NCBI GenBank assembly: GCA_900469625.1
Contig: UBXV01000037.1
Location: 62,697-126,696 of the forward strand
Direction of reading: 5' to 3'
Length of the DNA stretch: 64,000 nucleotides
From: Hyphomicrobiales bacterium
GTDB lineage: Bacteria > Pseudomonadota > Alphaproteobacteria > Rhizobiales > Rhizobiaceae
The notes beneath the pieces were generated by a model. The model had not been told where the DNA came from. It saw nothing but the letters and a program-made list of their open reading frames with translations, and made no database searches. The position numbers and the translations under genes are program-made. Positions within the stretch are counted from its first letter, which is position 1, and each line of letters starts with the position of its first letter. Below are positions 1 to 64,000 of the stretch, piece by piece.

Positions 1-2
1 AC

Positions 3-200
3 CAGTGTTCCGACTGGGAGCAGATCGAGAAGTTTGCCGACTTCATCAACCAGGCCGGCTACGCCTCGCCAATCCGCACCCCGCGCGGCCGCGACATCCT
101 TGCCGCCTGCGGCCAGCTGAAGTCCGAGTCCGAGCGCATGCGCAAGGTCGACCGTCTTGCCTTCGAGGCGATGATGATCGCCAATCACGGCGAGGATTGA
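3..200 (+). CDS. rlmN: 23S rRNA (adenine(2503)-C(2))-methyltransferase RlmN, C-terminal fragment
   Basis: This is the last 65 codons of a gene that begins before the window; the reading frame starts at base 3 and ends at TGA 198-200. The tail contains [18 protein letters not shown], the conserved end of the RlmN radical-SAM family. RlmN methylates A2503 of 23S rRNA and A37 of some tRNAs, using two iron-sulfur-dependent steps. The CxxxCxxC cluster and the catalytic cysteines lie upstream and cannot be checked here. The call rests on this C-terminal block alone, but the block is highly characteristic. No terminator hairpin is obvious before the next gene at 412. Confidence 0.85.
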
Positions 201-411
201 GGGACCGACGGATGTGGCGCGCTATGCCCGCCGCACCTGACATCTCACGCTTTCAGCGCCTTGCGGCGCCCAAAGATTGCAGCGATCCCCGGCATCAACC
301 ACAAGCACGCCGGGATCGATGAAGAACTTTGATGAGTGATGCAATTCCTATCGATTGATTTCATGGCCTCGGTTTCCTAAGAAAGCGGGCAATCAATCCA
401 GGAGGAAACCC

Positions 412-1365
412 ATGCGCTCACTTCTCATCGCCCTTGCCGCCACGGTGGCATTTACCCTGCCCGCACGTGCCGATGAGGTGACCGTTGCCGTAACCGCGAT
501 CGTCGAGCATCCGGCTCTCGACGCAGCCCGCGACGGCGTGAAGGACGCGCTCAAGGCGGCCGGCTACAAGGAAGGCGAAAACCTCAAGTTCCTCTACGAG
601 TCGGCCCAGGGCAACCCGGCAACGGCCGCGCAGATCGCCCGCCAGTTCGCCGGCGAAGCGCCAAACGTGATCGTTCCGATCTCCACCCCTTCGGCGCAGG
701 CCGTCGTTTCCTCGACGCGCGACATTCCTGTCGTCTTCACCGCAGTCTCCGACCCGATCGGCGCGCAGCTGGTCAAGGACATGGACAAGCCGGGCGCCAA
801 CGTCACCGGTCTTTCCGACATGTCGCCGGTCGCCGAGCACGTCGCGCTGATCAAGGAGATCCTGCCGAACGTCAAGTCGATCGGCTACCTCTACAACTCA
901 GGCGAAGCCAACTCCGTATCGCTGCTGGCGGTGCTGAAGACGGAAGCCGAAAAGGCCGGCCTGACGGTGGTCGAGTCCGCCGCGACGAAGTCCGCTGAAG
1001 TCCAGGGCGCCGCCCGCGCGCTCGTCGGCCGTGCCGACGCGATCTATGTCCCGACCGACAACACCATCATCTCGGCACTCGAAGGTGCGGTTGCCGTGGC
1101 CGAGGAAGCCAAGCTGCCGCTCTTCACCGCCGACACGGACTCGGTCTCACGCGGCTCGCTCGCAGCGCTCGGCTTCAACTACTACGACGTCGGCAAGCAG
1201 ACCGGTGAAATCGTCGTTCGCATCCTCAAGGGCGAAAACCCGGGCGATATCGCCGTCAAGGTTGCCGCCGGTTCCGACCTGGTGATCAACAAGAAGGCCG
1301 CCGAAAAGATGGGCGTCACGCTTCCGGAAAGTGTCGTCAAGCGCGCCACACGCGTTGTAGAATAA
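412..1365 (+). CDS. ABC transporter substrate-binding protein, TrpX/ABC_sub_bind family
   Basis: A 317-residue periplasmic binding protein. Residues 1-20 form a Sec signal peptide ending LPARA before Asp21. The mature part shows the two-lobed ABC_sub_bind (DUF534) pattern, including VVFTAVSDPIGAQLV around residues 107-121 and a second-lobe block with NYYDVGKQTGE. The ATG at 412 is chosen because GGAGGAAA sits at 401-408 and the signal peptide begins there; an upstream in-frame extension to 355 has no such support. A permease (1589) and an ATPase (2464) follow on the same strand, so it is the binding component of a complete importer. Family members include TrpX-like tryptophan/tyrosine importers, but the substrate cannot be read from sequence. 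Confidence 0.88.
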   Translation: MRSLLIALAATVAFTLPARADEVTVAVTAIVEHPALDAARDGVKDALKAAGYKEGENLKFLYESAQGNPATAAQIARQFAGEAPNVIVPISTPSAQAVVSSTRDIPVVFTAVSDPIGAQLVKDMDKPGANVTGLSDMSPVAEHVALIKEILPNVKSIGYLYNSGEANSVSLLAVLKTEAEKAGLTVVESAATKSAEVQGAARALVGRADAIYVPTDNTIISALEGAVAVAEEAKLPLFTADTDSVSRGSLAALGFNYYDVGKQTGEIVVRILKGENPGDIAVKVAAGSDLVINKKAAEKMGVTLPESVVKRATRVVE

Positions 1366-1404
1366 GCCTTCGAGCCTTTTCAGGTTCAAGTTTATTGCGT
1401 TTTG

Positions 1405-1432
1405 GCCGCCCTCGTTCCATACGAGGGCGGTT
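1405..1432 (+). terminator. Hairpin between binding-protein gene and permease gene (possible attenuator)
   Basis: An inverted repeat with arms GCCGCCCTCGT and ACGAGGGCGGT and a five-base loop lies about 40 bases after the binding-protein stop. It is followed by TTCGTTAT rather than a clean T-run. In binding-protein-first ABC operons such stems often lower downstream expression or stabilise the 3' end of the binding-protein mRNA. That role is inferred here. Confidence 0.45.
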
Positions 1433-1588
1433 CGTTATGGGCGGCTGCGTTTTCCCTTCGGAAGATCCGGATTGCCCTTGAAGTCTGAAGCTGCGCCGAC
1501 GCCGGATCTTTTGGCGTCATGCGCCAACCGGGGACGCCGCGCCGATATAGAAGCTTGCGGCGCGCGGCAGGAAAAGAGGGTCGGGGAT

Positions 1589-2467
1589 TTGAGTCAAATC
1601 GCTTTATGGGGCGCCGTCGAACTGGGGCTGGTCTATGCCTTCGTCGCCATCGGCGTCTTTCTCGCATTCCGGGTTCTCGATTTCCCTGACCTGACGGTCG
1701 ATGGCTCGTTTCCGCTCGGGGCCGCGGTCACCGCGGTGCTGATCATCGCCGGCGTCAATCCATGGATCGCTGCCGGCGTCGCCATGGTGGCGGGGGCCGC
1801 CGCCGGCATGGTCACGGCGATGCTCAACGTGCGCTTCAAGATCCTCAACCTCTTGGCCTCGATCCTGACGATGATCGCGCTGTTCTCGGTCAATCTGCGC
1901 GTCATGGGCAAGCCCAACGTCGCGCTGATCAATGCCGACACCATGCTTTCGCCGTTCTTCGGCCTTGGGCTTCGCGAATTCTATGTACGCCCGCTGTTCA
2001 TCGGCGTGCTCGTGCTCGTGGCCGTCATCGTCGTCTGGCGCTTCCTTGAAAGCGACGCGGGCCTTGCGATGCGCGCGACCGGCGCCAACGCCCGCATGGC
2101 CCGCGCGCAGGGCGTCGACACCAACAAGCAGATCTATCTCGGCATGGCGATCTCCAATGCGCTCGTTGCCTTCGGCGGCGCGCTCTTTGCACAGACCAAC
2201 GGCTTTGCCGATGTCACCTCGGGTGTCGGCACCATCGTCGTCGGCCTTGCCGCCGTCATCATCGGCGAAACGCTGCTCGGCGCCCGCGGCATCCTGATCG
2301 CGCTGATCGGCTGCGTGCTCGGCTCGATCCTCTATCGCATCGCCATCCAGCTGGCGCTGTCGACCGACATGCTCGGCCTGCAGGCCTCCGACCTCAATTT
2401 CGTCACCGCCGTGCTCGTGACCTTCGCCCTCATCCTTCCCCGTCTTCGTCGCGGAGGTGCGGCATGA
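1589..2467 (+). CDS. ABC transporter permease (BPD_transp_2/LivH-like)
   Basis: A 292-residue integral membrane protein with about eight to nine hydrophobic segments. It opens with ALWGAVELGLVYAFVAIGVF and carries the FPDLTVDGSFPLGAA block typical of permeases paired with ABC_sub_bind proteins. The start is taken as TTG 1589, with AGAGGG at 1575-1580 as ribosome binding site. The long in-frame extension upstream to 1472 is charged, proline-rich and unlike the family, so it is rejected. The stop overlaps the ATPase start in an ATGA at 2464-2467, which suggests translational coupling. Together with the flanking genes it forms the membrane channel of the importer. Confidence 0.87.
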   Translation: MSQIALWGAVELGLVYAFVAIGVFLAFRVLDFPDLTVDGSFPLGAAVTAVLIIAGVNPWIAAGVAMVAGAAAGMVTAMLNVRFKILNLLASILTMIALFSVNLRVMGKPNVALINADTMLSPFFGLGLREFYVRPLFIGVLVLVAVIVVWRFLESDAGLAMRATGANARMARAQGVDTNKQIYLGMAISNALVAFGGALFAQTNGFADVTSGVGTIVVGLAAVIIGETLLGARGILIALIGCVLGSILYRIAIQLALSTDMLGLQASDLNFVTAVLVTFALILPRLRRGGAA

Positions 2468-3258
2468 TCAGCGTCAAGAACATCCAGGTCGTCTTCGGCA
2501 AGGGAACGCCGCTCCAGAAGCAGGCGCTGAACGGCGTCGACCTGACGATCGAGCAGGGCTCCTTCGTCACCGTCATCGGCTCCAACGGCGCCGGCAAGTC
2601 GACGCTGCTCGGCGTTCTCGCCGGCGACGTGCTGCCGAGTGCCGGCCAGGTGACGATCGGCAAGACAGATGTCACCCGCAAGGGCACCGCCGCCCGCGCC
2701 GGGCTCGTCGCCCGCGTCTTCCAGGATCCGCTGACAGGCAGCTGTGGCGCGCTTTCGATCGAGGAAAACCTGGCGCTCGCCGCCAAGCGCGGCGAAGCGC
2801 GCGGCCTGATGGCAGCGCTCGGGCCCAAGCGCCGCGAGCATTTCCGCGAGCGCATCGCCGAACTCAATCTCGGCCTCGAAAACCGCATGGGCGACCGCAT
2901 GGATCTGCTTTCGGGCGGCCAGCGCCAGGCGGTCTCGCTCGTCATGGCGACGCTTGCGGGCTCGGAAGTGCTGCTGCTCGACGAGCATACCGCGGCCCTC
3001 GACCCGGGCATGGCCGAGTTCGTCATGAACCTCACGCAGAAGATCGTGTCCGAGCGCAAGCTGACGACGATGATGGTCACCCACTCGATGCGCCAGGCGC
3101 TCGACTACGGCCATCGCACGGTCATGCTTCACGGCGGCGAGATCGTACTCGATGTTGCCGGCGACAGCCGCAAGGAGCTGCAGGTCGAGGATCTGATCGC
3201 CATGTTCCGGCGCATCCGCGGCCAGACGCTCGACGACGACGCGCTGCTGATCGGCTGA
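2464..3258 (+). CDS. ABC transporter ATP-binding protein
   Basis: A 264-residue ATPase that energises the importer encoded just upstream. Walker A is GSNGAGKST (39-47), the signature is LSGGQ (149-153), Walker B is VLLLDE (169-174) and the switch histidine is His207 in MMVTHSM. After Walker B the sequence reads EHTAALDP rather than the common EPTAALDP; this His is frequent in this ABC_sub_bind-linked subfamily. The four-base ATGA overlap with the permease fixes the start. It is the last gene of the operon; a RIME-like palindrome block follows about 30 bases after the stop. Confidence 0.9.
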   Translation: MISVKNIQVVFGKGTPLQKQALNGVDLTIEQGSFVTVIGSNGAGKSTLLGVLAGDVLPSAGQVTIGKTDVTRKGTAARAGLVARVFQDPLTGSCGALSIEENLALAAKRGEARGLMAALGPKRREHFRERIAELNLGLENRMGDRMDLLSGGQRQAVSLVMATLAGSEVLLLDEHTAALDPGMAEFVMNLTQKIVSERKLTTMMVTHSMRQALDYGHRTVMLHGGEIVLDVAGDSRKELQVEDLIAMFRRIRGQTLDDDALLIG

Positions 3259-3288
3259 GACCGCCCGCCTCGGCGTCCGCGTCTGCCC

Positions 3289-3461
3289 CTCATCTGCCTG
3301 CCGGCATCTTCTCCCCGTCAAGACGGGGAGAAGAGCATGTGCCGCGATGTCGAGCACTAGGCGCGCGCTTTTAGAAGAATGCAACGAACGAGAGAATCGA
3401 GCGGCCGCCGCTCGATCTCTTCTCCAGCGTGCGGGGAGAAGATGCCGGCAGGCGGATGAGC
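3289..3461. repeat. RIME-like paired palindromic intergenic element
   Basis: The outer ends are near-perfect inverted copies of about 29 bases: 3289-3317, read as CTCATCTGCCTGCCGGCATC followed by TTCTCCCCG, and its reverse complement at 3433-3461. Each end also contains its own hairpin: CTTCTCCCCGT (3308-3318) pairs with ACGGGGAGAAG (3323-3333), and CTTCTCC pairs with GGGGAGAAG around 3419-3442. This architecture matches rhizobial RIME-type intergenic mosaic elements. It lies between convergent genes (ATPase to the left, LysE to the right), where such elements are common. A related element lies at 62731-62945. Confidence 0.7.
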
Positions 3462-3483
3462 GGCCAAGCCCTCCGAAGACGAC

Positions 3484-4125
3484 TTACCGCGCTGCCGTCA
3501 TGAAGATCTTGGCGGCAAACACCGAGAAGACGCCGGCGAAACTGTAGTCCAGCGCCCGCATGAAACCCTTGTTCCTCTGCAGCCAGGAGGACAGGCCGTC
3601 GGCAGCAAACACCACGAGCATGTTGACCGGCATGCCGATGACGATGAACAACCCTCCCAGAAACAGGAGCTTGCCCGTCACCGACGCATCGCCGGCGCTG
3701 ACGAATTGCGGCAGGAAGGTCATGAAGAAGATGATGACCTTGGGGTTGAGCAGGTTCACCCAGAAGCCCGAGGAGATATTGGAAAGCGCCGTGCCGCTGA
3801 CGCCGCCGACGGCCTTGACCGAGAGCGTCGATCCGTGCCGGATCGCCTGGACCGCAAGCCAGAGCAGATAGGCGGCACCGCCTGTTTTCAGTATCAGGAA
3901 CGCCGTCGGCGAGGCGGTGATCAGCGCCGAGATGCCGAAGGCGACCAGCAGCGTGTGAACGACGATGCCGAAGCTCGTCCCGAGCACCACGAAAAGGGCT
4001 GCCTTCTTGCCCTGCGACAGCGCCCGGCTGATCGACAGCGTCATGTCGGGCCCCGGCGTCGCCGCAAGCAGAAGCGTGGCGGCGGCAAAGCCGAACAGCG
4101 TTGGCAGGCTGGGAAGAAAATCCAT
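3484..4125 (-). CDS. LysE/RhtB-family amino acid exporter
   Basis: A 213-residue inner-membrane protein with about six transmembrane segments. The first helix carries the family motif ATPGPDM (22-28), followed by [33 protein letters not shown] later matches the conserved NPK block. LysE/RhtB proteins export amino acids or homoserine lactone-like metabolites; the substrate is not predictable. It is transcribed divergently from argG with 175 bases between the starts, so the two may share control signals, but I could not pick a convincing promoter. Length is normal for the family (about 205-215). Confidence 0.88.
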
Positions 4126-4300
4126 ATGCGCGATCCCCGGAACACTCGATCGCCCGGTCTATTCCTGCCCGCGGGCTTTTGCGAGCGGATTCGGCTGTTG
4201 CAGCGTTCTTCCGCTTGTATCCAGGCGTGTTCTGGATAAAGTGCCGCAGAATTTCCAAGGCGGCACGCCGCCCTCTCCCAAGACCAGACGGACGGAAACC

Positions 4301-5518
4301 ATGGCATCGCATAAAGACGTGAAAAAGGTCGTTCTCGCCTATTCGGGCGGTCTCGACACCTCGATCATCCTGAAGTGGCTGCAGACCGAACTCGGCGCCG
4401 AAGTCGTCACCTTCACGGCCGACCTCGGCCAGGGCGAAGAGCTGGAGCCGGCGCGCAAGAAGGCCGAGATGCTCGGCATCAAGGAAATCTACGTCGAGGA
4501 CGTGCGCGAAGAGTTCGTGAAGGATTTCGTCTTCCCGATGTTCCGCGCCAATGCGGTCTACGAGGGCGTCTACCTGCTCGGCACCTCGATTGCCCGGCCG
4601 CTGATTTCCAAGCACCTGATCGACATCGCCAAGAAGACCGGCGCCGACGCGATCGCCCATGGCGCCACCGGCAAGGGCAACGACCAGGTCCGCTTCGAGC
4701 TGTCGGCCTATGCGCTGAACCCCGACATCAAGATCATTGCGCCGTGGCGCGACTGGTCTTTCAAGAGCCGCACCGACCTGCTCGAATTCGCCGAGAAGCA
4801 CCAGATCCCGGTCGCCAAGGACAAGAAGGGCGAGGCGCCCTTCTCCGTCGACGCCAACCTGCTGCACTCCTCGTCCGAGGGCAAGGTTCTGGAAGATCCG
4901 TCGCAGGAAGCGCCTGAATACGTGCACATGCGCACGATTTCGCCGGAAGCGGCCCCCGACAAGGCGACCGTCATCAAGATCGGCTTCGAGCGCGGCGACG
5001 CGGTCTCGATCAACGGCGTGCGCCTGTCGCCGGCAAATCTGCTGGCCAAGCTCAACGACTATGGCCGCGACAACGGCATCGGCCGCCTCGACCTCGTGGA
5101 AAACCGCTTCGTCGGCATGAAGTCGCGCGGCGTCTACGAGACCCCCGGCGGCACGATCCTGCTTTCCGCCCACCGTGCGATCGAATCCATCACGCTCGAC
5201 CGGGGTGCTGCCCACCTCAAGGACGAGTTGATGCCGCGCTACGCCGAGTTGATCTATTACGGCTTCTGGTTCTCGCCCGAGCGCGAAATGCTGCAGGCCG
5301 CGATCGACCGCAGCCAGGAGCATGTCGAAGGCGAAGTGACGCTGAAGCTCTACAAGGGCAACGTCATGGTCACCGGCCGCGAGAGCGAGAAGTCGCTCTA
5401 CTCCGACAAGCTGGTCACCTTCGAGGACGACCAGGGCGCCTACGACCAGAAGGACGCCGCCGGCTTCATCAAGCTCAACGCGCTGCGCCTGCGTACGCTG
5501 GCTGCGCGCAACCGCTAA
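4301..5518 (+). CDS. argG: Argininosuccinate synthase
   Basis: A 405-residue cytosolic enzyme that joins citrulline and aspartate using ATP, the penultimate step of arginine synthesis. The N-terminal ATP PP-motif is AYSGGLDTS (13-21). [28 protein letters not shown] and [18 protein letters not shown] are the citrulline/aspartate-binding blocks of the ArgG family. Length matches the usual 400-410 residues. ATG 4301 begins the conserved N-terminus ([17 protein letters not shown]); the long in-frame upstream extension lacks family similarity. The gene is monocistronic, with a strong terminator at 5549-5577. Confidence 0.97.
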
Positions 5519-5548
5519 CGCGGCAGCCTACACCGCACAAAACAAAGT

Positions 5549-5577
5549 CTCCGCGACCCGGGTCGCGGAGGCTTTTT
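5549..5577 (+). terminator. Rho-independent terminator of argG
   Basis: A perfect 11-base stem CTCCGCGACCC / GGGTCGCGGAG (5549-5570) is followed by GCTTTTT. It lies 30 bases after the argG stop and just before the convergent efflux gene. Confidence 0.88.
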
Positions 5578-5608
5578 CATGCGCCTTGATATCGCGCCTG
5601 AGTCTCTG

Positions 5609-6847
5609 TCATTCAGCCGCTTCCGGCAGCGCATTTTGGCCGTCGGTCGGTGCGGCCAGTGGCCTTAGGCGAACCGTGCGCCGATACCAGACATAGCTGA
5701 GGATGCAGGCGAGGCCAAAACCGGGAATGATCGTGCCGAGTGCCAGCACCGGCACGCCCACGGCAGCGGCAATCGCCCCGCCCAGCAGACCGGACCCCAT
5801 CTGGATGAAGCCCATCATCGCCGATGCCGTGCCGGCGATCTCGGGAAAGGGTGCCATCGCCGCGGTCATCATGTACGGCATGACGAAGGCGATGCCGAAG
5901 GCATAGACACCAATCGGCAGCATCACCGAAAGGAAGCTCGGCGGCAGTGCGTGCATGGTATAGGCAAGCGCGAGACTGGCCGCACCGATGAAGACGAGAC
6001 CCGCCGGAACCAGCGCCTGCGGCGTGAAGCGGCGCATCAACAGACGCACCACCACCGTTCCCGAAAAGAAGAGACCCGATTGCATCAACATGCCGACGCC
6101 GAACTCGGTCGGCGTCAGGCCGACTTCATTGATCAACACGAAGGGCAGCATCGTGGCCCACGCGTAGAGCGCGCCGACCGCCCCGGCGATGACGAGCGTT
6201 GAGGACATGAAACGACTGTCGCTCACCAACAGGCGATAAGCGGCAAGGATCGGCTTCAGGTGGCCCTTGGCCGGGTCTGGTGTCGCTGTCTCAGCCATGA
6301 AGAACTGCACGGTGATACAAGCCATGGCGGCAAAGCCGACCATCAGCAAGAAAATCGACTGCCAGCCGAAGAGGCCCAGCGCCAGACCGCCAAGTGTCGG
6401 CGAAACGGCCGGCCCGAGCGCCAGCATCATGCCGATCATGTTCATGATCCGGGCTGCCTGCAGGCCGGTGAACTGGTCGCGCACGATGGCACGTGCGACC
6501 GTCATGCCGACGGAGGCGCCGATGCCCTGTACCAGCCGTCCCGCGAGCAGGACCGAGACCGACGGCGCAAAGGCCGCCATCAGGCTGCCGGCGAGATAGA
6601 TGGCCATGAAGATCAGCGTCGTGCGCCTGCGGCCGATGACATCGGAAAGCGTGCCCGAGACCAGCTGCGCGAAGGCGAAGCCGGCGAAATAGAGCGACAG
6701 CGTCATCTTGATCGCCGCCTCGCTGGACGAGAAGGCGCGCACCAGTTCGGGCATGGCGGGCGTATAAAGCGCCATCGAGACCGGGCCGAGCGCCACCAGG
6801 AAAGCACCGATGATGCTGGTGCGCCGTTCGCTCATGCGGCGCGTCAT
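5609..6847 (-). CDS. Bcr/CflA-family MFS drug efflux transporter
   Basis: A 412-residue protein with about twelve transmembrane segments. The MFS motif A between helices 2 and 3 reads GTLSDVIGRR (65-74). PAMPELVRAFSSSEAAIKMTLSLYFAGFAFAQL is partly typical of the Bcr/CflA (DHA1) group, which expels bicyclomycin, chloramphenicol, sulfonamides or endogenous metabolites by proton antiport. The start overlaps the stop of the MarR gene as ATGA (6844-6847), so regulator and pump form a coupled two-gene operon on the minus strand. A second in-frame ATG at codon 5 is equally possible. The drug specificity is unknown. Confidence 0.88.
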   Translation of the reverse strand: MTRRMSERRTSIIGAFLVALGPVSMALYTPAMPELVRAFSSSEAAIKMTLSLYFAGFAFAQLVSGTLSDVIGRRRTTLIFMAIYLAGSLMAAFAPSVSVLLAGRLVQGIGASVGMTVARAIVRDQFTGLQAARIMNMIGMMLALGPAVSPTLGGLALGLFGWQSIFLLMVGFAAMACITVQFFMAETATPDPAKGHLKPILAAYRLLVSDSRFMSSTLVIAGAVGALYAWATMLPFVLINEVGLTPTEFGVGMLMQSGLFFSGTVVVRLLMRRFTPQALVPAGLVFIGAASLALAYTMHALPPSFLSVMLPIGVYAFGIAFVMPYMMTAAMAPFPEIAGTASAMMGFIQMGSGLLGGAIAAAVGVPVLALGTIIPGFGLACILSYVWYRRTVRLRPLAAPTDGQNALPEAAE

Positions 6848-7323
6848 TCCTTAGCCCCCTTCTCCTTGCCGGCGACGCACGGGTCGAGGCGGCGGAGATT
6901 GTCGCGCAGGATACGCAGGTTGCCGCGCAGCATCTCGCGCGTCTCCTCATCGAGCCCGGCCGTATAGGCATTCATCATTTCACGCAGGCCCGCCATCAGC
7001 TCGGCGAGCAATGGATCGGCCTTGTCGGTGATGACGACGTTCTTGGCGCGGCGGTCGGCAGGATCCGGCATCCGGGCCACCAGCCCCATCGCCTCCAGCC
7101 GGTCGAGATAGGCCGACAGCGTCATCGGCTCGATGCCCATGCGGGTTGCGATCTCTGCCTGCTTGATGCCCTCGGTCAGCGCCACCTGGATCAGCGTGCG
7201 GGCTTCGCCCGGCGTGATGCCGAGGTCCATCGCATTGACCTTGCGGTCAAAGGCGCCACGCAGCAGCCTGGAGACATCGGTCAGCAACATGCCGATGGTT
7301 TCGGATTCGAGTTTTGTCGGCAT
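6844..7323 (-). CDS. MarR-family transcriptional regulator
   Basis: A 159-residue winged helix-turn-helix protein. The recognition region QAEIATRMGIEPMTLSAYLD is followed by EAMGLVARMPDPADRRAKNV; the DRR wing (about 84-98) is the MarR hallmark. N- and C-terminal helices would form the dimer interface. It precedes and is translationally coupled to the Bcr/CflA pump, the classic arrangement of a ligand-responsive repressor controlling its efflux gene. The inducer is unknown. The 76-base gap to uup at 7400 probably carries its promoter, although I see no clear operator palindrome. Confidence 0.88.
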   Translation of the reverse strand: MPTKLESETIGMLLTDVSRLLRGAFDRKVNAMDLGITPGEARTLIQVALTEGIKQAEIATRMGIEPMTLSAYLDRLEAMGLVARMPDPADRRAKNVVITDKADPLLAELMAGLREMMNAYTAGLDEETREMLRGNLRILRDNLRRLDPCVAGKEKGAKE

Positions 7324-7399
7324 CTGGATCGTTCACAAGAGATATAATAAGCTTTCCTTATCATACCCCTTGGCAACATTCAACGCGACGCCGGCAGGC

Positions 7400-9226
7400 T
7401 CAGCCCTCGAGTTCCTCGCGCAGCATCTCCAGCTCGAGCCATTCCTCTTCCATGCGCGCGAGATCGCCGCGAAGCTTCTCCAGCTCCTGCGCCAGCTTGG
7501 CGAATGTGTTCGGATCCTTGGCAAAGAGATTGGGATCGGCCATCCGCTCCTCGCGCTTGGCCGCCTCCGCTTCCGCCTTTTCGATCTCCTTCGGCAGATT
7601 TTCGAGCGCGAATTTCTGCTTGTAGGAGAGCTTGCCCTTGGCCTTCGGCGCCTCGGCACCGGGCGACGCAGCGTCGGACGCCTTCGCCTTTTCCGCCTTT
7701 TCGGCCTTGCGACGCTCCTCGATGGCGCCCTTGCGCTGCGCCATCATGTCGGTGTAGCCGCCGGCGTACTCGATCCAGCGACCGTCAGGCGCTTCCGGGT
7801 TGGCGGGCGCAATCGTCGAGCTGACGGTGCGGTCGAGGAAGTCGCGGTCGTGGCTGACGAGGATGACGGTTCCGGCAAAGCCGGCGACGACCTCCTGCAA
7901 GAGATCGAGGGTCTCGATGTCGAGATCGTTGGTCGGTTCGTCGAGGATCAGCAAGTTGGTGGCGCGGGCAAGAATGCGCGCAAGCATCAACCGCGCGCGT
8001 TCACCGCCGGACAGTTCGCGAATGGGGGTGCGGGCCTGCTCCGGCTGGAACAGGAAATCCTTCATGTAGCCGGTGACGTGGCGCTGTTCACCGTTGACGA
8101 TCAGGCTCTCGCCGCGTCCGTCGGTGAGGTAATGAGCGAGCGTGTCCTCGAGGTTGAGGTCTTCGCGCTTCTGGTCGAGCGTCGCCATTTCAAGATTGGT
8201 GCCGAGCTTCACCGTGCCGGTATCCGGCTCGATCTGCCCGGTCAGCATCTTCAACAGCGTGGTCTTGCCGGCACCGTTCGGGCCGACAAGGCCGATCCGG
8301 TCGCCGCGATGCACGCGGATCGAAAACGGCGCGACGATCGTGCGATCACCGTAAGCCTTGCTGATCTTTTCCGCCTCGATGACCAGCTTGCCGGATTCCT
8401 TGGCGTCCGACGCGGTCGCCTGGACGGATCCCTGCGGACCCTTGTGGCCACGATGGCGCGAGCGCATGTCCTGCAATTCGCCGAGACGGCGCATGTTGCG
8501 CTTGCGCCTGGCGGTCACGCCATAGCGCAGCCAGTGCTCCTCGCGCTCGATCGCCTTGCCGAGCTTGTGCTGCTCCAGTTCTTCGGCTTCCAGCACCTCG
8601 TCGCGCCAGGCCTCGAAATGGCCGAAGCCGCGGTCGAGCCGGCGCGACTGGCCGCGATCGAGCCAGACGGTGGCGGTCGACACCTTTTCGAGGAACCGCC
8701 GGTCGTGCGAGATCAGCACCAGGGCCGAGCGGCTGCGTGTCAGTTCGTCTTCGAGCCATTCGATGGTCGGCAGGTCGAGATGGTTTGTCGGCTCGTCGAG
8801 CAGGAGAATATCCGGCTCCGGCGCCATCACCCGGGCAAGCGCCGCGCGGCGCGCCTCGCCGCCGGAAAGCCGCGCCGGATCTTCCTCGCCCGTCAGCCCG
8901 AGATGCTGCAGCAGATAGGCGACGCGATACGGATCGTCGCTCGGGCCCAGGCCCGATTCCGCATAGGCCTGCACCGTATCGTACCCTTCGAAATCCGGCG
9001 CCTGCGGCAGGTAGCGCACCGTCGAGGACGGATGACGGAACACTTCGCCCGACTGCGCCTCGGCAAGGCCGGCGGCGATCTTCATCAGCGTCGACTTGCC
9101 CGACCCGTTGCGCCCGACAAGGCAGATGCGGTCTCCCGGCTCCACCTGCAGGTTGGCGCCGGCCAGAAGCGGCGTGCCACCGAAGGTCAGGAAGATATCG
9201 TCGAGTTTCAGAATGGGAGGCGCCAA
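7400..9226 (-). CDS. uup: ABC-F family ATPase, Uup-like
   Basis: A 608-residue soluble protein with two ABC cassettes and no membrane domain. Cassette 1: Walker A GRNGSGKST (38-46), LSGGE (120-124), DEPTNHLD (144-151). Cassette 2: GPNGAGKTT (315-323), LSGGE (405-409), DEPTNDLD (429-436). Residues about 500-608 are charged and heptad-like, matching the C-terminal coiled coil of Uup. ABC-F proteins act on ribosomes or branched nucleic acids rather than transporting substrates; Uup in E. coli is linked to precise transposon excision and ribosome function. The start is TTG at 9226 with GGAG eight bases upstream. It follows thiamine pyrophosphokinase with a three-base gap, implying co-transcription. 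Confidence 0.88.
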   Translation of the reverse strand: MAPPILKLDDIFLTFGGTPLLAGANLQVEPGDRICLVGRNGSGKSTLMKIAAGLAEAQSGEVFRHPSSTVRYLPQAPDFEGYDTVQAYAESGLGPSDDPYRVAYLLQHLGLTGEEDPARLSGGEARRAALARVMAPEPDILLLDEPTNHLDLPTIEWLEDELTRSRSALVLISHDRRFLEKVSTATVWLDRGQSRRLDRGFGHFEAWRDEVLEAEELEQHKLGKAIEREEHWLRYGVTARRKRNMRRLGELQDMRSRHRGHKGPQGSVQATASDAKESGKLVIEAEKISKAYGDRTIVAPFSIRVHRGDRIGLVGPNGAGKTTLLKMLTGQIEPDTGTVKLGTNLEMATLDQKREDLNLEDTLAHYLTDGRGESLIVNGEQRHVTGYMKDFLFQPEQARTPIRELSGGERARLMLARILARATNLLILDEPTNDLDIETLDLLQEVVAGFAGTVILVSHDRDFLDRTVSSTIAPANPEAPDGRWIEYAGGYTDMMAQRKGAIEERRKAEKAEKAKASDAASPGAEAPKAKGKLSYKQKFALENLPKEIEKAEAEAAKREERMADPNLFAKDPNTFAKLAQELEKLRGDLARMEEEWLELEMLREELEG

Positions 9227-9229
9227 GGC

Positions 9230-9892
9230 TCAGGCTCCGGAAAGGTCATAGGGGCGGGCGAGAACGATCGCCCGGCCGGTGTCGAGGGAAATGCGAAGGG
9301 GACCCTCCGCAACATTGGAAACGGTACGGGACGATCCGAACGGCAAGGTGAAATCGGCAAGCGGATAGCGCGCATTGACGATGGTCAGCCCGAAGAGATC
9401 GGTCAGTCCGAGGATCGAGAACAGGCTGCCCTTCGGCAGATCGATGTCGATCTCGCCTGCAAGCAGCGGATAGGCCTCTTCCTCGCCCGAGGTCATGAAC
9501 ACCGGAAGCCCGCGCTCGGCAAGCGAGGCGGCCTGAAGCAGATGCAGGAAGGCATGGTCGCTGCGCGATCCACCGAGCGCGCCGGCAAAGATCAGGGCTT
9601 GCGCACCACGCGAAAGCGCGGCCTCGACGGCGATCTCGCCATCGGTCGCAGCCTTGGCGGCAGGATAGGGCTCGCGCGGAACGCCGGAAAATTCGGCAAG
9701 CAGCGCCTCTTCGGTCGAATCGAAATCACCCACCCAGACGTCGGGCATGACCGACAACGTCCGCGCATGCCGCATGCCGCCGTCGGCCGCGACAAAGCGA
9801 CTGCCGGCGAGCTGTCGCGCCAGGCGGTCGGTCGGGATCAGCGCACCGCCGAGCAGAATGGTGAAGGTGGATCGGGCCATGGCAAAGCCCAT
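9230..9892 (-). CDS. thiN: Thiamine pyrophosphokinase
   Basis: A 220-residue enzyme that pyrophosphorylates thiamine to thiamine diphosphate. Family motifs are visible in order: LLGGALIPTDRL, VAADGGMRHA (34-43), WVGDFDST (53-60, metal/ATP-binding GDFDS), ATDGEIAVEAAL and GSRSDHAFLHLL (108-119). Two starts are possible: ATG 9892 (used here) and ATG 9880, four codons later, which gives MARSTF; neither has a strong ribosome binding site. It is the first gene of a pair with uup. Its presence about 870 bases from the TPP-riboswitch-controlled thiBPQ operon fits a salvage role: imported thiamine needs this kinase. Confidence 0.87.
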   Translation of the reverse strand: MGFAMARSTFTILLGGALIPTDRLARQLAGSRFVAADGGMRHARTLSVMPDVWVGDFDSTEEALLAEFSGVPREPYPAAKAATDGEIAVEAALSRGAQALIFAGALGGSRSDHAFLHLLQAASLAERGLPVFMTSGEEEAYPLLAGEIDIDLPKGSLFSILGLTDLFGLTIVNARYPLADFTLPFGSSRTVSNVAEGPLRISLDTGRAIVLARPYDLSGA

Positions 9893-9966
9893 AGCGCAAA
9901 GGCACGTCCAAGGAAAAGCAAGAAAACCGAACAGGGCCGGTATCGGGCGATTTTGCGCCGCTGTCG

Positions 9967-10452
9967 TCAGTGTTGGTCGGGCAAGGGATCCGGAAACAGC
10001 ATGTCCGCATAGATGCCGGGCGTGGAATCGGGGATCTCGATGGCGCCAACGGTGCGCCGGTAGAAATCGGCCGGGCCAACGCCGCCGATGATGGCGTAGC
10101 CGTAGCCCGCATTGCGCATCGCGATCAGGCTCTCGCGCAGAAGCGCCTCGCCAATCCCTCGCCCACGCATCGCCTCGTCGACACCCGTCGGCCCGAAGAA
10201 GCCGAGTGCGGTGACGTCGTGGCAGGCAAATCCGACGATCCGCTCCTCAAACACCGCGATGTGCATGCGTGTCGGGGTCGCAGCGAAGGCGGCCTCCGCC
10301 TCGCCCGCCCAGCCGGCGCCGAAGGTCTGCTCGATCCAGGCAACTGCGAGCCGGCGCTCGGGCGCCATCGCACGGTGAATGCCGATCCCCGCGCCAAGCG
10401 GCGATGTCGGCCGGGCCGGCAGGGCATAAAGGCGAACGAGCATGTCGGTCAT
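9967..10452 (-). CDS. GNAT-family N-acetyltransferase
   Basis: A 161-residue single-domain acyltransferase. The acetyl-CoA pyrophosphate-binding motif A is RGRGIGEALLRES (96-108), preceded by GFFGPTGVDEAM and followed by MRNAGYGYAIIGGVGPADFY, the usual beta4-alpha3-beta5 arrangement. GGAAGGA lies eight to fourteen bases before ATG 10452. The substrate is unknown. The gene points away from the thiamine uptake operon, so its 5' region (10453-10595) may also hold the promoter of the riboswitch transcript. Confidence 0.82.
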   Translation of the reverse strand: MTDMLVRLYALPARPTSPLGAGIGIHRAMAPERRLAVAWIEQTFGAGWAGEAEAAFAATPTRMHIAVFEERIVGFACHDVTALGFFGPTGVDEAMRGRGIGEALLRESLIAMRNAGYGYAIIGGVGPADFYRRTVGAIEIPDSTPGIYADMLFPDPLPDQH

Positions 10453-10758
10453 CGCAGCGTCCTTCCGCGTCCGGATCTCCCATGTCCGTCGGCAAACCTA
10501 TCGCATATGGCGCGGAAGGCGAAACGCCGCGTACCGCCTTTGCTGCCAGCAAACTTCGCTTGCCATCAAACCGGCGCAGCGGTAAATCTCTTCCCGCTCT
10601 AACGGGGTGCCTTCCGGCCGCATGCGGCTGAAGGCTGAGAGGCGTTTGACGCCAACCCGCGGAACCTGATCCGGCTCATACCGGCGGAGGGATTAGACGC
10701 GATCGGATCGATACGCCCTTTTCCCATGCAACATCAATTTTAGGGAGAGGTGCCTGCC
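10453..10758 (+). other. Gene-free region upstream of thiB carrying promoter and riboswitch leader
   Basis: This interval separates the divergent acetyltransferase and thiB genes. It contains the TPP riboswitch (10596-10700) and the thiB ribosome binding site AGGGAGAGG at 10742-10750. The first 140 bases must hold divergent promoters, but I could not identify convincing -35/-10 boxes. Confidence 0.6.
10596..10700 (+). ncRNA. TPP riboswitch (THI element)
   Basis: The conserved core is present: a GGGGTGCC-like 5' strand at about 10604-10612, the CTGAGA pyrimidine-sensor bulge at 10635-10640, an ACCCG-GGAACCTGATCCGG block at about 10655-10674 and the TACCGGCGGAGGGA 3' element ending near 10692. 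The bases TCTAA (10598-10602) can pair with TTAGA (10693-10697) to close the P1 helix. It lies about 60 bases before the thiB start. By family knowledge, TPP binding would repress thiBPQ, probably by hiding the ribosome binding site because no terminator T-run is seen. Confidence 0.95.
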
Positions 10759-11787
10759 ATGTCCAATTTTCCGCAAACGAAGCTCCTTAGCCGGCTAGCG
10801 CTTGCTGCTGCTGCCAGCCTTGTCTTTACGACCGGCGCTGCCGCCGCTGAGAAGACGCTGACGGTTTACACCTATGAGAGCTTCATCACCGAATGGGGCC
10901 CGGGTGCCAAGGTCGCCGAGGCCTTCGAGAAGACCTGCGAATGCAAGGTCACCTATGTCGGCGTCGCTGATGGCGTCGAGCTTTTGACCCGCCTGAAGCT
11001 GGAAGGCGCTGCCTCCAAGGCCGACATCGTGCTCGGCCTCGACACCAACCTCGTCGCCGAAGCCAAGGCGACCGGTTTCTTCGCGCCGCATGGCATCGAA
11101 GCCAAGGACGTCAAGGTGCCCGGCGGCTTCACCGACGACACGTTCCTTCCCTATGACTACGGCCATTTCGCCGTCGTCTACGACACGCAGACACTGAAGA
11201 CGCCGCCGAAAAGCCTGAAGGAACTGGTCGAAGGCGACCCGTCGCAGAAGATCGTCATCGAGGATCCGCGCACCTCGACGCCGGGTCTCGGCCTGCTTCT
11301 GTGGGTCAAGGCTGTCTATGGCGACGAGGCCGGTGCCGCCTGGGCGAAGCTCAAGGACCGGGTCCTGACGGTGACGCCGGGCTGGTCGGAAGCCTACGGC
11401 CTCTTCACCAAGGGCGAGGCACCGATGGTGCTGTCCTATACCACCTCGCCCGCCTACCACATGGTGGCCGAAAACACGGATCGTTATCAGGCAGCCGAAT
11501 TCTCGGAAGGGCACTATATCCAGATCGAAGTCGCCGGCATGACCAAGAACGCCAAGGAACCGGACCTTGCCCGGCAGTTTCTCGGGTTCATGACCGGTCC
11601 GGAGTTCCAGTCGATCATCCCGACCACCAACTGGATGATGCCGGTCGCAGCCACCAAGGAGCCGCTGCCGGACGCCTTCGGCAAGCTGGTCAATCCGGAA
11701 AAGACGTTCCTGCTGCCGTCGGAAGAGGTCGCGGCAAACCGCAAGGCCTGGATCGACGAATGGCTGGCAGCCATGAGCAAGAACTGA
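10759..11787 (+). CDS. thiB: Thiamine ABC transporter substrate-binding protein
   Basis: A 342-residue periplasmic protein with a Sec signal peptide (about 1-30, ending TTGAAAA before [12 protein letters not shown]). The mature protein has the iron/thiamine-binding type II fold; [26 protein letters not shown] and [20 protein letters not shown] match ThiB/TbpA. ATG 10759 follows AGGGAGAGG by eight bases; a GTG three codons upstream overlaps that site and is rejected. It is the first gene of the TPP-riboswitch-controlled thiBPQ operon and delivers thiamine, TMP or TPP to ThiP. Confidence 0.95.
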
Positions 11788-11794
11788 AGCGCAC

Positions 11795-13423
11795 TTGTTC
11801 GCGCCTGCCGAAAATCGCACAATCATAACCGCCGGGGCCCTCAGCCTCGGCGGCATTGTGCTGTTCGTCTGCCTTGCGGTCGCAGCACTGCTGCTCGCGA
11901 GCGGCGACTTCGGCAAGGGCACGCTGTTCGATGCCTATATCTGGCGGGTAACCCGCTTCACCCTTTTGCAGGCGACCCTGTCGACGCTGCTTTCGGTTGT
12001 ACTGGCCATTCCGATCGCCCGCGCGTTGGCGCGCCGCTCCGCCTTTCCCGGCCGCGTCTGGGTGCTACGGCTCATGGCCCTGCCGCTCGGCCTGCCGGTG
12101 CTGGTCGGCGCTCTCGGCCTGATCGAGATCTGGGGCCGGCAGGGTGTTCTCAACACCGCCCTTGCCGAGCTCGGGCTGCAGCAGCCGGTCAGCATCTACG
12201 GCCTCTTCGGCATCCTGCTGGCCCACGTCTTCTTCAACATGCCGCTGGTCGCGCGCCTCTTTCTTTCAGGGCTCGAGCGCATCCCCCCGGAATATTGGCG
12301 CACGAGCGCCAATCTCGGCATGCCACCGGGCGCGGTCTTTCGCTTTGTCGAATGGCCGGTGCTGCGTGGGCTCCTGCCGGGCGCCGCCGGCCTGGTCTTC
12401 ATGCTCTGCGCCACCAGCTTCACGCTGGTGCTGACGCTTGGCGGTGGGCCGGCCGCCAGCACCATCGAGGTTGCGATCTACCAGGCGCTGCGCTTCGATT
12501 TCGACCCGCAAAGGGCAATCGCCCTGTCCGCGTTGCAGATCGCCATGACCGGCGTGCTGTTGCTGATCCTTGCGCGCCTCGCGACCGAACCGGCGGAGGG
12601 CGCCACCGGCGGCGGCGCTGCCAGACGCTACGACACCGGCAGCGGCTGGTCGCAGGTGTTTGATGCCGGCTGGATCCTGTTCGCGCTCCTGTTTATCGGC
12701 GCGCCGCTGATCACCGTCCTTGCGTCCGGCCTCAGCGCCGACCTGGTCAAGCTGGCGGGCGACCCCACAGTCCATCGCGCCCTGATCACCAGCATCGTTA
12801 TAGCCGTCCTCTCGGCTTTGCTGTGCGTCACCATTGCCGCTGCGATGATCCGCGCCGGAGGCACCGTCACGGCGCGCCGGCACGTCCCGACCCTGGCCAA
12901 GGCCTTTGCCGGGACGATCACCGCAAGCACATCCCTGGTGCTGCTGGTGCCGCCGGTCGTGCTGGGAGCCGGATGGTTCCTGCTTCTGCGGCCATTCGGC
13001 GACGTCGCCCGTTTCGCACCCGCCATCGTCGTTGCCATCAACGCGCTGATGGCGCTGCCCTTCGTTCACCGCATCCTCGCGCCGGCAATGGCAACCCATG
13101 CGGCGCGCACCGACCGATTGACGGCAAGCCTCGGCATCCGCGGCTTCCATCGTCTGCGATGGATCGACCTGCCGCCGCTCCGCAAACCGCTGCTGATGGC
13201 CGCCTCCTTTGCCATGGCGCTGTCGCTCGGCGATCTCGGCGCCGTCGCGCTGTTCGGTTCGCAGGACATGGTCACCCTGCCCTGGCTGCTCTATAGCCGG
13301 ATGGGCAGCTATCGCACCACGGACGCGGCCGGGCTGGCGCTGTTTCTCGGCCTCCTCTGCCTGATCTTCACCATGCTTGGCACCGCCGGCGACAGGCGCA
13401 TGCCGGAAGGGCGCAACGCATGA
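11795..13423 (+). CDS. thiP: Thiamine ABC transporter permease
   Basis: A 542-residue inner-membrane protein with about twelve hydrophobic segments in two tandem halves, each a BPD_transp_1 domain. Each half has a cytoplasmic EAA-like loop: the first near ERIPPEYWRTSANLGMPPGA, the second near DRLTASLGIRGFHRLRWIDL. This internal duplication and the length match ThiP. The only plausible start is TTG 11795, seven bases after the thiB stop, because an in-frame stop lies just upstream. Its ribosome binding site is weak, which suggests coupling to thiB. It overlaps thiQ by four bases (ATGA at 13420-13423). Confidence 0.92.
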   Translation: MFAPAENRTIITAGALSLGGIVLFVCLAVAALLLASGDFGKGTLFDAYIWRVTRFTLLQATLSTLLSVVLAIPIARALARRSAFPGRVWVLRLMALPLGLPVLVGALGLIEIWGRQGVLNTALAELGLQQPVSIYGLFGILLAHVFFNMPLVARLFLSGLERIPPEYWRTSANLGMPPGAVFRFVEWPVLRGLLPGAAGLVFMLCATSFTLVLTLGGGPAASTIEVAIYQALRFDFDPQRAIALSALQIAMTGVLLLILARLATEPAEGATGGGAARRYDTGSGWSQVFDAGWILFALLFIGAPLITVLASGLSADLVKLAGDPTVHRALITSIVIAVLSALLCVTIAAAMIRAGGTVTARRHVPTLAKAFAGTITASTSLVLLVPPVVLGAGWFLLLRPFGDVARFAPAIVVAINALMALPFVHRILAPAMATHAARTDRLTASLGIRGFHRLRWIDLPPLRKPLLMAASFAMALSLGDLGAVALFGSQDMVTLPWLLYSRMGSYRTTDAAGLALFLGLLCLIFTMLGTAGDRRMPEGRNA

Positions 13424-14145
13424 TTTCAAAGGCGGCAGTAGAACTTGCCGGTGTCGATATCCGCTATGACACCACCGCCCTTCACTTCGATTGCGTCGTC
13501 CCGCCCGGCGGCATCGTTGCGGTTGCGGGCGCTTCGGGGTCGGGAAAATCGACGCTCTTTCACGTCATTGCGGGGTTCGAGCAACCGGACAGCGGCGAGG
13601 TTCGCATTCTCGGCGAGGCAATGTCGGGACGGGCGCCGTCGGAACGGCCGGTGTCCGTCGTCTTTCAGGACAACAACCTGTTTGCGCATCTCGACGTCGT
13701 CACCAATGTCGGCTTCGGCATCAGCCCCTCGCTTCGCCTTTCCACGGCGGATCGCGGCCGCATCGACGACGCACTTCATCGCGTCGGGCTCGACGGTTTC
13801 GGCAAGCGCCTGCCGTCGACCTTGTCCGGTGGCGAGCGCCAGCGCGTAGCACTCGCCCGCGCCCTGGTGCGGCACCGGCCCCTTCTGCTGCTGGACGAGC
13901 CTTTTGCCGCGCTCGATCCCGGCATGAGATCGGGCATGCGGGTGTTGTTGCGCGACCTGCATCGCCAGGAAATGAACACCATCCTGTTGATCACGCACCA
14001 TCCCGATGACGTGAGGGCACTGGCCGACAGCGTGCTTTTTCTCGACCGCGGGCGTATCATCGCCCATGACCCGGTCGAGCGCTTTCTCAACCGGCGCGAC
14101 GTGGCGGCGATCAACGACTTTCTCGGCAACGGTGATGCAGCCTAG
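13420..14145 (+). CDS. thiQ: Thiamine ABC transporter ATP-binding protein
   Basis: A 241-residue ATPase. Walker A is GASGSGKST (37-45), the Q-loop is VVFQDNNLF (80-88), the signature is LSGGE (135-139), Walker B is LLLLDEP (155-161) and the switch histidine lies in LLITHHPDDV. Short length and VFQDNNLFAHLDVVTNVGFG agree with ThiQ. It ends the riboswitch-controlled operon and is translationally coupled to thiP through ATGA. After the stop there is a 387-base gene-free stretch. Confidence 0.93.
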   Translation: MISKAAVELAGVDIRYDTTALHFDCVVPPGGIVAVAGASGSGKSTLFHVIAGFEQPDSGEVRILGEAMSGRAPSERPVSVVFQDNNLFAHLDVVTNVGFGISPSLRLSTADRGRIDDALHRVGLDGFGKRLPSTLSGGERQRVALARALVRHRPLLLLDEPFAALDPGMRSGMRVLLRDLHRQEMNTILLITHHPDDVRALADSVLFLDRGRIIAHDPVERFLNRRDVAAINDFLGNGDAA

Positions 14146-14532
14146 AATCGTGCCGCACCGGTGCTTCGCCACAATTTGACCGCTGCGCCATGCGAGGCGC
14201 GGATGATCCGGGCGGAACTGGCGCGAATATTCGCGCATCCGTTGCCGTGATACCACGGGGCAATTATGTGTGTGGGGGGTATGCTGCAGTCCCGCGTGCC
14301 GGGCATGACGCGCAAGGGACGCTGTAGCACTATGAAACTGCTGCACAATTTTATCCCTAGATCGGGTCCGGTTTAAGGAATTATGCAGTAGGCAGGTGGC
14401 GCTGAAATCAGATACAGCAAGACCTGGGCTGGAATACGCATGCCGGATCAGGTGTATCCGGCCGAAAAGGTAAGAGTTTCAACGCCATCGGATACAATGA
14501 TGGGTGGCGTTGGACGGGAAACGGGCTGAGGC
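14146..14532 (+). other. Gene-free region between thiQ and the M48 protease gene
   Basis: No supported gene is visible. The stretch holds a perfect 16-base palindrome GCGCGAATATTCGCGC (14221-14236). It also holds a stem GCCGGAT / ATCCGGC (14442-14448 and 14456-14462) and a stem AACGCCA / TGGCGTT (14481-14487 and 14505-14511) just ahead of the protease gene. It is AT-richer than its flanks. It could carry the protease promoter or a small RNA; neither can be proven here. Confidence 0.5.
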
Positions 14533-16044
14533 ATGGAACGTCATACAGTCAGAAACGACCGGTTCCCGCGCAAACGCGGTGGCCTCCGGGCACGTGCTGT
14601 GGTTGCATTGCTGGCGACAACATTGCTTTCCGCCTGCCAGTCCGTCATCGAGCAGACCTACGAACCGACCGTTTCGCCGTCCTCCAATCCGCAGATCGTC
14701 GACGAAGTCCAGAAAAACGACCCACGGGCCCAGCTCGGCGCGCGCGAACATCCGCGCATCGTTGCGAGCTATGGCGGCGAATACAAGGACGCAAAGACCG
14801 AGCGGCTGGTCGCCCGCATTACCGGTGCCCTGACGGCGGTGTCGGAAAATCCGCAGCAGTCCTACCGCATCACCATCCTCAATTCCCCGGCGATCAACGC
14901 GTTTGCTCTGCCCGGTGGCTACCTCTATGTCACGCGGGGCCTGCTCGCGCTCGCCGACGACGCCTCCGAGGTTGCAGCCGTTCTGTCGCATGAAATGGCA
15001 CACGTCACCGCCAACCACGGGATCGAGCGCCAGCAGCGCGAGGAAGCCGAAGTCATCGCCAGCCGCGTCGTCTCCGAGGTGCTGTCGTCGGATCTCGCCG
15101 GCAAGCAGGCACTGGCGCGCGGCAAGCTGCGCCTCGCCGCCTTCTCCCGCAACCAGGAGCTCCAGGCCGACGTCATCGGCGTGCGCATGCTCGGCGAAGC
15201 CGGCTACGATCCTTACGCGGCGGCGCGCTTCCTCGATTCCATGGCGGCCTATGCCCGCTTCTCGGCGGTCGACCCGGAAGCCGACCAGAGCCTCGACTTC
15301 CTGTCGAGCCACCCGAACGCGCCGCAGCGCGTCGATCTCGCACGCCGCCATGCGCGCGCCTTCGGCGCCGAAGGCACGAGCGGCGACCGTGGCCGAGACT
15401 ACTATCTGGCCGGCATCGACGGTCTCCTCTACGGCGACAGCCCGCAGGAAGGCTATGTCCGCGGCCAGACCTTCATGCATGGCCAGCTCGGGATCAGATT
15501 TGACGTACCGACAGGCTTCCAGATCGACAACAAGGCGGAAGCCGTGCTGGCGACAGGCCCGGGCGACGTGGCGATCCGCTTCGACGGCATTGCCGACACC
15601 GCGCGCAAGAGCCTGACGGACTACATCGCCAGCGGCTGGGTGACCGGCCTGCAGCCCGACACCATCCGTCCCATTTCCGTCAACGGCCTGGAGGCGGCAA
15701 CGGCGCGTGCGTCCGCCGATCGCTGGGACTTCGACGTGACGGTCGTGCGCATCGACAATCGCATATACCGCTTCCTCACCGCCGTTCCGAAGGGATCGCG
15801 CGCGCTTGAGCCGACGGCAAACCAGCTGCGCACGACGTTCCGCAAGATGACGCCGTCAGAAGCGCAGTCGCTGAAGCCGCTGCGCATCCGCGTGGCCGTG
15901 GTCAAGCCCGGTGAGACGATCGCCACCCTGGCCGCCCGGATGATGGGCACCGACCGCAAGCTCGACCTGTTCCGGCTGATCAACGCCATGCAGGTGACCT
16001 CGACCATCAAGCCCGGCGATCGGGTCAAGATCATCTCCGAGTAA
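14533..16044 (+). CDS. M48-family zinc metalloprotease, lipoprotein-like, with C-terminal LysM-like domain
   Basis: A 503-residue exported protease. The N-terminus has a basic stretch, a hydrophobic core and a lipobox-like LLSAC with Cys35, suggesting an outer-membrane or periplasmic lipoprotein. The zinc site is HEMAH (153-157) with the third ligand Glu209 in NQELQAD, as in the BepA/LoiP-type M48 proteins that maintain outer-membrane proteins. Residues from about 450 to the end (VKPGETIATLAARM ... INAMQVTSTIKPGDRVKIIS) resemble a LysM peptidoglycan-binding fold, although the alignment is only approximate. GGCTGAGG before ATG 14533 may serve as ribosome binding site. A perfect 14-base stem follows the stop. 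Confidence 0.87.
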   Translation: MERHTVRNDRFPRKRGGLRARAVVALLATTLLSACQSVIEQTYEPTVSPSSNPQIVDEVQKNDPRAQLGAREHPRIVASYGGEYKDAKTERLVARITGALTAVSENPQQSYRITILNSPAINAFALPGGYLYVTRGLLALADDASEVAAVLSHEMAHVTANHGIERQQREEAEVIASRVVSEVLSSDLAGKQALARGKLRLAAFSRNQELQADVIGVRMLGEAGYDPYAAARFLDSMAAYARFSAVDPEADQSLDFLSSHPNAPQRVDLARRHARAFGAEGTSGDRGRDYYLAGIDGLLYGDSPQEGYVRGQTFMHGQLGIRFDVPTGFQIDNKAEAVLATGPGDVAIRFDGIADTARKSLTDYIASGWVTGLQPDTIRPISVNGLEAATARASADRWDFDVTVVRIDNRIYRFLTAVPKGSRALEPTANQLRTTFRKMTPSEAQSLKPLRIRVAVVKPGETIATLAARMMGTDRKLDLFRLINAMQVTSTIKPGDRVKIISE

Positions 16045-16050
16045 ACGACA

Positions 16051-16082
16051 ACGGCGTCCGGCCATGTCTGGCCGGACGCCGT
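16051..16082 (+). terminator. Terminator-like hairpin after the M48 protease gene
   Basis: A perfect 14-base stem ACGGCGTCCGGCCA / TGGCCGGACGCCGT with a four-base loop starts seven bases after the stop. The T-run is weak (CAATTATCCT), so termination is likely but not certain. Confidence 0.6.
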
Positions 16083-16221
16083 CAATTATCCTGTCAAAAC
16101 AAATCTGGTCGGCGTGCTTCGCGCCAGCCTGATGCCACCGGATCCTGGCACGACCAACCAGCCGCACCTTTGCTCATCCGGCCGAGACCGTCAGACGACG
16201 CGTGCCGCGCCGTCCGTGGCC

Positions 16222-17088
16222 TCAATGCACGACGGACGACAGCGCCGGCGCCTTGGTGGCAAGCGCTGCCCGCAGCTTTTCAAGTGCGCGCGTCTCGATC
16301 TGGCGGACCCGCTCCTTGGAGATGCCGAGATCGAGCCCGAGTTCCTCGAGGGTCGCCCCTTCCTCTGACAGGCGACGGGCGCGGATAATCCGCATTTCGC
16401 GCTCGGTCAGGGCGCACAGCGCGTCCCGTAGCCACAGCCGGGCACGCTCGCCGTCGATCATCTCGCTCACCTGTTCGTCTGGCAGCGGCGCATCGCTTGC
16501 GAGAAAGTCGAGCCGTTCGCCGCCATCGCTATCGGCCCCGCCGACCGGGGCCTGCAACGAGGTATCGCTGCCGGAAAGGCGGGCATCCATGGTCTGGACG
16601 TCGGCGATGCTGACGCCGAGTGCCGCGGCGATCTCCTCATGCATGGCCTGCGATGTCAGTTGGCGATCGCCCTGGGCGAGGCGAGCGCGCAGTCGGCGCA
16701 GATTGAAGAACAAAGCCTTCTGCGCCGAACTGGTGCCACCACGCACGATCGACCAGTTGCGCAGCACATAATCCTGCATCGACGCCCGGATCCACCAGGT
16801 GGCATAGGTTGAGAAGCGCACCTCGCGGCTGGGCTCGAAGCGCGCGGCCGCTTCAAGCAGGCCGATATGGCCCTCCTGGACGAGATCGCCCATCGGAAGG
16901 CCGAAATTGCGGAATTTTGTCGCCATCGAAATCACCAATCGCATGTGCGACATGGCGATCTTGTTGCGGGCATCCTGATCGTGTTCGTTGCGCCAGGCCT
17001 TCGCCAGTGCGTGCTCTTCCTCACGCTCGAGATAAGGGGCCTCCATCGCAATCTTGATCATGCGCCTGTCTGCTGTGAGAGTCCTCAT
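16222..17088 (-). CDS. rpoH2: RNA polymerase sigma-32 factor, RpoH2 type
   Basis: A 288-residue sigma-70-family factor. Region 2 includes LVQEGHIGLLEAAARFEP and RFSTYATWWIRASMQDYVLRNW (2.3/2.4). The RpoH box is QKALFFNLR (123-131), which defines the heat-shock group. Region 4.2 is GLDLGISKERVRQIETRALE. The start is taken as ATG 17088 because GGAG lies six bases upstream; ATG 17100 and the longer upstream extension are less likely. Rhizobia carry two RpoH proteins, and divergence from the canonical RpoH1 (short N-terminus, MRTLTADRRMIKIA) suggests RpoH2, known in S. meliloti to be under the general stress factor RpoE2. Confidence 0.87.
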   Translation of the reverse strand: MRTLTADRRMIKIAMEAPYLEREEEHALAKAWRNEHDQDARNKIAMSHMRLVISMATKFRNFGLPMGDLVQEGHIGLLEAAARFEPSREVRFSTYATWWIRASMQDYVLRNWSIVRGGTSSAQKALFFNLRRLRARLAQGDRQLTSQAMHEEIAAALGVSIADVQTMDARLSGSDTSLQAPVGGADSDGGERLDFLASDAPLPDEQVSEMIDGERARLWLRDALCALTEREMRIIRARRLSEEGATLEELGLDLGISKERVRQIETRALEKLRAALATKAPALSSVVH

Positions 17089-17435
17089 CGATCGCTCCAT
17101 GGCGGGCGCCTGGACGCCGCTTGCGGGTGAAGTCCATGGGCCGGACGGAGGAACCCGACCGGCGCCGGCGGCGGCTGGTGCGGCAACACCGAAGCTTGAA
17201 GAAACGGTGCAGCGCCCTACTTCCAAACTACGAAGCTGAATTCTGACAGTAGATCAGAGCACCCAGATCGGCCCGGCAGGAAGGCGGCGCATCCCTGCCG
17301 GCCTTGATAAATGCGCGTCGACGCAAAAAGTTCCGTCGACCGGAGCAGAAACCCGCAAACAACAGATTTAGGAACGAAAAAGCCCGGCGCGATGGCCGGG
17401 CTTCGTCTTGTCTTCTGGGGAGGGACTGGCGCTCC
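17089..17435 (-). other. Gene-free region upstream of rpoH2, with the carD terminator
   Basis: No gene is supported here. The right-hand part holds the carD terminator (17376-17402). The left-hand part is the rpoH2 5' region. On the minus strand, GGAAG at 17224-17220 followed after 19 bases by TT is one mismatch from the RpoE2 pattern GGAAC-N18/19-TT; this match is weak and is offered only as a candidate. Confidence 0.4.
17376..17402 (-). terminator. Rho-independent terminator of carD
   Basis: Read on the minus strand, the stem AGCCCGGC / GCCGGGCT with a six-base loop is followed by a run of five T. It lies 34 bases after the carD stop. Confidence 0.82.
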
Positions 17436-18005
17436 TTAAGCCGCCTCGTCCTGGGCGTCGTCTTCTTCGATCGCCTTGCCGCGCTTCGGACCCTTGTTGA
17501 GATTGGCCTCGACCAGGCGCACGGCCTCGGTCTCGGACATCTTGTTCACGGCGGCGATCTCGCGCGCCATGCGGTCGAGTGCAGCTTCATAGAGCTGGCG
17601 TTCGGAATAGGACTGTTCCGGCTGGTTTTCGGCACGATAAAGGTCGCGCACGACTTCTGCGATCGAGATCAGATCGCCGGAATTGATCTTGGCATCGTAT
17701 TCCTGTGCGCGGCGCGACCACATGGTCCGCTTCACACGAGCCTTGCCCTGCACAACCTTCAACGCGCGATCGACGAAATCGGTCTCCGAGAGCTTGCGCA
17801 TGCCGATGCTGACGGCCTTGGCGACCGGCACCTTCAGGCGCATCTTGTCCTTTTCGAAATCGATGACAAAAAGCTCAAGCTTCATGCCGGCAACTTCCTG
17901 CTCCTCGATAGCAATGATCTGTCCGACGCCATGGGCCGGATAGACGATCGATTCACCGGTCTTGAAGCCGTGGCGTGTCGAAGATTTTTTCTGCTGGGTC
18001 GTCAT
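17436..18005 (-). CDS. carD: CarD/CdnL-family transcriptional regulator
   Basis: A 189-residue protein that by family knowledge binds the RNA polymerase beta subunit and stabilises open complexes at rRNA and other promoters. The N-terminal CarD/CdnL/TRCF RNAP-interaction domain is visible at GESIVYPAHGVGQIIAIEEQ, followed by a helical C-terminal DNA-contacting domain (TMWSRRAQEYDAKI, SERQLYEAALDRMAREIAA). An acidic tail EEDDAQDEAA ends it. ATG 18005 is chosen over the long upstream extension because it begins the conserved region and GGGAG lies 12-16 bases before it. It sits downstream of fdxA on the same strand but more than 400 bases away, so it probably has its own promoter. Confidence 0.88.
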   Translation of the reverse strand: MTTQQKKSSTRHGFKTGESIVYPAHGVGQIIAIEEQEVAGMKLELFVIDFEKDKMRLKVPVAKAVSIGMRKLSETDFVDRALKVVQGKARVKRTMWSRRAQEYDAKINSGDLISIAEVVRDLYRAENQPEQSYSERQLYEAALDRMAREIAAVNKMSETEAVRLVEANLNKGPKRGKAIEEDDAQDEAA

Positions 18006-18416
18006 TCGTTTCAAAAACTCCCTGTTTCGCACCCGGCCATTGTTGGCCGGGGCCGGGTCAGTGAGGCCCGGGATAGACGGGGATACCGCCGGGTGGGTCC
18101 ATCCTGGTCCGTCCAAAGAAACGCAGACAATCCCATCAAACGCGGTCACAAAAGAGAAACGCAACGGTGCGTATCTAGTAAAGCCGCGCTGTGGAGATCG
18201 TTTGCTTTCGTGAGGTTTTCGGGCGCGCAAAAACACCCTGTGTGGATCAGTAGAAGGACCCTATCACAAAAAACTGCGGAAATCAATAATTTGCTGCATG
18301 GCAGCCATCAAGCCGCCATTCTCGCATCTGCGAGGGCAGAGCGTGATTTTCCCCAGATTTGACGCTGGGGTGTTTCGGTTCCGTCATCCGCGATGGACGA
18401 ACCGGAACCCTGGGTA
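18006..18416 (-). other. Gene-free region upstream of carD
   Basis: This 411-base interval separates the fdxA stop from the carD start, both on the minus strand. A perfect stem CCGGCCA / TGGCCGG (18033-18050) lies 28 bases upstream of the carD start, within its probable leader. No open reading frame with coding character was found. Promoter boxes could not be assigned. Confidence 0.5.
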
Positions 18417-18755
18417 TCAGTCGCCCTGGCCAGGCTCGGCGGAGAAGTAAAGCTCGTACTTGCCCTCGACCCCGTCCATTTCCTTGGCCTCCGGCATCGC
18501 GTCGCGCTTGATCGTGACGTTCGGCCATTTTGTCGCAAAATCAGCGTTGACTTTCAACCACATATCAAGACCCGGCTCGGTGTCCGGCTTGATCGCCTCG
18601 GCAGGACATTCCGGCTCGCAGACGCCGCAATCGATGCATTCGTCGGGATGAATGACGAGAAAATTCTCACCTTCGTAGAAGCAGTCCACCGGGCAGACTT
18701 CAACGCAATCCATGTACTTGCAGCGAATGCAATTGTCGGTCACGACGTACGTCAT
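18417..18755 (-). CDS. fdxA: 7Fe ferredoxin FdxA
   Basis: A 112-residue cytosolic electron carrier. Cysteines fall at 9, 12, 17, 21, 25, 40, 43, 46 and 50, matching Azotobacter-type ferredoxin I with an offset of one. Cys9, 17 and 50 would bind a [3Fe-4S] cluster and Cys21, 40, 43 and 46 a [4Fe-4S] cluster; Cys12 and 25 would be free. The C-terminal extension of about 50 residues is usual for this class. ATG 18755 is selected over the upstream ATG because the conserved [10 protein letters not shown] begins there and GGAGT precedes it by six bases. The partner enzyme is not evident. Confidence 0.93.
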
Positions 18756-18956
18756 GAGGTACTCCAGCCAAGGCTCACGTTTGATGGCAGACCGCAATCA
18801 ATGGTGATGCTCATGTCCGCGCATGCTAGAAATGTCCGGCGCGCATAGCTGCCGAAGCAAGACCGATGCACCCAACGTGGCTTGTCAGGTAAAGGCTTTA
18901 TCGGACCTTTGCAAGAATATTCAATGCGCGAAACGCCGCGCTGAAGGCAGAGTTTT

Positions 18957-19370
18957 CTAATCGTCGCGCGGATTGAAACCAGGCTTCAGCCGGTCGGTTT
19001 CACGCCGCTCCTTCTTGGTGGGGCGCCCGGCTCCAGCCTCGCGCGTCGCCTGGTCGAAAGCGGAGAGTTTTTCCCGAGGCTCCGTGGGCGTCAGGTCTTC
19101 GTAAAGCAGCCGCGCCTCTTCATAGGGGCCGCGCCGCACACCTGGCAAAAGCACGCGCGCGATCACGTCGCGCCGCTCAAGCGAAAGGACAAGCACGTCG
19201 CCGGCCTTCAACTGGAAGGAGGATTGCTTGACCCGCTCGTCATTGATGATGACGTGCCCCGCCTCGATCGCCTTTTGGGCGAGCGAGCGGGACTTCATCA
19301 GGCGCGTGAAGAACAGCCATTTGTCGAGACGCTGGCGCGATGCCGGGTTGGACGACGACTGCTTCTCCAT
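18957..19370 (-). CDS. S4-domain RNA-binding protein (Hsp15/HslR-like)
   Basis: A 137-residue protein with an S4 RNA-binding domain at about 14-60 (RLDKWLFFTRLMKSRSLAQKA is the characteristic start, followed by GHVIINDERVKQSSFQLKAGD). A basic, low-complexity tail follows (TKKERRETDRLKPGF). The E. coli relative Hsp15 rescues stalled 50S subunits carrying nascent peptide. The gene follows the SUV3-like helicase with only a seven-base gap, so the two RNA-associated proteins are probably co-expressed. Confidence 0.87.
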   Translation of the reverse strand: MEKQSSSNPASRQRLDKWLFFTRLMKSRSLAQKAIEAGHVIINDERVKQSSFQLKAGDVLVLSLERRDVIARVLLPGVRRGPYEEARLLYEDLTPTEPREKLSAFDQATREAGAGRPTKKERRETDRLKPGFNPRDD

Positions 19371-19377
19371 GGCGTTC

Positions 19378-22300
19378 CTACTTCTTCATCTGCTCCTTGA
19401 GAGCAGCGAGCTTGGCAAAGGGCGAATCCGGGTCGATCGGCTTCTCCTTGCGGGGCGGGCGTGCCTCGAACTTGGCCGCCGCCGGCTTGCCGCCGCGATC
19501 GTGACGATCATGGCGATCCTGCCGCTGGCCACCCTCTGGCTTGCCGTCGTGGCGCTTGCCACGGGCCGGCGCGCCGCCCTTGCGACCACCACCTTCGCGG
19601 CCTTCGCCCTGGGCCTGGCCTTGTCCGTGACCCTGTCGCGGACCGCTGCCACGGCGCTGGTCGCCCTGATGACGGCCACCCTGGCGCTGGTTGTCCTGGC
19701 GGGTGCCCGGACGCCACAGAAGGACCGGCTTGGCTTCGGCAGCCTCGGCTCCCTCTTCCACCGGAGCGTCCGCCACGGCAACGTCGGCCACGGCAACGTC
19801 GGTTTCGGCCGCGACCGGTTCGCTGGAAGCCGGCGCTTCGGCTTCGGCCGACGCTTCACTCTCGACGCTTGCATCCGCATCGTCATGATCGGCGGGCGCT
19901 TCAGCGGCAGGCTCGGCCTGAACGGCGGCGCCGCCCTGGCTTGCCAGGAACGCGGCGGCGTCTTCGGCCTTCACGCTGTCGGCACGGTAGCCGAGACCCT
20001 TCAGGATTTCTTCCATGTCGTCAGGCGTTGCGCCGAGAATGGAAAGCATCGACGTCGTTGCGGTGAAGCGACGGCCGTCATAGGCCCCTTCCGGACGCGG
20101 CTGCGCACCCGGCTTCCACTGCAGCAACGGACGGATGAGATCCGCCAGGCGCTCGAGGATGTCGATGCGAACGGCACGCTTGCCGAGGAAACGGAAACCC
20201 GCGAGCTTGTAGAAAGTGCGCTCGAACGAGGGGTCGGTGACGACCGAGGTGCGGCCGGCGGCCAGCATCGGGATCAGATCGCCGTAGCCGGCCTTGTCGA
20301 GACCGTCGTTCTTCAGCGCCCAGAGCAGCGTGATGAGCTCGGCCGGCGCCGGCTTCAACAGCGCGGGGAGGAAGATGTGGTAGGCACCGAAGCGGACGCC
20401 GTACTTGCGGATCGAGGCCCGACCATCCTGGTCCAGCGACTTCACGTCTTCGGCCACATCGCGACGGAACAGGACGCCGAGGTTCTCGACGAGCTGGAAC
20501 GCCAGACCCTTGGCGAGGCCTTCGAGGTCCTCCGCGCGCGAGATATCGTCGAGCGGCTTCAGCACGGTGCCGATATGGTGGTTCACGAAGCGTTCGATGC
20601 GGGCGACGACGTGCTCGCGGGCATTGGCCTGCAGCTGCTCGTCGGCAAGCAAAATGACGCGCGGGCGCATGACGTGGTCGCTGGCGGTCAGCCGCGCCAC
20701 GGGATCGCCGAGCCAACGCACGAGGCCGTCCGAAGACAGGGCAAGGTCGCCGTTGCCGGACGCATGCAGACGCGCCGCACGCGCTTCGAACTCGAGCGCC
20801 AGCGCCTTCTGTGCTGCACCCTGCACAGCCTTGGCATCCGGTCCGTCTCCGCCGGTCGCCAGCGTAAACCGGAAACCGGTAAGTTGTCCTACGTGATGGC
20901 CTTCTACGAAGACGTCACCATTCACACTGATTTCAGCTTCCAGCATAGCATTCTCTCTCAGGCGCTTCATGAGCACAGATGTCCTGCGATCAACAAAGCG
21001 TTTCGTCAACCGTTCATGTAGTGCGTCGGACAATCGATCTTCAATTTCCCGCGTCTTTTCTTGCCAGTGTGTCGGATCGGCAAGCCATCCGGGTCGGTTC
21101 GACACATAGGTCCAAGTTCTGATCTGCGCGATTCGCGCCGAAAGTGTGTCGATCTCGCCGTCGGTCGAATCCGCACGTCGGACCTGTTCTGCCATGAAAT
21201 CCTCGTTCACGGCACCCCGACGAACGACATCAATATAGATCGTGGAGATCAGATCGGCGTGTTGAGCCGGCGTAATGCGGCGATAATCCGGCAACGCGCA
21301 GACTTCCCACAATTTCTCCACCCGCTCCGGCCTCGTCGCCAGATCGGCGACTTCGGGATAGCGTGACAAATGTTCGAGCGCCTGCTGATCCACCGCAGGT
21401 AGTGCGCGCGCGAGACCCGGAATGGTCGGCGCGGCATCAAGGCTGCGCTTCAGGGCCGCCAGCGACGCGTAGTCGAAGGCCTTGGTGCGCCATTGCAGAA
21501 CCTTCAGCGGATCGAATTCATGCGCTTCGATACGGTGCACCAGTTCGTTGTCGAAAGGATCGACCCGACCGGTAACGCCGAACGTGCCGTCGCGCAGATG
21601 TCGCCCGGCGCGCCCGGCGATCTGCGCCAGTTCTGCCGGATTGAGATTGCGGAACTGGTAGCCGTCGAACTTGCGGTCCTGCGCGAAGGCGACATGGTCG
21701 ACATCGAGATTCAGGCCCATGCCGATCGCATCGGTCGCCACCAGGAATTCGACGTCGCCCTCCTGATAGAGTGCGACCTGGGCGTTGCGCGTGCGGGGCG
21801 ACAGCGCGCCGAGCACGACGGCGGCGCCGCCGCGCTGACGGCGGATCAGCTCGGCGATCGCATAGACCTCGTCGGCCGAAAAGGCGACGATCGCCGTGCG
21901 ATGCGGCAGGCGGGTGATTTTTTTCGATCCGGCATAAAGCAATTGCGACATGCGCGGTCGTTCGACCACGGTGATGCCCGGCAGCAGCTGCTCGAGGATC
22001 GGCCGCATCGTCGCAGCACCCAGGAGCAAGGTCTCGCCACGGCCGCGCAGATAGAGCAGCCGGTCGGTGAAGATGTGGCCGCGCTCGAGATCGCCGGCAA
22101 GCTGCACCTCGTCGATCGCGACGAAGGACGCCGCCGTCTCGCGCGGCATCGCCTCGACGGTACACACCGAATAGCGGGCACGATGCGGCGTGATCTTTTC
22201 CTCGCCGGTGATCAGCGCGACGTTGTGATGACCGACCTTTTCGACCACACGGGTATAGACCTCGCGCGCCAGAAGGCGCAGCGGCAGCCCGATGACGCCG

Positions 22301-22428
22301 CTGTCGTGCGCGATCATGCGCTCGATCGCATAGTGCGTCTTGCCGGTGTTGGTTGGCCCGAGCACCGCGGTAACGCCGCGGCCGCTCAGGATCATGGGGT
22401 GAACGGACACGTCATCGATCCCGGGCAT
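19378..22428 (-). CDS. SUV3-like ATP-dependent RNA helicase with disordered C-terminal tail
   Basis: A 1016-residue superfamily 2 helicase. Motif I is GPTNTGKT (24-31), motif II is IDEVQ (105-109), motif V region is ATDAIGMGLN (231-240) and motif VI is QIAGRAGR (269-276). GPTNTGKT, DEVQ and this motif VI are typical of SUV3, the mitochondrial RNA-degradosome helicase, whose bacterial relatives are in alphaproteobacteria. A helical region follows to about residue 830. The last 180 residues are low-complexity: an Ala/Glu-rich acidic part, then a Gly/Gln/Arg/His-rich part resembling RNA-binding tails. The start has no strong ribosome binding site; Met12 is an alternative. It sits just downstream of a GANTC-rich region. 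Confidence 0.86.
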   Translation of the reverse strand: MPGIDDVSVHPMILSGRGVTAVLGPTNTGKTHYAIERMIAHDSGVIGLPLRLLAREVYTRVVEKVGHHNVALITGEEKITPHRARYSVCTVEAMPRETAASFVAIDEVQLAGDLERGHIFTDRLLYLRGRGETLLLGAATMRPILEQLLPGITVVERPRMSQLLYAGSKKITRLPHRTAIVAFSADEVYAIAELIRRQRGGAAVVLGALSPRTRNAQVALYQEGDVEFLVATDAIGMGLNLDVDHVAFAQDRKFDGYQFRNLNPAELAQIAGRAGRHLRDGTFGVTGRVDPFDNELVHRIEAHEFDPLKVLQWRTKAFDYASLAALKRSLDAAPTIPGLARALPAVDQQALEHLSRYPEVADLATRPERVEKLWEVCALPDYRRITPAQHADLISTIYIDVVRRGAVNEDFMAEQVRRADSTDGEIDTLSARIAQIRTWTYVSNRPGWLADPTHWQEKTREIEDRLSDALHERLTKRFVDRRTSVLMKRLRENAMLEAEISVNGDVFVEGHHVGQLTGFRFTLATGGDGPDAKAVQGAAQKALALEFEARAARLHASGNGDLALSSDGLVRWLGDPVARLTASDHVMRPRVILLADEQLQANAREHVVARIERFVNHHIGTVLKPLDDISRAEDLEGLAKGLAFQLVENLGVLFRRDVAEDVKSLDQDGRASIRKYGVRFGAYHIFLPALLKPAPAELITLLWALKNDGLDKAGYGDLIPMLAAGRTSVVTDPSFERTFYKLAGFRFLGKRAVRIDILERLADLIRPLLQWKPGAQPRPEGAYDGRRFTATTSMLSILGATPDDMEEILKGLGYRADSVKAEDAAAFLASQGGAAVQAEPAAEAPADHDDADASVESEASAEAEAPASSEPVAAETDVAVADVAVADAPVEEGAEAAEAKPVLLWRPGTRQDNQRQGGRHQGDQRRGSGPRQGHGQGQAQGEGREGGGRKGGAPARGKRHDGKPEGGQRQDRHDRHDRGGKPAAAKFEARPPRKEKPIDPDSPFAKLAALKEQMKK

Positions 22429-22567
22429 TCAGAAACATAAGTGGCGCCTTAAAGCGCCGGCGGCAAACACATGCCCACGCACCGCGGCAAACGCAAGGGG
22501 CGCCGGCAACTAAAACCATTTCCCGGCAGATCCGCTCACGCCCGTACCACCATATCTGGAGGCGCGA

Positions 22568-22935
22568 TATTAACGTTCGGAACAGCCATGGAACGAATCG
22601 GCGACGAATCGCTGACTCCAGTCGATTCACTGTATGTTCACGGCTACATATAGATTTCAACCGCCAATCACGCACCACATGCTGAATCCCGTCGTGGGCC
22701 GCCTGTAAGACAGGGATCGTTGACGTTAATCTCGGTTGCGCAAGCGTTAAAGGCGGCAAAGGATTCGGAATCCAAGACTCTGGAAAGTTTAGGAAATTTT
22801 AACCGAAGAATCCGGCCGATTCAGCGGAATCGGGAAATGGGAATCGCGACGTTAACACATTGACCAAAGCCGGAACGAACCGGCGACGAATCGACGACAT
22901 CCCTTCGTTCGATCTTTGTTCTCCACAACATATAG
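22568..22935. repeat. Two imperfect direct repeats of about 86 bases with fixed internal spacing
   Basis: Copy 1 (22568-22653) and copy 2 (22850-22935) share three blocks in the same order and at identical spacing. TTAAC starts at 22570 / 22852. A 22-base block GGAACGAA(T/C)CGG + CGACGAATCG starts at 22590 / 22872 with one mismatch. ACATATAG starts at 22646 / 22928. Offset between copies is 282 bases for every block. The intervening bases are not conserved. Confidence 0.72.
22595..22892. other. Cluster of thirteen GANTC (CcrM) sites
   Basis: GANTC occurs at 22595, 22606, 22614, 22624, 22684, 22762, 22768, 22776, 22808, 22818, 22827, 22841 and 22888. At this base composition about one site would be expected in 298 bases. 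GANTC is the target of the alphaproteobacterial cell-cycle methyltransferase CcrM. The sites are read directly from sequence; any regulatory role is inference. Confidence 0.85.
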
Positions 22936-23048
22936 TATGCTGAACCATGCCGGGCAACGGCTGCAGGACCTGTTTCTGGCAGCCATTCGGCAAATTTCCG
23001 CCTGTCGTTAACCGTCTCTGCGGGGGCCCGGCATGCGCTGAATGGCAA

Positions 23049-23073
23049 GACGGCGCCCCGAGGGAGCGCCGTC
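23049..23073 (-). terminator. Terminator-like stem after phbB
   Basis: A strong inverted repeat GACGGCGC / GCGCCGTC with a nine-base loop lies 24 bases after the phbB stop. No T-run follows on the minus strand, so it may terminate only partly or protect the mRNA 3' end. Confidence 0.5.
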
Positions 23074-23096
23074 CAACAAAAAATTCAATCGCCCGA

Positions 23097-23822
23097 TCAG
23101 ACGAAAAATTGCCCGCCATTGGCAGATATGGTCGAGCCGGTGATGAACCCGGCGTCGTCGGATGCAAGGAAGACCACGCAGCGCGCGATCTCTTCCGGCT
23201 CGCCCAGGCGGCCGACGGGGATCTGCGGGATGATCCGCTCGGTGAGAACCTTTTCCGGAATGGCGCGCACCATTTCCGTGCCGATGTATCCCGGGCAGAT
23301 CGCGTTGACGGTGATGCCCTTGGCAGCGCCCTCCTGCGACAGCGCCTTGGTGAAGCCAAGGTCGCCGGCCTTGGCGGCCGAATAGTTGGCCTGGCCCATC
23401 TGGCCCTTCTGGCCGTTGATCGACGAAATGTTGATCACGCGGCCGAAGCTGCGGTCGCGCATGCCCGTCCAGACCGGGTGGGTCATGTTGAAAAGGCCGG
23501 TGAGGTTGGTGTTGATCACCTCGCCCCATTGTTCCGGCGTCATCTTGTGGAACATGGCGTCGCGGGTGATGCCGGCGTTGTTGACGAGCACCTCGACCGG
23601 CCCGAGATCGGCCTCGACCCTGGCGATGCCGTCGACGCAGGACTGGTAGTTGGAGACATCCCACTTGTAGACCGGGATGCCGGTCTCCGCCTTGAAGGCC
23701 TCTGCCTTCTCGTCATTGCCGGCGTAGTTGGCAGCAACCTTGTATCCTGCATTCTTCAGCGCGATGGAGATCGCGGCGCCAATGCCGCGTGACCCGCCCG
23801 TAACCAATGCTACCCTGCTCAT
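23097..23822 (-). CDS. phbB: Acetoacetyl-CoA reductase
   Basis: A 241-residue short-chain dehydrogenase that reduces acetoacetyl-CoA to (R)-3-hydroxybutyryl-CoA with NADPH, the second step of polyhydroxybutyrate synthesis. The cofactor motif is TGGSRGIG (8-15), the NNAG motif is at 81-84, and the catalytic residues are Ser134, Tyr147 and Lys151 in NISSINGQKGQMGQANYSAAK. This last block and FHKMTPEQWGEVINTNLTG are highly specific for PhaB/PhbB. Length matches the family (about 240-246). It lies downstream of phbA with a small secreted-protein gene between them, all on the minus strand. Confidence 0.95.
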   Translation of the reverse strand: MSRVALVTGGSRGIGAAISIALKNAGYKVAANYAGNDEKAEAFKAETGIPVYKWDVSNYQSCVDGIARVEADLGPVEVLVNNAGITRDAMFHKMTPEQWGEVINTNLTGLFNMTHPVWTGMRDRSFGRVINISSINGQKGQMGQANYSAAKAGDLGFTKALSQEGAAKGITVNAICPGYIGTEMVRAIPEKVLTERIIPQIPVGRLGEPEEIARCVVFLASDDAGFITGSTISANGGQFFV

Positions 23823-23839
23823 GCTCGCCTCCCACTAGA

Positions 23840-24199
23840 TCAATTCAGTTTTTCAAAGGCCTTCTTCATCAGTTTTTCGCCCATATGCTGCCCGTAGATC
23901 TTGGCCGCGGCCTGGAACTGCGGATCGGCAAGCATGGACATCGCAACCTCGCACTTGGTCAGCGCGAGGTTCATCAACAGGCTGCTCATCTGGACGAGAC
24001 TTGATTTGACGCCGCCGGTGTCGTCGCTGAGGGCAGCGATCATCAGGTTCTTGAAGACTGTCTCGTCGCCAGGCGTCGTGTGGTCCAGCATGCACCGGAC
24101 CAACTTGTCCTGGTCGAGCGGCTGCGGCGTCGAAAACGCCTGAGCCGTCGACACGGTGATGAACAGCACCGATAGGATCAATCCCTTGACAGGACCCAT
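23840..24199 (-). CDS. Small secreted hypothetical protein between phbA and phbB
   Basis: A 119-residue protein I do not recognise. Residues 1-21 look like a Sec signal peptide (GLILSVLFITVSTAQA before FSTPQPL). The mature part is helical, with two cysteines (in LVRCMLDHTTPGD and LALTKCEVAM) that could form a disulfide. The start is set at ATG 24199, where the signal peptide begins; the upstream extension is arginine-rich and overlaps phbA. It begins 12 bases after the phbA stop and ends 18 bases before phbB, so it should be co-transcribed with the PHB genes. No function is claimed. Confidence 0.72.
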   Translation of the reverse strand: MGPVKGLILSVLFITVSTAQAFSTPQPLDQDKLVRCMLDHTTPGDETVFKNLMIAALSDDTGGVKSSLVQMSSLLMNLALTKCEVAMSMLADPQFQAAAKIYGQHMGEKLMKKAFEKLN

Positions 24200-24210
24200 G
24201 CGGCGGCCGG

Positions 24211-25392
24211 TCAGAGGCGCTCGACGCACATGGCGACGCCCATGCCGCCGCCGATGCAAAGCGTCGCCAGGCCCTTGGAGACGCCGCGACGCTTCATCTC
24301 GAACAACAGGGTGTTGAGAACGCGGGCACCGGAGGCGCCGATCGGGTGGCCGATCGCAATCGCGCCGCCGTTGACGTTGACGATCGACGGATCCCAGCCG
24401 AGGTCCTTGTTGACGGCGCAGGCCTGCGCTGCGAAGGCCTCGTTGGCTTCGACGAGTTCGACGTCGCCGATCGCCCAGCCGGCCTTTTCCAGCGCCTTGC
24501 GCGATGCCGGGATCGGGCCTGTGCCCATCACCTGCGGATCGACGCCGGCGGTGGCCCAGGAGACGATGCGTGCGAGCGGCTTGATGCCGCGCTTGGCGGC
24601 CTCCGCCTCGGTCATCAGCAGGGTTGCGGCAGCGCCGTCATTGAGGCCTGACGCGTTGCCGGCCGTCACCGTGCCTTCCTTGTCGAAGGCCGGACGCAGC
24701 TTGGTCATCTGATCAAGCGTGGCGCCATGGCGGATATACTCGTCCTGGTCGACGACGACGTCGCCCTTGCGGCCCTTGACGACGAAGGGAACAATCTCGT
24801 CGGCGAAGCGGCCAGCCTTCTGCGCGGCCTCGGCCTTGTTCTGCGAGGCGAGCGCAAAGGCGTCCTGCTCCTCGCGGGTCAGCTGCCACTGGCGCGCGAC
24901 GTTCTCCGCGGTGATGCCCATGTGGTAGCCGTAAAAGGCGTCCGTCAGGCCATCCTTGATCATCGTGTCGACCATCTTGAAATCGCCCATCTTGACGCCG
25001 CCGCGCAGATGCGAGCAGTGCGGCGCCATCGACATGGACTCCATGCCGCCGGCGATGATGATGTCGGCATCGCCATTGGCGATCTGCTGCATGCCGAGTG
25101 CCACGGCGCGCAGGCCCGAGCCGCAGAGCTGGTTCATGCCCCAGGCGGTCTTTTCCGCCGGAATGCCGGCCTTCATCGCCGCCTGGCGTGCTGGGTTCTG
25201 GCCCTCGCCTGCCTGCAGAACTTGGCCAAGGATCACCTCGTCGACGTCGCTCGCCTCGACGCCGGCACGTTCGAGCACGGCCTTGATGACGGCGGCGCCA
25301 AGCTCGTGGGCCGGCGTGTTGCCGAAGGCGCCGTTGAAGGATCCGACGGCGGTGCGTGCCGCGCTGGCGATCACGATGGAGGGATTGCTCAT
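24211..25392 (-). CDS. phbA: Acetyl-CoA acetyltransferase (beta-ketothiolase)
   Basis: A 393-residue thiolase that condenses two acetyl-CoA into acetoacetyl-CoA, the first step of polyhydroxybutyrate synthesis. The nucleophile is Cys90 in [12 protein letters not shown], the other catalytic residues are His349 in GHPIGASG and Cys379 in LCIGGGMG. These fit the biosynthetic thiolase PhaA with an offset of one from the Zoogloea enzyme. Length is normal. It is divergent from phaR (222 bases between the starts), the expected regulator, and it heads the phbA - small protein - phbB operon. Confidence 0.96.
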
Positions 25393-25614
25393 GGGGACGT
25401 TTCCTCAGATTTTCTTGCGGTCAGGCAGCAGACTGGCAAAGCGCGGAGCGCAAGTCAAACGCCTTGATGCACTGCCGCAAAACCGTCACGGCGCGCCGAC
25501 TGCGAGATTTCGCACTTGCGTCGCCGCATCGCACAAAGACATTGTCAGCGGCGTTCATTTGCGGATACTCTGAAAAGTAGAAAAAGACGGACCGCGGGTA
25601 ATGAGGAGAGCCTG

Positions 25615-26193
25615 ATGGCGAAGAACGACGGCCAGATCGTGATCAAGAAGTATGCGAACCGCCGGCTCTACAATACCGGGACCAGCACCTACGTCACGCT
25701 CGACGACCTGGCAGTGATGGTCAAGAAGGGCGAGGAATTTACCGTCCAGGACGCCAAATCAGGCGAAGACATCACCCATTCGGTGCTGACGCAGATCATC
25801 TTCGAACAGGAATCCAAGACCGGCAACACGCTGCTGCCGATTTCTTTCCTGCGCCAGTTGATCTCGTTCTACGGCGATCAGATGCAGATGGTGGTTCCGA
25901 GCTATCTCGAACACTCGATGCAGGCCTTCACCGAGCAGCAGGTGCAGATGCGCGAGCAGATCAACAAGGCTTTCGGCGACACGCCGCTCGGCAAGAACCT
26001 GCAGGCGCCGATGCAGCTCGTCGAGGAGCAGGTTCGCCGCAACACCGAGATGTTCCATCAGGCGATGCAGATGTTTTCGCCCTTCATCGCTTCGCCTCCC
26101 GTCAAGGAGACCAAGAAGGCGGAAGCCAAGGATATCGACGAGTTGAAGGAGCAGCTGCGCGCCCTTCAGACCAAGCTCGACAATCTCGGCTGA
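25615..26193 (+). CDS. phaR: Polyhydroxyalkanoate synthesis repressor PhaR
   Basis: A 192-residue regulator (also called AniA in S. meliloti). The N-terminal PHB/PHA accumulation regulator domain is plain: IVIKKYANRRLYNTGTSTYV, then EEFTVQDAKSGEDITHSVLTQIIFEQE. The middle is a Gln/Met-rich helical segment and the end a coiled-coil-like stretch (DIDELKEQLRALQTKLDNL). ATG 25615 is preceded by GAGGAGAG at 25603-25610; the longer extension is rejected. PhaR senses PHB granules and represses phasin and carbon-flow genes. The divergent phbA promoter region contains TGCGAGATTTCGCA (25501-25514), a possible but unproven operator. Confidence 0.94.
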   Translation: MAKNDGQIVIKKYANRRLYNTGTSTYVTLDDLAVMVKKGEEFTVQDAKSGEDITHSVLTQIIFEQESKTGNTLLPISFLRQLISFYGDQMQMVVPSYLEHSMQAFTEQQVQMREQINKAFGDTPLGKNLQAPMQLVEEQVRRNTEMFHQAMQMFSPFIASPPVKETKKAEAKDIDELKEQLRALQTKLDNLG

Positions 26194-26206
26194 GCATTTC
26201 GTGACG

Positions 26207-26235
26207 ACGCCGCTCTCCTCTTGGAGGCGCGGCGT
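26207..26235 (+). terminator. Terminator-like hairpin after phaR
   Basis: Stem ACGCCGC / GCGGCGT encloses a second stem CTCC / GGAG. It begins 14 bases after the phaR stop and lies between convergent genes. The T-run is poor (TCCATTGCC), so it is only probable. Confidence 0.5.
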
Positions 26236-26256
26236 TCCATTGCCCTTCAGCCCTCT

Positions 26257-26658
26257 TCAAAGACCGATAGAGACATCCCGGCCCGCCGATCGCATCGACA
26301 CGGAGAAGCCGGCGATGACGTCGATGAAGCTGATCGTCATCAGGATGAAGAAGATCTGGGTGGCCGCAGGCGCGACCAGCAGGAACTCGACCAGGAACGC
26401 GATGAACAGCACCATCGATAAGAGATGGTCCATCAGCGCCCGCGTGCCTGTGCGGGTGGCCTTGAGAATTTCCACGAAGAGCAGAAGCAACGCAACGACG
26501 ATCAAGAGGTCGCCGAAGCTCATGGCCCATGTGGCGCCTGACAGCATCGACAGAGACATCACGCCGGCGCCGAGCCCGGCCGTTCCGCCGAAGAGGCCGA
26601 GCATGGCGAGATTGTAGACGGCAAAGGGCAGGATCAGCAATGGAATGGCGGCAAGCAT
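26257..26658 (-). CDS. Conserved-looking hypothetical four-helix membrane protein
   Basis: A 133-residue protein with about four hydrophobic segments (residues roughly 2-24, 45-63, 78-98 and 100-118). I recognise no enzymatic motif. It begins with MLAAIPLLILPFAVYNLAML and ends with a short polar tail. Coding character is supported by regular hydrophobic periodicity and by its tight fit between phaR and rpmF. It is convergent with phaR. It could be an inner-membrane accessory protein; function is not inferred. Confidence 0.65.
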   Translation of the reverse strand: MLAAIPLLILPFAVYNLAMLGLFGGTAGLGAGVMSLSMLSGATWAMSFGDLLIVVALLLLFVEILKATRTGTRALMDHLLSMVLFIAFLVEFLLVAPAATQIFFILMTISFIDVIAGFSVSMRSAGRDVSIGL

Positions 26659-26767
26659 GGAAAAATGCGCTCCCTCTTCGATGCGTGATCACCGCATGCG
26701 CCAAGTGACGCCAGAGATCACCACGCTTACTTAACCCATCCTCTCCGTCGAGAAGATGTCGACTTTA

Positions 26768-26798
26768 CAAAAGAAAAGGGCTGGCAAAGCCAGCCCTT
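26768..26798 (-). terminator. Rho-independent terminator of rpmF
   Basis: Perfect ten-base stem AAGGGCTGGC / GCCAGCCCTT with an AAA loop, followed on the minus strand by TTCTTTTG. It starts 26 bases after the rpmF stop. Confidence 0.85.
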
Positions 26799-26823
26799 TA
26801 ACTCGGTCCGCCAATTCCAGCGC

Positions 26824-27009
26824 TTATGCGCTTTCCTTCGGGGTCAGAACCTGGCGACCGCGGTACATGCCGGTCTTCAGGTCGATGTGGTGCGGGCGAC
26901 GCAGTTCACCGGAGTTCTTGTCTTCGATGTAGGTCGGCGTCTTCAGGGCGTCGGCGGAACGGCGCATGCCACGCTTGGACGGGCTCGTTTTTCTTTTAGG
27001 TACAGCCAT
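26824..27009 (-). CDS. rpmF: 50S ribosomal protein L32
   Basis: A 61-residue ribosomal protein. The N-terminus [20 protein letters not shown] is the L32 signature, and the remainder ([18 protein letters not shown]) follows the alphaproteobacterial form, which lacks the zinc-binding cysteines of some orthologues. ATG 27009 is used because GGAG precedes it by seven bases; the ATG four codons upstream would add MENE and is not typical. A clear terminator follows. Confidence 0.97.
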
Positions 27010-27168
27010 TTCATTCTCCACTTATCGGGCAAAACACTGTTCAGCAGCCGAAATGGCCGTATAAAACAGATGTTAATCACGGAAATTTGGCGCGCTTATA
27101 CATGGCGAACTGCCGCTTGACCAGTCCCCGAGCGCAATTTTTCGACTCCTCGTTCAAGGAAGATCGAT

Positions 27169-27816
27169 TCAGACTTCGTCCTCGGCAACGATCCACGGCT
27201 CCGCGCGTGCGTCCGCTTCCCATTTCGCAAATGCCGGGTGCGCCTTTATTCGTTCCATATACCCCAAAGTCGTGGGGTCGCTAACGAGATTGTAGACGTC
27301 GAGGCGGTTAACCACAGGCGCGTACATCGCATCGGCAGCCGTAAACGCCCCGAACAGGTACGGGCCGCCGGAGCGCGCAAGTGCATCAGCCCAGATCGTC
27401 TCGATGCGGGCGACGTCAGCGCGCACCTCGTTTGATACCGCGAGCGCCTGCGGCTTGCGACGAATGTTCATCGGGCATGCGCCGCGCAAGGCACGAAAAC
27501 CCGACAGCATCTCGCAGGCATAGCTGCGGGCTCGCGCCCGGTCCTTTTGGCCTTCAGGCCATAGTCCTGCGTCAGGAAAGAGCTCGGCGACATAGTCGAT
27601 GATCGCCAGCGATTCCCAGACCTTGAAGCCGCCATGTTCCAGCAACGGCACGCGACCGGTCGGCGAGATCTCCTTCAGCTTGGGGTTTCCGGCGGCAAAA
27701 TCGAAGGGGATGACCACATCCTCGAAGGCGATGCCGGCAGCTTCCAGCGCCAGCCACGGCCGCAGAGACCAGGAGGAGTAGTTCTTGTTGCCGACGTAAA
27801 GGACGAGCTTGTCCAT
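27169..27816 (-). CDS. Glutathione S-transferase family protein
   Basis: A 215-residue protein with a thioredoxin-fold N-terminal domain (KNYSSWSLRPWLALEAAG, with a probable catalytic Ser at 14-15) and the cis-proline block GRVPLLE (54-60). A helical C-terminal domain follows, including FGAFTAADAMYAPVVNRLDVY. This matches the soluble GST superfamily (zeta/maleylacetoacetate-isomerase-like or YfcF-like). The substrate cannot be assigned. It lies between rpmF and mtgA, all on the minus strand, but each gap leaves room for separate promoters. Confidence 0.87.
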   Translation of the reverse strand: MDKLVLYVGNKNYSSWSLRPWLALEAAGIAFEDVVIPFDFAAGNPKLKEISPTGRVPLLEHGGFKVWESLAIIDYVAELFPDAGLWPEGQKDRARARSYACEMLSGFRALRGACPMNIRRKPQALAVSNEVRADVARIETIWADALARSGGPYLFGAFTAADAMYAPVVNRLDVYNLVSDPTTLGYMERIKAHPAFAKWEADARAEPWIVAEDEV

Positions 27817-27891
27817 GCATGGATCTCCCTGTGCTTACCCTCGCGACCCATAAGCCACGGCGAACATCAGGACCAATGAATAGACGTCATC

Positions 27892-28665
27892 TCAATCATA
27901 AAGGCAGGTGATGTATTCGCCTGACCGGCTCGCGCGGCGCTCGATCAGCGATGCCAGGCGTTTCAGCCCGCGGCCGGGTTTTCCGGCATTGCGCTCCCGT
28001 GGATTGGGCAGCGACACGGCGAGAAGGGCTGCCTGGCGCCTGGAGAGCTTGGCGGCGGAAACGCCGAAATGGTGGCGGGCGGCAGCCTCGATGCCGTAGA
28101 TGCCATCGCCCCATTCAGCGACGTTCAGGTAGATCTCCATCATCCGCCTTTTGCTCCAGACGAAATCGGCGGCAATGGCGAGCGGCAGTTCCATCGCCTT
28201 GCGCACGAAGGAGCGGCCGTTCCAGAGAAACAGGTTCTTGACCGTCTGCATCGGGATGGTGCTGGCGCCGCGCGTCGATTCTCCCTCGAGCGCATCCTCG
28301 ACCACACCGCGCATCTGCCCCCAGTCGACGCCGTCGTGGATGCAGAACTGGCCATCCTCCGACATCATCACCGACTGCACCAGGACCGGGGCGATCTGGT
28401 CGAACTCGACCCATTGCCGGTCGTAGCCGCGCAAGAGCACGAGGTCGCGCAGCATCAGCGTCGAAACAGGGCGAATGGGATCGATGAGGTAGAGCGCGAT
28501 CAACGCATAGGGCAGAAGCACAAGGCCGACGACCACGAGAACGATGCGACGACGATGGAGGCGCAACGTCCGACGGAGGGACGCCCAGCGACTGGCGGGC
28601 ATGTCGCCCTCCTCTCGCGCCTCGGGAACGATGTCCACGGCCTGACTGTCCACCTCTCTGTCCAT
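27892..28665 (-). CDS. mtgA: Monofunctional biosynthetic peptidoglycan transglycosylase
   Basis: A 257-residue inner-membrane glycosyltransferase that polymerises lipid II into glycan strands. One transmembrane helix (about 41-61) anchors a GT51 domain. Its first motif is [17 protein letters not shown], with catalytic Glu103; next come [16 protein letters not shown] and [20 protein letters not shown], followed by [14 protein letters not shown]. No transpeptidase domain follows, which defines MtgA. ATG 28665 is used, but ATG 28602 at codon 22 is possible. It is divergent from ispA. Confidence 0.93.
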
Positions 28666-28811
28666 CCGTTTCTCTTAGTGCATGGTCTGACAAAGTTGAA
28701 CGGGCTTTCTGGCAAAAGGCAAGGCACTCACAGCTCTGTCCTCGACAAAGCGCACCGCCGCGACACGAAAGCCCGTTGAAAGCGCCTTTCGCCCGTGCCA
28801 AAGAGCGCTGC

Positions 28812-29726
28812 ATGAGACAGGAAACACCGACCTTCGAGACCCGATTGAAACACAACGCGCTTGCGGTCGAGACACTGCTGGCACGCCTGTTGGGTCCGAG
28901 CGTCGAACCCGACGAGATCGGCCGGCCGGAAAACCTGCTCGGCGCCATGCGTCACGGCGTTCTCAACGGCGGCAAACGGCTGCGCCCGTTTCTGGTGATC
29001 GAATGCGCCAGCCTGCTCGGCGGCAATGTCGATGCGGCGCTCCGTGTTGGCGCAGCGCTCGAATGCGTCCACTGCTACTCGCTGGTTCACGACGACCTGC
29101 CGGCGATGGACGACGACGATATCCGCCGCGGCCAACCGACCGTGCACAAGGCCTTCGACGAGGCGACCGCCATCCTTGCCGGCGATAGTCTCTTGACCTT
29201 CGCCTTCGACATCATCGCTTCGCCGGAAACGCCGCTTGCCGACGCGCAAAAGACCGCGCTCGTTTTGGCGCTTTCGCGCGCGGCCGGCCATGGCGGCATG
29301 GCCGGTGGCCAGGCGCTCGACCTTGCGGCCGAGAAATCCGCGCCCGACGAGGCCGGCATCGTGACGCTGCAAGCCATGAAGACGGGTGCATTGCTGCGCT
29401 TTGCCTGCGAGGCGGGCGCGATCGTCGCCGGCGCCAGCGCCGCCGACCGGCAGCGCCTGCGCAGCTTCGGCGAAAAGATCGGCCTCGCCTTCCAGCTCGC
29501 CGACGACCTGCTCGATCTGACGGCCGACGCCGAGACCATGGGCAAGGCAACCGGCAAGGACGCGGCGCGCGGCAAGGGAACGCTCGTCGCCCTGCACGGA
29601 CAGGCCTGGGCCGAAACGCGGCTGGAGCACTATGTCGCCGAGGCTGAAGCGTTGCTCGAGCCCTATGGCGAGCGCGCGTCCATCCTCGCCGAAGCCGCCC
29701 GTTTCATCGCCAATCGCAGGAATTGA
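28812..29726 (+). CDS. ispA: Farnesyl diphosphate synthase / polyprenyl synthetase
   Basis: A 304-residue prenyltransferase that condenses dimethylallyl and geranyl diphosphate with isopentenyl diphosphate. NGGKRLRPFLVIECA (52-66) binds diphosphate, the first Asp-rich motif is DDLPAMDDDD (94-103), and the second is in GLAFQLADDLLDLTADAE. ATG 28812 is preferred over TTG 28776, which would add a nonconserved N-terminus. Its product feeds undecaprenyl phosphate (needed by MtgA), hopanoids and quinones. hisC follows three bases after the stop, suggesting co-transcription; ispG of the same pathway lies at 31552. Confidence 0.9.
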   Translation: MRQETPTFETRLKHNALAVETLLARLLGPSVEPDEIGRPENLLGAMRHGVLNGGKRLRPFLVIECASLLGGNVDAALRVGAALECVHCYSLVHDDLPAMDDDDIRRGQPTVHKAFDEATAILAGDSLLTFAFDIIASPETPLADAQKTALVLALSRAAGHGGMAGGQALDLAAEKSAPDEAGIVTLQAMKTGALLRFACEAGAIVAGASAADRQRLRSFGEKIGLAFQLADDLLDLTADAETMGKATGKDAARGKGTLVALHGQAWAETRLEHYVAEAEALLEPYGERASILAEAARFIANRRN

Positions 29727-29729
29727 ACC

Positions 29730-30785
29730 GTGAGCAAATACTGGTCGCCCATCGTTTCGACGCTCAAGCCCTATGTACCGGGCGAACAGCCGCGCATCGC
29801 CAACCTCGTCAAGCTCAACACCAATGAGAGCCCCTACGGCCCGTCGGACAAGGTGCTTCGCGCTGTCACCGGTGCGGCCAACGCCGATCTCAGGCTTTAT
29901 CCGGATCCGCTGGCGCTTCGCCTGCGTGAAACCATCGCCGCCCGCCATGGTGTCACCGCCGGCGAAGTCTTTGTCGGCAACGGTTCGGACGAAGTTCTCG
30001 CCCACATCTTCGCGGGCCTGCTGAAGCACGACGCTCCGCTGCTCTACCCCGACATTTCCTACAGCTTTTACGCGACCTACGCCCGGCTGTTTGCGATCGA
30101 TGCCGTCGAAGTGCCGCTCGACGCTCAGTTCCGCATCGACCTTGACGACTATGACAGGCCCTGCGGCGCGATTATCCTGCCCAATCCCAATGCCCCGACG
30201 GGCATCGGCCTGCCGCTTGCCGAAATCGAGCGCCTCGTTGCCGCCCATCCGGACCAGCCCGTCGTCGTCGACGAAGCCTATATCGACTTCGGCGGCCAGT
30301 CGGCGATCGCGCTGGTGCCGAAATACGAGAACCTGCTTGTCGTCCAGACCTTCTCCAAGTCCCGTGCGCTTGCCGGCCTGCGCGTCGGCTTCGCCATCGG
30401 CCAGCGGCCGCTGATCGAGGCACTGGAGCGGGTGAAGGACAGCTTCAACTCCTACCCGCTCGGCCGCCCGGCCCAGGCTGGAGCGACCGCTGCGATCGAG
30501 GACGAGGCTTGGTTCGAGGCAACACGCCAGAAAATCATAGCATCGCGCGGGCGCTTGACCGAACAGCTGACCGAACGGGGCTTCGAGGTGCTGCCGTCGG
30601 CGGCAAACTTCGTCTTTGCCCGTCACCCCGGCCATTCCGGCGAGGCGCTGATGCAGGCGCTGAGGGAGCGCGCCGTGCTGGTGCGCCACTTCGCCAAGCC
30701 GCGCATTTCCGATTTCCTGCGCATCACCATCGGCACCGATGCCGAATGCGCAAGACTGGTCGAGGCGCTCGACGAGATCCTCTGA
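29730..30785 (+). CDS. hisC: Histidinol-phosphate aminotransferase
   Basis: A 351-residue class II PLP aminotransferase. The PLP lysine is Lys210 in [14 protein letters not shown]. Substrate and cofactor residues lie in [13 protein letters not shown] (28-40), NGSDEVL (84-90), LPNPNAPTG (150-158) and VVDEAYIDF (179-187). These match HisC, which transaminates imidazole-acetol phosphate in histidine synthesis and can also act on aromatic amino acids. The start is GTG 29730, three bases after ispA, with AGGA eight to eleven bases upstream. Confidence 0.92.
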
Positions 30786-30867
30786 GATCTTGTCACGGTC
30801 ACATTTCGCCGTTTCAGACACGCGATGAATTGATCTAGCCTCCGGCGACCGAGCCGGAGTTTCTCGC

Positions 30868-31509
30868 ATGTTCGACCCGACGCCCTATCTGCCGCAGCTT
30901 CTCGTCGCCTGGACAGCCTATCTGATTGCCACCGCTTCGCCCGGACCGGCGATCCTCGCAATCATCACCACCTCGGTCAGTGAGGGGCGCAAGGCTGGCC
31001 TCGCGCTCGCCTTGGGCGTTCTCACGGGAAGCTATACCTGGGCGATGCTGACGGCGTCCGGGCTCTCGGCGCTGATCCGCGCCTATGGCCACGCCATCAT
31101 CGTGCTCAAGATTGCCGGCGCCTGCTATCTCTTCTGGCTCGCCTATAACGCGCTACGCGCCGCCATGCGCAGCGACAGGAGCGCGATCGTCCAGGTGGCG
31201 AAGACGCAGGCTTCGTTGAAGCGGCTCTATTTGAAGGGGCTCGGCATCCATCTGACCAACCCAAAGGCGATCTTCTCATGGATCATGCTGGTCTCGCTCG
31301 GCATGCCCGAGGGCGCACCGGTCGGCGTCACCGCCACCTTCATCGGCGGCTGCATGCTGCTCGGTCTGGTGACGTTCTGCGGCTTCGCGCTTGTCTTCTC
31401 GCTGCCGCCGGTGCATCGCGGCTATCTGAAGTCGCGACGGATCATCGAAAGCCTGATGGCCGGGTTTTTCGCTTTTGCGGGATTGAAGCTGCTGACCACG
31501 CGGCTCTGA
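30868..31509 (+). CDS. LysE-family translocator
   Basis: A 213-residue membrane protein with about six hydrophobic segments. The family motif ATASPGPAIL (21-30) is followed by RKAGLALALGVLTGSYTW; HLTNPKAIFSW is the NPK block. It is thus a second LysE/RhtB exporter in this window, distinct from 3484-4125 in sequence. GGAG at eight bases before ATG 30868 supports the start. Substrate unknown. It is convergent with ispG. Confidence 0.88.
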   Translation: MFDPTPYLPQLLVAWTAYLIATASPGPAILAIITTSVSEGRKAGLALALGVLTGSYTWAMLTASGLSALIRAYGHAIIVLKIAGACYLFWLAYNALRAAMRSDRSAIVQVAKTQASLKRLYLKGLGIHLTNPKAIFSWIMLVSLGMPEGAPVGVTATFIGGCMLLGLVTFCGFALVFSLPPVHRGYLKSRRIIESLMAGFFAFAGLKLLTTRL

Positions 31510-31551
31510 GCATCGCCAGGCGTTCGCCGTCAGGACATGCCGGCAGACGAC

Positions 31552-32805
<1,254 letters not shown>

Positions 32806-32995
32806 GAAGGCCTCTTGGTCCCCCAGGTCACACCGGTGACCTGGTCTCATCGTTTCGCAAGCGGGATACGGACGGAAACCGCACGGACGCCAGCCTGTCC
32901 CGCTCCTGCTTTTCGTCCATCAGGTGGATGAGGAAAGCACTGTTGTCAACGGCGACATCATGCCCTGACGGCGATTTGATGGCGAGCGCCCGGCC

Positions 32996-34180
32996 TCAAT
33001 GCCCCTTTGCGTGGTCCGCGTGGTGGGCGTGGTGCGACAGCAAGAGCACGACGATGAACAGCACCGGCACCGAGGCGAAGATGATGGCAAAGCCGGTATG
33101 CTCGGCGACGAAGCCGATCAGCGACGGTGCAAACAGCATGCCGGAGTAGCCCATGAAGGTCGCGACCGACAGGCCGATGCCCGGCTGCAGGCCCGGCATG
33201 TTGCCGGCGGCCGAAAACGCGATCGGCACCATGTTGGAAATGCCGATGCCGGCGATGGCAAAGCCGAGGATGGCGACATAGGCGTTGGGTGCCAGGCCTG
33301 CGAGCACCATGCCGACAAGCGCCGTGACCGTGCAGATGCGCAGCGTGCGCTTGGCGCCGAAACGATCGCGCACATGGTCGCCGGCAAAGCGCATGGTCGC
33401 CATGGTCGCCGAGAAGGCGGCAAAGCCGAAGCCCGACAATTCGACCGAGGCGCCGAGTTCGTTGCGCAGGTAGAGCGCACCCCAGTCGAGCACGGTCCCC
33501 TCCGGCACCATCGAAAACAGCGCCATGATGCCGATCAGCCAGGGAAGCGGCGTCATCGGCAGTCGAAGCTTTTCCTTGGTGGCCGCGGCATGCGGCTTGT
33601 CGGCAAGGATCATCGGCCAGGCAATGGCAATGACCGCCAGCGACAGCAGCGTGACCACGATGACGTGCGGCAGCACGCCGAAATGCGCCATCAGGAAACC
33701 GCCGATGCCGGCGCCGATCAGGCCGCCGAGGCTCCAATAGGCGTGGCAGGACGACATGATGGCGCGGCGCATCGATTTCTCGACCTCGACCGCATTGGCG
33801 TTCATCGCCACGTCCATGGCGCCGACGAAACCGCCGAGCAGGAACATGCCGACGGCTGCAGCCCAGACATTGGGCAGAAGCGTCAAGAGCAGGAGCAGCG
33901 GCGACAGCAGGATTGCGGTCACCTTGGCCACCTTTTGCGAACCGACACGGGCGATGAAGCCGCCAGCAATCGGCATCAGCACCAGCGAGCCGATGCCGAA
34001 CATCAGGATGAGCAGGCCGAGCACGCTTTCACTGATGCCCAGGCGATCCTTGAATTCGGGGATTTTCGGCGCCCAGCTTCCCGTGACGAAACCGTTCATC
34101 AGGAACAGCAGCGACACGGCAAGCCGGTTGCGGGTCATGTAACCCTGCCGAACGGCGGTGGATGCGGAACGTTGATCCAT
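32996..34180 (-). CDS. MFS transporter (YbjJ-like)
   Basis: A 394-residue transporter with about twelve transmembrane segments. NGFVTGSWAPKIPEFKDRLGIS (partly) is characteristic of the YbjJ-type MFS group, and GGFIARVGSQKVAKV (73-87) is the loop 2-3 motif. The substrate is unknown; related genes often sit beside sugar or DeoR regulators. It is the last gene of the deoR - VOC - MFS operon; the gap to the VOC gene is 32 bases. The ORF ends in a His/Asp-rich tail (HHAHHADHAKGH). Confidence 0.84.
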   Translation of the reverse strand: MDQRSASTAVRQGYMTRNRLAVSLLFLMNGFVTGSWAPKIPEFKDRLGISESVLGLLILMFGIGSLVLMPIAGGFIARVGSQKVAKVTAILLSPLLLLLTLLPNVWAAAVGMFLLGGFVGAMDVAMNANAVEVEKSMRRAIMSSCHAYWSLGGLIGAGIGGFLMAHFGVLPHVIVVTLLSLAVIAIAWPMILADKPHAAATKEKLRLPMTPLPWLIGIMALFSMVPEGTVLDWGALYLRNELGASVELSGFGFAAFSATMATMRFAGDHVRDRFGAKRTLRICTVTALVGMVLAGLAPNAYVAILGFAIAGIGISNMVPIAFSAAGNMPGLQPGIGLSVATFMGYSGMLFAPSLIGFVAEHTGFAIIFASVPVLFIVVLLLSHHAHHADHAKGH

Positions 34181-34212
34181 GGGTCTGTGCCTCTATGCCG
34201 GACGGTGCCGGC

Positions 34213-34599
34213 TCAACTGGTGATTTCGATCAGATTACCGTCGGGGTCGCGAAGCACGGCCTCGTAGAAGCCGTCTCCCGTCCACCGCGCCGGCGCTACC
34301 AGAATGCCCTCGGCTTCGGCCCGCAACGCCATCGCGTCGACCGCCGCCTCGCTTCCAAGCGACAGGGCCACATGGGCAAGACCGGTGCGCTCAGTGCCTT
34401 CCGGATCGGCCGGAGCGACCCAGGGGCCCTCCATGATCTCGATGGCCGGGCCATCGCCAAGCGTCAGAAAGCGGGAGCGAAAGCCCGGTCGACGGCGGCT
34501 CTCATAGACCTCGCCGACGGCGGCCCCGAGGAAGCGCGACCAGAACGACGCGACCGCCTCCAGATCCCGGGTCCAGAATGCCACATGTGCGATGCTCAT
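34213..34599 (-). CDS. VOC-family (glyoxalase/dioxygenase-like) protein
   Basis: A 128-residue single-domain vicinal-oxygen-chelate protein. IAHVAFWTRDLEAVASFW opens the first beta-alpha-beta module, GLAHVALSLGSEAAVDAM the second, and YEAVLRDPDGNLIEI ends it with the conserved Asp-Pro-Asp-Gly-Asn and metal-site Glu. Candidate metal ligands are His5, the His in GLAHVAL and the Glu in LIEI. It could be a lactoylglutathione-lyase-like isomerase or a resistance-type protein; family alone does not decide. It overlaps the upstream deoR gene by four bases. Confidence 0.85.
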   Translation of the reverse strand: MSIAHVAFWTRDLEAVASFWSRFLGAAVGEVYESRRRPGFRSRFLTLGDGPAIEIMEGPWVAPADPEGTERTGLAHVALSLGSEAAVDAMALRAEAEGILVAPARWTGDGFYEAVLRDPDGNLIEITS

Positions 34600-35378
34600 C
34601 TCTCGCTTGCCTCCGCCATGACGATAGCCGTTCCAGAAGTTCCGAAGGCGGCGACGTAGGTTGCCGGCGCATCCGCCTCCAGCACCAGCGTCGTCACCGC
34701 GTCGATGCCGACAACCGCGTGGGCCGCAGCCGTCCCGAGCTTGTCGTTGGTGACGGCGACGAGCACGGCGCGGCTGCGCGAAGCCACCAGCCGCTTGAAC
34801 TCGGCGTCTTCGAAATAGATTGCCGTCAGTCCAGCATCGGCGTCGGCGCCACAGGTGCCGAGAATGCAGAGATCAGGCCGAAGCTGTTCGATATCGCGCT
34901 GCGCGCGCGCTCCGACGGCAGCGCCGACGGCGCGGTTGAGGGGACCGCCGACGAGGATCAGGTCGATCTCAGGCTTCTCCATCAGGGCGGCAGCAATCAG
35001 CGGCGTATTGGTGACGATGGTCGCCTTCAGCTCTGGCGCGATCAGCTGGGCGATGGCGAGGTTGGCCGAGCCGGCATCGAGGAACACCGTGCTCCCAGGC
35101 GCGATGAAGCCGACCGACGCGCGGGCAAGGGCTGCCTTGCGTTCCGGCGCCATGGCGACGCGCTGACTGAGGGTCAACGAGCTCGGCGCCAGCGGCAACG
35201 CACCACCATAGACCCGCTCGCAGAGGCCGGCTGCCGCCATCTCGCGCAGGTCGCGCCGGATGGTGTCTTCGGACACCCGAAATTCCGCGGCAAGGTCTGC
35301 CGCCAGCACTCGGCCATCGACCTTCAGCCGTTCCTGAATCAACGATTTTCGTTCGCGAAGAAGAAGTTCCGTGGACAC
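34596..35378 (-). CDS. DeoR/GlpR-family transcriptional regulator
   Basis: A 260-residue regulator. The N-terminal helix-turn-helix (about 24-50) includes AAEFRVSEDTIRRDLREM, the DeoR signature. The C-terminal DeoRC sugar-phosphate sensor domain includes GSTVFLDAGSANLAIAQLI and ILVGGPLNRAVGAAVG. The gene heads the deoR - VOC - MFS operon and is coupled to the VOC gene by ATGA. Three GTGCAT hexamers lie 11-46 bases upstream of its start, a plausible autoregulatory operator. The inducer is probably a phosphorylated sugar, by family analogy. Confidence 0.9.
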   Translation of the reverse strand: MSTELLLRERKSLIQERLKVDGRVLAADLAAEFRVSEDTIRRDLREMAAAGLCERVYGGALPLAPSSLTLSQRVAMAPERKAALARASVGFIAPGSTVFLDAGSANLAIAQLIAPELKATIVTNTPLIAAALMEKPEIDLILVGGPLNRAVGAAVGARAQRDIEQLRPDLCILGTCGADADAGLTAIYFEDAEFKRLVASRSRAVLVAVTNDKLGTAAAHAVVGIDAVTTLVLEADAPATYVAAFGTSGTAIVMAEASER

Positions 35379-35388
35379 TCGGCAAACC

Positions 35389-35424
35389 GTGCATAAACGT
35401 GCATGAATCGATGAAAATGTGCAT
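35389..35424. promoter_or_regulatory. Three phased GTGCAT direct repeats upstream of deoR
   Basis: GTGCAT occurs at 35389, 35399 and 35419, separated by 10 and 20 bases, so all sit on one face of the helix. Extended half-sites are CGTGCATAAA, CGTGCATGAA and TGTGCATACC. Position immediately upstream of deoR suggests its operator; the divergent binding-protein gene starts about 225 bases away. Confidence 0.55.
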
Positions 35425-35649
35425 ACCGAATTTTGAAAGCGATTTCAACCTCGATTCCATGGCAAAATCGAAAACGGCCAGATTTGGCGACAGGCGCACT
35501 TTTTGGATGAATATTCTCCCGATCCGGGGAAAAATCTTCATCAAAACGGTCAGGAATTGGAGTTTTGTGCGCTCAAGCAGCGATTTTTTTGTGCGATTCT
35601 CCCCTCAATCCGGACGACGGGCCGGAAGATAGAAAGATGGAAAGACACG

Positions 35650-36423
35650 ATGAAAATCCTCCCCACGCTCTTTGCCGCCGCCCTCCTGCAGGTTGCCGCC
35701 CTCGCTCCCGCCCAGGCCGGTGAGAACCTCGATCAGGTCAAGTCGGCCGGCGTCCTGAAGATCGGCACCGAAGGCACCTATGCGCCCTTCACCTACCACG
35801 ACAAGTCAGGCGCGCTCGTCGGCTTCGACGTCGAGATCGGCCAGGCCGTCGCTGAAAAGCTGGGCGTCAAGGCCGAGTTCCTCGAAGGCAAGTGGGACGG
35901 CCTGATCGCCGGTCTCGATGCCAACCGCTACGACACGGTCATCAACCAGGTCGGCATCACCGAGGAGCGCAAGAAGAAGTACGACTTCTCCGAGCCCTAC
36001 ATCGCCTCCAAGGCCGTGCTGATCGTCAAGGGCGACGACGCCGAGATCAAGGACTTTGCCGACCTCAAGGGCAAGAAGTCCGCCCAGTCGCTGACGAGCA
36101 ATTTCGGCAAGCTGGCCCAGGCCTCCGGCGCAGAACTCGTCGGCACCGACGGCTTCGACCAGTCGATCCAGCTCGTGCTCACCGGCCGCGCCGACGCGAC
36201 CATCAACGACAGCCTCTCCTTCCTCGACTTCAAGAAGCAGAAGCCGGATGCCAATGTGAAGATCGCCGCCGAGAAGGCCGACGCCGACTACTCCGGCATC
36301 ATCATCCGCAAGGACGAACCGGAGCTGCTCGAGGCCATCAACAAGGCGCTCGTCGACATCAAGGCCGACGGCACCTACGAGAAGATCTCGCAGAAGTACT
36401 TCGGCGCCGACGTCTCGAAGTAA
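35650..36423 (+). CDS. Polar amino acid (cystine-type) ABC transporter substrate-binding protein
   Basis: A 257-residue periplasmic protein with signal peptide 1-23 (ending LAPAQA before GENLDQ). It has the bacterial extracellular solute-binding family 3 fold: GVLKIGTEGTYAPFTYHDKSGALVGFDVEIG is split over residues 34-65, followed by WDGLIAGLDANRYD and the ligand-carboxylate region. Overall resemblance is closest to FliY/TcyJ-type cystine binding proteins. ATG 35650 follows GGAA by eight bases. A strong hairpin separates it from the permease, which is typical of this operon type. Confidence 0.87.
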   Translation: MKILPTLFAAALLQVAALAPAQAGENLDQVKSAGVLKIGTEGTYAPFTYHDKSGALVGFDVEIGQAVAEKLGVKAEFLEGKWDGLIAGLDANRYDTVINQVGITEERKKKYDFSEPYIASKAVLIVKGDDAEIKDFADLKGKKSAQSLTSNFGKLAQASGAELVGTDGFDQSIQLVLTGRADATINDSLSFLDFKKQKPDANVKIAAEKADADYSGIIIRKDEPELLEAINKALVDIKADGTYEKISQKYFGADVSK

Positions 36424-36477
36424 CATCCAGCTGAGAGCAGCGCCGGTTTCTCCGCCGCCCATTCTCGGTTATGAAAA

Positions 36478-36516
36478 GCGATCCGTTCCGGGCCCCCGGA
36501 GCGGATCGCGCTTTTT
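36478..36516 (+). terminator. Intra-operon terminator/attenuator between binding protein and permease genes
   Basis: A 15-base stem with one mismatch pairs GCGATCCGTTCCGGG with CCCGGAGCGGATCGC, followed by GCTTTTT. It ends 16 bases before the permease start. Such partial terminators commonly give the binding protein a higher dose than the membrane components. Confidence 0.8.
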
Positions 36517-36531
36517 CGAAAGGCCTGTCCC

Positions 36532-37212
36532 TTGCCCACCTGGCTCCAACTGATGCTGGATTCGCTGCCGTCCCTGCTGTGGGCCGGGCTGACATTCACC
36601 ATCCCGCTGACGCTGCTGTCGTTCATTCTCGGACTGACGCTCGGCCTTGCGACCGCGATCGCCCGCCTGTTCGGCCCGGCGCCCATCGTCGCCATCGCGC
36701 GGTTCTACGTCTGGGTGATCCGCGGCACGCCGCTGCTCGTCCAGCTCTTCGTGATCTTCTACGGCCTGCCGAGCATGGGCATCCTGCTCGACGCCTTCCC
36801 GGCAGCGCTGATCGGCTTCACGCTCAATGTCGGCGCCTACACCTCGGAGATCATCCGGGCGGTGATTTCGTCGGTGCCGCGCGGGCAGTGGGAAGCGGCC
36901 TACTCCATCGGCATGAGTTGGAGCCAGGCGATGCGCCGCACGATCCTGCCGCAGGCGGCCCGCGTCGCCGTGCCGCCCTTGTCGAACACCTTCATCTCGC
37001 TGGTGAAGGATACGTCGCTGGCAGCCGCGATTACCGTGCCGGAGCTTTTCCAGACGGCGCAGCGCATCGTCGCCACCACCTATGAGCCGCTGATCCTCTA
37101 TATCGAGGCGGCGCTGATCTATCTTGCCATGAGCTCGGTGCTTTCAGCGCTGCAGGTGCGGCTGGAGCGCCGCTTCGCCCGCTATGGCGGCTTCCTGGAG
37201 GCGCGGACATGA
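36532..37212 (+). CDS. Polar amino acid ABC transporter permease
   Basis: A 226-residue His/Glu/Gln/Arg/opine-type permease with about five transmembrane segments. The EAA loop is AYSIGMSWSQAMRRTILPQA, followed by ARVAVPPLSNTFISLVKDTS, which is standard for this family. The start is taken as TTG 36532 with AAAGG ten bases upstream; an ATG at codon 8 is an alternative. It overlaps the ATPase gene as ATGA at 37209-37212. The family and gene order resemble YecS of the FliY-YecS-YecC cystine importer. Confidence 0.88.
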   Translation: MPTWLQLMLDSLPSLLWAGLTFTIPLTLLSFILGLTLGLATAIARLFGPAPIVAIARFYVWVIRGTPLLVQLFVIFYGLPSMGILLDAFPAALIGFTLNVGAYTSEIIRAVISSVPRGQWEAAYSIGMSWSQAMRRTILPQAARVAVPPLSNTFISLVKDTSLAAAITVPELFQTAQRIVATTYEPLILYIEAALIYLAMSSVLSALQVRLERRFARYGGFLEART

Positions 37213-37970
37213 TCGAGCTTTCCCATATCGAAAAGCGCTTCGGCGACAATCTCGTGCTGAAGGATATCTCCGTGACGCTGGCGGAGGGCACGGTGACGGC
37301 GCTGGTCGGCCCGTCGGGCGGCGGCAAGAGCACGCTTTTGCGCTGCATCAACCTGCTCGAGATCCCGACATCAGGCTCGATCCGTCTCGGGGATGACACG
37401 ATCGAGTTTCAACCCGGACGCAAGACCGGCTGGCAGGCGATCCAGCGCCTGCGCCGCCAGACTGGCATGGTGTTCCAGAATTTCCAGCTCTTCCCGCACC
37501 AGACGGCACTCGGCAATGTCATGGAGGGCCTGGTCACCGTCTTGAAATGGCCTGCCGACAAGGCGCGGGCACGCGCTATGGAACTGCTCGAAAAGGTCGG
37601 CATGGCACACAAGGCCGATGCCTGGCCGGCAACGCTGTCGGGCGGACAGCAGCAGCGGGTGGCGATCGCCCGGGCGCTTGCGCCATCGCCGCGTGTGCTC
37701 CTGTGCGACGAGCCGACCTCGGCGCTCGATCCGGAACTGGCCGAAGAAGTGGTCGAGGTGCTGAGCCGGCTTGCCCGCGAAGGCACGACCATGGTGATGG
37801 CGACCCACGACCTCCGGCTCGCCTCCCGCGTCGCCGACAAGGTGGTGTTTCTCGACGGCGGCGTGATCGTCGAAAGCGGCGCCCCGAAGACGATCTTCTC
37901 GACGCCCGAGCGCGAGCGCACCAAGAAGTTCATCGCCTCGCTGAGCGCGCCGCACAGCTACGATATCTGA
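37209..37970 (+). CDS. Polar amino acid ABC transporter ATP-binding protein
   Basis: A 253-residue ATPase. Walker A is GPSGGGKST (34-42), the Q-loop is MVFQNFQLF (87-95), the signature is LSGGQ (143-147), Walker B is LLCDEPTSALDP (164-175) and the switch histidine lies in MATHDLR. This combination (FNLF/FQLFPH with CDEPTSALDPE) is typical of polar amino acid uptake ATPases such as YecC/GlnQ. It closes the binding protein - permease - ATPase operon. Confidence 0.92.
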   Translation: MIELSHIEKRFGDNLVLKDISVTLAEGTVTALVGPSGGGKSTLLRCINLLEIPTSGSIRLGDDTIEFQPGRKTGWQAIQRLRRQTGMVFQNFQLFPHQTALGNVMEGLVTVLKWPADKARARAMELLEKVGMAHKADAWPATLSGGQQQRVAIARALAPSPRVLLCDEPTSALDPELAEEVVEVLSRLAREGTTMVMATHDLRLASRVADKVVFLDGGVIVESGAPKTIFSTPERERTKKFIASLSAPHSYDI

Positions 37971-38148
37971 AGAACGCTTAAGGGGCACAGCGCCTCGCTG
38001 CAATCGCGACGCGGTCGATGGAGGGCGAATGTCCGCCCCATCACCCGCCGCTGGCATTCGCCATGCTCCTGTGCGCGTTCATCCATCAGGGATCTGTCGC
38101 CGGGCCACGACGGGCCGTCACCGATCAGCCACAGCCCCTTCAATGGTC

Positions 38149-38268
38149 GTCCTCGGGCTTGACCCGAGGATCCACACCACAAGCCGAGGCCTTCACCGCG
38201 TCGAACAACGGTGGCGGCGCAAACCTTGTTGCGTCCGCAATGGATCCTCGGGTCAAGCCCGAGGATGA
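38149..38268. repeat. Inverted pair of CCTCGGGCTTGACCCGAGG palindromes
   Basis: Copy 1 at 38149-38175 contains CCTCGGGCTTGACCCGAGG and copy 2 at 38241-38268 contains its reverse complement with the same flanks (GGATCC on the inner sides, GTC/GAC outside). Each copy is itself nearly palindromic, so the pair forms two small hairpins or one long stem. This sequence type is widely scattered in alphaproteobacterial intergenic regions. Confidence 0.75.
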
Positions 38269-38322
38269 CGGAGGAGAATGACGGGCTATGTCAGGAGAGC
38301 GACCATCCTCCCCCTCCAGACA

Positions 38323-38354
38323 TAAGAAAACGGCCGGATTCGCATCCGGCCGTT
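38323..38354 (-). terminator. Rho-independent terminator of pyc
   Basis: A perfect 11-base stem AACGGCCGGAT / ATCCGGCCGTT with a four-base loop, followed on the minus strand by TTCTTATG. It starts 22 bases after the pyc stop. Confidence 0.8.
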
Positions 38355-38376
38355 GTCGTCCTGCCTACACCAAACC

Positions 38377-41300
38377 TCAGCTGCCGAAGACGACGAGCAG
38401 GTCCTTGGCATCGATCTGGTCGCCGGCGCGCACCAGGACTTCGGCAATCGTGCCGTCCTTTTCCGCGTGCAACGCCGTTTCCATCTTCATCGCCTCGATC
38501 GACAAGAGCACGTCGCCGGCCTTGACCGCCTGGCCCGCATGGACCGCGACCGTCGAGATCACGCCCGGCATCGGCGCGCCGAGCTGCGCGGCGTTGCCGG
38601 CTTCCGCCTTGCGGCGGATGGCGCTGGAGGCACCGCGGTTGCGATCGGGAACCTTGATCGGGCGTGGCTGGCCGTTCAGTTCGAAGAACACCTTGACCAT
38701 GCCCTTCTCGTCGATCTCACCCTGGGTCTGGTTGAGGATGACGAGCGTCTTGCCCTTTTCGAGGTCGGCGAACAGCTCCTCGCCCGGCGCCATTCCGTAG
38801 AAATAGGCGGGTGTCGGCAGCACGCTGACGGGACCATAGGTTTCCGCCGCCAGCGCATAGTCGGTGAAGACCTTGGGATACATCAGATAGGAGGCGAATT
38901 CGTAGTCGTTGACCTCGCGCTCGAGCTTCTCCTCAATTGCCTTGCGCTCGGCATCGAGATCGGCTGCTTCAAGCAGCGAACCCGGACGCACCACATAGGC
39001 CTTCTCGCCCTTCAGCGCCTTCTTCTGCAGGCCTTCCGGCCAGCCGCCCGGGGGCTGACCGAGATCGCCCTTCAGCATCGACACGACCGATTCCGGGAAG
39101 GCGATGTCCTTGGCCGGGTTCTCGACATCGGCGACGGTCAGGTCCTGGCTCACCATCATCAGCGCCATGTCGCCGACCACCTTCGAGGACGGCGTCACCT
39201 TGACGATGTCGCCGAACATCTGGTTGGCATCGGCATAGGCCTGCGCCACCTCGTGCCAGCGGGTTTCGAGACCGAGCGAGCGGGCCTGCTCCTTGAGGTT
39301 GGTGAACTGGCCGCCGGGCATTTCATGCAGGTAGACTTCCGACGCCGGCCCCTTGAGGTCGCTTTCGAAGGCGGCATACTGGTGGCGCACAGCTTCCCAG
39401 TAGAACGAGATGCGGCGGATCCATTCGGGATCGAGGCCCGGATCGCGCTCGGAGCCGCGAAGCGCCTCCACGATCGAGCCGAGGCAGGGCTGCGAGGTGT
39501 TACCGGAGAGCGAATCCATCGCCGCATCGACGACGTCGACGCCGGCGTCGACTGCCGCAAGCACGGTGGCAGCCGCAATGCCAGAGGTGTCGTGGGTGTG
39601 GAAGTGGATCGGCAGATCCGTCGCCTCACGCAGGGCCTTGAACAGCACGCGCGCGGCCGCGGGCTTCAACAGACCGGCCATGTCCTTGACCGCGATGATG
39701 TGGGCGCCTGCCTTTTCCAGCTCGGCCGCAAGCGCGGTGTAGTACTTGAGATCATATTTGGGACGGGCGGCGTTCAGAATGTCGCCGGTATAGCAGATGG
39801 CCGCTTCGCAGATCCTGTTCTCCTCGGCGACCGCCTCCATCGACACGCGCATGTTGTCGACCCAGTTGAGGCAATCGAACACGCGGAAGACGTCGATGCC
39901 ACCCCGTGCCGCCTGGCGCACGAAGTATTTGACGACGTTGTCGGGGTAGTTCTTGTAGCCGACGCCGTTGGCGCCGCGCAGCAGCATCTGCAGGAGCAGG
40001 TTCGGCGCGTCCTCGCGGATGCGCGCCAGCCGGTCCCACGGATCTTCGGTGAGGAAGCGCATCGACACGTCGAAGGTCGCCCCGCCCCAGCATTCGAGCG
40101 AGAACAGGTTGGGCAGCGCCCGCGCATAGGTGCCGGCGACACGGGCGATGTCATAGGTGCGCATGCGGGTGGCCAGCAGCGACTGGTGGCCGTCGCGCAT
40201 CGTCGTGTCGGTGACGAGCACCTGCGGCTGCGCCCTCATCCATTCGGCAAATTTCTTCGGGCCGAGTTCGTCGAGCTTCTGCTTGGTGCCCGGCTTGATG
40301 TCGCCACCGATGAACGGCACGAGGGGGGCGGCGATCTCGTCGGACGGGCGCGGCCTGCCCTTGGCTTCCGGGTGACCGTTGACGGTGACGTCAGCGAGAT
40401 AGGTCAAGAGCTTGGTGGCGCGGTCCTGGCGGCGAACCTGCTGGAACAGCTCCGGCGTCGTGTCGATGAAGCGGGTGGTGTAGGTGTTGTCGTGGAACTT
40501 CGGATGGCTGATGATCGCCTCGAGGAAGGTCAGGTTCGTCGCCACGCCGCGGATGCGGAATTCGCGCAGCGCCCGGATCATGCGCTGGATCGCTTCATCG
40601 GGGTTCGGCGCCCAGGCGGTGACCTTTTCCAGGAGCGGATCGTAGTAGCGTGTGATGACGGCGCCCGAATAGGCGGTGCCGCCGTCGAGACGGATGCCGA
40701 AGCCGGTGGCGCCGCGATAGGCGGTGATGCGGCCATAGTCCGGAATGAAGTTCTGTTCCGGATCTTCCGTGGTGATGCGGCACTGCAGCGCGTGACCGTT
40801 GAGGCGGATGTTTTCCTGCGCGGGCACGCCCGATTCCGGCGTACCGATGGCATAGCCGTCGAGGATATGGATCTGCGCCTTGACGATATCGATGCCGGTG
40901 ACGACCTCGGTCACCGTGTGCTCGACCTGGATGCGGGGATTGACCTCGATGAAGTAGAACTTGCCGCTGTCGGCATCCATCAGGTACTCGACCGTGCCGG
41001 CGCCGATGTAGTTCGTCGCCTCGGCGATGCGCTTGGAATAGGCGGCAAGCTCCTCGCGCTGGCTGGCGCTGAGATAGGGCGCCGGTGCGCGCTCGACGAC
41101 CTTCTGGTTGCGCCGCTGGATCGAGCAGTCGCGCTCGAACAGATGAACGACATTGCCGTGGGTATCGCCGAGCACCTGGCTTTCGACGTGGCGGGCACGC
41201 TCGACCAGCTTTTCGAGATAGACCTCGTCCTTGCCGAAGGCGGCCTTGGCCTCGCGCTTGGCTTCCGTCACTTCTCGGGCGAGATCCTTGGGGTCGCGGA

Positions 41301-41835
41301 TCGCGCGCATGCCGCGCCCGCCGCCGCCCCAGGAGGCTTTCAGCATCACCGGATAGCCGATCGCCTCAGCCATCTTGGCCACTTCCGCCATGTCGTCGGG
41401 CAGCGGTTCGGTTGCCGGCACGACAGGCACGCCGATCGAGATCGCCAGGTTGCGGGCTGCAACCTTGTTGCCGAGCTGGCGCATGGTTTCGGGCTTCGGG
41501 CCGATGAAGGTGATGCCTGCCTCCGCACAGGCCTCGGCGAACTCAGGGCTTTCCGACAGCAGGCCGTAGCCCGGATGGATGGCGTCGGCGCCGGATAGCT
41601 TGGCGACGCGGATCACTTCCTCGATCGACAGGTAGCTTTCGATCGGGCCGAGGTCGCGGGCCAGATGGGGGCCGCGACCGACCTGATAACTTTCGTCCGC
41701 CTTGAAGCGGTGCAGCGCCAGTTTGTCCTCTTCAGCCCATATCGCGACCGTTTTCAGACCTAGTTCATTGGCCGCGCGAAACACGCGGATTGCAATTTCA
41801 GAACGGTTGGCAACAAGGATCTTAGAGATGGGCAA
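38377..41835 (-). CDS. pyc: Pyruvate carboxylase
   Basis: A 1152-residue biotin enzyme that carboxylates pyruvate to oxaloacetate. The N-terminal biotin carboxylase domain includes ILVANRSEIAIRVFRAANEL and SWGGGGRGMR (ATP loop). The central carboxyltransferase domain includes VTDTTMRDGHQSLLATRMRT and FHTHDTSGIAAATVLAA with metal-site residues. The C-terminal biotinyl domain has AMKMET with Lys1117. The start is taken as TTG 41835 because GGAG lies eight bases upstream and PISKILVANRSEIAIR begins there; this gives the known rhizobial length. It provides anaplerosis for growth on pyruvate or sugars. Terminator at 38323-38354. Confidence 0.96.
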   Translation of the reverse strand: MPISKILVANRSEIAIRVFRAANELGLKTVAIWAEEDKLALHRFKADESYQVGRGPHLARDLGPIESYLSIEEVIRVAKLSGADAIHPGYGLLSESPEFAEACAEAGITFIGPKPETMRQLGNKVAARNLAISIGVPVVPATEPLPDDMAEVAKMAEAIGYPVMLKASWGGGGRGMRAIRDPKDLAREVTEAKREAKAAFGKDEVYLEKLVERARHVESQVLGDTHGNVVHLFERDCSIQRRNQKVVERAPAPYLSASQREELAAYSKRIAEATNYIGAGTVEYLMDADSGKFYFIEVNPRIQVEHTVTEVVTGIDIVKAQIHILDGYAIGTPESGVPAQENIRLNGHALQCRITTEDPEQNFIPDYGRITAYRGATGFGIRLDGGTAYSGAVITRYYDPLLEKVTAWAPNPDEAIQRMIRALREFRIRGVATNLTFLEAIISHPKFHDNTYTTRFIDTTPELFQQVRRQDRATKLLTYLADVTVNGHPEAKGRPRPSDEIAAPLVPFIGGDIKPGTKQKLDELGPKKFAEWMRAQPQVLVTDTTMRDGHQSLLATRMRTYDIARVAGTYARALPNLFSLECWGGATFDVSMRFLTEDPWDRLARIREDAPNLLLQMLLRGANGVGYKNYPDNVVKYFVRQAARGGIDVFRVFDCLNWVDNMRVSMEAVAEENRICEAAICYTGDILNAARPKYDLKYYTALAAELEKAGAHIIAVKDMAGLLKPAAARVLFKALREATDLPIHFHTHDTSGIAAATVLAAVDAGVDVVDAAMDSLSGNTSQPCLGSIVEALRGSERDPGLDPEWIRRISFYWEAVRHQYAAFESDLKGPASEVYLHEMPGGQFTNLKEQARSLGLETRWHEVAQAYADANQMFGDIVKVTPSSKVVGDMALMMVSQDLTVADVENPAKDIAFPESVVSMLKGDLGQPPGGWPEGLQKKALKGEKAYVVRPGSLLEAADLDAERKAIEEKLEREVNDYEFASYLMYPKVFTDYALAAETYGPVSVLPTPAYFYGMAPGEELFADLEKGKTLVILNQTQGEIDEKGMVKVFFELNGQPRPIKVPDRNRGASSAIRRKAEAGNAAQLGAPMPGVISTVAVHAGQAVKAGDVLLSIEAMKMETALHAEKDGTIAEVLVRAGDQIDAKDLLVVFGS

Positions 41836-41950
41836 GTCGGACTCCTCAAGACTTGAAACGCGGGAAATGCTGCACCCGCGAAATGAAGTATTAGCGGGTC
41901 GCAGAATGAAGCGCAATTTCAGAGTCGAGCAGAAATCCGAGAGAATTGGA

Positions 41951-42691
41951 TCAGGAAATCAGTCCTAGCCGGAAGGCAATCGCCACCACATGGTGCCGGT
42001 TCTTGCCCTTCAGTTTCTCCTGGATGCCATTCATGTACCAGTCGACCGTATGGCTGGAGATGTCGAGCACCTTGCTGATATCGTTCGAGGTCATGCCGTC
42101 GGCGAGATAATTGAGTGCCTCCATTTCGCGCCGCGTCATCTGTACTTCGACGCGGGATGCAAGATCGGCCGAGATTTCCGGATCGGTCAGTTCCAGCAGC
42201 TTCCAGAACAGGCGTTTGGCGATCTGGTCGAACAGGCTGATCTCGACAGGGCTGAGATCGACGACCCGCCCCCCGACCGTGAGGTTGCCGAGCAGGCCGC
42301 GGCGACCGTGCACCGGGAAGATGTAGCCGTCGTGAAGACCGTGGTTGCGGCCCTCGATCATCATGCTTTCCATGCGCTTGCGATGCGGGTCGGAGCGGAA
42401 GGCAAACAGCGTGTCGCGCCAGCGGAACCCGCGCTGGGCATGGCCGAGGTAGCGGATCGTCGGATCGATCACCACATACTTCTTGCGGATGTAGATCTGT
42501 GGCCAGCCTTCGGGCCAGCGACCGGCAAGCAGCAGCCTCAGCGGGTTTTCATGGGGCTTCGGCTGCCTGACGACCCCATAGAAGTCGAAGCCGCAACGGT
42601 CGAGCAAGCGCTCGAATTCCGGCACGATTTCCTCGCGCGTCTTCATCTCTTCGATCAGCGCGAGAAACTGCACGAGCAGCGTGATATTCAT
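41951..42691 (-). CDS. LuxR-type transcriptional regulator with autoinducer-binding-like domain
   Basis: A 246-residue regulator. The first 170 residues resemble the autoinducer-binding domain (FYGVVRQ, WPEGWPQIYIRKKYVVIDPTIR is split here, FRWRD, HGLHDGYIFPVHGRRG), with the Trp/Tyr/Asp pattern of acyl-homoserine-lactone receptors. The C-terminal helix-turn-helix (185-246) includes MTRREMEALNYLADGMTSND and ISSHTVDWYMNGIQEKL. No synthase gene is nearby, so it is an orphan (solo) receptor in this window. An inverted repeat lies upstream at 42738-42767. Confidence 0.88.
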   Translation of the reverse strand: MNITLLVQFLALIEEMKTREEIVPEFERLLDRCGFDFYGVVRQPKPHENPLRLLLAGRWPEGWPQIYIRKKYVVIDPTIRYLGHAQRGFRWRDTLFAFRSDPHRKRMESMMIEGRNHGLHDGYIFPVHGRRGLLGNLTVGGRVVDLSPVEISLFDQIAKRLFWKLLELTDPEISADLASRVEVQMTRREMEALNYLADGMTSNDISKVLDISSHTVDWYMNGIQEKLKGKNRHHVVAIAFRLGLIS

Positions 42692-43076
42692 GGGTCACCT
42701 TCCAGGTAGAACAGGCGTGCGGGCCCCGCAAAGCGGACATGAATGAACCGTTCAGGGGCCATTCATGTTGCACCCGCGATAATCCGACATACCATGCCCG
42801 GTCTTGTGCGAAAATCGCAAGAAATCGGAATTGGGCGGAAAAGATAGCAAACTATGAATGCTCGCGCCAAGCTCGCAGTTGGGCAACCGGCATTCGGCCA
42901 TCAATACCGCCTCAAGCTCCTGATTTCCCTTGTTATTGCCATGACCGTCCCAAAGCGGCCTTGACGGCCGGCAGAACGAGCCTCGTGCCCGTATGTCGGA
43001 GAGTGTCTAGGCGTGACACATTTGCCGCGCGAAATTTGCTGCGGCGCAAAATCCGGTACCCGGAAGGGGTGAGACA
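42692..43076. other. Gene-free divergent region between the luxR-type gene and ndvA
   Basis: No gene is supported. Near the luxR-type start it holds an inverted repeat (42738-42767). The other half is the ndvA 5' region, ending with AAGGGG about eight bases before GTG 43077. In S. meliloti ndvA transcription requires the FeuP response regulator; a FeuP site could not be assigned here. Confidence 0.55.
42738..42767 (-). promoter_or_regulatory. Inverted repeat upstream of the luxR-type gene (candidate operator)
   Basis: CATGAATG (42738-42745) and CATTCATG (42760-42767) form an 8-base inverted repeat with a 14-base spacer. Overlapping its left arm is TGAACCGTTCA (42744-42754), a second near-palindrome. 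It sits about 50 bases before the regulator start. Confidence 0.4.
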
Positions 43077-44834
43077 GTGTCATTGTTCCAAGTGTATGCG
43101 AGAGCGCTCCAGTATCTTGCGGTTCACAAGTTTCGTGTCTCGGCGATCGTGCTTGCCAACGTCGTGCTCGCCGCCATCACGATTGCCGAGCCGATCCTAT
43201 TCGGCCGCATCATCGACGCCATTTCCTCCAAGGGCGAAGTCACGCCGATGCTCCTGATGTGGGCAGCGCTTGGCGTGTTCAACACCGTCGCCTTCGTTCT
43301 CGTCGCCCGCGAAGCCGACCGGCTGGCCCATGGCCGCCGGGCAACGCTTCTGACGGAGGCCTTCGGCCGTATTGTTTCGATGCCGCTGTCCTGGCACACC
43401 CAGCGCGGCACGTCGAATGCGCTGCATACGCTGCTGCGCGCTTGCGAAACGCTGTTCGGTCTCTGGCTCGAGTTCATGCGCCAGCACCTGGCGACCGCCG
43501 TTGCCCTGATGCTGCTGATCCCGACTGCCTTTGCCATGGACGTTCGCCTGTCGCTGGTGCTCGTCGTGCTCGGCATTGCCTATGTCATGATCAGCAAGGT
43601 GGTGATGAGCCGCACCAAGGAGGGCCAGGCCTCAGTCGAGAACCACTACCATACGGTCTTCTCCCACGTCTCCGACGCCATCAGCAACGTCTCGGTCGTC
43701 CATAGCTACAACCGCATCGAAGCCGAAACGCGCGAACTGAAGAAGTTCACCGAGCGCCTGATCTCGGCCCAGTTCCCTGTGCTCGACTGGTGGGCGCTGG
43801 CAAGCGCGCTTAACCGCGTTGCCTCGACCATCTCCATGATGGTGATCCTCGTCATCGGCACCGTGCTCGTGCAGCGCGGCGAGCTGCGGGTTGGCGAAGT
43901 CATCGCCTTCATCGGCTTTGCCAACCTGCTGATCGGCCGTCTCGACCAGATGAAGGCCTTCGTCACGCAGATCTTCGAAGCCCGCGCCAAGCTTGAAGAC
44001 TTCTTCCAGCTCGAAGATTCGGTGCGCGAACGCGAAGAGCCGGCAGGTGCGACGGAACTCGGCACGGTCAAGGGCGAAGTGGAATTCCGCGATATCTCCT
44101 TCGACTTCGCCAACACCACGCAGGGCGTGCGCAACGTGTCCTTCACGGCCAAGGCCGGCCAGACGATCGCGATCGTCGGCCCGACCGGCGCCGGCAAGAC
44201 CACGCTCGTCAACCTGCTTCAGCGTGTCCACGAGCCGCGTGACGGCCAGATCCTGATCGACGGCGTCGATATCTCCAAGGTGACGCGCAAGTCGCTGCGT
44301 CGCTCGATCGCCACCGTCTTCCAGGACGCCGGCCTGATGAACCGCTCGATCTGCGACAACATCCGGCTTGGCCGTGACGACGCGTCGCTCGACGAAGTGA
44401 TGGCTGCTGCCTCTGCCGCCGCCGCCAGCGACTTCATCGAGAGCCGCAACAACGGCTACGACACCGTCGTCGGCGAGCGCGGTAACCGCCTGTCGGGCGG
44501 CGAACGCCAGCGCGTCGCGATCGCTCGCGCCATCCTCAAGAACGCACCGATCCTGGTGCTTGACGAGGCGACCAGCGCGCTCGACGTCGAGACCGAGGCG
44601 CGCGTGAAGGACGCGATCGATGCGCTGCGCAAGGACCGCACCACCTTCATCATCGCCCACCGCCTGTCGACGGTGCGCGAGGCCGATCTGGTGATCTTCA
44701 TGGATCAGGGCCGGATCGTCGAGATGGGCGGCTTCAACGAGCTCAGCGCCAGCAACGGCCGCTTCGCCGCCCTGCTGCGCGCCAGCGGCATCCTGACGGA
44801 CGAGGACGTCCGCATGAGCCACACCGCGGCCTGA
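43077..44834 (+). CDS. ndvA: Cyclic beta-1,2-glucan ABC exporter
   Basis: A 585-residue half-transporter: six transmembrane helices (about 15-310) fused to an ATPase. Walker A is GPTGAGKTT (368-376), the signature is LSGGE (472-476), and Walker B VLDEATSALD lies at 494-503. The N-terminus (SLFQVYARALQYLAVHKFRV) and MPLSWHTQRGTSNALHTLLR identify NdvA/ChvA, which exports cyclic glucan made by NdvB to the periplasm, needed for osmoadaptation and nodule invasion. The start is GTG 43077. It faces ndvB, which lies 2.2 kb downstream on the opposite strand. Confidence 0.97.
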   Translation: MSLFQVYARALQYLAVHKFRVSAIVLANVVLAAITIAEPILFGRIIDAISSKGEVTPMLLMWAALGVFNTVAFVLVAREADRLAHGRRATLLTEAFGRIVSMPLSWHTQRGTSNALHTLLRACETLFGLWLEFMRQHLATAVALMLLIPTAFAMDVRLSLVLVVLGIAYVMISKVVMSRTKEGQASVENHYHTVFSHVSDAISNVSVVHSYNRIEAETRELKKFTERLISAQFPVLDWWALASALNRVASTISMMVILVIGTVLVQRGELRVGEVIAFIGFANLLIGRLDQMKAFVTQIFEARAKLEDFFQLEDSVREREEPAGATELGTVKGEVEFRDISFDFANTTQGVRNVSFTAKAGQTIAIVGPTGAGKTTLVNLLQRVHEPRDGQILIDGVDISKVTRKSLRRSIATVFQDAGLMNRSICDNIRLGRDDASLDEVMAAASAAAASDFIESRNNGYDTVVGERGNRLSGGERQRVAIARAILKNAPILVLDEATSALDVETEARVKDAIDALRKDRTTFIIAHRLSTVREADLVIFMDQGRIVEMGGFNELSASNGRFAALLRASGILTDEDVRMSHTAA

Positions 44835-44878
44835 GCCGGCGCCTCATTCCACTTGTAATGCCCAATTGTAATACGAAA

Positions 44879-44905
44879 GCCCCGGATCGCCTCCGGGGCT
44901 TTTTC
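44879..44905 (+). terminator. Rho-independent terminator of ndvA
   Basis: Perfect stem AGCCCCGG / CCGGGGCT (44879-44901) followed by TTTTT, about 45 bases after the ndvA stop. Confidence 0.88.
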
Positions 44906-45072
44906 GTTCAGGCCGCGCATATCAACCTGGCCCTTGCAATCCGGCTCATTGGGTGATCAGCCTAACCTGATATCTACAGCCAGTCGCATGCGCGGCTTTC
45001 GGTTTCGCGACAATCGGTCGATCGCTTATATCTGCTGCAGGCGCTGGTCAAAATACTTGCAAAGGGGCTCAA

Positions 45073-45541
45073 TTGACGGTTTTGTTCGATGGCATGGTGA
45101 TGGCCGATTACCATCAGTTCTATCTCGCAGACACGTCCCGCGCCGAAGATCTGCCATCAAGCTGGACGGACGAGGACTTGAGCGTCCGACTGCTTGCGGG
45201 CGACGGTGCAATTGTCGTCATGACCGCCCGAAACATGGATGTTGCGCTTGTGGTGGAGCTGCGCGAACACATGCCGGAGGTCGACGTCGAAAATGCAGAT
45301 CATGTCGTGATCGCACGGCTTCACACCGCAGGCGAAATCGTCATAGCCGGGCTCACGGACTACCTTTCCGGAGGCTGCGCGTGTTCGCGTTCCCAAGGGC
45401 GCTCTGGGTGCCATGATCGTATCGACTGGACTTCGCACCCTCAGCGAACACGGGCTCGATGGTGAGGATCGTTACACCGTCTATCTCTGGCCCGGCTCGG
45501 CAGACGGGATTACCGTCCTTCGCCAATGGCAAGGCGATTGA
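45073..45541 (+). pseudogene. Frameshifted orphan gene (ComJ/Nin-like?)
   Basis: The first frame starts at TTG 45073, with AAAGGGG six bases upstream, and runs off track after TDYLS. A one-base shift at about 45370 (an extra G in TCCGGAGG) restores a coherent frame, EAARVRVPKGALGAMIVSTG, that ends at TGA 45539-45541. Corrected, the protein would be about 155 residues. Features such as DYHQFYLAD, WTDEDL, GDGAIVVMTARN and VRVPKG loosely recall the ComJ/Nin nuclease-inhibitor family of Bacillus; this is from memory and tentative. As read, the gene is broken. No NucA-like partner is present. Confidence 0.6.
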
Positions 45542-45647
45542 ATTCTTGCTGCGCAGGTTCCCGAACTCACTTCCCTCAGTCGGCGCTCCGGCATCTGGAT
45601 GCGCAGTACAATCGTGACCCAAACCTCCTGCCGTTACCCGGTTTCGG

Positions 45648-46805
45648 TCACACTGCCCGCATCGGCTTGGCACTGGAGAGGCCCTTGAGCCACTCAAGAT
45701 AGTAGCCGTAGGCGAAGTGCAGGCCGATACCCACGATGACGAAGAGCGTGCCGGTGATCGGGTTTCGGCCGGTCACGAACAACAGGACCTGACCGACCAT
45801 GGCGAGGATCGTGCCGAAGATGAAGATCGGCAACGAATGGCGGCCGAGCATCGCCAGAGGATGGTCGGCATCAAGCCGGGCAAGGCGATTGACGGCCGGA
45901 AGCACCGCCACGAGATAGGCAAGCGCCAGCACATGCGTCAGGCGCGTCAGCGACAGGAAGGTCTTGTCGAAGCCGGTCAAGACAGCAGGAAGTCCGAAAG
46001 ACAGGTCGATGCTCCACCAGGAAAACAGCACCCATAGTGCGGAGATGCCAAGATAGACGCCGGCGATCGCGATCAGCCACGGCCTGCGGGGCAGCACCGC
46101 CCCCCCACGGATCGCCGTCATCGCAACGATGCCGATGACGAAGAGGAACTGCCAGGACCAGGGATTGAGAAACCAGTAACCCTCGTCGAGGAAGTTGGAG
46201 GGCACCAGCTTGAACACGCCGGCGACCAGCCAGAGCAACGCGGAGGCCGTCAGCAGCAGCCGGCTGCTGATGCCGTTCAGCCAGAGGATGCCGGGCAGCA
46301 TCAAGAACAGAACCGCATACATCGACAGGATGTTGTTGTAGCCGAGCTGGTGGCCCAGCAGCACCATCGCGACGATGCCCTGTTCGGTCTGCTCGACAAA
46401 GGGCCGGATGTTGATCTCGCCGATCAGGTCCTGCCGGCCAAAATAGAGCGCACCGCCGGCAAAGATCGCCAAGGTGACGATACTGGTCATGATATGGGCG
46501 ACATAGAGCGCCAGCGCCCGCCGCCAGATCTTCAGCGTAAGCGCCAGCCGCGCGCCTGAGACGAACTTGCCGCCATAGGCAAGCCCGACCGAGAGACCGG
46601 AGATCAGCACGAAGGCCTCGGCCGAATCCGAGAAGCCGTAGTTCTTGTGGGTCAGGTATTCGAGATACTGGCCCGGAACGTGGTTGACGAAGATCGTCAG
46701 CAGGCAAAGCGCCCTCAACACGTCGAGGCGCGTGTCACGCGCCCCCGGCGCGATGCGGGCGGATACCGTCGGGTCCAGGCCGCCCCCAAATGTCTTTTGC
46801 AGCAT
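45648..46805 (-). CDS. opgC: OpgC-type glucan-modifying acyltransferase
   Basis: A 385-residue membrane protein with about ten hydrophobic segments. DTRLDVLRALCLLTIFVNHVPG, split here, is the OpgC/acyltransferase-3-like N-terminus with conserved His in FVNHVPG; SDSAEAFVLISGLSVGLAYG follows. OpgC proteins add succinyl or related groups to osmoregulated periplasmic glucans. Lying between ndvA and ndvB, it very likely modifies cyclic beta-1,2-glucan. ATG 46805 begins the conserved part; the 65-residue upstream extension is not membrane-like and is rejected. The acyl donor is unknown. Confidence 0.85.
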   Translation of the reverse strand: MLQKTFGGGLDPTVSARIAPGARDTRLDVLRALCLLTIFVNHVPGQYLEYLTHKNYGFSDSAEAFVLISGLSVGLAYGGKFVSGARLALTLKIWRRALALYVAHIMTSIVTLAIFAGGALYFGRQDLIGEINIRPFVEQTEQGIVAMVLLGHQLGYNNILSMYAVLFLMLPGILWLNGISSRLLLTASALLWLVAGVFKLVPSNFLDEGYWFLNPWSWQFLFVIGIVAMTAIRGGAVLPRRPWLIAIAGVYLGISALWVLFSWWSIDLSFGLPAVLTGFDKTFLSLTRLTHVLALAYLVAVLPAVNRLARLDADHPLAMLGRHSLPIFIFGTILAMVGQVLLFVTGRNPITGTLFVIVGIGLHFAYGYYLEWLKGLSSAKPMRAV

Positions 46806-47013
46806 GCGGTCTTTTATCCAGGATCTGGCGCCCCTGCCCCACCCCAGTTGAAACGGGCTCCGGAATGTCCATGGCGGAAGCCAACAACGTCCCGATGCCG
46901 TCGATCGATACGCAAATCCGTCAGGGTTCGCGCAGCCGGCAAATCCGCAAGAAAAAACCGGCCTTGCCCGTTCGGGTGCAAAGCCGGTTTCAACGTTCAC
47001 TCAGTGCCGGCAG

Positions 47014-50000
47014 TTACAGCAAAATGCCTTCATGCGCGTTTTTTGTGACACTATTATTGATGCTGACGACCGGGTTGCGGCTTTTCGCGTCCCGCGTGAC
47101 CGAAATCTTGTGTTTCGTGCCGTTCAGCGTCACTTCGGCCGAGTAGCCGTCCCATGCCTCCGGCAGCACCGGACGGATGACGAGCTTCTCACCTTGCCGG
47201 CGAATGCCGAGGATACCCTCGACGCCAGCGCGATAGAGCCAGCCGGCCGACCCGGTATACCAGGTCCAGCCGCCGCGTCCGGCAAGCGCGCCTTCGCCGT
47301 AGATATCGGCCGCAACCACATAGGGCTCGACCCGGTAGTGATCGGCATCTTCGCGGCTGAGCGCATGCGAGACCGGGTTCAGCATCTGGAAGACACGCCA
47401 GGCTTCCTCAGCCCGTCCCTGCTCGGCAAAGGCCAGCGCGACCCAGGTGGCCGCATGGGTATATTGCCCGCCGTTTTCACGCACGCCGGGCGGATAGGCC
47501 TTGATGTAGCCCGGGTCCTGCCTGGTTCGTTCAAGCGGCGGCGTGAACAGCCGGACGATGCGGCGGTCGGGATCGACCAGTTCGGCCATGACGGCATCCA
47601 TCGCGTTCTGCGACCGTTGCTCATCACCTTCGCCCGAAAGCACGCTCCAGGACTGGCCGATCGAATCGATCCGGCATTCGTCGCTGTCGCTCGAGCCGAG
47701 CGGCGTGCCATCGTCGTAATAACCACGACGATAGTAGTCGCCATCCCAGCCTGCCTCGTCGAGCACGGCCTTCAAGGCAGCGAGGTGCGTCTCCCAATGG
47801 GTGACGCGCGCCTTGTCCTTGCGCTCGCGCGCAAAGGGCAGGAAACCGCGCAGGGTGCCGGCCAGGAACCAGCCGAGCCAGACGCTGGTGCCGCGGCCGG
47901 CGATGCCGACGCGGTTCATGCCGTCGTTCCAGTCGCCGCCGAGAATGAGCGGCAGGCCGTTTTCGCCGCTGCGCTTGATCGCCAGATCGAGCGCGCGGGC
48001 GCAATGCTCATAGACGTCGGCGATCTCATCGGAGATCTCAGGCTTGTAGAAGGCGTCGTGCTGGCCTTCCTCGAGCGCCGGGCCGGTGATGAACGCGATC
48101 TTCTCACCGAGGATATCGGCAGACCCCGTCACTTCGCAGTAATGGGTGACGGCATGGGCAAGCCAGACGACGTCGTCCGAAATCATCGTGCGCACGCCGG
48201 CACCGGTGCCCGGCAGCCACCAATGCTGCACGTCGCCTTCGACGAACTGCCGAGCAGCTGCGTTGAGGATCTGCGCACGTGCCAGTTCCGGTCGGTGGAT
48301 CAGGAACGCCAGCGTGTCCTGCAACTGGTCGCGGAAGCCGAAGGCACCGCTTGCCTGGTAGAAGGCCGAACGCGCCATGATCCGGCAGCCCAGGCTCTGA
48401 TAGGGCAGCCAGTTGTTGATCATGGTGTTGAACGCCGCATCCGGTGTTTCCACCTTCACGATGTCGGTGAACGCGCTCCAGAAGGATTTGGCTGCATCGA
48501 TGATCGTGTCGAACGGGGTCTGGCGCAATTCGCCGAGCACCGCGCGCATCTGTTCTTCAGTGTCGGCATCGCCGAGAATGAAGGTCAGCTGCCTTTCGGC
48601 GCCGGGCTCGATCACCAGGTCGGTCGCGAGCGCCGCGCAGGCGTCGCCGTCGACATCGATGGAACCGGAAAGCTCGGCACCGGCAAGAACCGCCTGCGGC
48701 ACGAGAACGCCGCCGACCCGCCCGAGGAACTCGCGGCGGCTGGCCGTGTGGCTCAACCCTTCGCCGCCCTCGACGGCGAAGAACGCGGAACGGCCGGCAT
48801 AATCGATGCTGTAGGGGTTGGTGGCAACCAGTGCACCGGATGCCTCATCCCAGGTCGACAGCACGAAGGGCGCCATGCGTGCACGGTTGTTGCCGAGCAC
48901 CCATTCGGCAAAGCCATAGACCTTCAGCTGGCGGGCAGACGTCGAGCGGTTGCGGATCGTGACGCGCACGAGCTTTGCCGGCAAGGTGGCGTGCACCGAA
49001 TGCGCGGCCTCGATATCGAGATCGTCCTGCGTGCTGCGGAAGGTCGAATAGCCAAGCCCGTGGCGCGTCTCGAAAACGACCGCCCGGTTGCGCGACAGCG
49101 CCGCATAGGGCGTCATCACCGCGCCGCTCGCCATGTCGCGAATGAAGATCGCCTCGCCCGGCCGGTTGACGACCACGTCATTGGCCCAGGGCGTCAGCTG
49201 GTAGTCGCGCGAGTTGCGGCTCCAGGTGAAGGCGGCCCCTTCGGCCGAAACGTGGAAGCCGAACTGTTCGTTGGAGATGACGTTGATCCACGGCTGCGGG
49301 GTCGCCTCGCCGCCACGCAGGCGCACGACATATTCGCGCCCGCCTTCGGCAAAGCCGCCGTACCCGTTCCAGAAATCGAGACCATCGCCGACGATCGCCG
49401 CATCGACGGCATCCGCCGGCTGCTGCGGCGCCGCCAACAACGGGACGCTTGTTTCGCTGCCCTTCACCGGTGGCGTCGAATAGAGCGAGTTGGCACGGGC
49501 GATCTGGTCGGAGATCGTGCCGTTGCGGGCGTGGAAGACGGCGCGCGAAGCCGACAGCAGCGTCGACCAGGTCTCCGCCTCCATCAGGTCGCGGCGCACC
49601 GAGAAGATGTGCTGGCGCGGGCCGTCCGAGAGGCCGCGAAGCCTCAGATTCTCGCACATGGAATCGAGCGCGTGCTGCATGTCCTGGGCATAGGACGAGG
49701 CGCGCTCGTTGATGATCACGAGGTCGGCGGTAATACCGCGGGCGCGCAGATACTCCTGCGCCCGAAGGGCTTCGCGGGCAATGCCGAGATCGCCGTCGTC
49801 GTTGATGCGCAGGCAGAAGATCGGGAAGTCGCCCGAGATCGCCAGCGGCCAGAGGGTCGACTGCGACGCGAGCCCCGCCTGAACCGTCGCGGTATCGGCG
49901 CGCAGGTGCATGTCGGGGTAGACGAGATAGCGGCCGAGCATCTGGAAGCTTGCGGCCTCTTGCGAGGTGACGCCGACATGGCGCATCTGCACCTGGCTGC

Positions 50001-53000
50001 GCGTCCACGCATGGATCAGCTCGTGATTGAAGGTTTCCGTGTGGCGGTAACGATCGATCGCGCGATCGACGGCTTCGCGGTTGGGTGCGGCGATCGTCCA
50101 GAAGACGACGCTGACCTTCTTGCCGGCCGGAACGCGCACGACGCGACGCAGAGACATGATCGGATCGAGCGTGAAGCCGTCCGTTCCCGAAAGCACCGCG
50201 TCGGTGTCGAAGGCAGCAGCTTCAGCAAGCGTGCGCCCCTGGCCGATGAAGCGGCGACGATCGGTCTCGGCCTCGGTCGGACGATCGCTGCCGGCATTGT
50301 CGGTGACGAGATGCGCCACTTCCATATCCGGGTCACTGGGGCTGCGCTTGTTGCGGCTGACGTGGATGACGTCGCCGCGACGGCTGATTTCCGTGCGCAG
50401 GAACATCTTGGAGAAGACGGGATGGGCGCTGTCGGCCTCGTCGGTCGAAAGCACCGGTTCGGCGTAAGAGGTCACCTCGATGAAGCGGTCCTGGGTGCCG
50501 GTGTTGAGCAGGATGACGCGGCGGCCTTCGGCATCGTGCTCGGTGGCGACGATGCACTCGACCTCGCTGGTGAGGTCGCCGACGGTCTTGACGAATTCGG
50601 CTTTGTCGTCGCCGAAGCGGGTCAGAAGCTTTTCGCCGACCGCACGCCGCGGCTCGGCAGTCGCCGACCACCAGTCGCCCGTCGTCGTATCGCGCAGGAA
50701 GATGAAGGTGCCGGTGCGGTCCTCGACCGGATCGGGCTTCCAGCGGGTGACCGACTGGCCGTTCCAGCGCGCATAGCCGGCACCGGTTGCCGTCAGCATC
50801 ACCGCATAATGGCCGTTCGACAGGAACACGGTTTCGCGATCCTGGGCGAGCGGATTTTCGATGACGCGGACCTCCGGACGCAACAGGTCGTCCTGGCCCT
50901 TGCCGAGCGATTCCGGCTCGCGCTTGGCGTTCATGATCGGGATGTCGCGCGGCGCCTTTTCCTGCAAAAGCAGTTCGGCCGCCTCGATCACCGGATCGGC
51001 ATGGAACCATTCGCGCAGCTTGCCGGTGAAGACGACGTTGGCGACGGCCGCGATCGACATGCCATGGTGGTGGGCATAGTAGTTGCGCACCACGGCGCAT
51101 TTCTGCCCCTCGGGGACGCGGGTCGGGGTGAAGTCTACGGCGTCGTGGAAGCCGTAGACGCCGAGTGCGCCCACTTCGCGCAGGCGGCCGAGATTGGCGA
51201 GCGCCGCCTTCGGATCGTACATGCAGGCGAGGATCGAGGCGTAGGGCGCAATGACGGCGTTCTGGCCGAGACCACGCTTGAGGCCGAGCGTCGGCACGCC
51301 GAAGTTGGTGTACTGATAGGTCAGCTCATGGTCGCGGGCGTTGAATGCGGCTTCCGAGATGCCCCAAGGCGTGCCGAGACGGCGGCCGTGATTGATCTGC
51401 TCCTTGACCACCAGATTGTTGGTCTGGTTAAGGATGCCGCCCTGACGTTCCTGCATGACCAATGGCGGCATCAGATATTCGAACATCGAGCCGGACCAGG
51501 AGATCAGCGCGCCGCGCGCGCCGATCGGCACGATCGGGCGGCCAAGCTTGTACCAGTGCTCGGTCGGGAGATCCCCCTTGGCGATGGCAAACAGGCTCGT
51601 GAGCCGCGCCTCGGACGCGAGCAGGTCGTAGCAGGCCTCGTCGAGCTCGTTGGCATTGACGCGGAAGCCGATCGAAAGCAGGCGGCGCTCCGGCCGGAAC
51701 AGGAAGCCGAAATCCATCGAGAAGGCGATGTCGCGGGCGCGATCCTTCAGAACCGCCAGTCGCTGGCGCAGCGCCTCGATGGCGCCAAGATCGAACACGC
51801 CGTCGGCGATATGCGCCTCGCAGGTGGTGACGAGCGCGTTTGCCCACTTCGTCACTTCGCTGCTCTGGGCCGTGCGCACCTCGTGGTCGAGATTGACGGT
51901 CAGCTTATGCATGTCGCGCGCGAGAACGGCGAGGTTGATCACGCGGATCGATGCAAACTCATGCTCGCGCTTGACGGCGGCGAGCGCGTTCTGGAAACCG
52001 GCGATGCGCTCCTCGATCAGGCGGCGCAGCGGACGAACAGTCTTGCGGTCGTCCGGCAGCTCCTTCAGCACTTCGGCGAGAATGGCGACCACGTCGCCGA
52101 TGCCGTCGAGACTGCCCTGGACGTGCGCCGACGGCGCCTCGGCCCATTCGCGGCACATGGACGACACGGCGATCAGGTGGCCGGCCAGGTTGCCGCTATC
52201 GACCGACGAGATGTAGCGCGGCTCCATCGTCTCAAGCGTGTTGGTGCGGTACCAGTTGAACAGATGGCCGCGATATTTCGGCATCCGGTCGATGGTTGCG
52301 ATCGTCTGTTCCAGGCGGTTGATCGTTTCTTCGAAGCCGATCCAGCCGAAGTCGCGGGCCGACATCACCGAGAGCAGGTAGACGCCGATATTGGTCGGCG
52401 AGGTGCGCTCGGCCAGAACCGGTTGCGGCGTTTCTTGGAAATTGTCCGGCGGCAGGAAGTTCTGCTCGGCGGTGACGAAGGTCTCGAAATACCGCCAGGT
52501 GCGCCGCGCGATCAGGCGCATCTCCTCGATCGCCTCGTCGGAAACCACCAGCTGGTCCTCGGTCTCGGCCGACTGGCTGACGAACCATGCGACGGCGGGC
52601 GACAGGGCCCACAGCAGCGCAAAGGGAATGCCGATGAAGGGCAGGCCCGTATCCGAAATGGCAGCGAGCGCCAGCGAGATCGCCGACAGCGCCGGTGCGA
52701 TCCACATCGCCTTGTAATAGTCGACGATGCTTCCGTGTCCTGCACTCTGCACCTGAGCGGCGGTTCGCCATTCCAGCATCAGCTTGCGGCTGACGAAGGT
52801 ACGGTAGAGCGAGCGCACGATGGCGTCGCACATCATCGCCGCGCCATGGGCGATGAAGACGATGCGAAGTGCAACCTGGGCATTGGCTGCACGAACTTCG
52901 GTCAGCACCGCGTGAAGATGGGCGCGCGCGACGATGTCGTTGCGGCGCGGCAGGAGACCGTTGATCAGCGACAGGGTCGGGGCGACGAATAAGCTGAAGA

Positions 53001-55629
53001 TCAGCACGATCTGCCAGATCAGCGCCTCGGTCGGCTGCATGTAGTACCAGCCCATGACGGAGGCGACGAGCCAGGCACAGGGGATCAGCGAGCGGCGCAG
53101 GTTGTCGTACATCTTCCAGCGGCCGAGCATCGACAGGCCGTTCGACGGATTGAAGATGTAGGGAAGCAGCTGCCAGTCGCCGCGGGCCCAGCGATGCTGG
53201 CGCGACATCTCGACCTCGTAGCGGGTCGGGAAATCCTCAACCAGCTCGACATCGGTTACCAGCGCGCAGCGCACATAGGAGCCTTCGAGCAGGTCGTGGC
53301 TGAGGACGGCGTTCTCCTCGATCCGGCCCTTGAGTGCCGCCTCGAAGGCGTCGACGTGATAGAGGCCCTTGCCGGTGAAGCTGCCTTCGCCGACGATGTC
53401 CTGGTAGACGTCGGAAACGGTGAAGACGTAAGGATCGATGCCGCGATTGGCCGAGAAGATGCGCTGGAAGGCCGAGGCTTCGCTTCCCGTCGTCAGCGAC
53501 GGCGTCACGCGCGGCTGCAGCAGGCTGTAGCCGGCAATCACCTTCTGCGTCTCGGGGTCGACGACCGGGCGGTTGATCGGGTGGTACATCTTGCCGACGA
53601 GCTTCGTCACCGCGTCACGCATCAGGCGCGTATCGGCGTCGAGCGTCATGACGTACTGGACGTTCTCCGGCACGGTGTTGGCGCCCTGGAGGAACGAGGT
53701 GTCCCGATCGCCGCGCAAAAGCAGGTTCAGCTCATGCAGCTTGCCGCGCTTGCGCTCCCAGCCCATCCACACGCCTTCCGCCTCGTTGAAGAGACGGCGG
53801 CGATGCAGCAGGAAGAAGCGCGTCTTGCCGTCATAGGCGTAGCGCGCCGAGAGCTCGGCAACCTCGCGACGGGCATAATCGAGCACGTCGGTATCGGCCG
53901 CCGTTTCCTCGAGCTTGCTGTCGACCCAGTCGCTGAGGAGCGCGAAATAGATCTCGCCACGCGGATTGGCGAGGTAATGAACCTCGAGGTTGCGCACCAG
54001 CTCGTCGACATGGTCGCGCTTGGAGATCAGGCAGGGCACGACGACCAACGTGCGGGCATAGTCCGGCACGCCATCGAGGAACTCGTAGCCGACCAGCCGC
54101 GACGGTTTGACGAAGAGCGTGACCAGCGTGTTGAACAGCCCCATCGCGCCTTCCGACGCCGGCAGCGCGAACAACAGCAGCATGATCAGCTTGGCGCCGT
54201 TCGGGATGTCCATCGGGCTGACGAAGGAATAGACGGCGAACATCGCCAGGATCGTCAGCAGGATGTTCGGGCCGGCGATGGCAAACCAGTCGAGCTTGCG
54301 GCTGAGGCGGATGATGCTCTGCAGCACGGATGGGCGGTAGCCGATCTTCTGCTCAAGCGCCTTGCGCTGCTTGCCGACGAGGAAGGAGCCGACGTTCGGC
54401 TCGTGGATTTGCGGCTCGACGGCCGCCGCCGCTTCGGCTTCCTTCACCATCGCGATGGCAATCTGGGTGACTTCGTACTCGCTGTGGCCGGAACGGCGCG
54501 CCAGCTTTTCGATCGTGTCGCGATACTTGTTGCGCGAGCCGAATTCGAGCGCGGCGTAGTCGGAGCCCTCGCGCAGCGCCGCATCGATCTTGCTGACGCT
54601 TTCGAACCAGACGGCCCAGTCGGTATCGTCGATCTCGCGCAGGCTGCGGATGATGTTGCTCATCGTCGCATTGCCCGACGACAGGCGGTTCTGTTCCGCA
54701 ACCAGCGCGTCCTCGACGTCGCTGCCGCGCTTTTCGAGCTGCTCTTCGATCCAGGCGATCACCGAGCCGGAAGTCTGCGAGCCGTCGCGCATGCGGTAGA
54801 GCAGCTGTGCGACGAAGGTGTTGTCGGCGGCGAGCGCCTCGGATTCGGACAAGAGCGCGCGGGATTTTTCCGGGTCATTGTGCCGGATGATCTGGTCGGC
54901 GATGTCGTTGGCCTTGCGCCGCATGCCGCGCGACCGCTCGACGCGGATGGCGATGCGCCTGAGATTCTCGATCAGGACGAAGCGCAGGATAGACGGCAGA
55001 GCCCACAGCTCGCCGATCTTGAAGGTGTCGTGCTTCTGGAAGCCCTCGACCATCGCTGTGATGCTTTCCCGCGAAACGGTGCTGTGCGTGTGGGCGACAT
55101 AGAGCCAGGCCAGCGCCATGGTGCGCGGTATAACCGTGCCGGCAACGGAAATCGTCGGCAGCTGGCGGTAGAACTTGCGCGGGAAGTCGCGGCGCACTTC
55201 CTGGATCGCTTCCTCGACCACGTGATGGTTGTCGAGCAGCCATTCGGCGGCCGGCGTGATCGACGCCCCCGCCTCGACGTCGGCGGCCGTCGCCCGATAC
55301 ACCCTCAGGATTTCGTTTTCGTTCTCGCGGTGGCGCGGACGGAACTCGAACGGGAAGAAGCCCGGCAGCGACGGTGCGCCCTTGAGCGCAAGGGTCTCGC
55401 CGCTTTGCCTGAGATCCTCCAGCGAGAAAAAGGTCGAGCGGATCGAATCGTTGTAATCGATCAATTTCGCTTCCGGTTCGCGAGAAGAGGAGGACGGCGT
55501 GTTATGAAGGGGCATGGGTGCTGGTTCTGAATCCAACCGGGGTTGATCGGCCCGGCTCTCGTTGTTGTGCCGGGTTGGCTGCGGTCCTGAGGTTCCAGGC
55601 TTGGCCGGCGCGTTGCTAGACACGGTCAT
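47014..55629 (-). CDS. ndvB: Cyclic beta-1,2-glucan synthase
   Basis: A giant 2871-residue inner-membrane enzyme that initiates on itself, elongates, cyclises and trims beta-1,2-glucan from UDP-glucose. The glycosyltransferase (GT84) region has DAD at 664-666 (TLDADTRLMRDAV) and QHRWARGDW at 811-819, flanked by transmembrane clusters at about 430-520 and 830-1030. A glycoamylase-like domain follows, and the C-terminal part is a GH94 phosphorylase-type module (GGDWNDGMNRVG, YTGSAGWLYRAG), which controls ring size. ATG 55629 is used because GGAGG lies five bases upstream. Family lengths are 2830-2870. It is convergent with ndvA and divergent from the LysR gene's far side. Confidence 0.97.
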   Translation of the reverse strand: MTVSSNAPAKPGTSGPQPTRHNNESRADQPRLDSEPAPMPLHNTPSSSSREPEAKLIDYNDSIRSTFFSLEDLRQSGETLALKGAPSLPGFFPFEFRPRHRENENEILRVYRATAADVEAGASITPAAEWLLDNHHVVEEAIQEVRRDFPRKFYRQLPTISVAGTVIPRTMALAWLYVAHTHSTVSRESITAMVEGFQKHDTFKIGELWALPSILRFVLIENLRRIAIRVERSRGMRRKANDIADQIIRHNDPEKSRALLSESEALAADNTFVAQLLYRMRDGSQTSGSVIAWIEEQLEKRGSDVEDALVAEQNRLSSGNATMSNIIRSLREIDDTDWAVWFESVSKIDAALREGSDYAALEFGSRNKYRDTIEKLARRSGHSEYEVTQIAIAMVKEAEAAAAVEPQIHEPNVGSFLVGKQRKALEQKIGYRPSVLQSIIRLSRKLDWFAIAGPNILLTILAMFAVYSFVSPMDIPNGAKLIMLLLFALPASEGAMGLFNTLVTLFVKPSRLVGYEFLDGVPDYARTLVVVPCLISKRDHVDELVRNLEVHYLANPRGEIYFALLSDWVDSKLEETAADTDVLDYARREVAELSARYAYDGKTRFFLLHRRRLFNEAEGVWMGWERKRGKLHELNLLLRGDRDTSFLQGANTVPENVQYVMTLDADTRLMRDAVTKLVGKMYHPINRPVVDPETQKVIAGYSLLQPRVTPSLTTGSEASAFQRIFSANRGIDPYVFTVSDVYQDIVGEGSFTGKGLYHVDAFEAALKGRIEENAVLSHDLLEGSYVRCALVTDVELVEDFPTRYEVEMSRQHRWARGDWQLLPYIFNPSNGLSMLGRWKMYDNLRRSLIPCAWLVASVMGWYYMQPTEALIWQIVLIFSLFVAPTLSLINGLLPRRNDIVARAHLHAVLTEVRAANAQVALRIVFIAHGAAMMCDAIVRSLYRTFVSRKLMLEWRTAAQVQSAGHGSIVDYYKAMWIAPALSAISLALAAISDTGLPFIGIPFALLWALSPAVAWFVSQSAETEDQLVVSDEAIEEMRLIARRTWRYFETFVTAEQNFLPPDNFQETPQPVLAERTSPTNIGVYLLSVMSARDFGWIGFEETINRLEQTIATIDRMPKYRGHLFNWYRTNTLETMEPRYISSVDSGNLAGHLIAVSSMCREWAEAPSAHVQGSLDGIGDVVAILAEVLKELPDDRKTVRPLRRLIEERIAGFQNALAAVKREHEFASIRVINLAVLARDMHKLTVNLDHEVRTAQSSEVTKWANALVTTCEAHIADGVFDLGAIEALRQRLAVLKDRARDIAFSMDFGFLFRPERRLLSIGFRVNANELDEACYDLLASEARLTSLFAIAKGDLPTEHWYKLGRPIVPIGARGALISWSGSMFEYLMPPLVMQERQGGILNQTNNLVVKEQINHGRRLGTPWGISEAAFNARDHELTYQYTNFGVPTLGLKRGLGQNAVIAPYASILACMYDPKAALANLGRLREVGALGVYGFHDAVDFTPTRVPEGQKCAVVRNYYAHHHGMSIAAVANVVFTGKLREWFHADPVIEAAELLLQEKAPRDIPIMNAKREPESLGKGQDDLLRPEVRVIENPLAQDRETVFLSNGHYAVMLTATGAGYARWNGQSVTRWKPDPVEDRTGTFIFLRDTTTGDWWSATAEPRRAVGEKLLTRFGDDKAEFVKTVGDLTSEVECIVATEHDAEGRRVILLNTGTQDRFIEVTSYAEPVLSTDEADSAHPVFSKMFLRTEISRRGDVIHVSRNKRSPSDPDMEVAHLVTDNAGSDRPTEAETDRRRFIGQGRTLAEAAAFDTDAVLSGTDGFTLDPIMSLRRVVRVPAGKKVSVVFWTIAAPNREAVDRAIDRYRHTETFNHELIHAWTRSQVQMRHVGVTSQEAASFQMLGRYLVYPDMHLRADTATVQAGLASQSTLWPLAISGDFPIFCLRINDDGDLGIAREALRAQEYLRARGITADLVIINERASSYAQDMQHALDSMCENLRLRGLSDGPRQHIFSVRRDLMEAETWSTLLSASRAVFHARNGTISDQIARANSLYSTPPVKGSETSVPLLAAPQQPADAVDAAIVGDGLDFWNGYGGFAEGGREYVVRLRGGEATPQPWINVISNEQFGFHVSAEGAAFTWSRNSRDYQLTPWANDVVVNRPGEAIFIRDMASGAVMTPYAALSRNRAVVFETRHGLGYSTFRSTQDDLDIEAAHSVHATLPAKLVRVTIRNRSTSARQLKVYGFAEWVLGNNRARMAPFVLSTWDEASGALVATNPYSIDYAGRSAFFAVEGGEGLSHTASRREFLGRVGGVLVPQAVLAGAELSGSIDVDGDACAALATDLVIEPGAERQLTFILGDADTEEQMRAVLGELRQTPFDTIIDAAKSFWSAFTDIVKVETPDAAFNTMINNWLPYQSLGCRIMARSAFYQASGAFGFRDQLQDTLAFLIHRPELARAQILNAAARQFVEGDVQHWWLPGTGAGVRTMISDDVVWLAHAVTHYCEVTGSADILGEKIAFITGPALEEGQHDAFYKPEISDEIADVYEHCARALDLAIKRSGENGLPLILGGDWNDGMNRVGIAGRGTSVWLGWFLAGTLRGFLPFARERKDKARVTHWETHLAALKAVLDEAGWDGDYYRRGYYDDGTPLGSSDSDECRIDSIGQSWSVLSGEGDEQRSQNAMDAVMAELVDPDRRIVRLFTPPLERTRQDPGYIKAYPPGVRENGGQYTHAATWVALAFAEQGRAEEAWRVFQMLNPVSHALSREDADHYRVEPYVVAADIYGEGALAGRGGWTWYTGSAGWLYRAGVEGILGIRRQGEKLVIRPVLPEAWDGYSAEVTLNGTKHKISVTRDAKSRNPVVSINNSVTKNAHEGILL

Positions 55630-55977
55630 GTGTCCTCCCATCCGCCGTCAATTCCCGGCAAAGCGGAAACTGGCGGAAACTGGCACCGCCCTTGAACTGG
55701 GCATCGGAAAAAGCAAAGCCGGCGGCGCATTGGTTTTCAAGGCCGCGTGATGCATGAAAGTGGCATTTTTTAGCCGTGCTGCCAACAGCTTGCAAGGATC
55801 GACGGCTCAAGTTTGAACGAATTGCGCACACTCTGACAGGGCGAAAGCGCACGCGCCTTTGCCCGCCGGTGGCACCCTCGAAACGATCTGTCAATTTTGC
55901 CCCTTCCCGGCGCATCTCTGGGTGGCCGTCCGTCGCCAAACGCTGCCGCGACGGGAAGGTTCCGATCGACGACCCGA
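55630..55977 (-). other. Gene-free region upstream of ndvB
   Basis: This 348-base stretch separates the ndvB start from the stop of the LysR gene, both on the minus strand. It must contain the ndvB promoter unless ndvB is read through from the LysR gene. No clear promoter boxes, hairpins or small reading frames stand out. Confidence 0.5.
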
Positions 55978-56892
55978 TCAGGCAGAGGCGAAAGGAACCG
56001 AGCCGACCTGTTCGGTGATCCATTCGCGAAAGGCGAGGCTGATCGGGTTTTCGAGTTTGCCTTCCGGAACCGCGAGATAATAACTGTTCTCCGTCTGCAT
56101 CGGCCGGTCGAGAACGATGCGCAATGTTCCCGCCGCCAGCTCCTGCTCGATCAGATAGCGGGGCAGCAAGGCGAAACCGAGACCGGCGGTCGCCGCCTCG
56201 ATCACCATCGAGAACTGATCGAAGCGATTGCCGCGATAGGCCCCCCGCCCGTCCATGCCGTTGGTCTCGAACCATTGCGCCCAGAGCTTCGGCCGCGTCG
56301 CCAGATGCAGGAGCGGCCCGCCGACGATATCCTCCAGCGTTGCGACCGGATTGGCGGCAAGCAGCGTCGGACTTGCCGCCGGCACGATGATCTCGCTGCA
56401 GAGATAGCTGCAGGTGGCGTGCGCCCAGACAGGCTGACCATAGTGAATGGCGATGTCGAAATTCTGCTCGTCGAAATCGAACGGCGCCGATCGCGATGCG
56501 ATGTTGACCACCGTATCGGGATGCTGGCGCAGGAAACCGGGAAGCCGCGGCACCAGCCAGCGGCTGCCGAAGGTCGGCAGCGAGGCGATCGATAGCGTCG
56601 AGTCCGCGCGGGCTGACGCCATCGCCCTGACCATCAACTCTTCCGTCTGGTTCAGCAGCCGGCGAACCTCGGGCAGGAACTTCTGCCCGGCCTCCGACAG
56701 AATGACGCGCTGGCGCACGCGCTCGAACAGCAGCACGCCGAGCTGGTTTTCCAGATCCTTGATCTGACGGCTGACGGCGCTCTGGGTGAGATTGAGTTCG
56801 GCGGCCGCCTGCGTGAAGCTGCCGTGTCGCGCCGCGCATTCGAACGCCTGCAGCGTCGTGACGTCAGGAACCAGTCTGCGGCTTAACTTCAT
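55978..56892 (-). CDS. LysR-family transcriptional regulator (GcvA-like)
   Basis: A 304-residue regulator. The winged helix-turn-helix (1-60) includes LQAFECAARHGSFTQAAAEL and QSAVSRQIKDLENQLG, and the substrate-binding domain follows from about residue 90, with FDIAIHYGQP and GLGFALLPRYLIEQEL. It is divergent from hglS with a gap of about 110 bases, so it probably controls the 2-aminoadipate/lysine degradation genes. The effector may be a pathway intermediate; this is inference. Confidence 0.9.
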   Translation of the reverse strand: MKLSRRLVPDVTTLQAFECAARHGSFTQAAAELNLTQSAVSRQIKDLENQLGVLLFERVRQRVILSEAGQKFLPEVRRLLNQTEELMVRAMASARADSTLSIASLPTFGSRWLVPRLPGFLRQHPDTVVNIASRSAPFDFDEQNFDIAIHYGQPVWAHATCSYLCSEIIVPAASPTLLAANPVATLEDIVGGPLLHLATRPKLWAQWFETNGMDGRGAYRGNRFDQFSMVIEAATAGLGFALLPRYLIEQELAAGTLRIVLDRPMQTENSYYLAVPEGKLENPISLAFREWITEQVGSVPFASA

Positions 56893-57005
56893 TCCAGCCT
56901 CGCATCAACATAGTCACAAGCAACGCGATCAATGCCCAGTTCCTTCAGATATGATCCGAAATGAGAATGACCTTGTCCTTCACCCATAGCGCGAGGCGAG
57001 CCCCA

Positions 57006-58406
57006 GTGAAAGAGAATAGTTTCGTATCCGCCGATGACATCCGTTCGGCCTTTTCCGCAGCCATGTCGGTGATGTACCGCGAGGAAGTGCCGGCCTACGG
57101 CACGCTGATGGAGCTGGTCGCCAAGGTCAACGACGATACGCTCAGTGCCGACCCGGCCCTCAAAGAGCGCCTCGACGCGACGGATTCGCTCGACCGCATC
57201 TCCGAGGAGCGTCATGGCGCAATCCGTCTCGGCACGCCCGCCGAACTGTCGATGATGCGCCGCGTCTATGCGGTCATGGGCATGTACCCGGTCGGCTACT
57301 ACGATCTCTCGACCGCCGGCGTCCCCGTGCACTCGACGGCTTTCCGCCCGGTCGGCGACGCCGCTCTGAAGCGCAATCCATTTCGCGTCTTCACCTCGCT
57401 TCTCCGCCTCGACCTGATCGCCGACGAGAGCCTGCGCACCGAATCGGCCGCCATTCTTGCCGAGCGCCGGATCTTTACCCCCGTTGCGATTGAACTCACC
57501 GAAAAGGCCGAGCGTGACGGCGGCCTCGACAAGACCGACGCCGAACGTTTCGTCCTGGAGGTGCTGGAAACCTTCCGCTGGCACGACAAGGCCAATGTCA
57601 GCGCCAACATGTACATGCGCCTGCATGACGCGCACCGGCTGATCGCCGACGTCGTGTCCTTCAAGGGCCCGCATATCAACCACCTGACGCCACGCACGCT
57701 GGATATCGACCAGGTCCAGGCGCTGATGCCGGAATCCGGCATCGCACCCAAGGCCGTGGTCGAGGGGCCGCCGACGCGCAAATGCCCGATCCTGCTTCGC
57801 CAGACCTCGTTCAAGGCGCTGGAAGAAGCCGTCTCCTACCGTGATGGCGACGGCGAGTGGAAGGCCGGTTCGCACACTGCCCGCTTCGGCGAGATCGAGC
57901 AGCGCGGCATTGCGCTCACCCCCAAGGGCCGCGCGCTCTATGACGAACTCCTGGAAGCCTCGCGCAAGATCGTGCGCCCGGCGGCCGACGGCTCCAACGC
58001 CCGAGAATACGAGGCAGCGCTTGCCCAGGCCTTCGAAAGCTTCCCCGACACCTGGGCTGGCATTCGCGAAGCCGGACTTGGCTATTTCAGCTACTCGCTG
58101 ACCGAGAAGGGCCTGAAGACGAGGCTTTCCGACCGGCGCAGCGTTGACCGGCTGATCGCGGACGGCCTCGTGCAGTTCGACGCCATCGTCTACGAAGACT
58201 TCCTGCCGGTCAGCGCCGCGGGCATCTTCCAGTCCAATCTGGGTGACGGTGCGCAGCAGGACTTTGTCGCAAGCCCGAACCAGAAACGCTTCGAGATCGA
58301 CCTCGGCGCTACCGTTCTCAACGAGTTCGATCATTATGCCGGCATCGAAGAGGCATCGATCGAAAGCTGCATGCGGGCCTTGACCGCAGCCATCGCTGCG
58401 GAATGA
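57006..58406 (+). CDS. hglS: 2-oxoadipate dioxygenase/decarboxylase (DUF1338, HglS)
   Basis: A 466-residue VOC-superfamily enzyme of the DUF1338/YdcJ type. P. putida HglS converts 2-oxoadipate, O2 and water-derived steps to D-2-hydroxyglutarate with loss of CO2, using one Fe(II). With the start at GTG 57006, histidines fall at 70 (EERHGAI) and 226 (HINHLTP), matching the reported metal ligands, and Glu296 (FGEIEQRG) is near the third. An ATG at 56961 would add 15 residues and lacks a ribosome binding site. GYYDLSTAGVPVHSTAFRP is a family block. D-2-hydroxyglutarate dehydrogenase follows ten bases downstream. Confidence 0.88.
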   Translation: MKENSFVSADDIRSAFSAAMSVMYREEVPAYGTLMELVAKVNDDTLSADPALKERLDATDSLDRISEERHGAIRLGTPAELSMMRRVYAVMGMYPVGYYDLSTAGVPVHSTAFRPVGDAALKRNPFRVFTSLLRLDLIADESLRTESAAILAERRIFTPVAIELTEKAERDGGLDKTDAERFVLEVLETFRWHDKANVSANMYMRLHDAHRLIADVVSFKGPHINHLTPRTLDIDQVQALMPESGIAPKAVVEGPPTRKCPILLRQTSFKALEEAVSYRDGDGEWKAGSHTARFGEIEQRGIALTPKGRALYDELLEASRKIVRPAADGSNAREYEAALAQAFESFPDTWAGIREAGLGYFSYSLTEKGLKTRLSDRRSVDRLIADGLVQFDAIVYEDFLPVSAAGIFQSNLGDGAQQDFVASPNQKRFEIDLGATVLNEFDHYAGIEEASIESCMRALTAAIAAE

Positions 58407-58416
58407 TATCGCCCCG

Positions 58417-59853
58417 ATGATCGAACAGGTACACATCGACGCGCTGACCGGCATCCTTGGCGACAAGGGTGTGGTCACGCGCGCTGAAGACAGGCAAGCC
58501 TACGAGACCGGCGCCCGCTACGACAGCGGTCTCGCCTGCGTCGTGCTCAGGCCGGCAACGACAGCCGAGGTCTCGGCAACGATCGCCTATTGCGTGCGCC
58601 ACGGCATCGCCCTGATCCCGCAGTCGGGCAACACCGGCCTTGTCTCCGGCTCGACCCCCGACGCATCCGGCACCGAAGCGATCCTCAGCCTCGACCGCCT
58701 GGCCAAAGCCTTCGAACTCGATCTCGACAACCGCTCGGTGCGGGTCGATGCCGGGCTGCGGCTATCCGACCTCAACCGCCGGCTGGAAGAACACGGCCTC
58801 TTCTTCCCGATCGATCTCGGCGCCGATCCCCGGATCGGCGGCATGATCGCCACCAACACCGGCGGCTCGCGTTTCCTGAAATACGGCGACGTGCGCCGCA
58901 ATGTGCTGGGCATGACCGTGGTCCTTGCCGATGAAGACGGCACCGTGCTCGATCTTCAGTGCGATCTGCGCAAGAACAACACCGGCGTCGACTGGAAGCA
59001 GCTCTTTGTCGGCACGTCGGGCGCCTTCGGCGTCGTCACCGAATGCGTGCTCAACCTGGAGCGCCTGCCGCAACAGACGGCAACGGCGCTGCTGGTGCCG
59101 GCAAGCGGCGCCCATGTGATGCCGCTGCTGCGCGCCATGGAAGAGCGGCTCGGCGCCTATCTCTCGGCCTTCGAGGGCATGTCCGGCAACGCCGTAACGG
59201 CGGCGTTCGCACACGTGCCGTCGCTGAAAAACCCGTTCCAGGGCGGGCATGTGCCCGATTACGTCATCCTGGCCGAAATCAGCCGCACCTGGGCCCCCCG
59301 CGAAGGCGAACAATCGCTCGACGCCGTGCTCGAGACCGTGCTGGCCGAAGTATGGGAGATGGAGACGGCGCCACTTGCCGATGCCCTCGTCGGCCCGCCG
59401 CACGAAATCTGGGCGCTGCGCCACGCGCTTTCGGAAGGTGTGAAGCACCTGGGCAAGCTGATCGCCTTCGACGTTTCATTCCGCCGGGGTGACATCATGG
59501 CCTTCTGCGACCATATGAAAGCCGAAATGCCGGAGAAGTTTCCAGGCGTCACCGTCTGCGACTTCGGCCATATCGGCGACGGCGGCGTGCACTTCAATCT
59601 GGTGGTGGCGAAAGACAGCCCTCTTCTCGGCGATCCGACGTTCGAGCCGCGTTTGCGCGAATGGGTTTTCGCCGTGGCCGTCGAGACGTATCACGGCAGC
59701 TTCAGCGCGGAACATGCGATCGGCCGCCGCAACCAGGCCTATTACGACCTTTATACGAACGACAAACTCAAGGACATGGCCGCAGGCCTGAAGACGCTCA
59801 CATCGCCGGGGAAACTCGGCAGCGTGCGCTTCGGACCGGCCAGGGCGGAATGA
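58417..59853 (+). CDS. FAD-linked dehydrogenase, probable D-2-hydroxyglutarate dehydrogenase
   Basis: A 478-residue PCMH-type flavoprotein (FAD_binding_4 plus FAD-oxidase C domains). The FAD pyrophosphate motif is IPQSGNTGLVSGSTP (67-81), followed by DLGADPRIGGMIATNTGGS. The C-terminal domain has GHIGDGGVHFNLVV and FSAEHAIGRRN, the D-lactate/D2HGDH hallmarks. D-lactate dehydrogenase remains possible, but location ten bases after hglS, whose product is D-2-hydroxyglutarate, makes D2HGDH the better call. It would return 2-oxoglutarate to the TCA cycle. Confidence 0.85.
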   Translation: MIEQVHIDALTGILGDKGVVTRAEDRQAYETGARYDSGLACVVLRPATTAEVSATIAYCVRHGIALIPQSGNTGLVSGSTPDASGTEAILSLDRLAKAFELDLDNRSVRVDAGLRLSDLNRRLEEHGLFFPIDLGADPRIGGMIATNTGGSRFLKYGDVRRNVLGMTVVLADEDGTVLDLQCDLRKNNTGVDWKQLFVGTSGAFGVVTECVLNLERLPQQTATALLVPASGAHVMPLLRAMEERLGAYLSAFEGMSGNAVTAAFAHVPSLKNPFQGGHVPDYVILAEISRTWAPREGEQSLDAVLETVLAEVWEMETAPLADALVGPPHEIWALRHALSEGVKHLGKLIAFDVSFRRGDIMAFCDHMKAEMPEKFPGVTVCDFGHIGDGGVHFNLVVAKDSPLLGDPTFEPRLREWVFAVAVETYHGSFSAEHAIGRRNQAYYDLYTNDKLKDMAAGLKTLTSPGKLGSVRFGPARAE

Positions 59854-59929
59854 GGAAAAGCGTGCGCGGTTTTCCGCCCACATTCCGCTCTAACCAATGA
59901 TCTAAGACAGGAAAACGGGAGTTCAGACC

Positions 59930-61462
59930 ATGAACATTGCAACGAAGACGATCGACGTGACCAAGGAAGCAGCAGCGCTGCTGGAAAAGATGGGGGTCGC
60001 CAAGGAACTCTACACCGGCGGCGACATGGCCTCGTTCAGCCCGGTCACCGGCGAGCAGATCGCCAGCCTGAAGACCGTTTCGGCAGCGGAAGCCACCGCC
60101 AAGATCGACAAGGCCCATGAAGCGTTCAAGGCCTGGCGCCTGGTTCCGGCCCCCAAGCGCGGCGAACTGATCCGCCTGCTCGGCGAAGAACTGCGTACCT
60201 TCAAGGCTGACCTCGGCCGCCTGGTTTCGATCGAAGCCGGCAAGATCACCTCCGAAGGCCTCGGCGAAGTCCAGGAAATGATCGACATCTGCGATTTCGC
60301 CGTCGGCCTGTCCCGCCAGCTCTACGGCCTGACGATCGCCACCGAGCGCCCCGGCCACCGCATGATGGAAACCTGGCATCCGCTCGGCGTCGTCGGCGTC
60401 ATCTCCGCCTTCAACTTCCCGGTCGCCGTCTGGTCGTGGAACACGGCGCTGGCGCTTGTCTGCGGCAACTCCGTCGTCTGGAAGCCGTCGGAAAAGACCC
60501 CGCTCACGGCCCTTGCATCGCAGGCGATCTTCGAGCGCGCCCTTGCCCGCTTCGGCGATGCGCCGGAAGGCCTGTCGCAGGTGCTGATCGGCGACCGCAC
60601 CGTCGGTGAAGTGCTCGTCGACAACCCGAAGGTTCCGCTGGTTTCGGCAACCGGTTCGACCCGCATGGGTCGCGACGTCGGTCCGCGCCTTGCCAAGCGC
60701 TTTGCCCGCGCCATCCTCGAACTCGGCGGCAACAATGCCGGCATCGTCTGCCCGTCGGCCGATCTCGACATGGCGCTGCGCGCCATCGCCTTCGGTGCCA
60801 TGGGCACCGCCGGCCAGCGCTGCACCACCATGCGCCGCCTGTTCGTGCATGAAAGCGTCTACGACCAGCTCGTTCCGCGCCTGAAGAAGGCCTATGGTTC
60901 GGTTTCCGTCGGCAACCCGCTCGAAACCACCGCCCTCGTCGGCCCGCTGGTCGACAAGGCTGCGTTTGACGGCATGCAGAAGGCGATCGGCGAAGCCAAG
61001 GCCCATGGCGGCACCGTCACCGGTGGCGAACGCGTCGAGCTCGGCTATGCCAACGGCTACTACGCCAAGCCCGCTCTGGTCGAAATGCCAAAGCAGGCCG
61101 GCCCGGTGCTCGAAGAAACCTTCGCGCCGATCCTCTACGTGATGAAGTACAGCGACTTCGACGCCGTCGTTGCCGACCACAATGCGGTCGCTGCCGGCCT
61201 CTCCTCGTCGATCTTCACCCGCGACATGCAGGAATCCGAACGGTTCCTCGCCGTCGACGGCTCGGACTGCGGCATCGCCAACGTCAACATCGGCACGTCG
61301 GGTGCTGAAATCGGCGGCGCCTTCGGTGGCGAAAAGGAAACCGGCGGCGGCCGCGAATCGGGCTCCGATTCCTGGAAGGCCTACATGCGCCGCGCCACCA
61401 ACACGGTGAACTACTCGAAGGCTCTGCCGCTGGCGCAGGGCGTTTCGTTCGACATCGAATAA
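59930..61462 (+). CDS. amaB: Aldehyde dehydrogenase, ALDH7/AmaB type (2-aminoadipate semialdehyde dehydrogenase)
   Basis: A 510-residue NAD(P)-dependent dehydrogenase. Catalytic residues are Cys298 in GTAGQRCTTMRR and Glu264 in LELGGNNAG. AFNFPVAVWSWNTALALVCGN (21-residue block, here cited in part as FNFPVAVWSWN) and AFGGEKETGGGRESGSDSWK are diagnostic of the antiquitin/ALDH7 group. These oxidise 2-aminoadipate-6-semialdehyde to 2-aminoadipate in lysine and pipecolate catabolism. GGGAG nine bases before ATG 59930 supports the start. It sits between D2HGDH and an aminotransferase, completing a logical run of steps. Confidence 0.88.
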   Translation: MNIATKTIDVTKEAAALLEKMGVAKELYTGGDMASFSPVTGEQIASLKTVSAAEATAKIDKAHEAFKAWRLVPAPKRGELIRLLGEELRTFKADLGRLVSIEAGKITSEGLGEVQEMIDICDFAVGLSRQLYGLTIATERPGHRMMETWHPLGVVGVISAFNFPVAVWSWNTALALVCGNSVVWKPSEKTPLTALASQAIFERALARFGDAPEGLSQVLIGDRTVGEVLVDNPKVPLVSATGSTRMGRDVGPRLAKRFARAILELGGNNAGIVCPSADLDMALRAIAFGAMGTAGQRCTTMRRLFVHESVYDQLVPRLKKAYGSVSVGNPLETTALVGPLVDKAAFDGMQKAIGEAKAHGGTVTGGERVELGYANGYYAKPALVEMPKQAGPVLEETFAPILYVMKYSDFDAVVADHNAVAAGLSSSIFTRDMQESERFLAVDGSDCGIANVNIGTSGAEIGGAFGGEKETGGGRESGSDSWKAYMRRATNTVNYSKALPLAQGVSFDIE

Positions 61463-61487
61463 CCGGCGACATCGAGTAGGATCGACC

Positions 61488-62720
61488 ATGACCATCAACG
61501 CAACGGTCAAGGAGGCGGGCTTCAAGCCCGCCTCGCGGATCTCCTCGATCGGGGTATCCGAAATCCTGAAAATCGGCGCACGCGCCCAAGCCATGAAGCG
61601 CGACGGCAAGCCGGTCATCATTCTGGGCGCCGGCGAGCCGGACTTCGACACGCCCGACTATGTCAAGGATGCCGCCTGTGCGGCGATAAAGCGTGGTGAC
61701 ACCAAATACACCGCCCTCGACGGCACGCCGGAACTGAAGAAGGCGATCCGCGAGAAATTCCAGCGCGAGAACGGCCTCGCCTACGAACAGGACGAGATCA
61801 CGGTCGCCACCGGCGCCAAGCAGATCCTGTTCAACGCCATGATGGCGACGATCGATGCCGGCGACGAAGTCGTCATCCCGACGCCCTACTGGACCTCCTA
61901 TTCGGATATCGTCCAGATCTGCGAAGGCAAGCCGGTACTGATCCCCTGCGACGCGGCCTCGGGCTTCCGCCTGACCGCCGACAAGCTCGAAGCGGCGATC
62001 ACGCCGAAGACACGCTGGGTGCTCCTCAACTCGCCGTCCAACCCTTCGGGTGCCGCCTACAGCGCCGACGACTACCGGCCGCTGCTCGACGTGCTCTTGC
62101 TGCATCCGCATGTGTGGCTGCTGGTAGACGACATGTACGAGCACATCGTCTATGACGGCTTCCGCTTCGTCACGCCGGCCCAGCTGGAGCCGCGCCTGAA
62201 AGACCGCACCCTGACGGTCAACGGCGTCTCCAAGGCCTATGCCATGACCGGCTGGCGCATCGGTTATGCCGGCGGCCCGCGCGACCTGATCAAGGCGATG
62301 GCCGTGGTCCAGAGCCAGGCGACCTCCTGCCCCTCCTCCGTCAGCCAGGCCGCCTCGGTGGCTGCCCTGACCGGCCCGCAGGAGTTCCTCAAGGAACGCA
62401 CGGCCAGCTTCCAGCACCGCCGCGACCTGGTCGTCGCCGGCCTTAACGCCATCGACGGCCTCGACTGCCGCGTTCCGGAAGGCGCCTTCTATACCTTCTC
62501 CGGTTGCGCCGGCATGCTCGGCAAGGTCACGCCTTCGGGCAAGCGGATCGACACGGACACGGACTTCTGCGCCTACCTGCTCGACGATGCCCACGTCGCC
62601 GTCGTTCCCGGTTCGGCCTTCGGTCTGTCGCCGTTCTTCCGCATCTCCTACGCGACCTCGGAAGCGGAGTTGAAGGAAGCGCTGACGCGCATCGCCGACG
62701 CCTGCGCAAGGCTTCAGTAG
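61488..62720 (+). CDS. aatB: Class I aminotransferase (AatB-like; possible 2-aminoadipate aminotransferase)
   Basis: A 410-residue fold-type I PLP enzyme. Lys249 in NGVSKAYAMTGWRIGYAGG binds PLP; GAGEPDFDTPDYVK, NSPSNPSGAAYS and LVDDMYEHIVYDGF are the aspartate-aminotransferase subgroup Ib motifs. S. meliloti AatB has a similar sequence and neighbourhood. Its position 25 bases after the ALDH7 gene suggests that in this cluster it may convert 2-aminoadipate to 2-oxoadipate; that substrate is inferred from context. GGAGG-like bases are not strong before ATG 61488. Confidence 0.84.
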   Translation: MTINATVKEAGFKPASRISSIGVSEILKIGARAQAMKRDGKPVIILGAGEPDFDTPDYVKDAACAAIKRGDTKYTALDGTPELKKAIREKFQRENGLAYEQDEITVATGAKQILFNAMMATIDAGDEVVIPTPYWTSYSDIVQICEGKPVLIPCDAASGFRLTADKLEAAITPKTRWVLLNSPSNPSGAAYSADDYRPLLDVLLLHPHVWLLVDDMYEHIVYDGFRFVTPAQLEPRLKDRTLTVNGVSKAYAMTGWRIGYAGGPRDLIKAMAVVQSQATSCPSSVSQAASVAALTGPQEFLKERTASFQHRRDLVVAGLNAIDGLDCRVPEGAFYTFSGCAGMLGKVTPSGKRIDTDTDFCAYLLDDAHVAVVPGSAFGLSPFFRISYATSEAELKEALTRIADACARLQ

Positions 62721-62730
62721 CGCGAAAGTA

Positions 62731-62945
62731 GCCCCTCACCCAAACCCTCTCCCCGCACGCGGGGAGAGGGAACACCGTCGAGTATGCGGCACCGGCCCAC
62801 TCCCACTAGCGGGGCAGGTCTTCCCATTCGCGCCGGCACGCGGGAAAAACGCGCTCCCGAAAAGTTCGAGAGGGATCGTGGAGCACGCCGCATGTCCCTT
62901 CGCCCCGCGTGCGGGGAGAAGGTCGCGGCAGCGGGATGAGGGGCG
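62731..62945. repeat. RIME-like paired palindromic element
   Basis: Left end 62731-62770 contains CCCTCTCCCCG (62745-62755) pairing with CGGGGAGAGGG (62760-62770). The right end contains CTTCGCCCCGC / GCGGGGAGAAG around 62898-62921, followed by GGCAGCGGGATGAGGGG. The outer ends CCCCTCAC and GGATGAGGGG are inverted. It lies between convergent genes, like the related element at 3289-3461. Confidence 0.68.
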
Positions 62946-62965
62946 GTCCCGAACTCCGCTTCCCC

Positions 62966-63514
62966 TCAAAATGTCGGCGGGGTGCAGGCGCTGATCACCT
63001 CGCAGGGCACAGGCCCGACGCAGCGAAACCGGTGCGGCCGCCGGCTTTCGAAATAATAGGCATCGCCCGGTCCGAGGATCCGCCGCTCGTCGTCGACGGT
63101 GACCTCGATCCGCCCCGACAGCACGATGCCGCCCTCCTCACCGTCATGCACCAGCGGCACTTTTCCGGTGTCGGCGCCCGGCTGGTAACATTCCTTCAGG
63201 ATCTGCAGGCTGCGGCCGAAGAGGTTTTCGCCAATCTGGCGATAGGAGATCGGGCCCTTGCCGATCTCGACCAGCTCCTCTGCGGCATAGAACGCCTTGC
63301 GCGGTCGCTCCGGCTCGAAGGAGAAGAACTCCGCAAGTCCGATCGGAATGCCGTCGAGGATGCGCTTCAGCGCCCCGACCGACGGATTGGAGGCGTTCGA
63401 TTCGATCAGTGAGATCGTCGAATTGGTCACGCCCGCGCGCTTGGCCAGTTCCCGTTGCGAGAGATTGTGCATCAGCCTGAGGTGACGAAGCCGGTTTCCG
63501 ATGTCGACGCTCAT
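62966..63514 (-). CDS. XRE-family regulator with C-terminal cupin domain
   Basis: A 182-residue two-domain regulator. Residues 5-60 are a helix-turn-helix (LRHLRLMHNLSQRELAKRAG, then TNSTISLIESNASNPSV). Residues about 110-180 are a cupin (KVPLVHDGEEGGIVLSGRIE, GPGDAYYFESRRPHRF). This PuuR-like architecture usually controls polyamine or amino-acid catabolic genes. It is divergent from a class III aminotransferase with a 147-base gap, which is its likely target. Length matches the family (about 180-190). Confidence 0.9.
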   Translation of the reverse strand: MSVDIGNRLRHLRLMHNLSQRELAKRAGVTNSTISLIESNASNPSVGALKRILDGIPIGLAEFFSFEPERPRKAFYAAEELVEIGKGPISYRQIGENLFGRSLQILKECYQPGADTGKVPLVHDGEEGGIVLSGRIEVTVDDERRILGPGDAYYFESRRPHRFRCVGPVPCEVISACTPPTF

Positions 63515-63661
63515 GGCTGACCATTCCAGTGTTCACGTTGTTCGAAATACCGCAACTCTCAAACCTTCATCCTATAAAATTCAATGGCTTGAACGACAGC
63601 AGAAAAGGACTTGTTTGGCAAATCAAATCATGGCGTCAATCGCCGACCTCAGGAGGATGCC

Positions 63662-64000
63662 ATGAACCAGCACACCAAGCCCAACGCCCCGGTACTCGAC
63701 AGCTACTGGATGCCCTTTACCGCCAATAGGCAGTTCAAGGCGGCACCGCGCCTGCTCGCCTCCGCCGAGGGCATGCACTACACCAGCACCGATGGTCGCA
63801 CGATCCTTGACGGCACGGCCGGCCTCTGGTGCGTCAATGCCGGCCATGGTTGCCGGCAAATCGCCTCTGCGGTTGAGCGGCAGCTGACCACGATGGATTT
63901 TGCGCCCTCCTTCCAGATGGGCCATCCGATCGCCTTCGACTTTGCCGAGCGCCTCGCCGAGATCGCGCCGGGCCCTGAAGGCCAGAAGCTCGATCGCGTG
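63662..64000 (+). CDS. Class III omega-amino acid:pyruvate aminotransferase, N-terminal part
   Basis: The gene runs off the window; 113 codons are visible. ATG 63662 follows AGGAGG at 63651-63656. The N-terminus (SYWMPFTANRQFKAAPRLLA, then DGRTILDGTAGLWCVNAGHG) and TMDFAPSFQMGHPIAFDFAE match beta-alanine/omega-amino acid-pyruvate aminotransferases. The PLP lysine lies beyond the window. By context with the divergent PuuR-like regulator it probably acts in beta-alanine, polyamine or aminovalerate metabolism. Confidence 0.86.
   Translation, partial: MNQHTKPNAPVLDSYWMPFTANRQFKAAPRLLASAEGMHYTSTDGRTILDGTAGLWCVNAGHGCRQIASAVERQLTTMDFAPSFQMGHPIAFDFAERLAEIAPGPEGQKLDRV

Follow-up and report, generated by a model that had tools for sequence, protein, structure and literature searches.

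The GANTC cluster upstream of a Suv3-like helicase gene in the window, i.e. the whole stretch of 64,000 nucleotides analysed here, was found to hold two direct copies of an element of approximately 80 bp, both on the minus strand and both in the same intergenic gap (Table 1). It is very probable that this element is an old, helicase-linked DNA control element. The best single reading of its function, to which we give about the same weight for and against, is that of a promoter/operator array of the helicase operon that responds to methylation and to GcrA.

The GANTC cluster and its repeated element

All 13 GANTC sites listed in the initial annotation were recovered by direct recount within 298 intergenic bases. 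The three forms GAATC, GACTC and GATTC named there are indeed present; they represent, however, only two kinds of site, because GACTC and GAGTC are one site read on two strands, and likewise GAATC and GATTC. The expectation of about one site was slightly low, since shuffling of the 298-base segment gave a mean of 2.1, but the conclusion of an excess holds, the maximum in 2000 shuffles being 8 and 13 never being reached. Among the 256 patterns of the form NN-N-NN, GANTC was the most enriched in the segment, with 13 sites observed versus 0.33 expected from the window. The pattern is depleted over the whole 64-kb window (70 observed versus 343.5 expected from shuffles), and the cluster thus stands out even more. 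A scan of 864 kb of the 6.54-Mb genome, comprising the window and 40 stretches of 20 kb, revealed 669 GANTC sites (0.774 per kb) and no comparable cluster, the runner-up 298-base window having 4 sites. Chance occurrence in AT-rich intergenic DNA was therefore ruled out by the shuffles and the scan together. The second-densest GANTC group of the window is found at 35336-35599, with 4 sites in 264 bases.

Table 1. Features of the helicase locus and its upstream gap, with positions in the window
Feature	Position	Strand	Basis or remark
GANTC cluster (13 sites)	22595..22892	.	direct count, shuffles, 864-kb scan
Helicase-proximal element copy, four GANTC spaced 10-8-11 bp	22574..22653	-	models R1/R2, E 3.7e-19 / 4.8e-16; alignments A2, A4
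Distal direct element copy, second core site GGTTC and not GANTC	22858..22936	-	R1 E 1.8e-16; alignment A1
Core of proximal copy, GATTCGTCGCCGATTCGTTC	22591..22610	-	pattern search, column frequencies
Invariant YGATTCG site of proximal copy	22606-22610		
Second site of proximal copy, 11 bp on	22595-22599		
Core of distal copy, GATTCGTCGCCGGTTCGTTC	22873..22892	-	pattern search
Seven GANTC between the two copies	22762..22845	.	site count
Conserved upstream GANTC (GATTCagcat..)	22684..22688	.	78 bp before core site, in 37/55 non-redundant proximal copies
CTATAT, tentative candidate -10 hexamer at upstream edge of proximal copy	22648..22653	-	column pattern CnAnAT
Second promoter-like block CTTGCG-N18-CATGTG, just upstream of helicase	22468..22497	-	pattern search
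LexA-like GTTCN7GTTC overlapping proximal copy	22580..22594	-	pattern search
GTTCN7GTTC of distal copy (GAACN7GAAC in helicase orientation)	22907..22921	+	pattern search
Suv3-like helicase, linked gene	19378..22428	-	Pfam DEXQc_Suv3 5.8e-26 and Helicase_C; PDB Suv3 helicase 3.5e-38
S4-domain RNA-binding protein, next gene downstream of helicase	18957..19370	-	
phaB, upstream neighbour	23097..23822	-	

The helicase and phaB genes are separated by 668 bases (22429-23096), and the cluster is located in this gap. The helicase domains were confirmed with Pfam, in agreement with the initial description of the sites as intergenic and upstream of a SUV3-like helicase. The open reading frames listed across the cluster look spurious. 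A coding role of the element was rejected, since each frame across it is closed in at least some of the 76 proximal copies (one of the window, 75 of relatives); the best frame is open in 44 of the 76 over 90 bases and in 60 over 63 bases, and the offset from element to helicase is spread evenly over the three frames (28, 24 and 24 copies).

The element was described by two models, R1, a sequence-only model built from 35 copies, and R2, built from 141 copies. In the organism's own genome only the two copies of Table 1 were convincing with R1, the next match having an E value of 0.018. The two copies form a direct repeat, D1, with 72% identity over 64 nt and a spacing of 282, and the core pattern, allowing up to 3 mismatches, matched twice in 64 kb versus 0.04 times expected. 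In helicase orientation the consensus reads CnAnATnTnG..GTGAACRAA....GAA.........GTCAGYGATTCG.....GATTCGTTCC.....TGTTCC. Its first core site, GATTCG, is present in all 138 copies of alignment A4, from which three reverse-strand rows were left out and gap-bearing rows were dropped column by column; these three rows are likewise absent from the counts on RNA structure, on the flanks of the more distant loci and on the middle base N given below. It is preceded by C or T in 137 of the 137 readable copies, a figure to be taken as an upper bound because the models used to select the copies were themselves weighted towards this core. In the wide set the second core site is far more variable, with GANTC retained by just 46 of 118 copies and YGAKTCK by 42 of 117. 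Other strongly conserved letters are GAAC..A, GAA, TTCGTTC and GTTC. In addition, 21 of 91 non-redundant copies have GTTAA, of the CtrA TTAA half-site type, at column 79.

The spacing of the sites is fixed as well. GANTC starts at columns 25, 35, 43, 54 and 65 in 43, 40, 138, 46 and 21 copies, respectively, so that the main start columns are 10, 8, 11 and 11 bases apart. After removal of redundancy at identity cut-offs of 70-80%, by which 55 of the 76 proximal copies were kept, the positions rich in GANTC with respect to the core were -78, -61, -18, -8, 0, +11, +22 and +32. Neighbouring copies follow each other at 202-288 bases in 69 of 82 pairs and at 436-1753 bases in the remaining 13. Furthermore, five Ensifer/Sinorhizobium relatives (L001-L005) have the block GAGTC-ttg-GATTC-c-GAATCct, exactly or nearly so.

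The upstream edge of the element, CnAnAT, looks like a sigma70-type promoter. The tentative -10 hexamer of the proximal copy has TGGTGC, a weak candidate -35, 18 nt further upstream, and a CnAnAT edge preceded at 18-19 bases by a weak T[TAG]G[TC], at -24/-25, was seen in 35 of the 91 copies. Scanning the gap of the window for promoters of the E. coli type gave none. A block like CTTGCG-N18-CATGTG occurs in 52 of the 76 proximal loci, with a spacer of 18 in 51 of these 52. If transcription starts where CnAnAT suggests, the core would be placed at about +30 and not between -35 and -10, and GANTC at -61, inside the presumed promoter spacer, is present in only 11 of the 55 proximal copies. In Caulobacter, genes activated at 40-60 min are associated with GANTC placed between -35 and -10, and another timing class with GANTC outside that interval (PMC4287350).

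Conservation of the element and its gene context

Of the two refuting outcomes named in the initial annotation, neither was observed: the 864 kb scanned held no comparable cluster, and most close relatives keep the cluster with fixed spacings. Among the best 80 of 583 relatives, the element was detected with R2 in 76, the exceptions being L007, L010, L011 and L015; these near-relative loci have one to four copies upstream of the helicase and in its direction, lying between helicase and phaB wherever phaB is present. A sample of the order yielded the element in 180 of 249 genomes and 82 of 112 genera (E≤0.01). In a sample of the class with 289 genomes, 30 matched with R1 and 35 with R2, and 29 of them reached E≤1e-5 with R2; among the class positives are the genome of the organism itself and two more from the same order.

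In 27 of the 29 strong class matches the element is found upstream of the helicase gene, at a distance of up to about 1 kb, and on the same strand. Of the 64 loci L093-L156, 55 have the helicase, and the other nine are four weak matches of the own genome, three weak partial matches, L138 and L139. Five of the six weaker class matches are apart from the helicase, and one (G338, E 0.003) adjoins it. The linkage seen in the 27 strong matches, in the direction of the helicase, speaks against the element being a chromosomal titration or timing site, i.e. a sink for CcrM or GcrA or a structural mark that is independent of the helicase gene. That idea would agree with the tandem arrays of many sites, whose density is unmatched in the scanned 864 kb, and with two genomes, G302, in which the element is present but no helicase was detected, and G448, where MerR/MerT-type genes separate the two; G302, however, is a single case with a 93%-complete genome, and we judge the titration site to be very unlikely.

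Both genomes are described here in their own right. In G302 (locus L138, 1501-1574; E 3.7e-12) the element is positioned just before a LolA-like gene, and either the helicase is missing from the assembly or the element has another use there. In G448 (locus L139) genes with MerR, MerT and heavy-metal domains occupy 2-1187 between the element and the helicase, which follows 4.7 kb from the element on the same strand; these genes look like a mercury-resistance insert.

A mobile repeat, phage or plasmid element was considered and rejected, as the own genome has two copies, both at one locus. A search of phage sequences with the element gave no match. The plasmid collection gave five matches, and the two records that were opened carry the helicase locus. 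Four records filed as plasmids (CP090106.1, NZ_CP104131.1, NZ_CP104135.1 and NZ_CP104127.1) are 3.5-3.7 Mb long and CP090106.1, titled pSymB, holds the helicase-phaB-rpmF region, so that they look like chromosomes under plasmid names.

Downstream of the helicase the window encodes the S4-domain protein, a ferredoxin and a CarD-type regulator. Upstream, phaB stands beside the element only in loci of the same family among the 55 helicase-bearing loci. The helicase is taken as the orthologue of S. meliloti SMc03877 (mgpS), matched by description and by neighbouring locus numbers only (rpoH2 is SMc03873 and mgpS is SMc03877). In the S. meliloti record the order is phaB-type reductase, element, helicase and S4 gene, and the gene table of that record, which is incomplete, lists no gene under the element. 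The RNA helicase mgpS is mentioned among acid-induced helicases of S. meliloti (PMC4941405). Some genera have a glycine-zipper gene and a DUF3309 gene between the element copies or between phaB and the copies. The pair runs in the opposite direction between phaB and helicase in L041, L049, L028, L016, L031 and L327, being named in L327, recognised with Pfam in L031 and identified by eye in the others; the 668-base gap of the window has neither gene.

Methylation, GcrA and other candidate readers of the element

The enrichment of GANTC extends beyond the core. In the 240 bp around the 55 non-redundant proximal copies GANTC reaches 26.7 per kb, and still 14.1 per kb outside the core. The helicase genes of these loci have 1.2 GANTC per kb, and nine control patterns occur at 1.4-5.8 per kb within those 240 bp. 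At 79 more distant loci the flanks have 6.45 GANTC per kb versus 1.22 more than 500 bp downstream, the values for seven control patterns in these flanks being 1.4-4.2. Conservation of the element nevertheless goes beyond the mere keeping of methylation sites. Since most copies of the wide set lack GANTC at the second core site, methylation cannot by itself account for the conservation. A free middle base N, sought as a mark of selection for methylation only, was not seen either, its variation at the four variable sites not exceeding that of the remaining positions. The interpretation given in the initial annotation is supported in part, in that the cluster is unusual and conserved, whereas the conserved unit turned out to be the ~80-bp element, of which GANTC is only part; the cluster might act as a methylation switch.

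GcrA and a CcrM-like protein are both encoded in the own genome, GcrA being recognised by PF07750 (E 3.8e-64) and the CcrM-like protein by a RAMA domain (E 3.1e-18) in a frame of 387 amino acids. The RAMA domain is presumably a mark of the CcrM type, and among 14 control genomes it was matched in Caulobacter only. Two reports on Caulobacter propose TGATTCG, more broadly YGAKTCK, as the extended site for activation by GcrA (PMC7987155, PMC8725594), and the core YGATTCG of the element fits this extended site exactly. Among 187 helicase-bearing genomes of the class, the element is present in 28 of the 78 with GcrA at E≤1e-30 and in none of the other 109; with helicases of matched similarity the counts are 20 of 39 with strong GcrA and 0 of 42 without. 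These comparisons ignore phylogeny, and their positives are only the 29 of 35 class matches with E≤1e-5, all of which have GcrA at E≤1e-34. Counting against the link, no strong match of the element was obtained in 18 genomes that bear the helicase and have GcrA at about E 1e-43 or better. Rewiring of GcrA targets has been reported even among closely related species, and B. subvibrioides reportedly shows no preference for the extended motif (PMC7987155); both observations sit badly with a GcrA site conserved class-wide.

On the GcrA reading the cluster would be a cis-acting DNA control region of the helicase operon, composed of tandem ~80-bp copies, each combining the putative promoter edge CnAnAT, two inverted GAACRAA-type arms, the central YGATTCG and further GANTC sites phased mostly at 10-11 bp. 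CcrM would methylate the GANTC sites late in S phase, and the fully methylated YGATTCG would recruit GcrA together with sigma70 RNA polymerase; alternatively, full methylation might keep a repressor off the arms. Passage of the replication fork would leave all sites hemimethylated together, and with many phased sites the response could be steep, helicase expression then tracking the replication of the locus. A bolder version is that of an ancestral alphaproteobacterial replication-passage sensor, in which GcrA, or another reader, would read the phased methylation sites cooperatively within one nucleoprotein complex. Fork passage would then give a sharp pulse of the RNA-decay helicase and so tie RNA turnover to the cell cycle throughout the class, and in some lineages the sensor would work even without the helicase. 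We regard this version as rather improbable.

The arms of the element admit a different reader. Each of the window's two copies overlaps an exact GTTCN7GTTC, the rule for an alphaproteobacterial LexA box, and the 668-base gap thus holds two of them versus 1.8 expected per 64 kb. Across the alignment the right arm is exact in 59 of 117 copies and fits GTTCN7GNNC in 91 of 117, and the left arm has GAACN7GAA in 99 of 133, although the full GAACN7GAAC in only 16 of 133. The copies might then form a LexA operator array, with the helicase in the SOS regulon and GANTC secondary. A survey of exact boxes only, covering 30 recA loci of the order from 46 genomes, found at least one box upstream of recA in 20 of them, the position being uncertain in one case, and of 22 such boxes 16 start with GAACA and 3 with GAACAAA, like the left arm; the lexA locus of the own genome holds GTTCCATATGTGTTC. 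On the other hand, the most conserved part of the element, the YGATTCG centre, is not explained by LexA, and the helicase is not named in titles or abstract starts among the matches listed. A LexA array is consequently held to be a doubtful main explanation, and SOS control of the helicase stays a live, partial rival because of the two exact boxes in the gap of the window. About 193 bases before the RecA domain match of the own-genome recA locus (L197) there is a GAACN7GAAC box, GAACATGAATCGAAC, with GANTC in its spacer, so that methylation could touch a LexA-type operator there too.

Alternatively, some other DNA-binding protein may recognise the element as a dyad with GAACRAA arms and YGATTCG at the centre, methylation being minor and the GANTC density a by-product. 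The inverted arms are separated by 42 bp, equal to some four turns of the helix, and in four copies the models give a match on the reverse strand as well. Conserved letters lie outside GANTC, and the second core site drifts away from it, all of which would agree with such a protein. It would, however, leave unexplained that the flanks outside the element are enriched for GANTC and not for patterns of the same composition, and that every strong class positive is accompanied by a high-scoring GcrA. We consider this protein unlikely to be the main reader.

The downstream gene encodes an RNA helicase, and the regularly spaced tandem copies each have a promoter-like edge, from which tandem small RNA genes or a leader autoregulating the helicase mRNA might be imagined. 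GAAUC and GAUUC could pair in such a transcript, and 95.9% of the cells were paired in alignment A2, which is no more than in shuffles. The alignments contain 0 pairs with both sides changed, RNAalifold found no structure in 89 diverse copies, and the folding z-scores of 40 copies were weak and no better than those of the other strand. Rfam gave no match above threshold in 22300-23200. With no covariation, an RNA leader or small RNA was rejected as the leading reading, and a transcribed RNA element of either kind seems quite unlikely. A PhotoRC-I match in Rfam at 22977-23027 on the plus strand (16.3 bits, E 0.19, threshold 45) is probably due to chance.

Significance and comparison with known systems

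Bacterial promoter sequences can seldom be aligned with few gaps across the orders of a class; the present element can, and its alignment centres on an invariant methylation site. If GcrA reads the element, its conservation would be striking for a CcrM/GcrA target and contrary to the idea of a freely rewired regulon, and a little-studied Suv3-like RNA helicase would join the cell-cycle programme in rhizobia and other alphaproteobacteria. If it does not, another conserved regulator would stand behind the element. Either way, a short and defined DNA fragment offers a direct test of readers of hemimethylated GANTC. Literature searches revealed no description of the element among the matches listed and their passages, and a search by the core letters gave no title on the subject among the matches listed.

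Promoters regulated by GcrA and CcrM in Caulobacter include ctrA P1 and those of mipZ, ftsZ and podJ. The helicase locus resembles them, as far as the reports were available, in having GANTC upstream of the gene, a core that fits TGATTCG/YGAKTCK, and encoded GcrA and CcrM (PMC7987155, PMC8725594). Of 96 cell-cycle start sites preceded by GANTC in Caulobacter, 11 had two or more such sites within 50 bp (PMC4287350). Unlike those promoters, the present locus has 13 sites in 298 bp, arranged on a tandem ~80-bp element that is conserved in its spacing, recurs in many families and precedes one helicase. Compared with alphaproteobacterial LexA boxes, the arms of the element match fully or partly, but most left arms lack a second full half-site and the invariant centre has no LexA counterpart. 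Promoter GANTC is likewise a feature of the hypomethylated promoters shielded by MucR in S. meliloti and Caulobacter, where the methylation state is set by the bound protein; the helicase locus is not named in the passages of that work consulted (PMC5172544).

Among the literature searched, the nearest printed precedent is the gcrA promoter of Agrobacterium, judging from the sections of the report at hand (PMC11514494). The same sections describe six GANTC sites in the 250 bp upstream of A. tumefaciens gcrA, whose methylation is proposed to repress this gene, and note no repeated ~80-bp element there, unlike at the helicase (PMC11514494). What the two loci have in common is the over-representation of GANTC upstream of the gene, combined in the case of gcrA with a proposed control through methylation by CcrM (PMC11514494).
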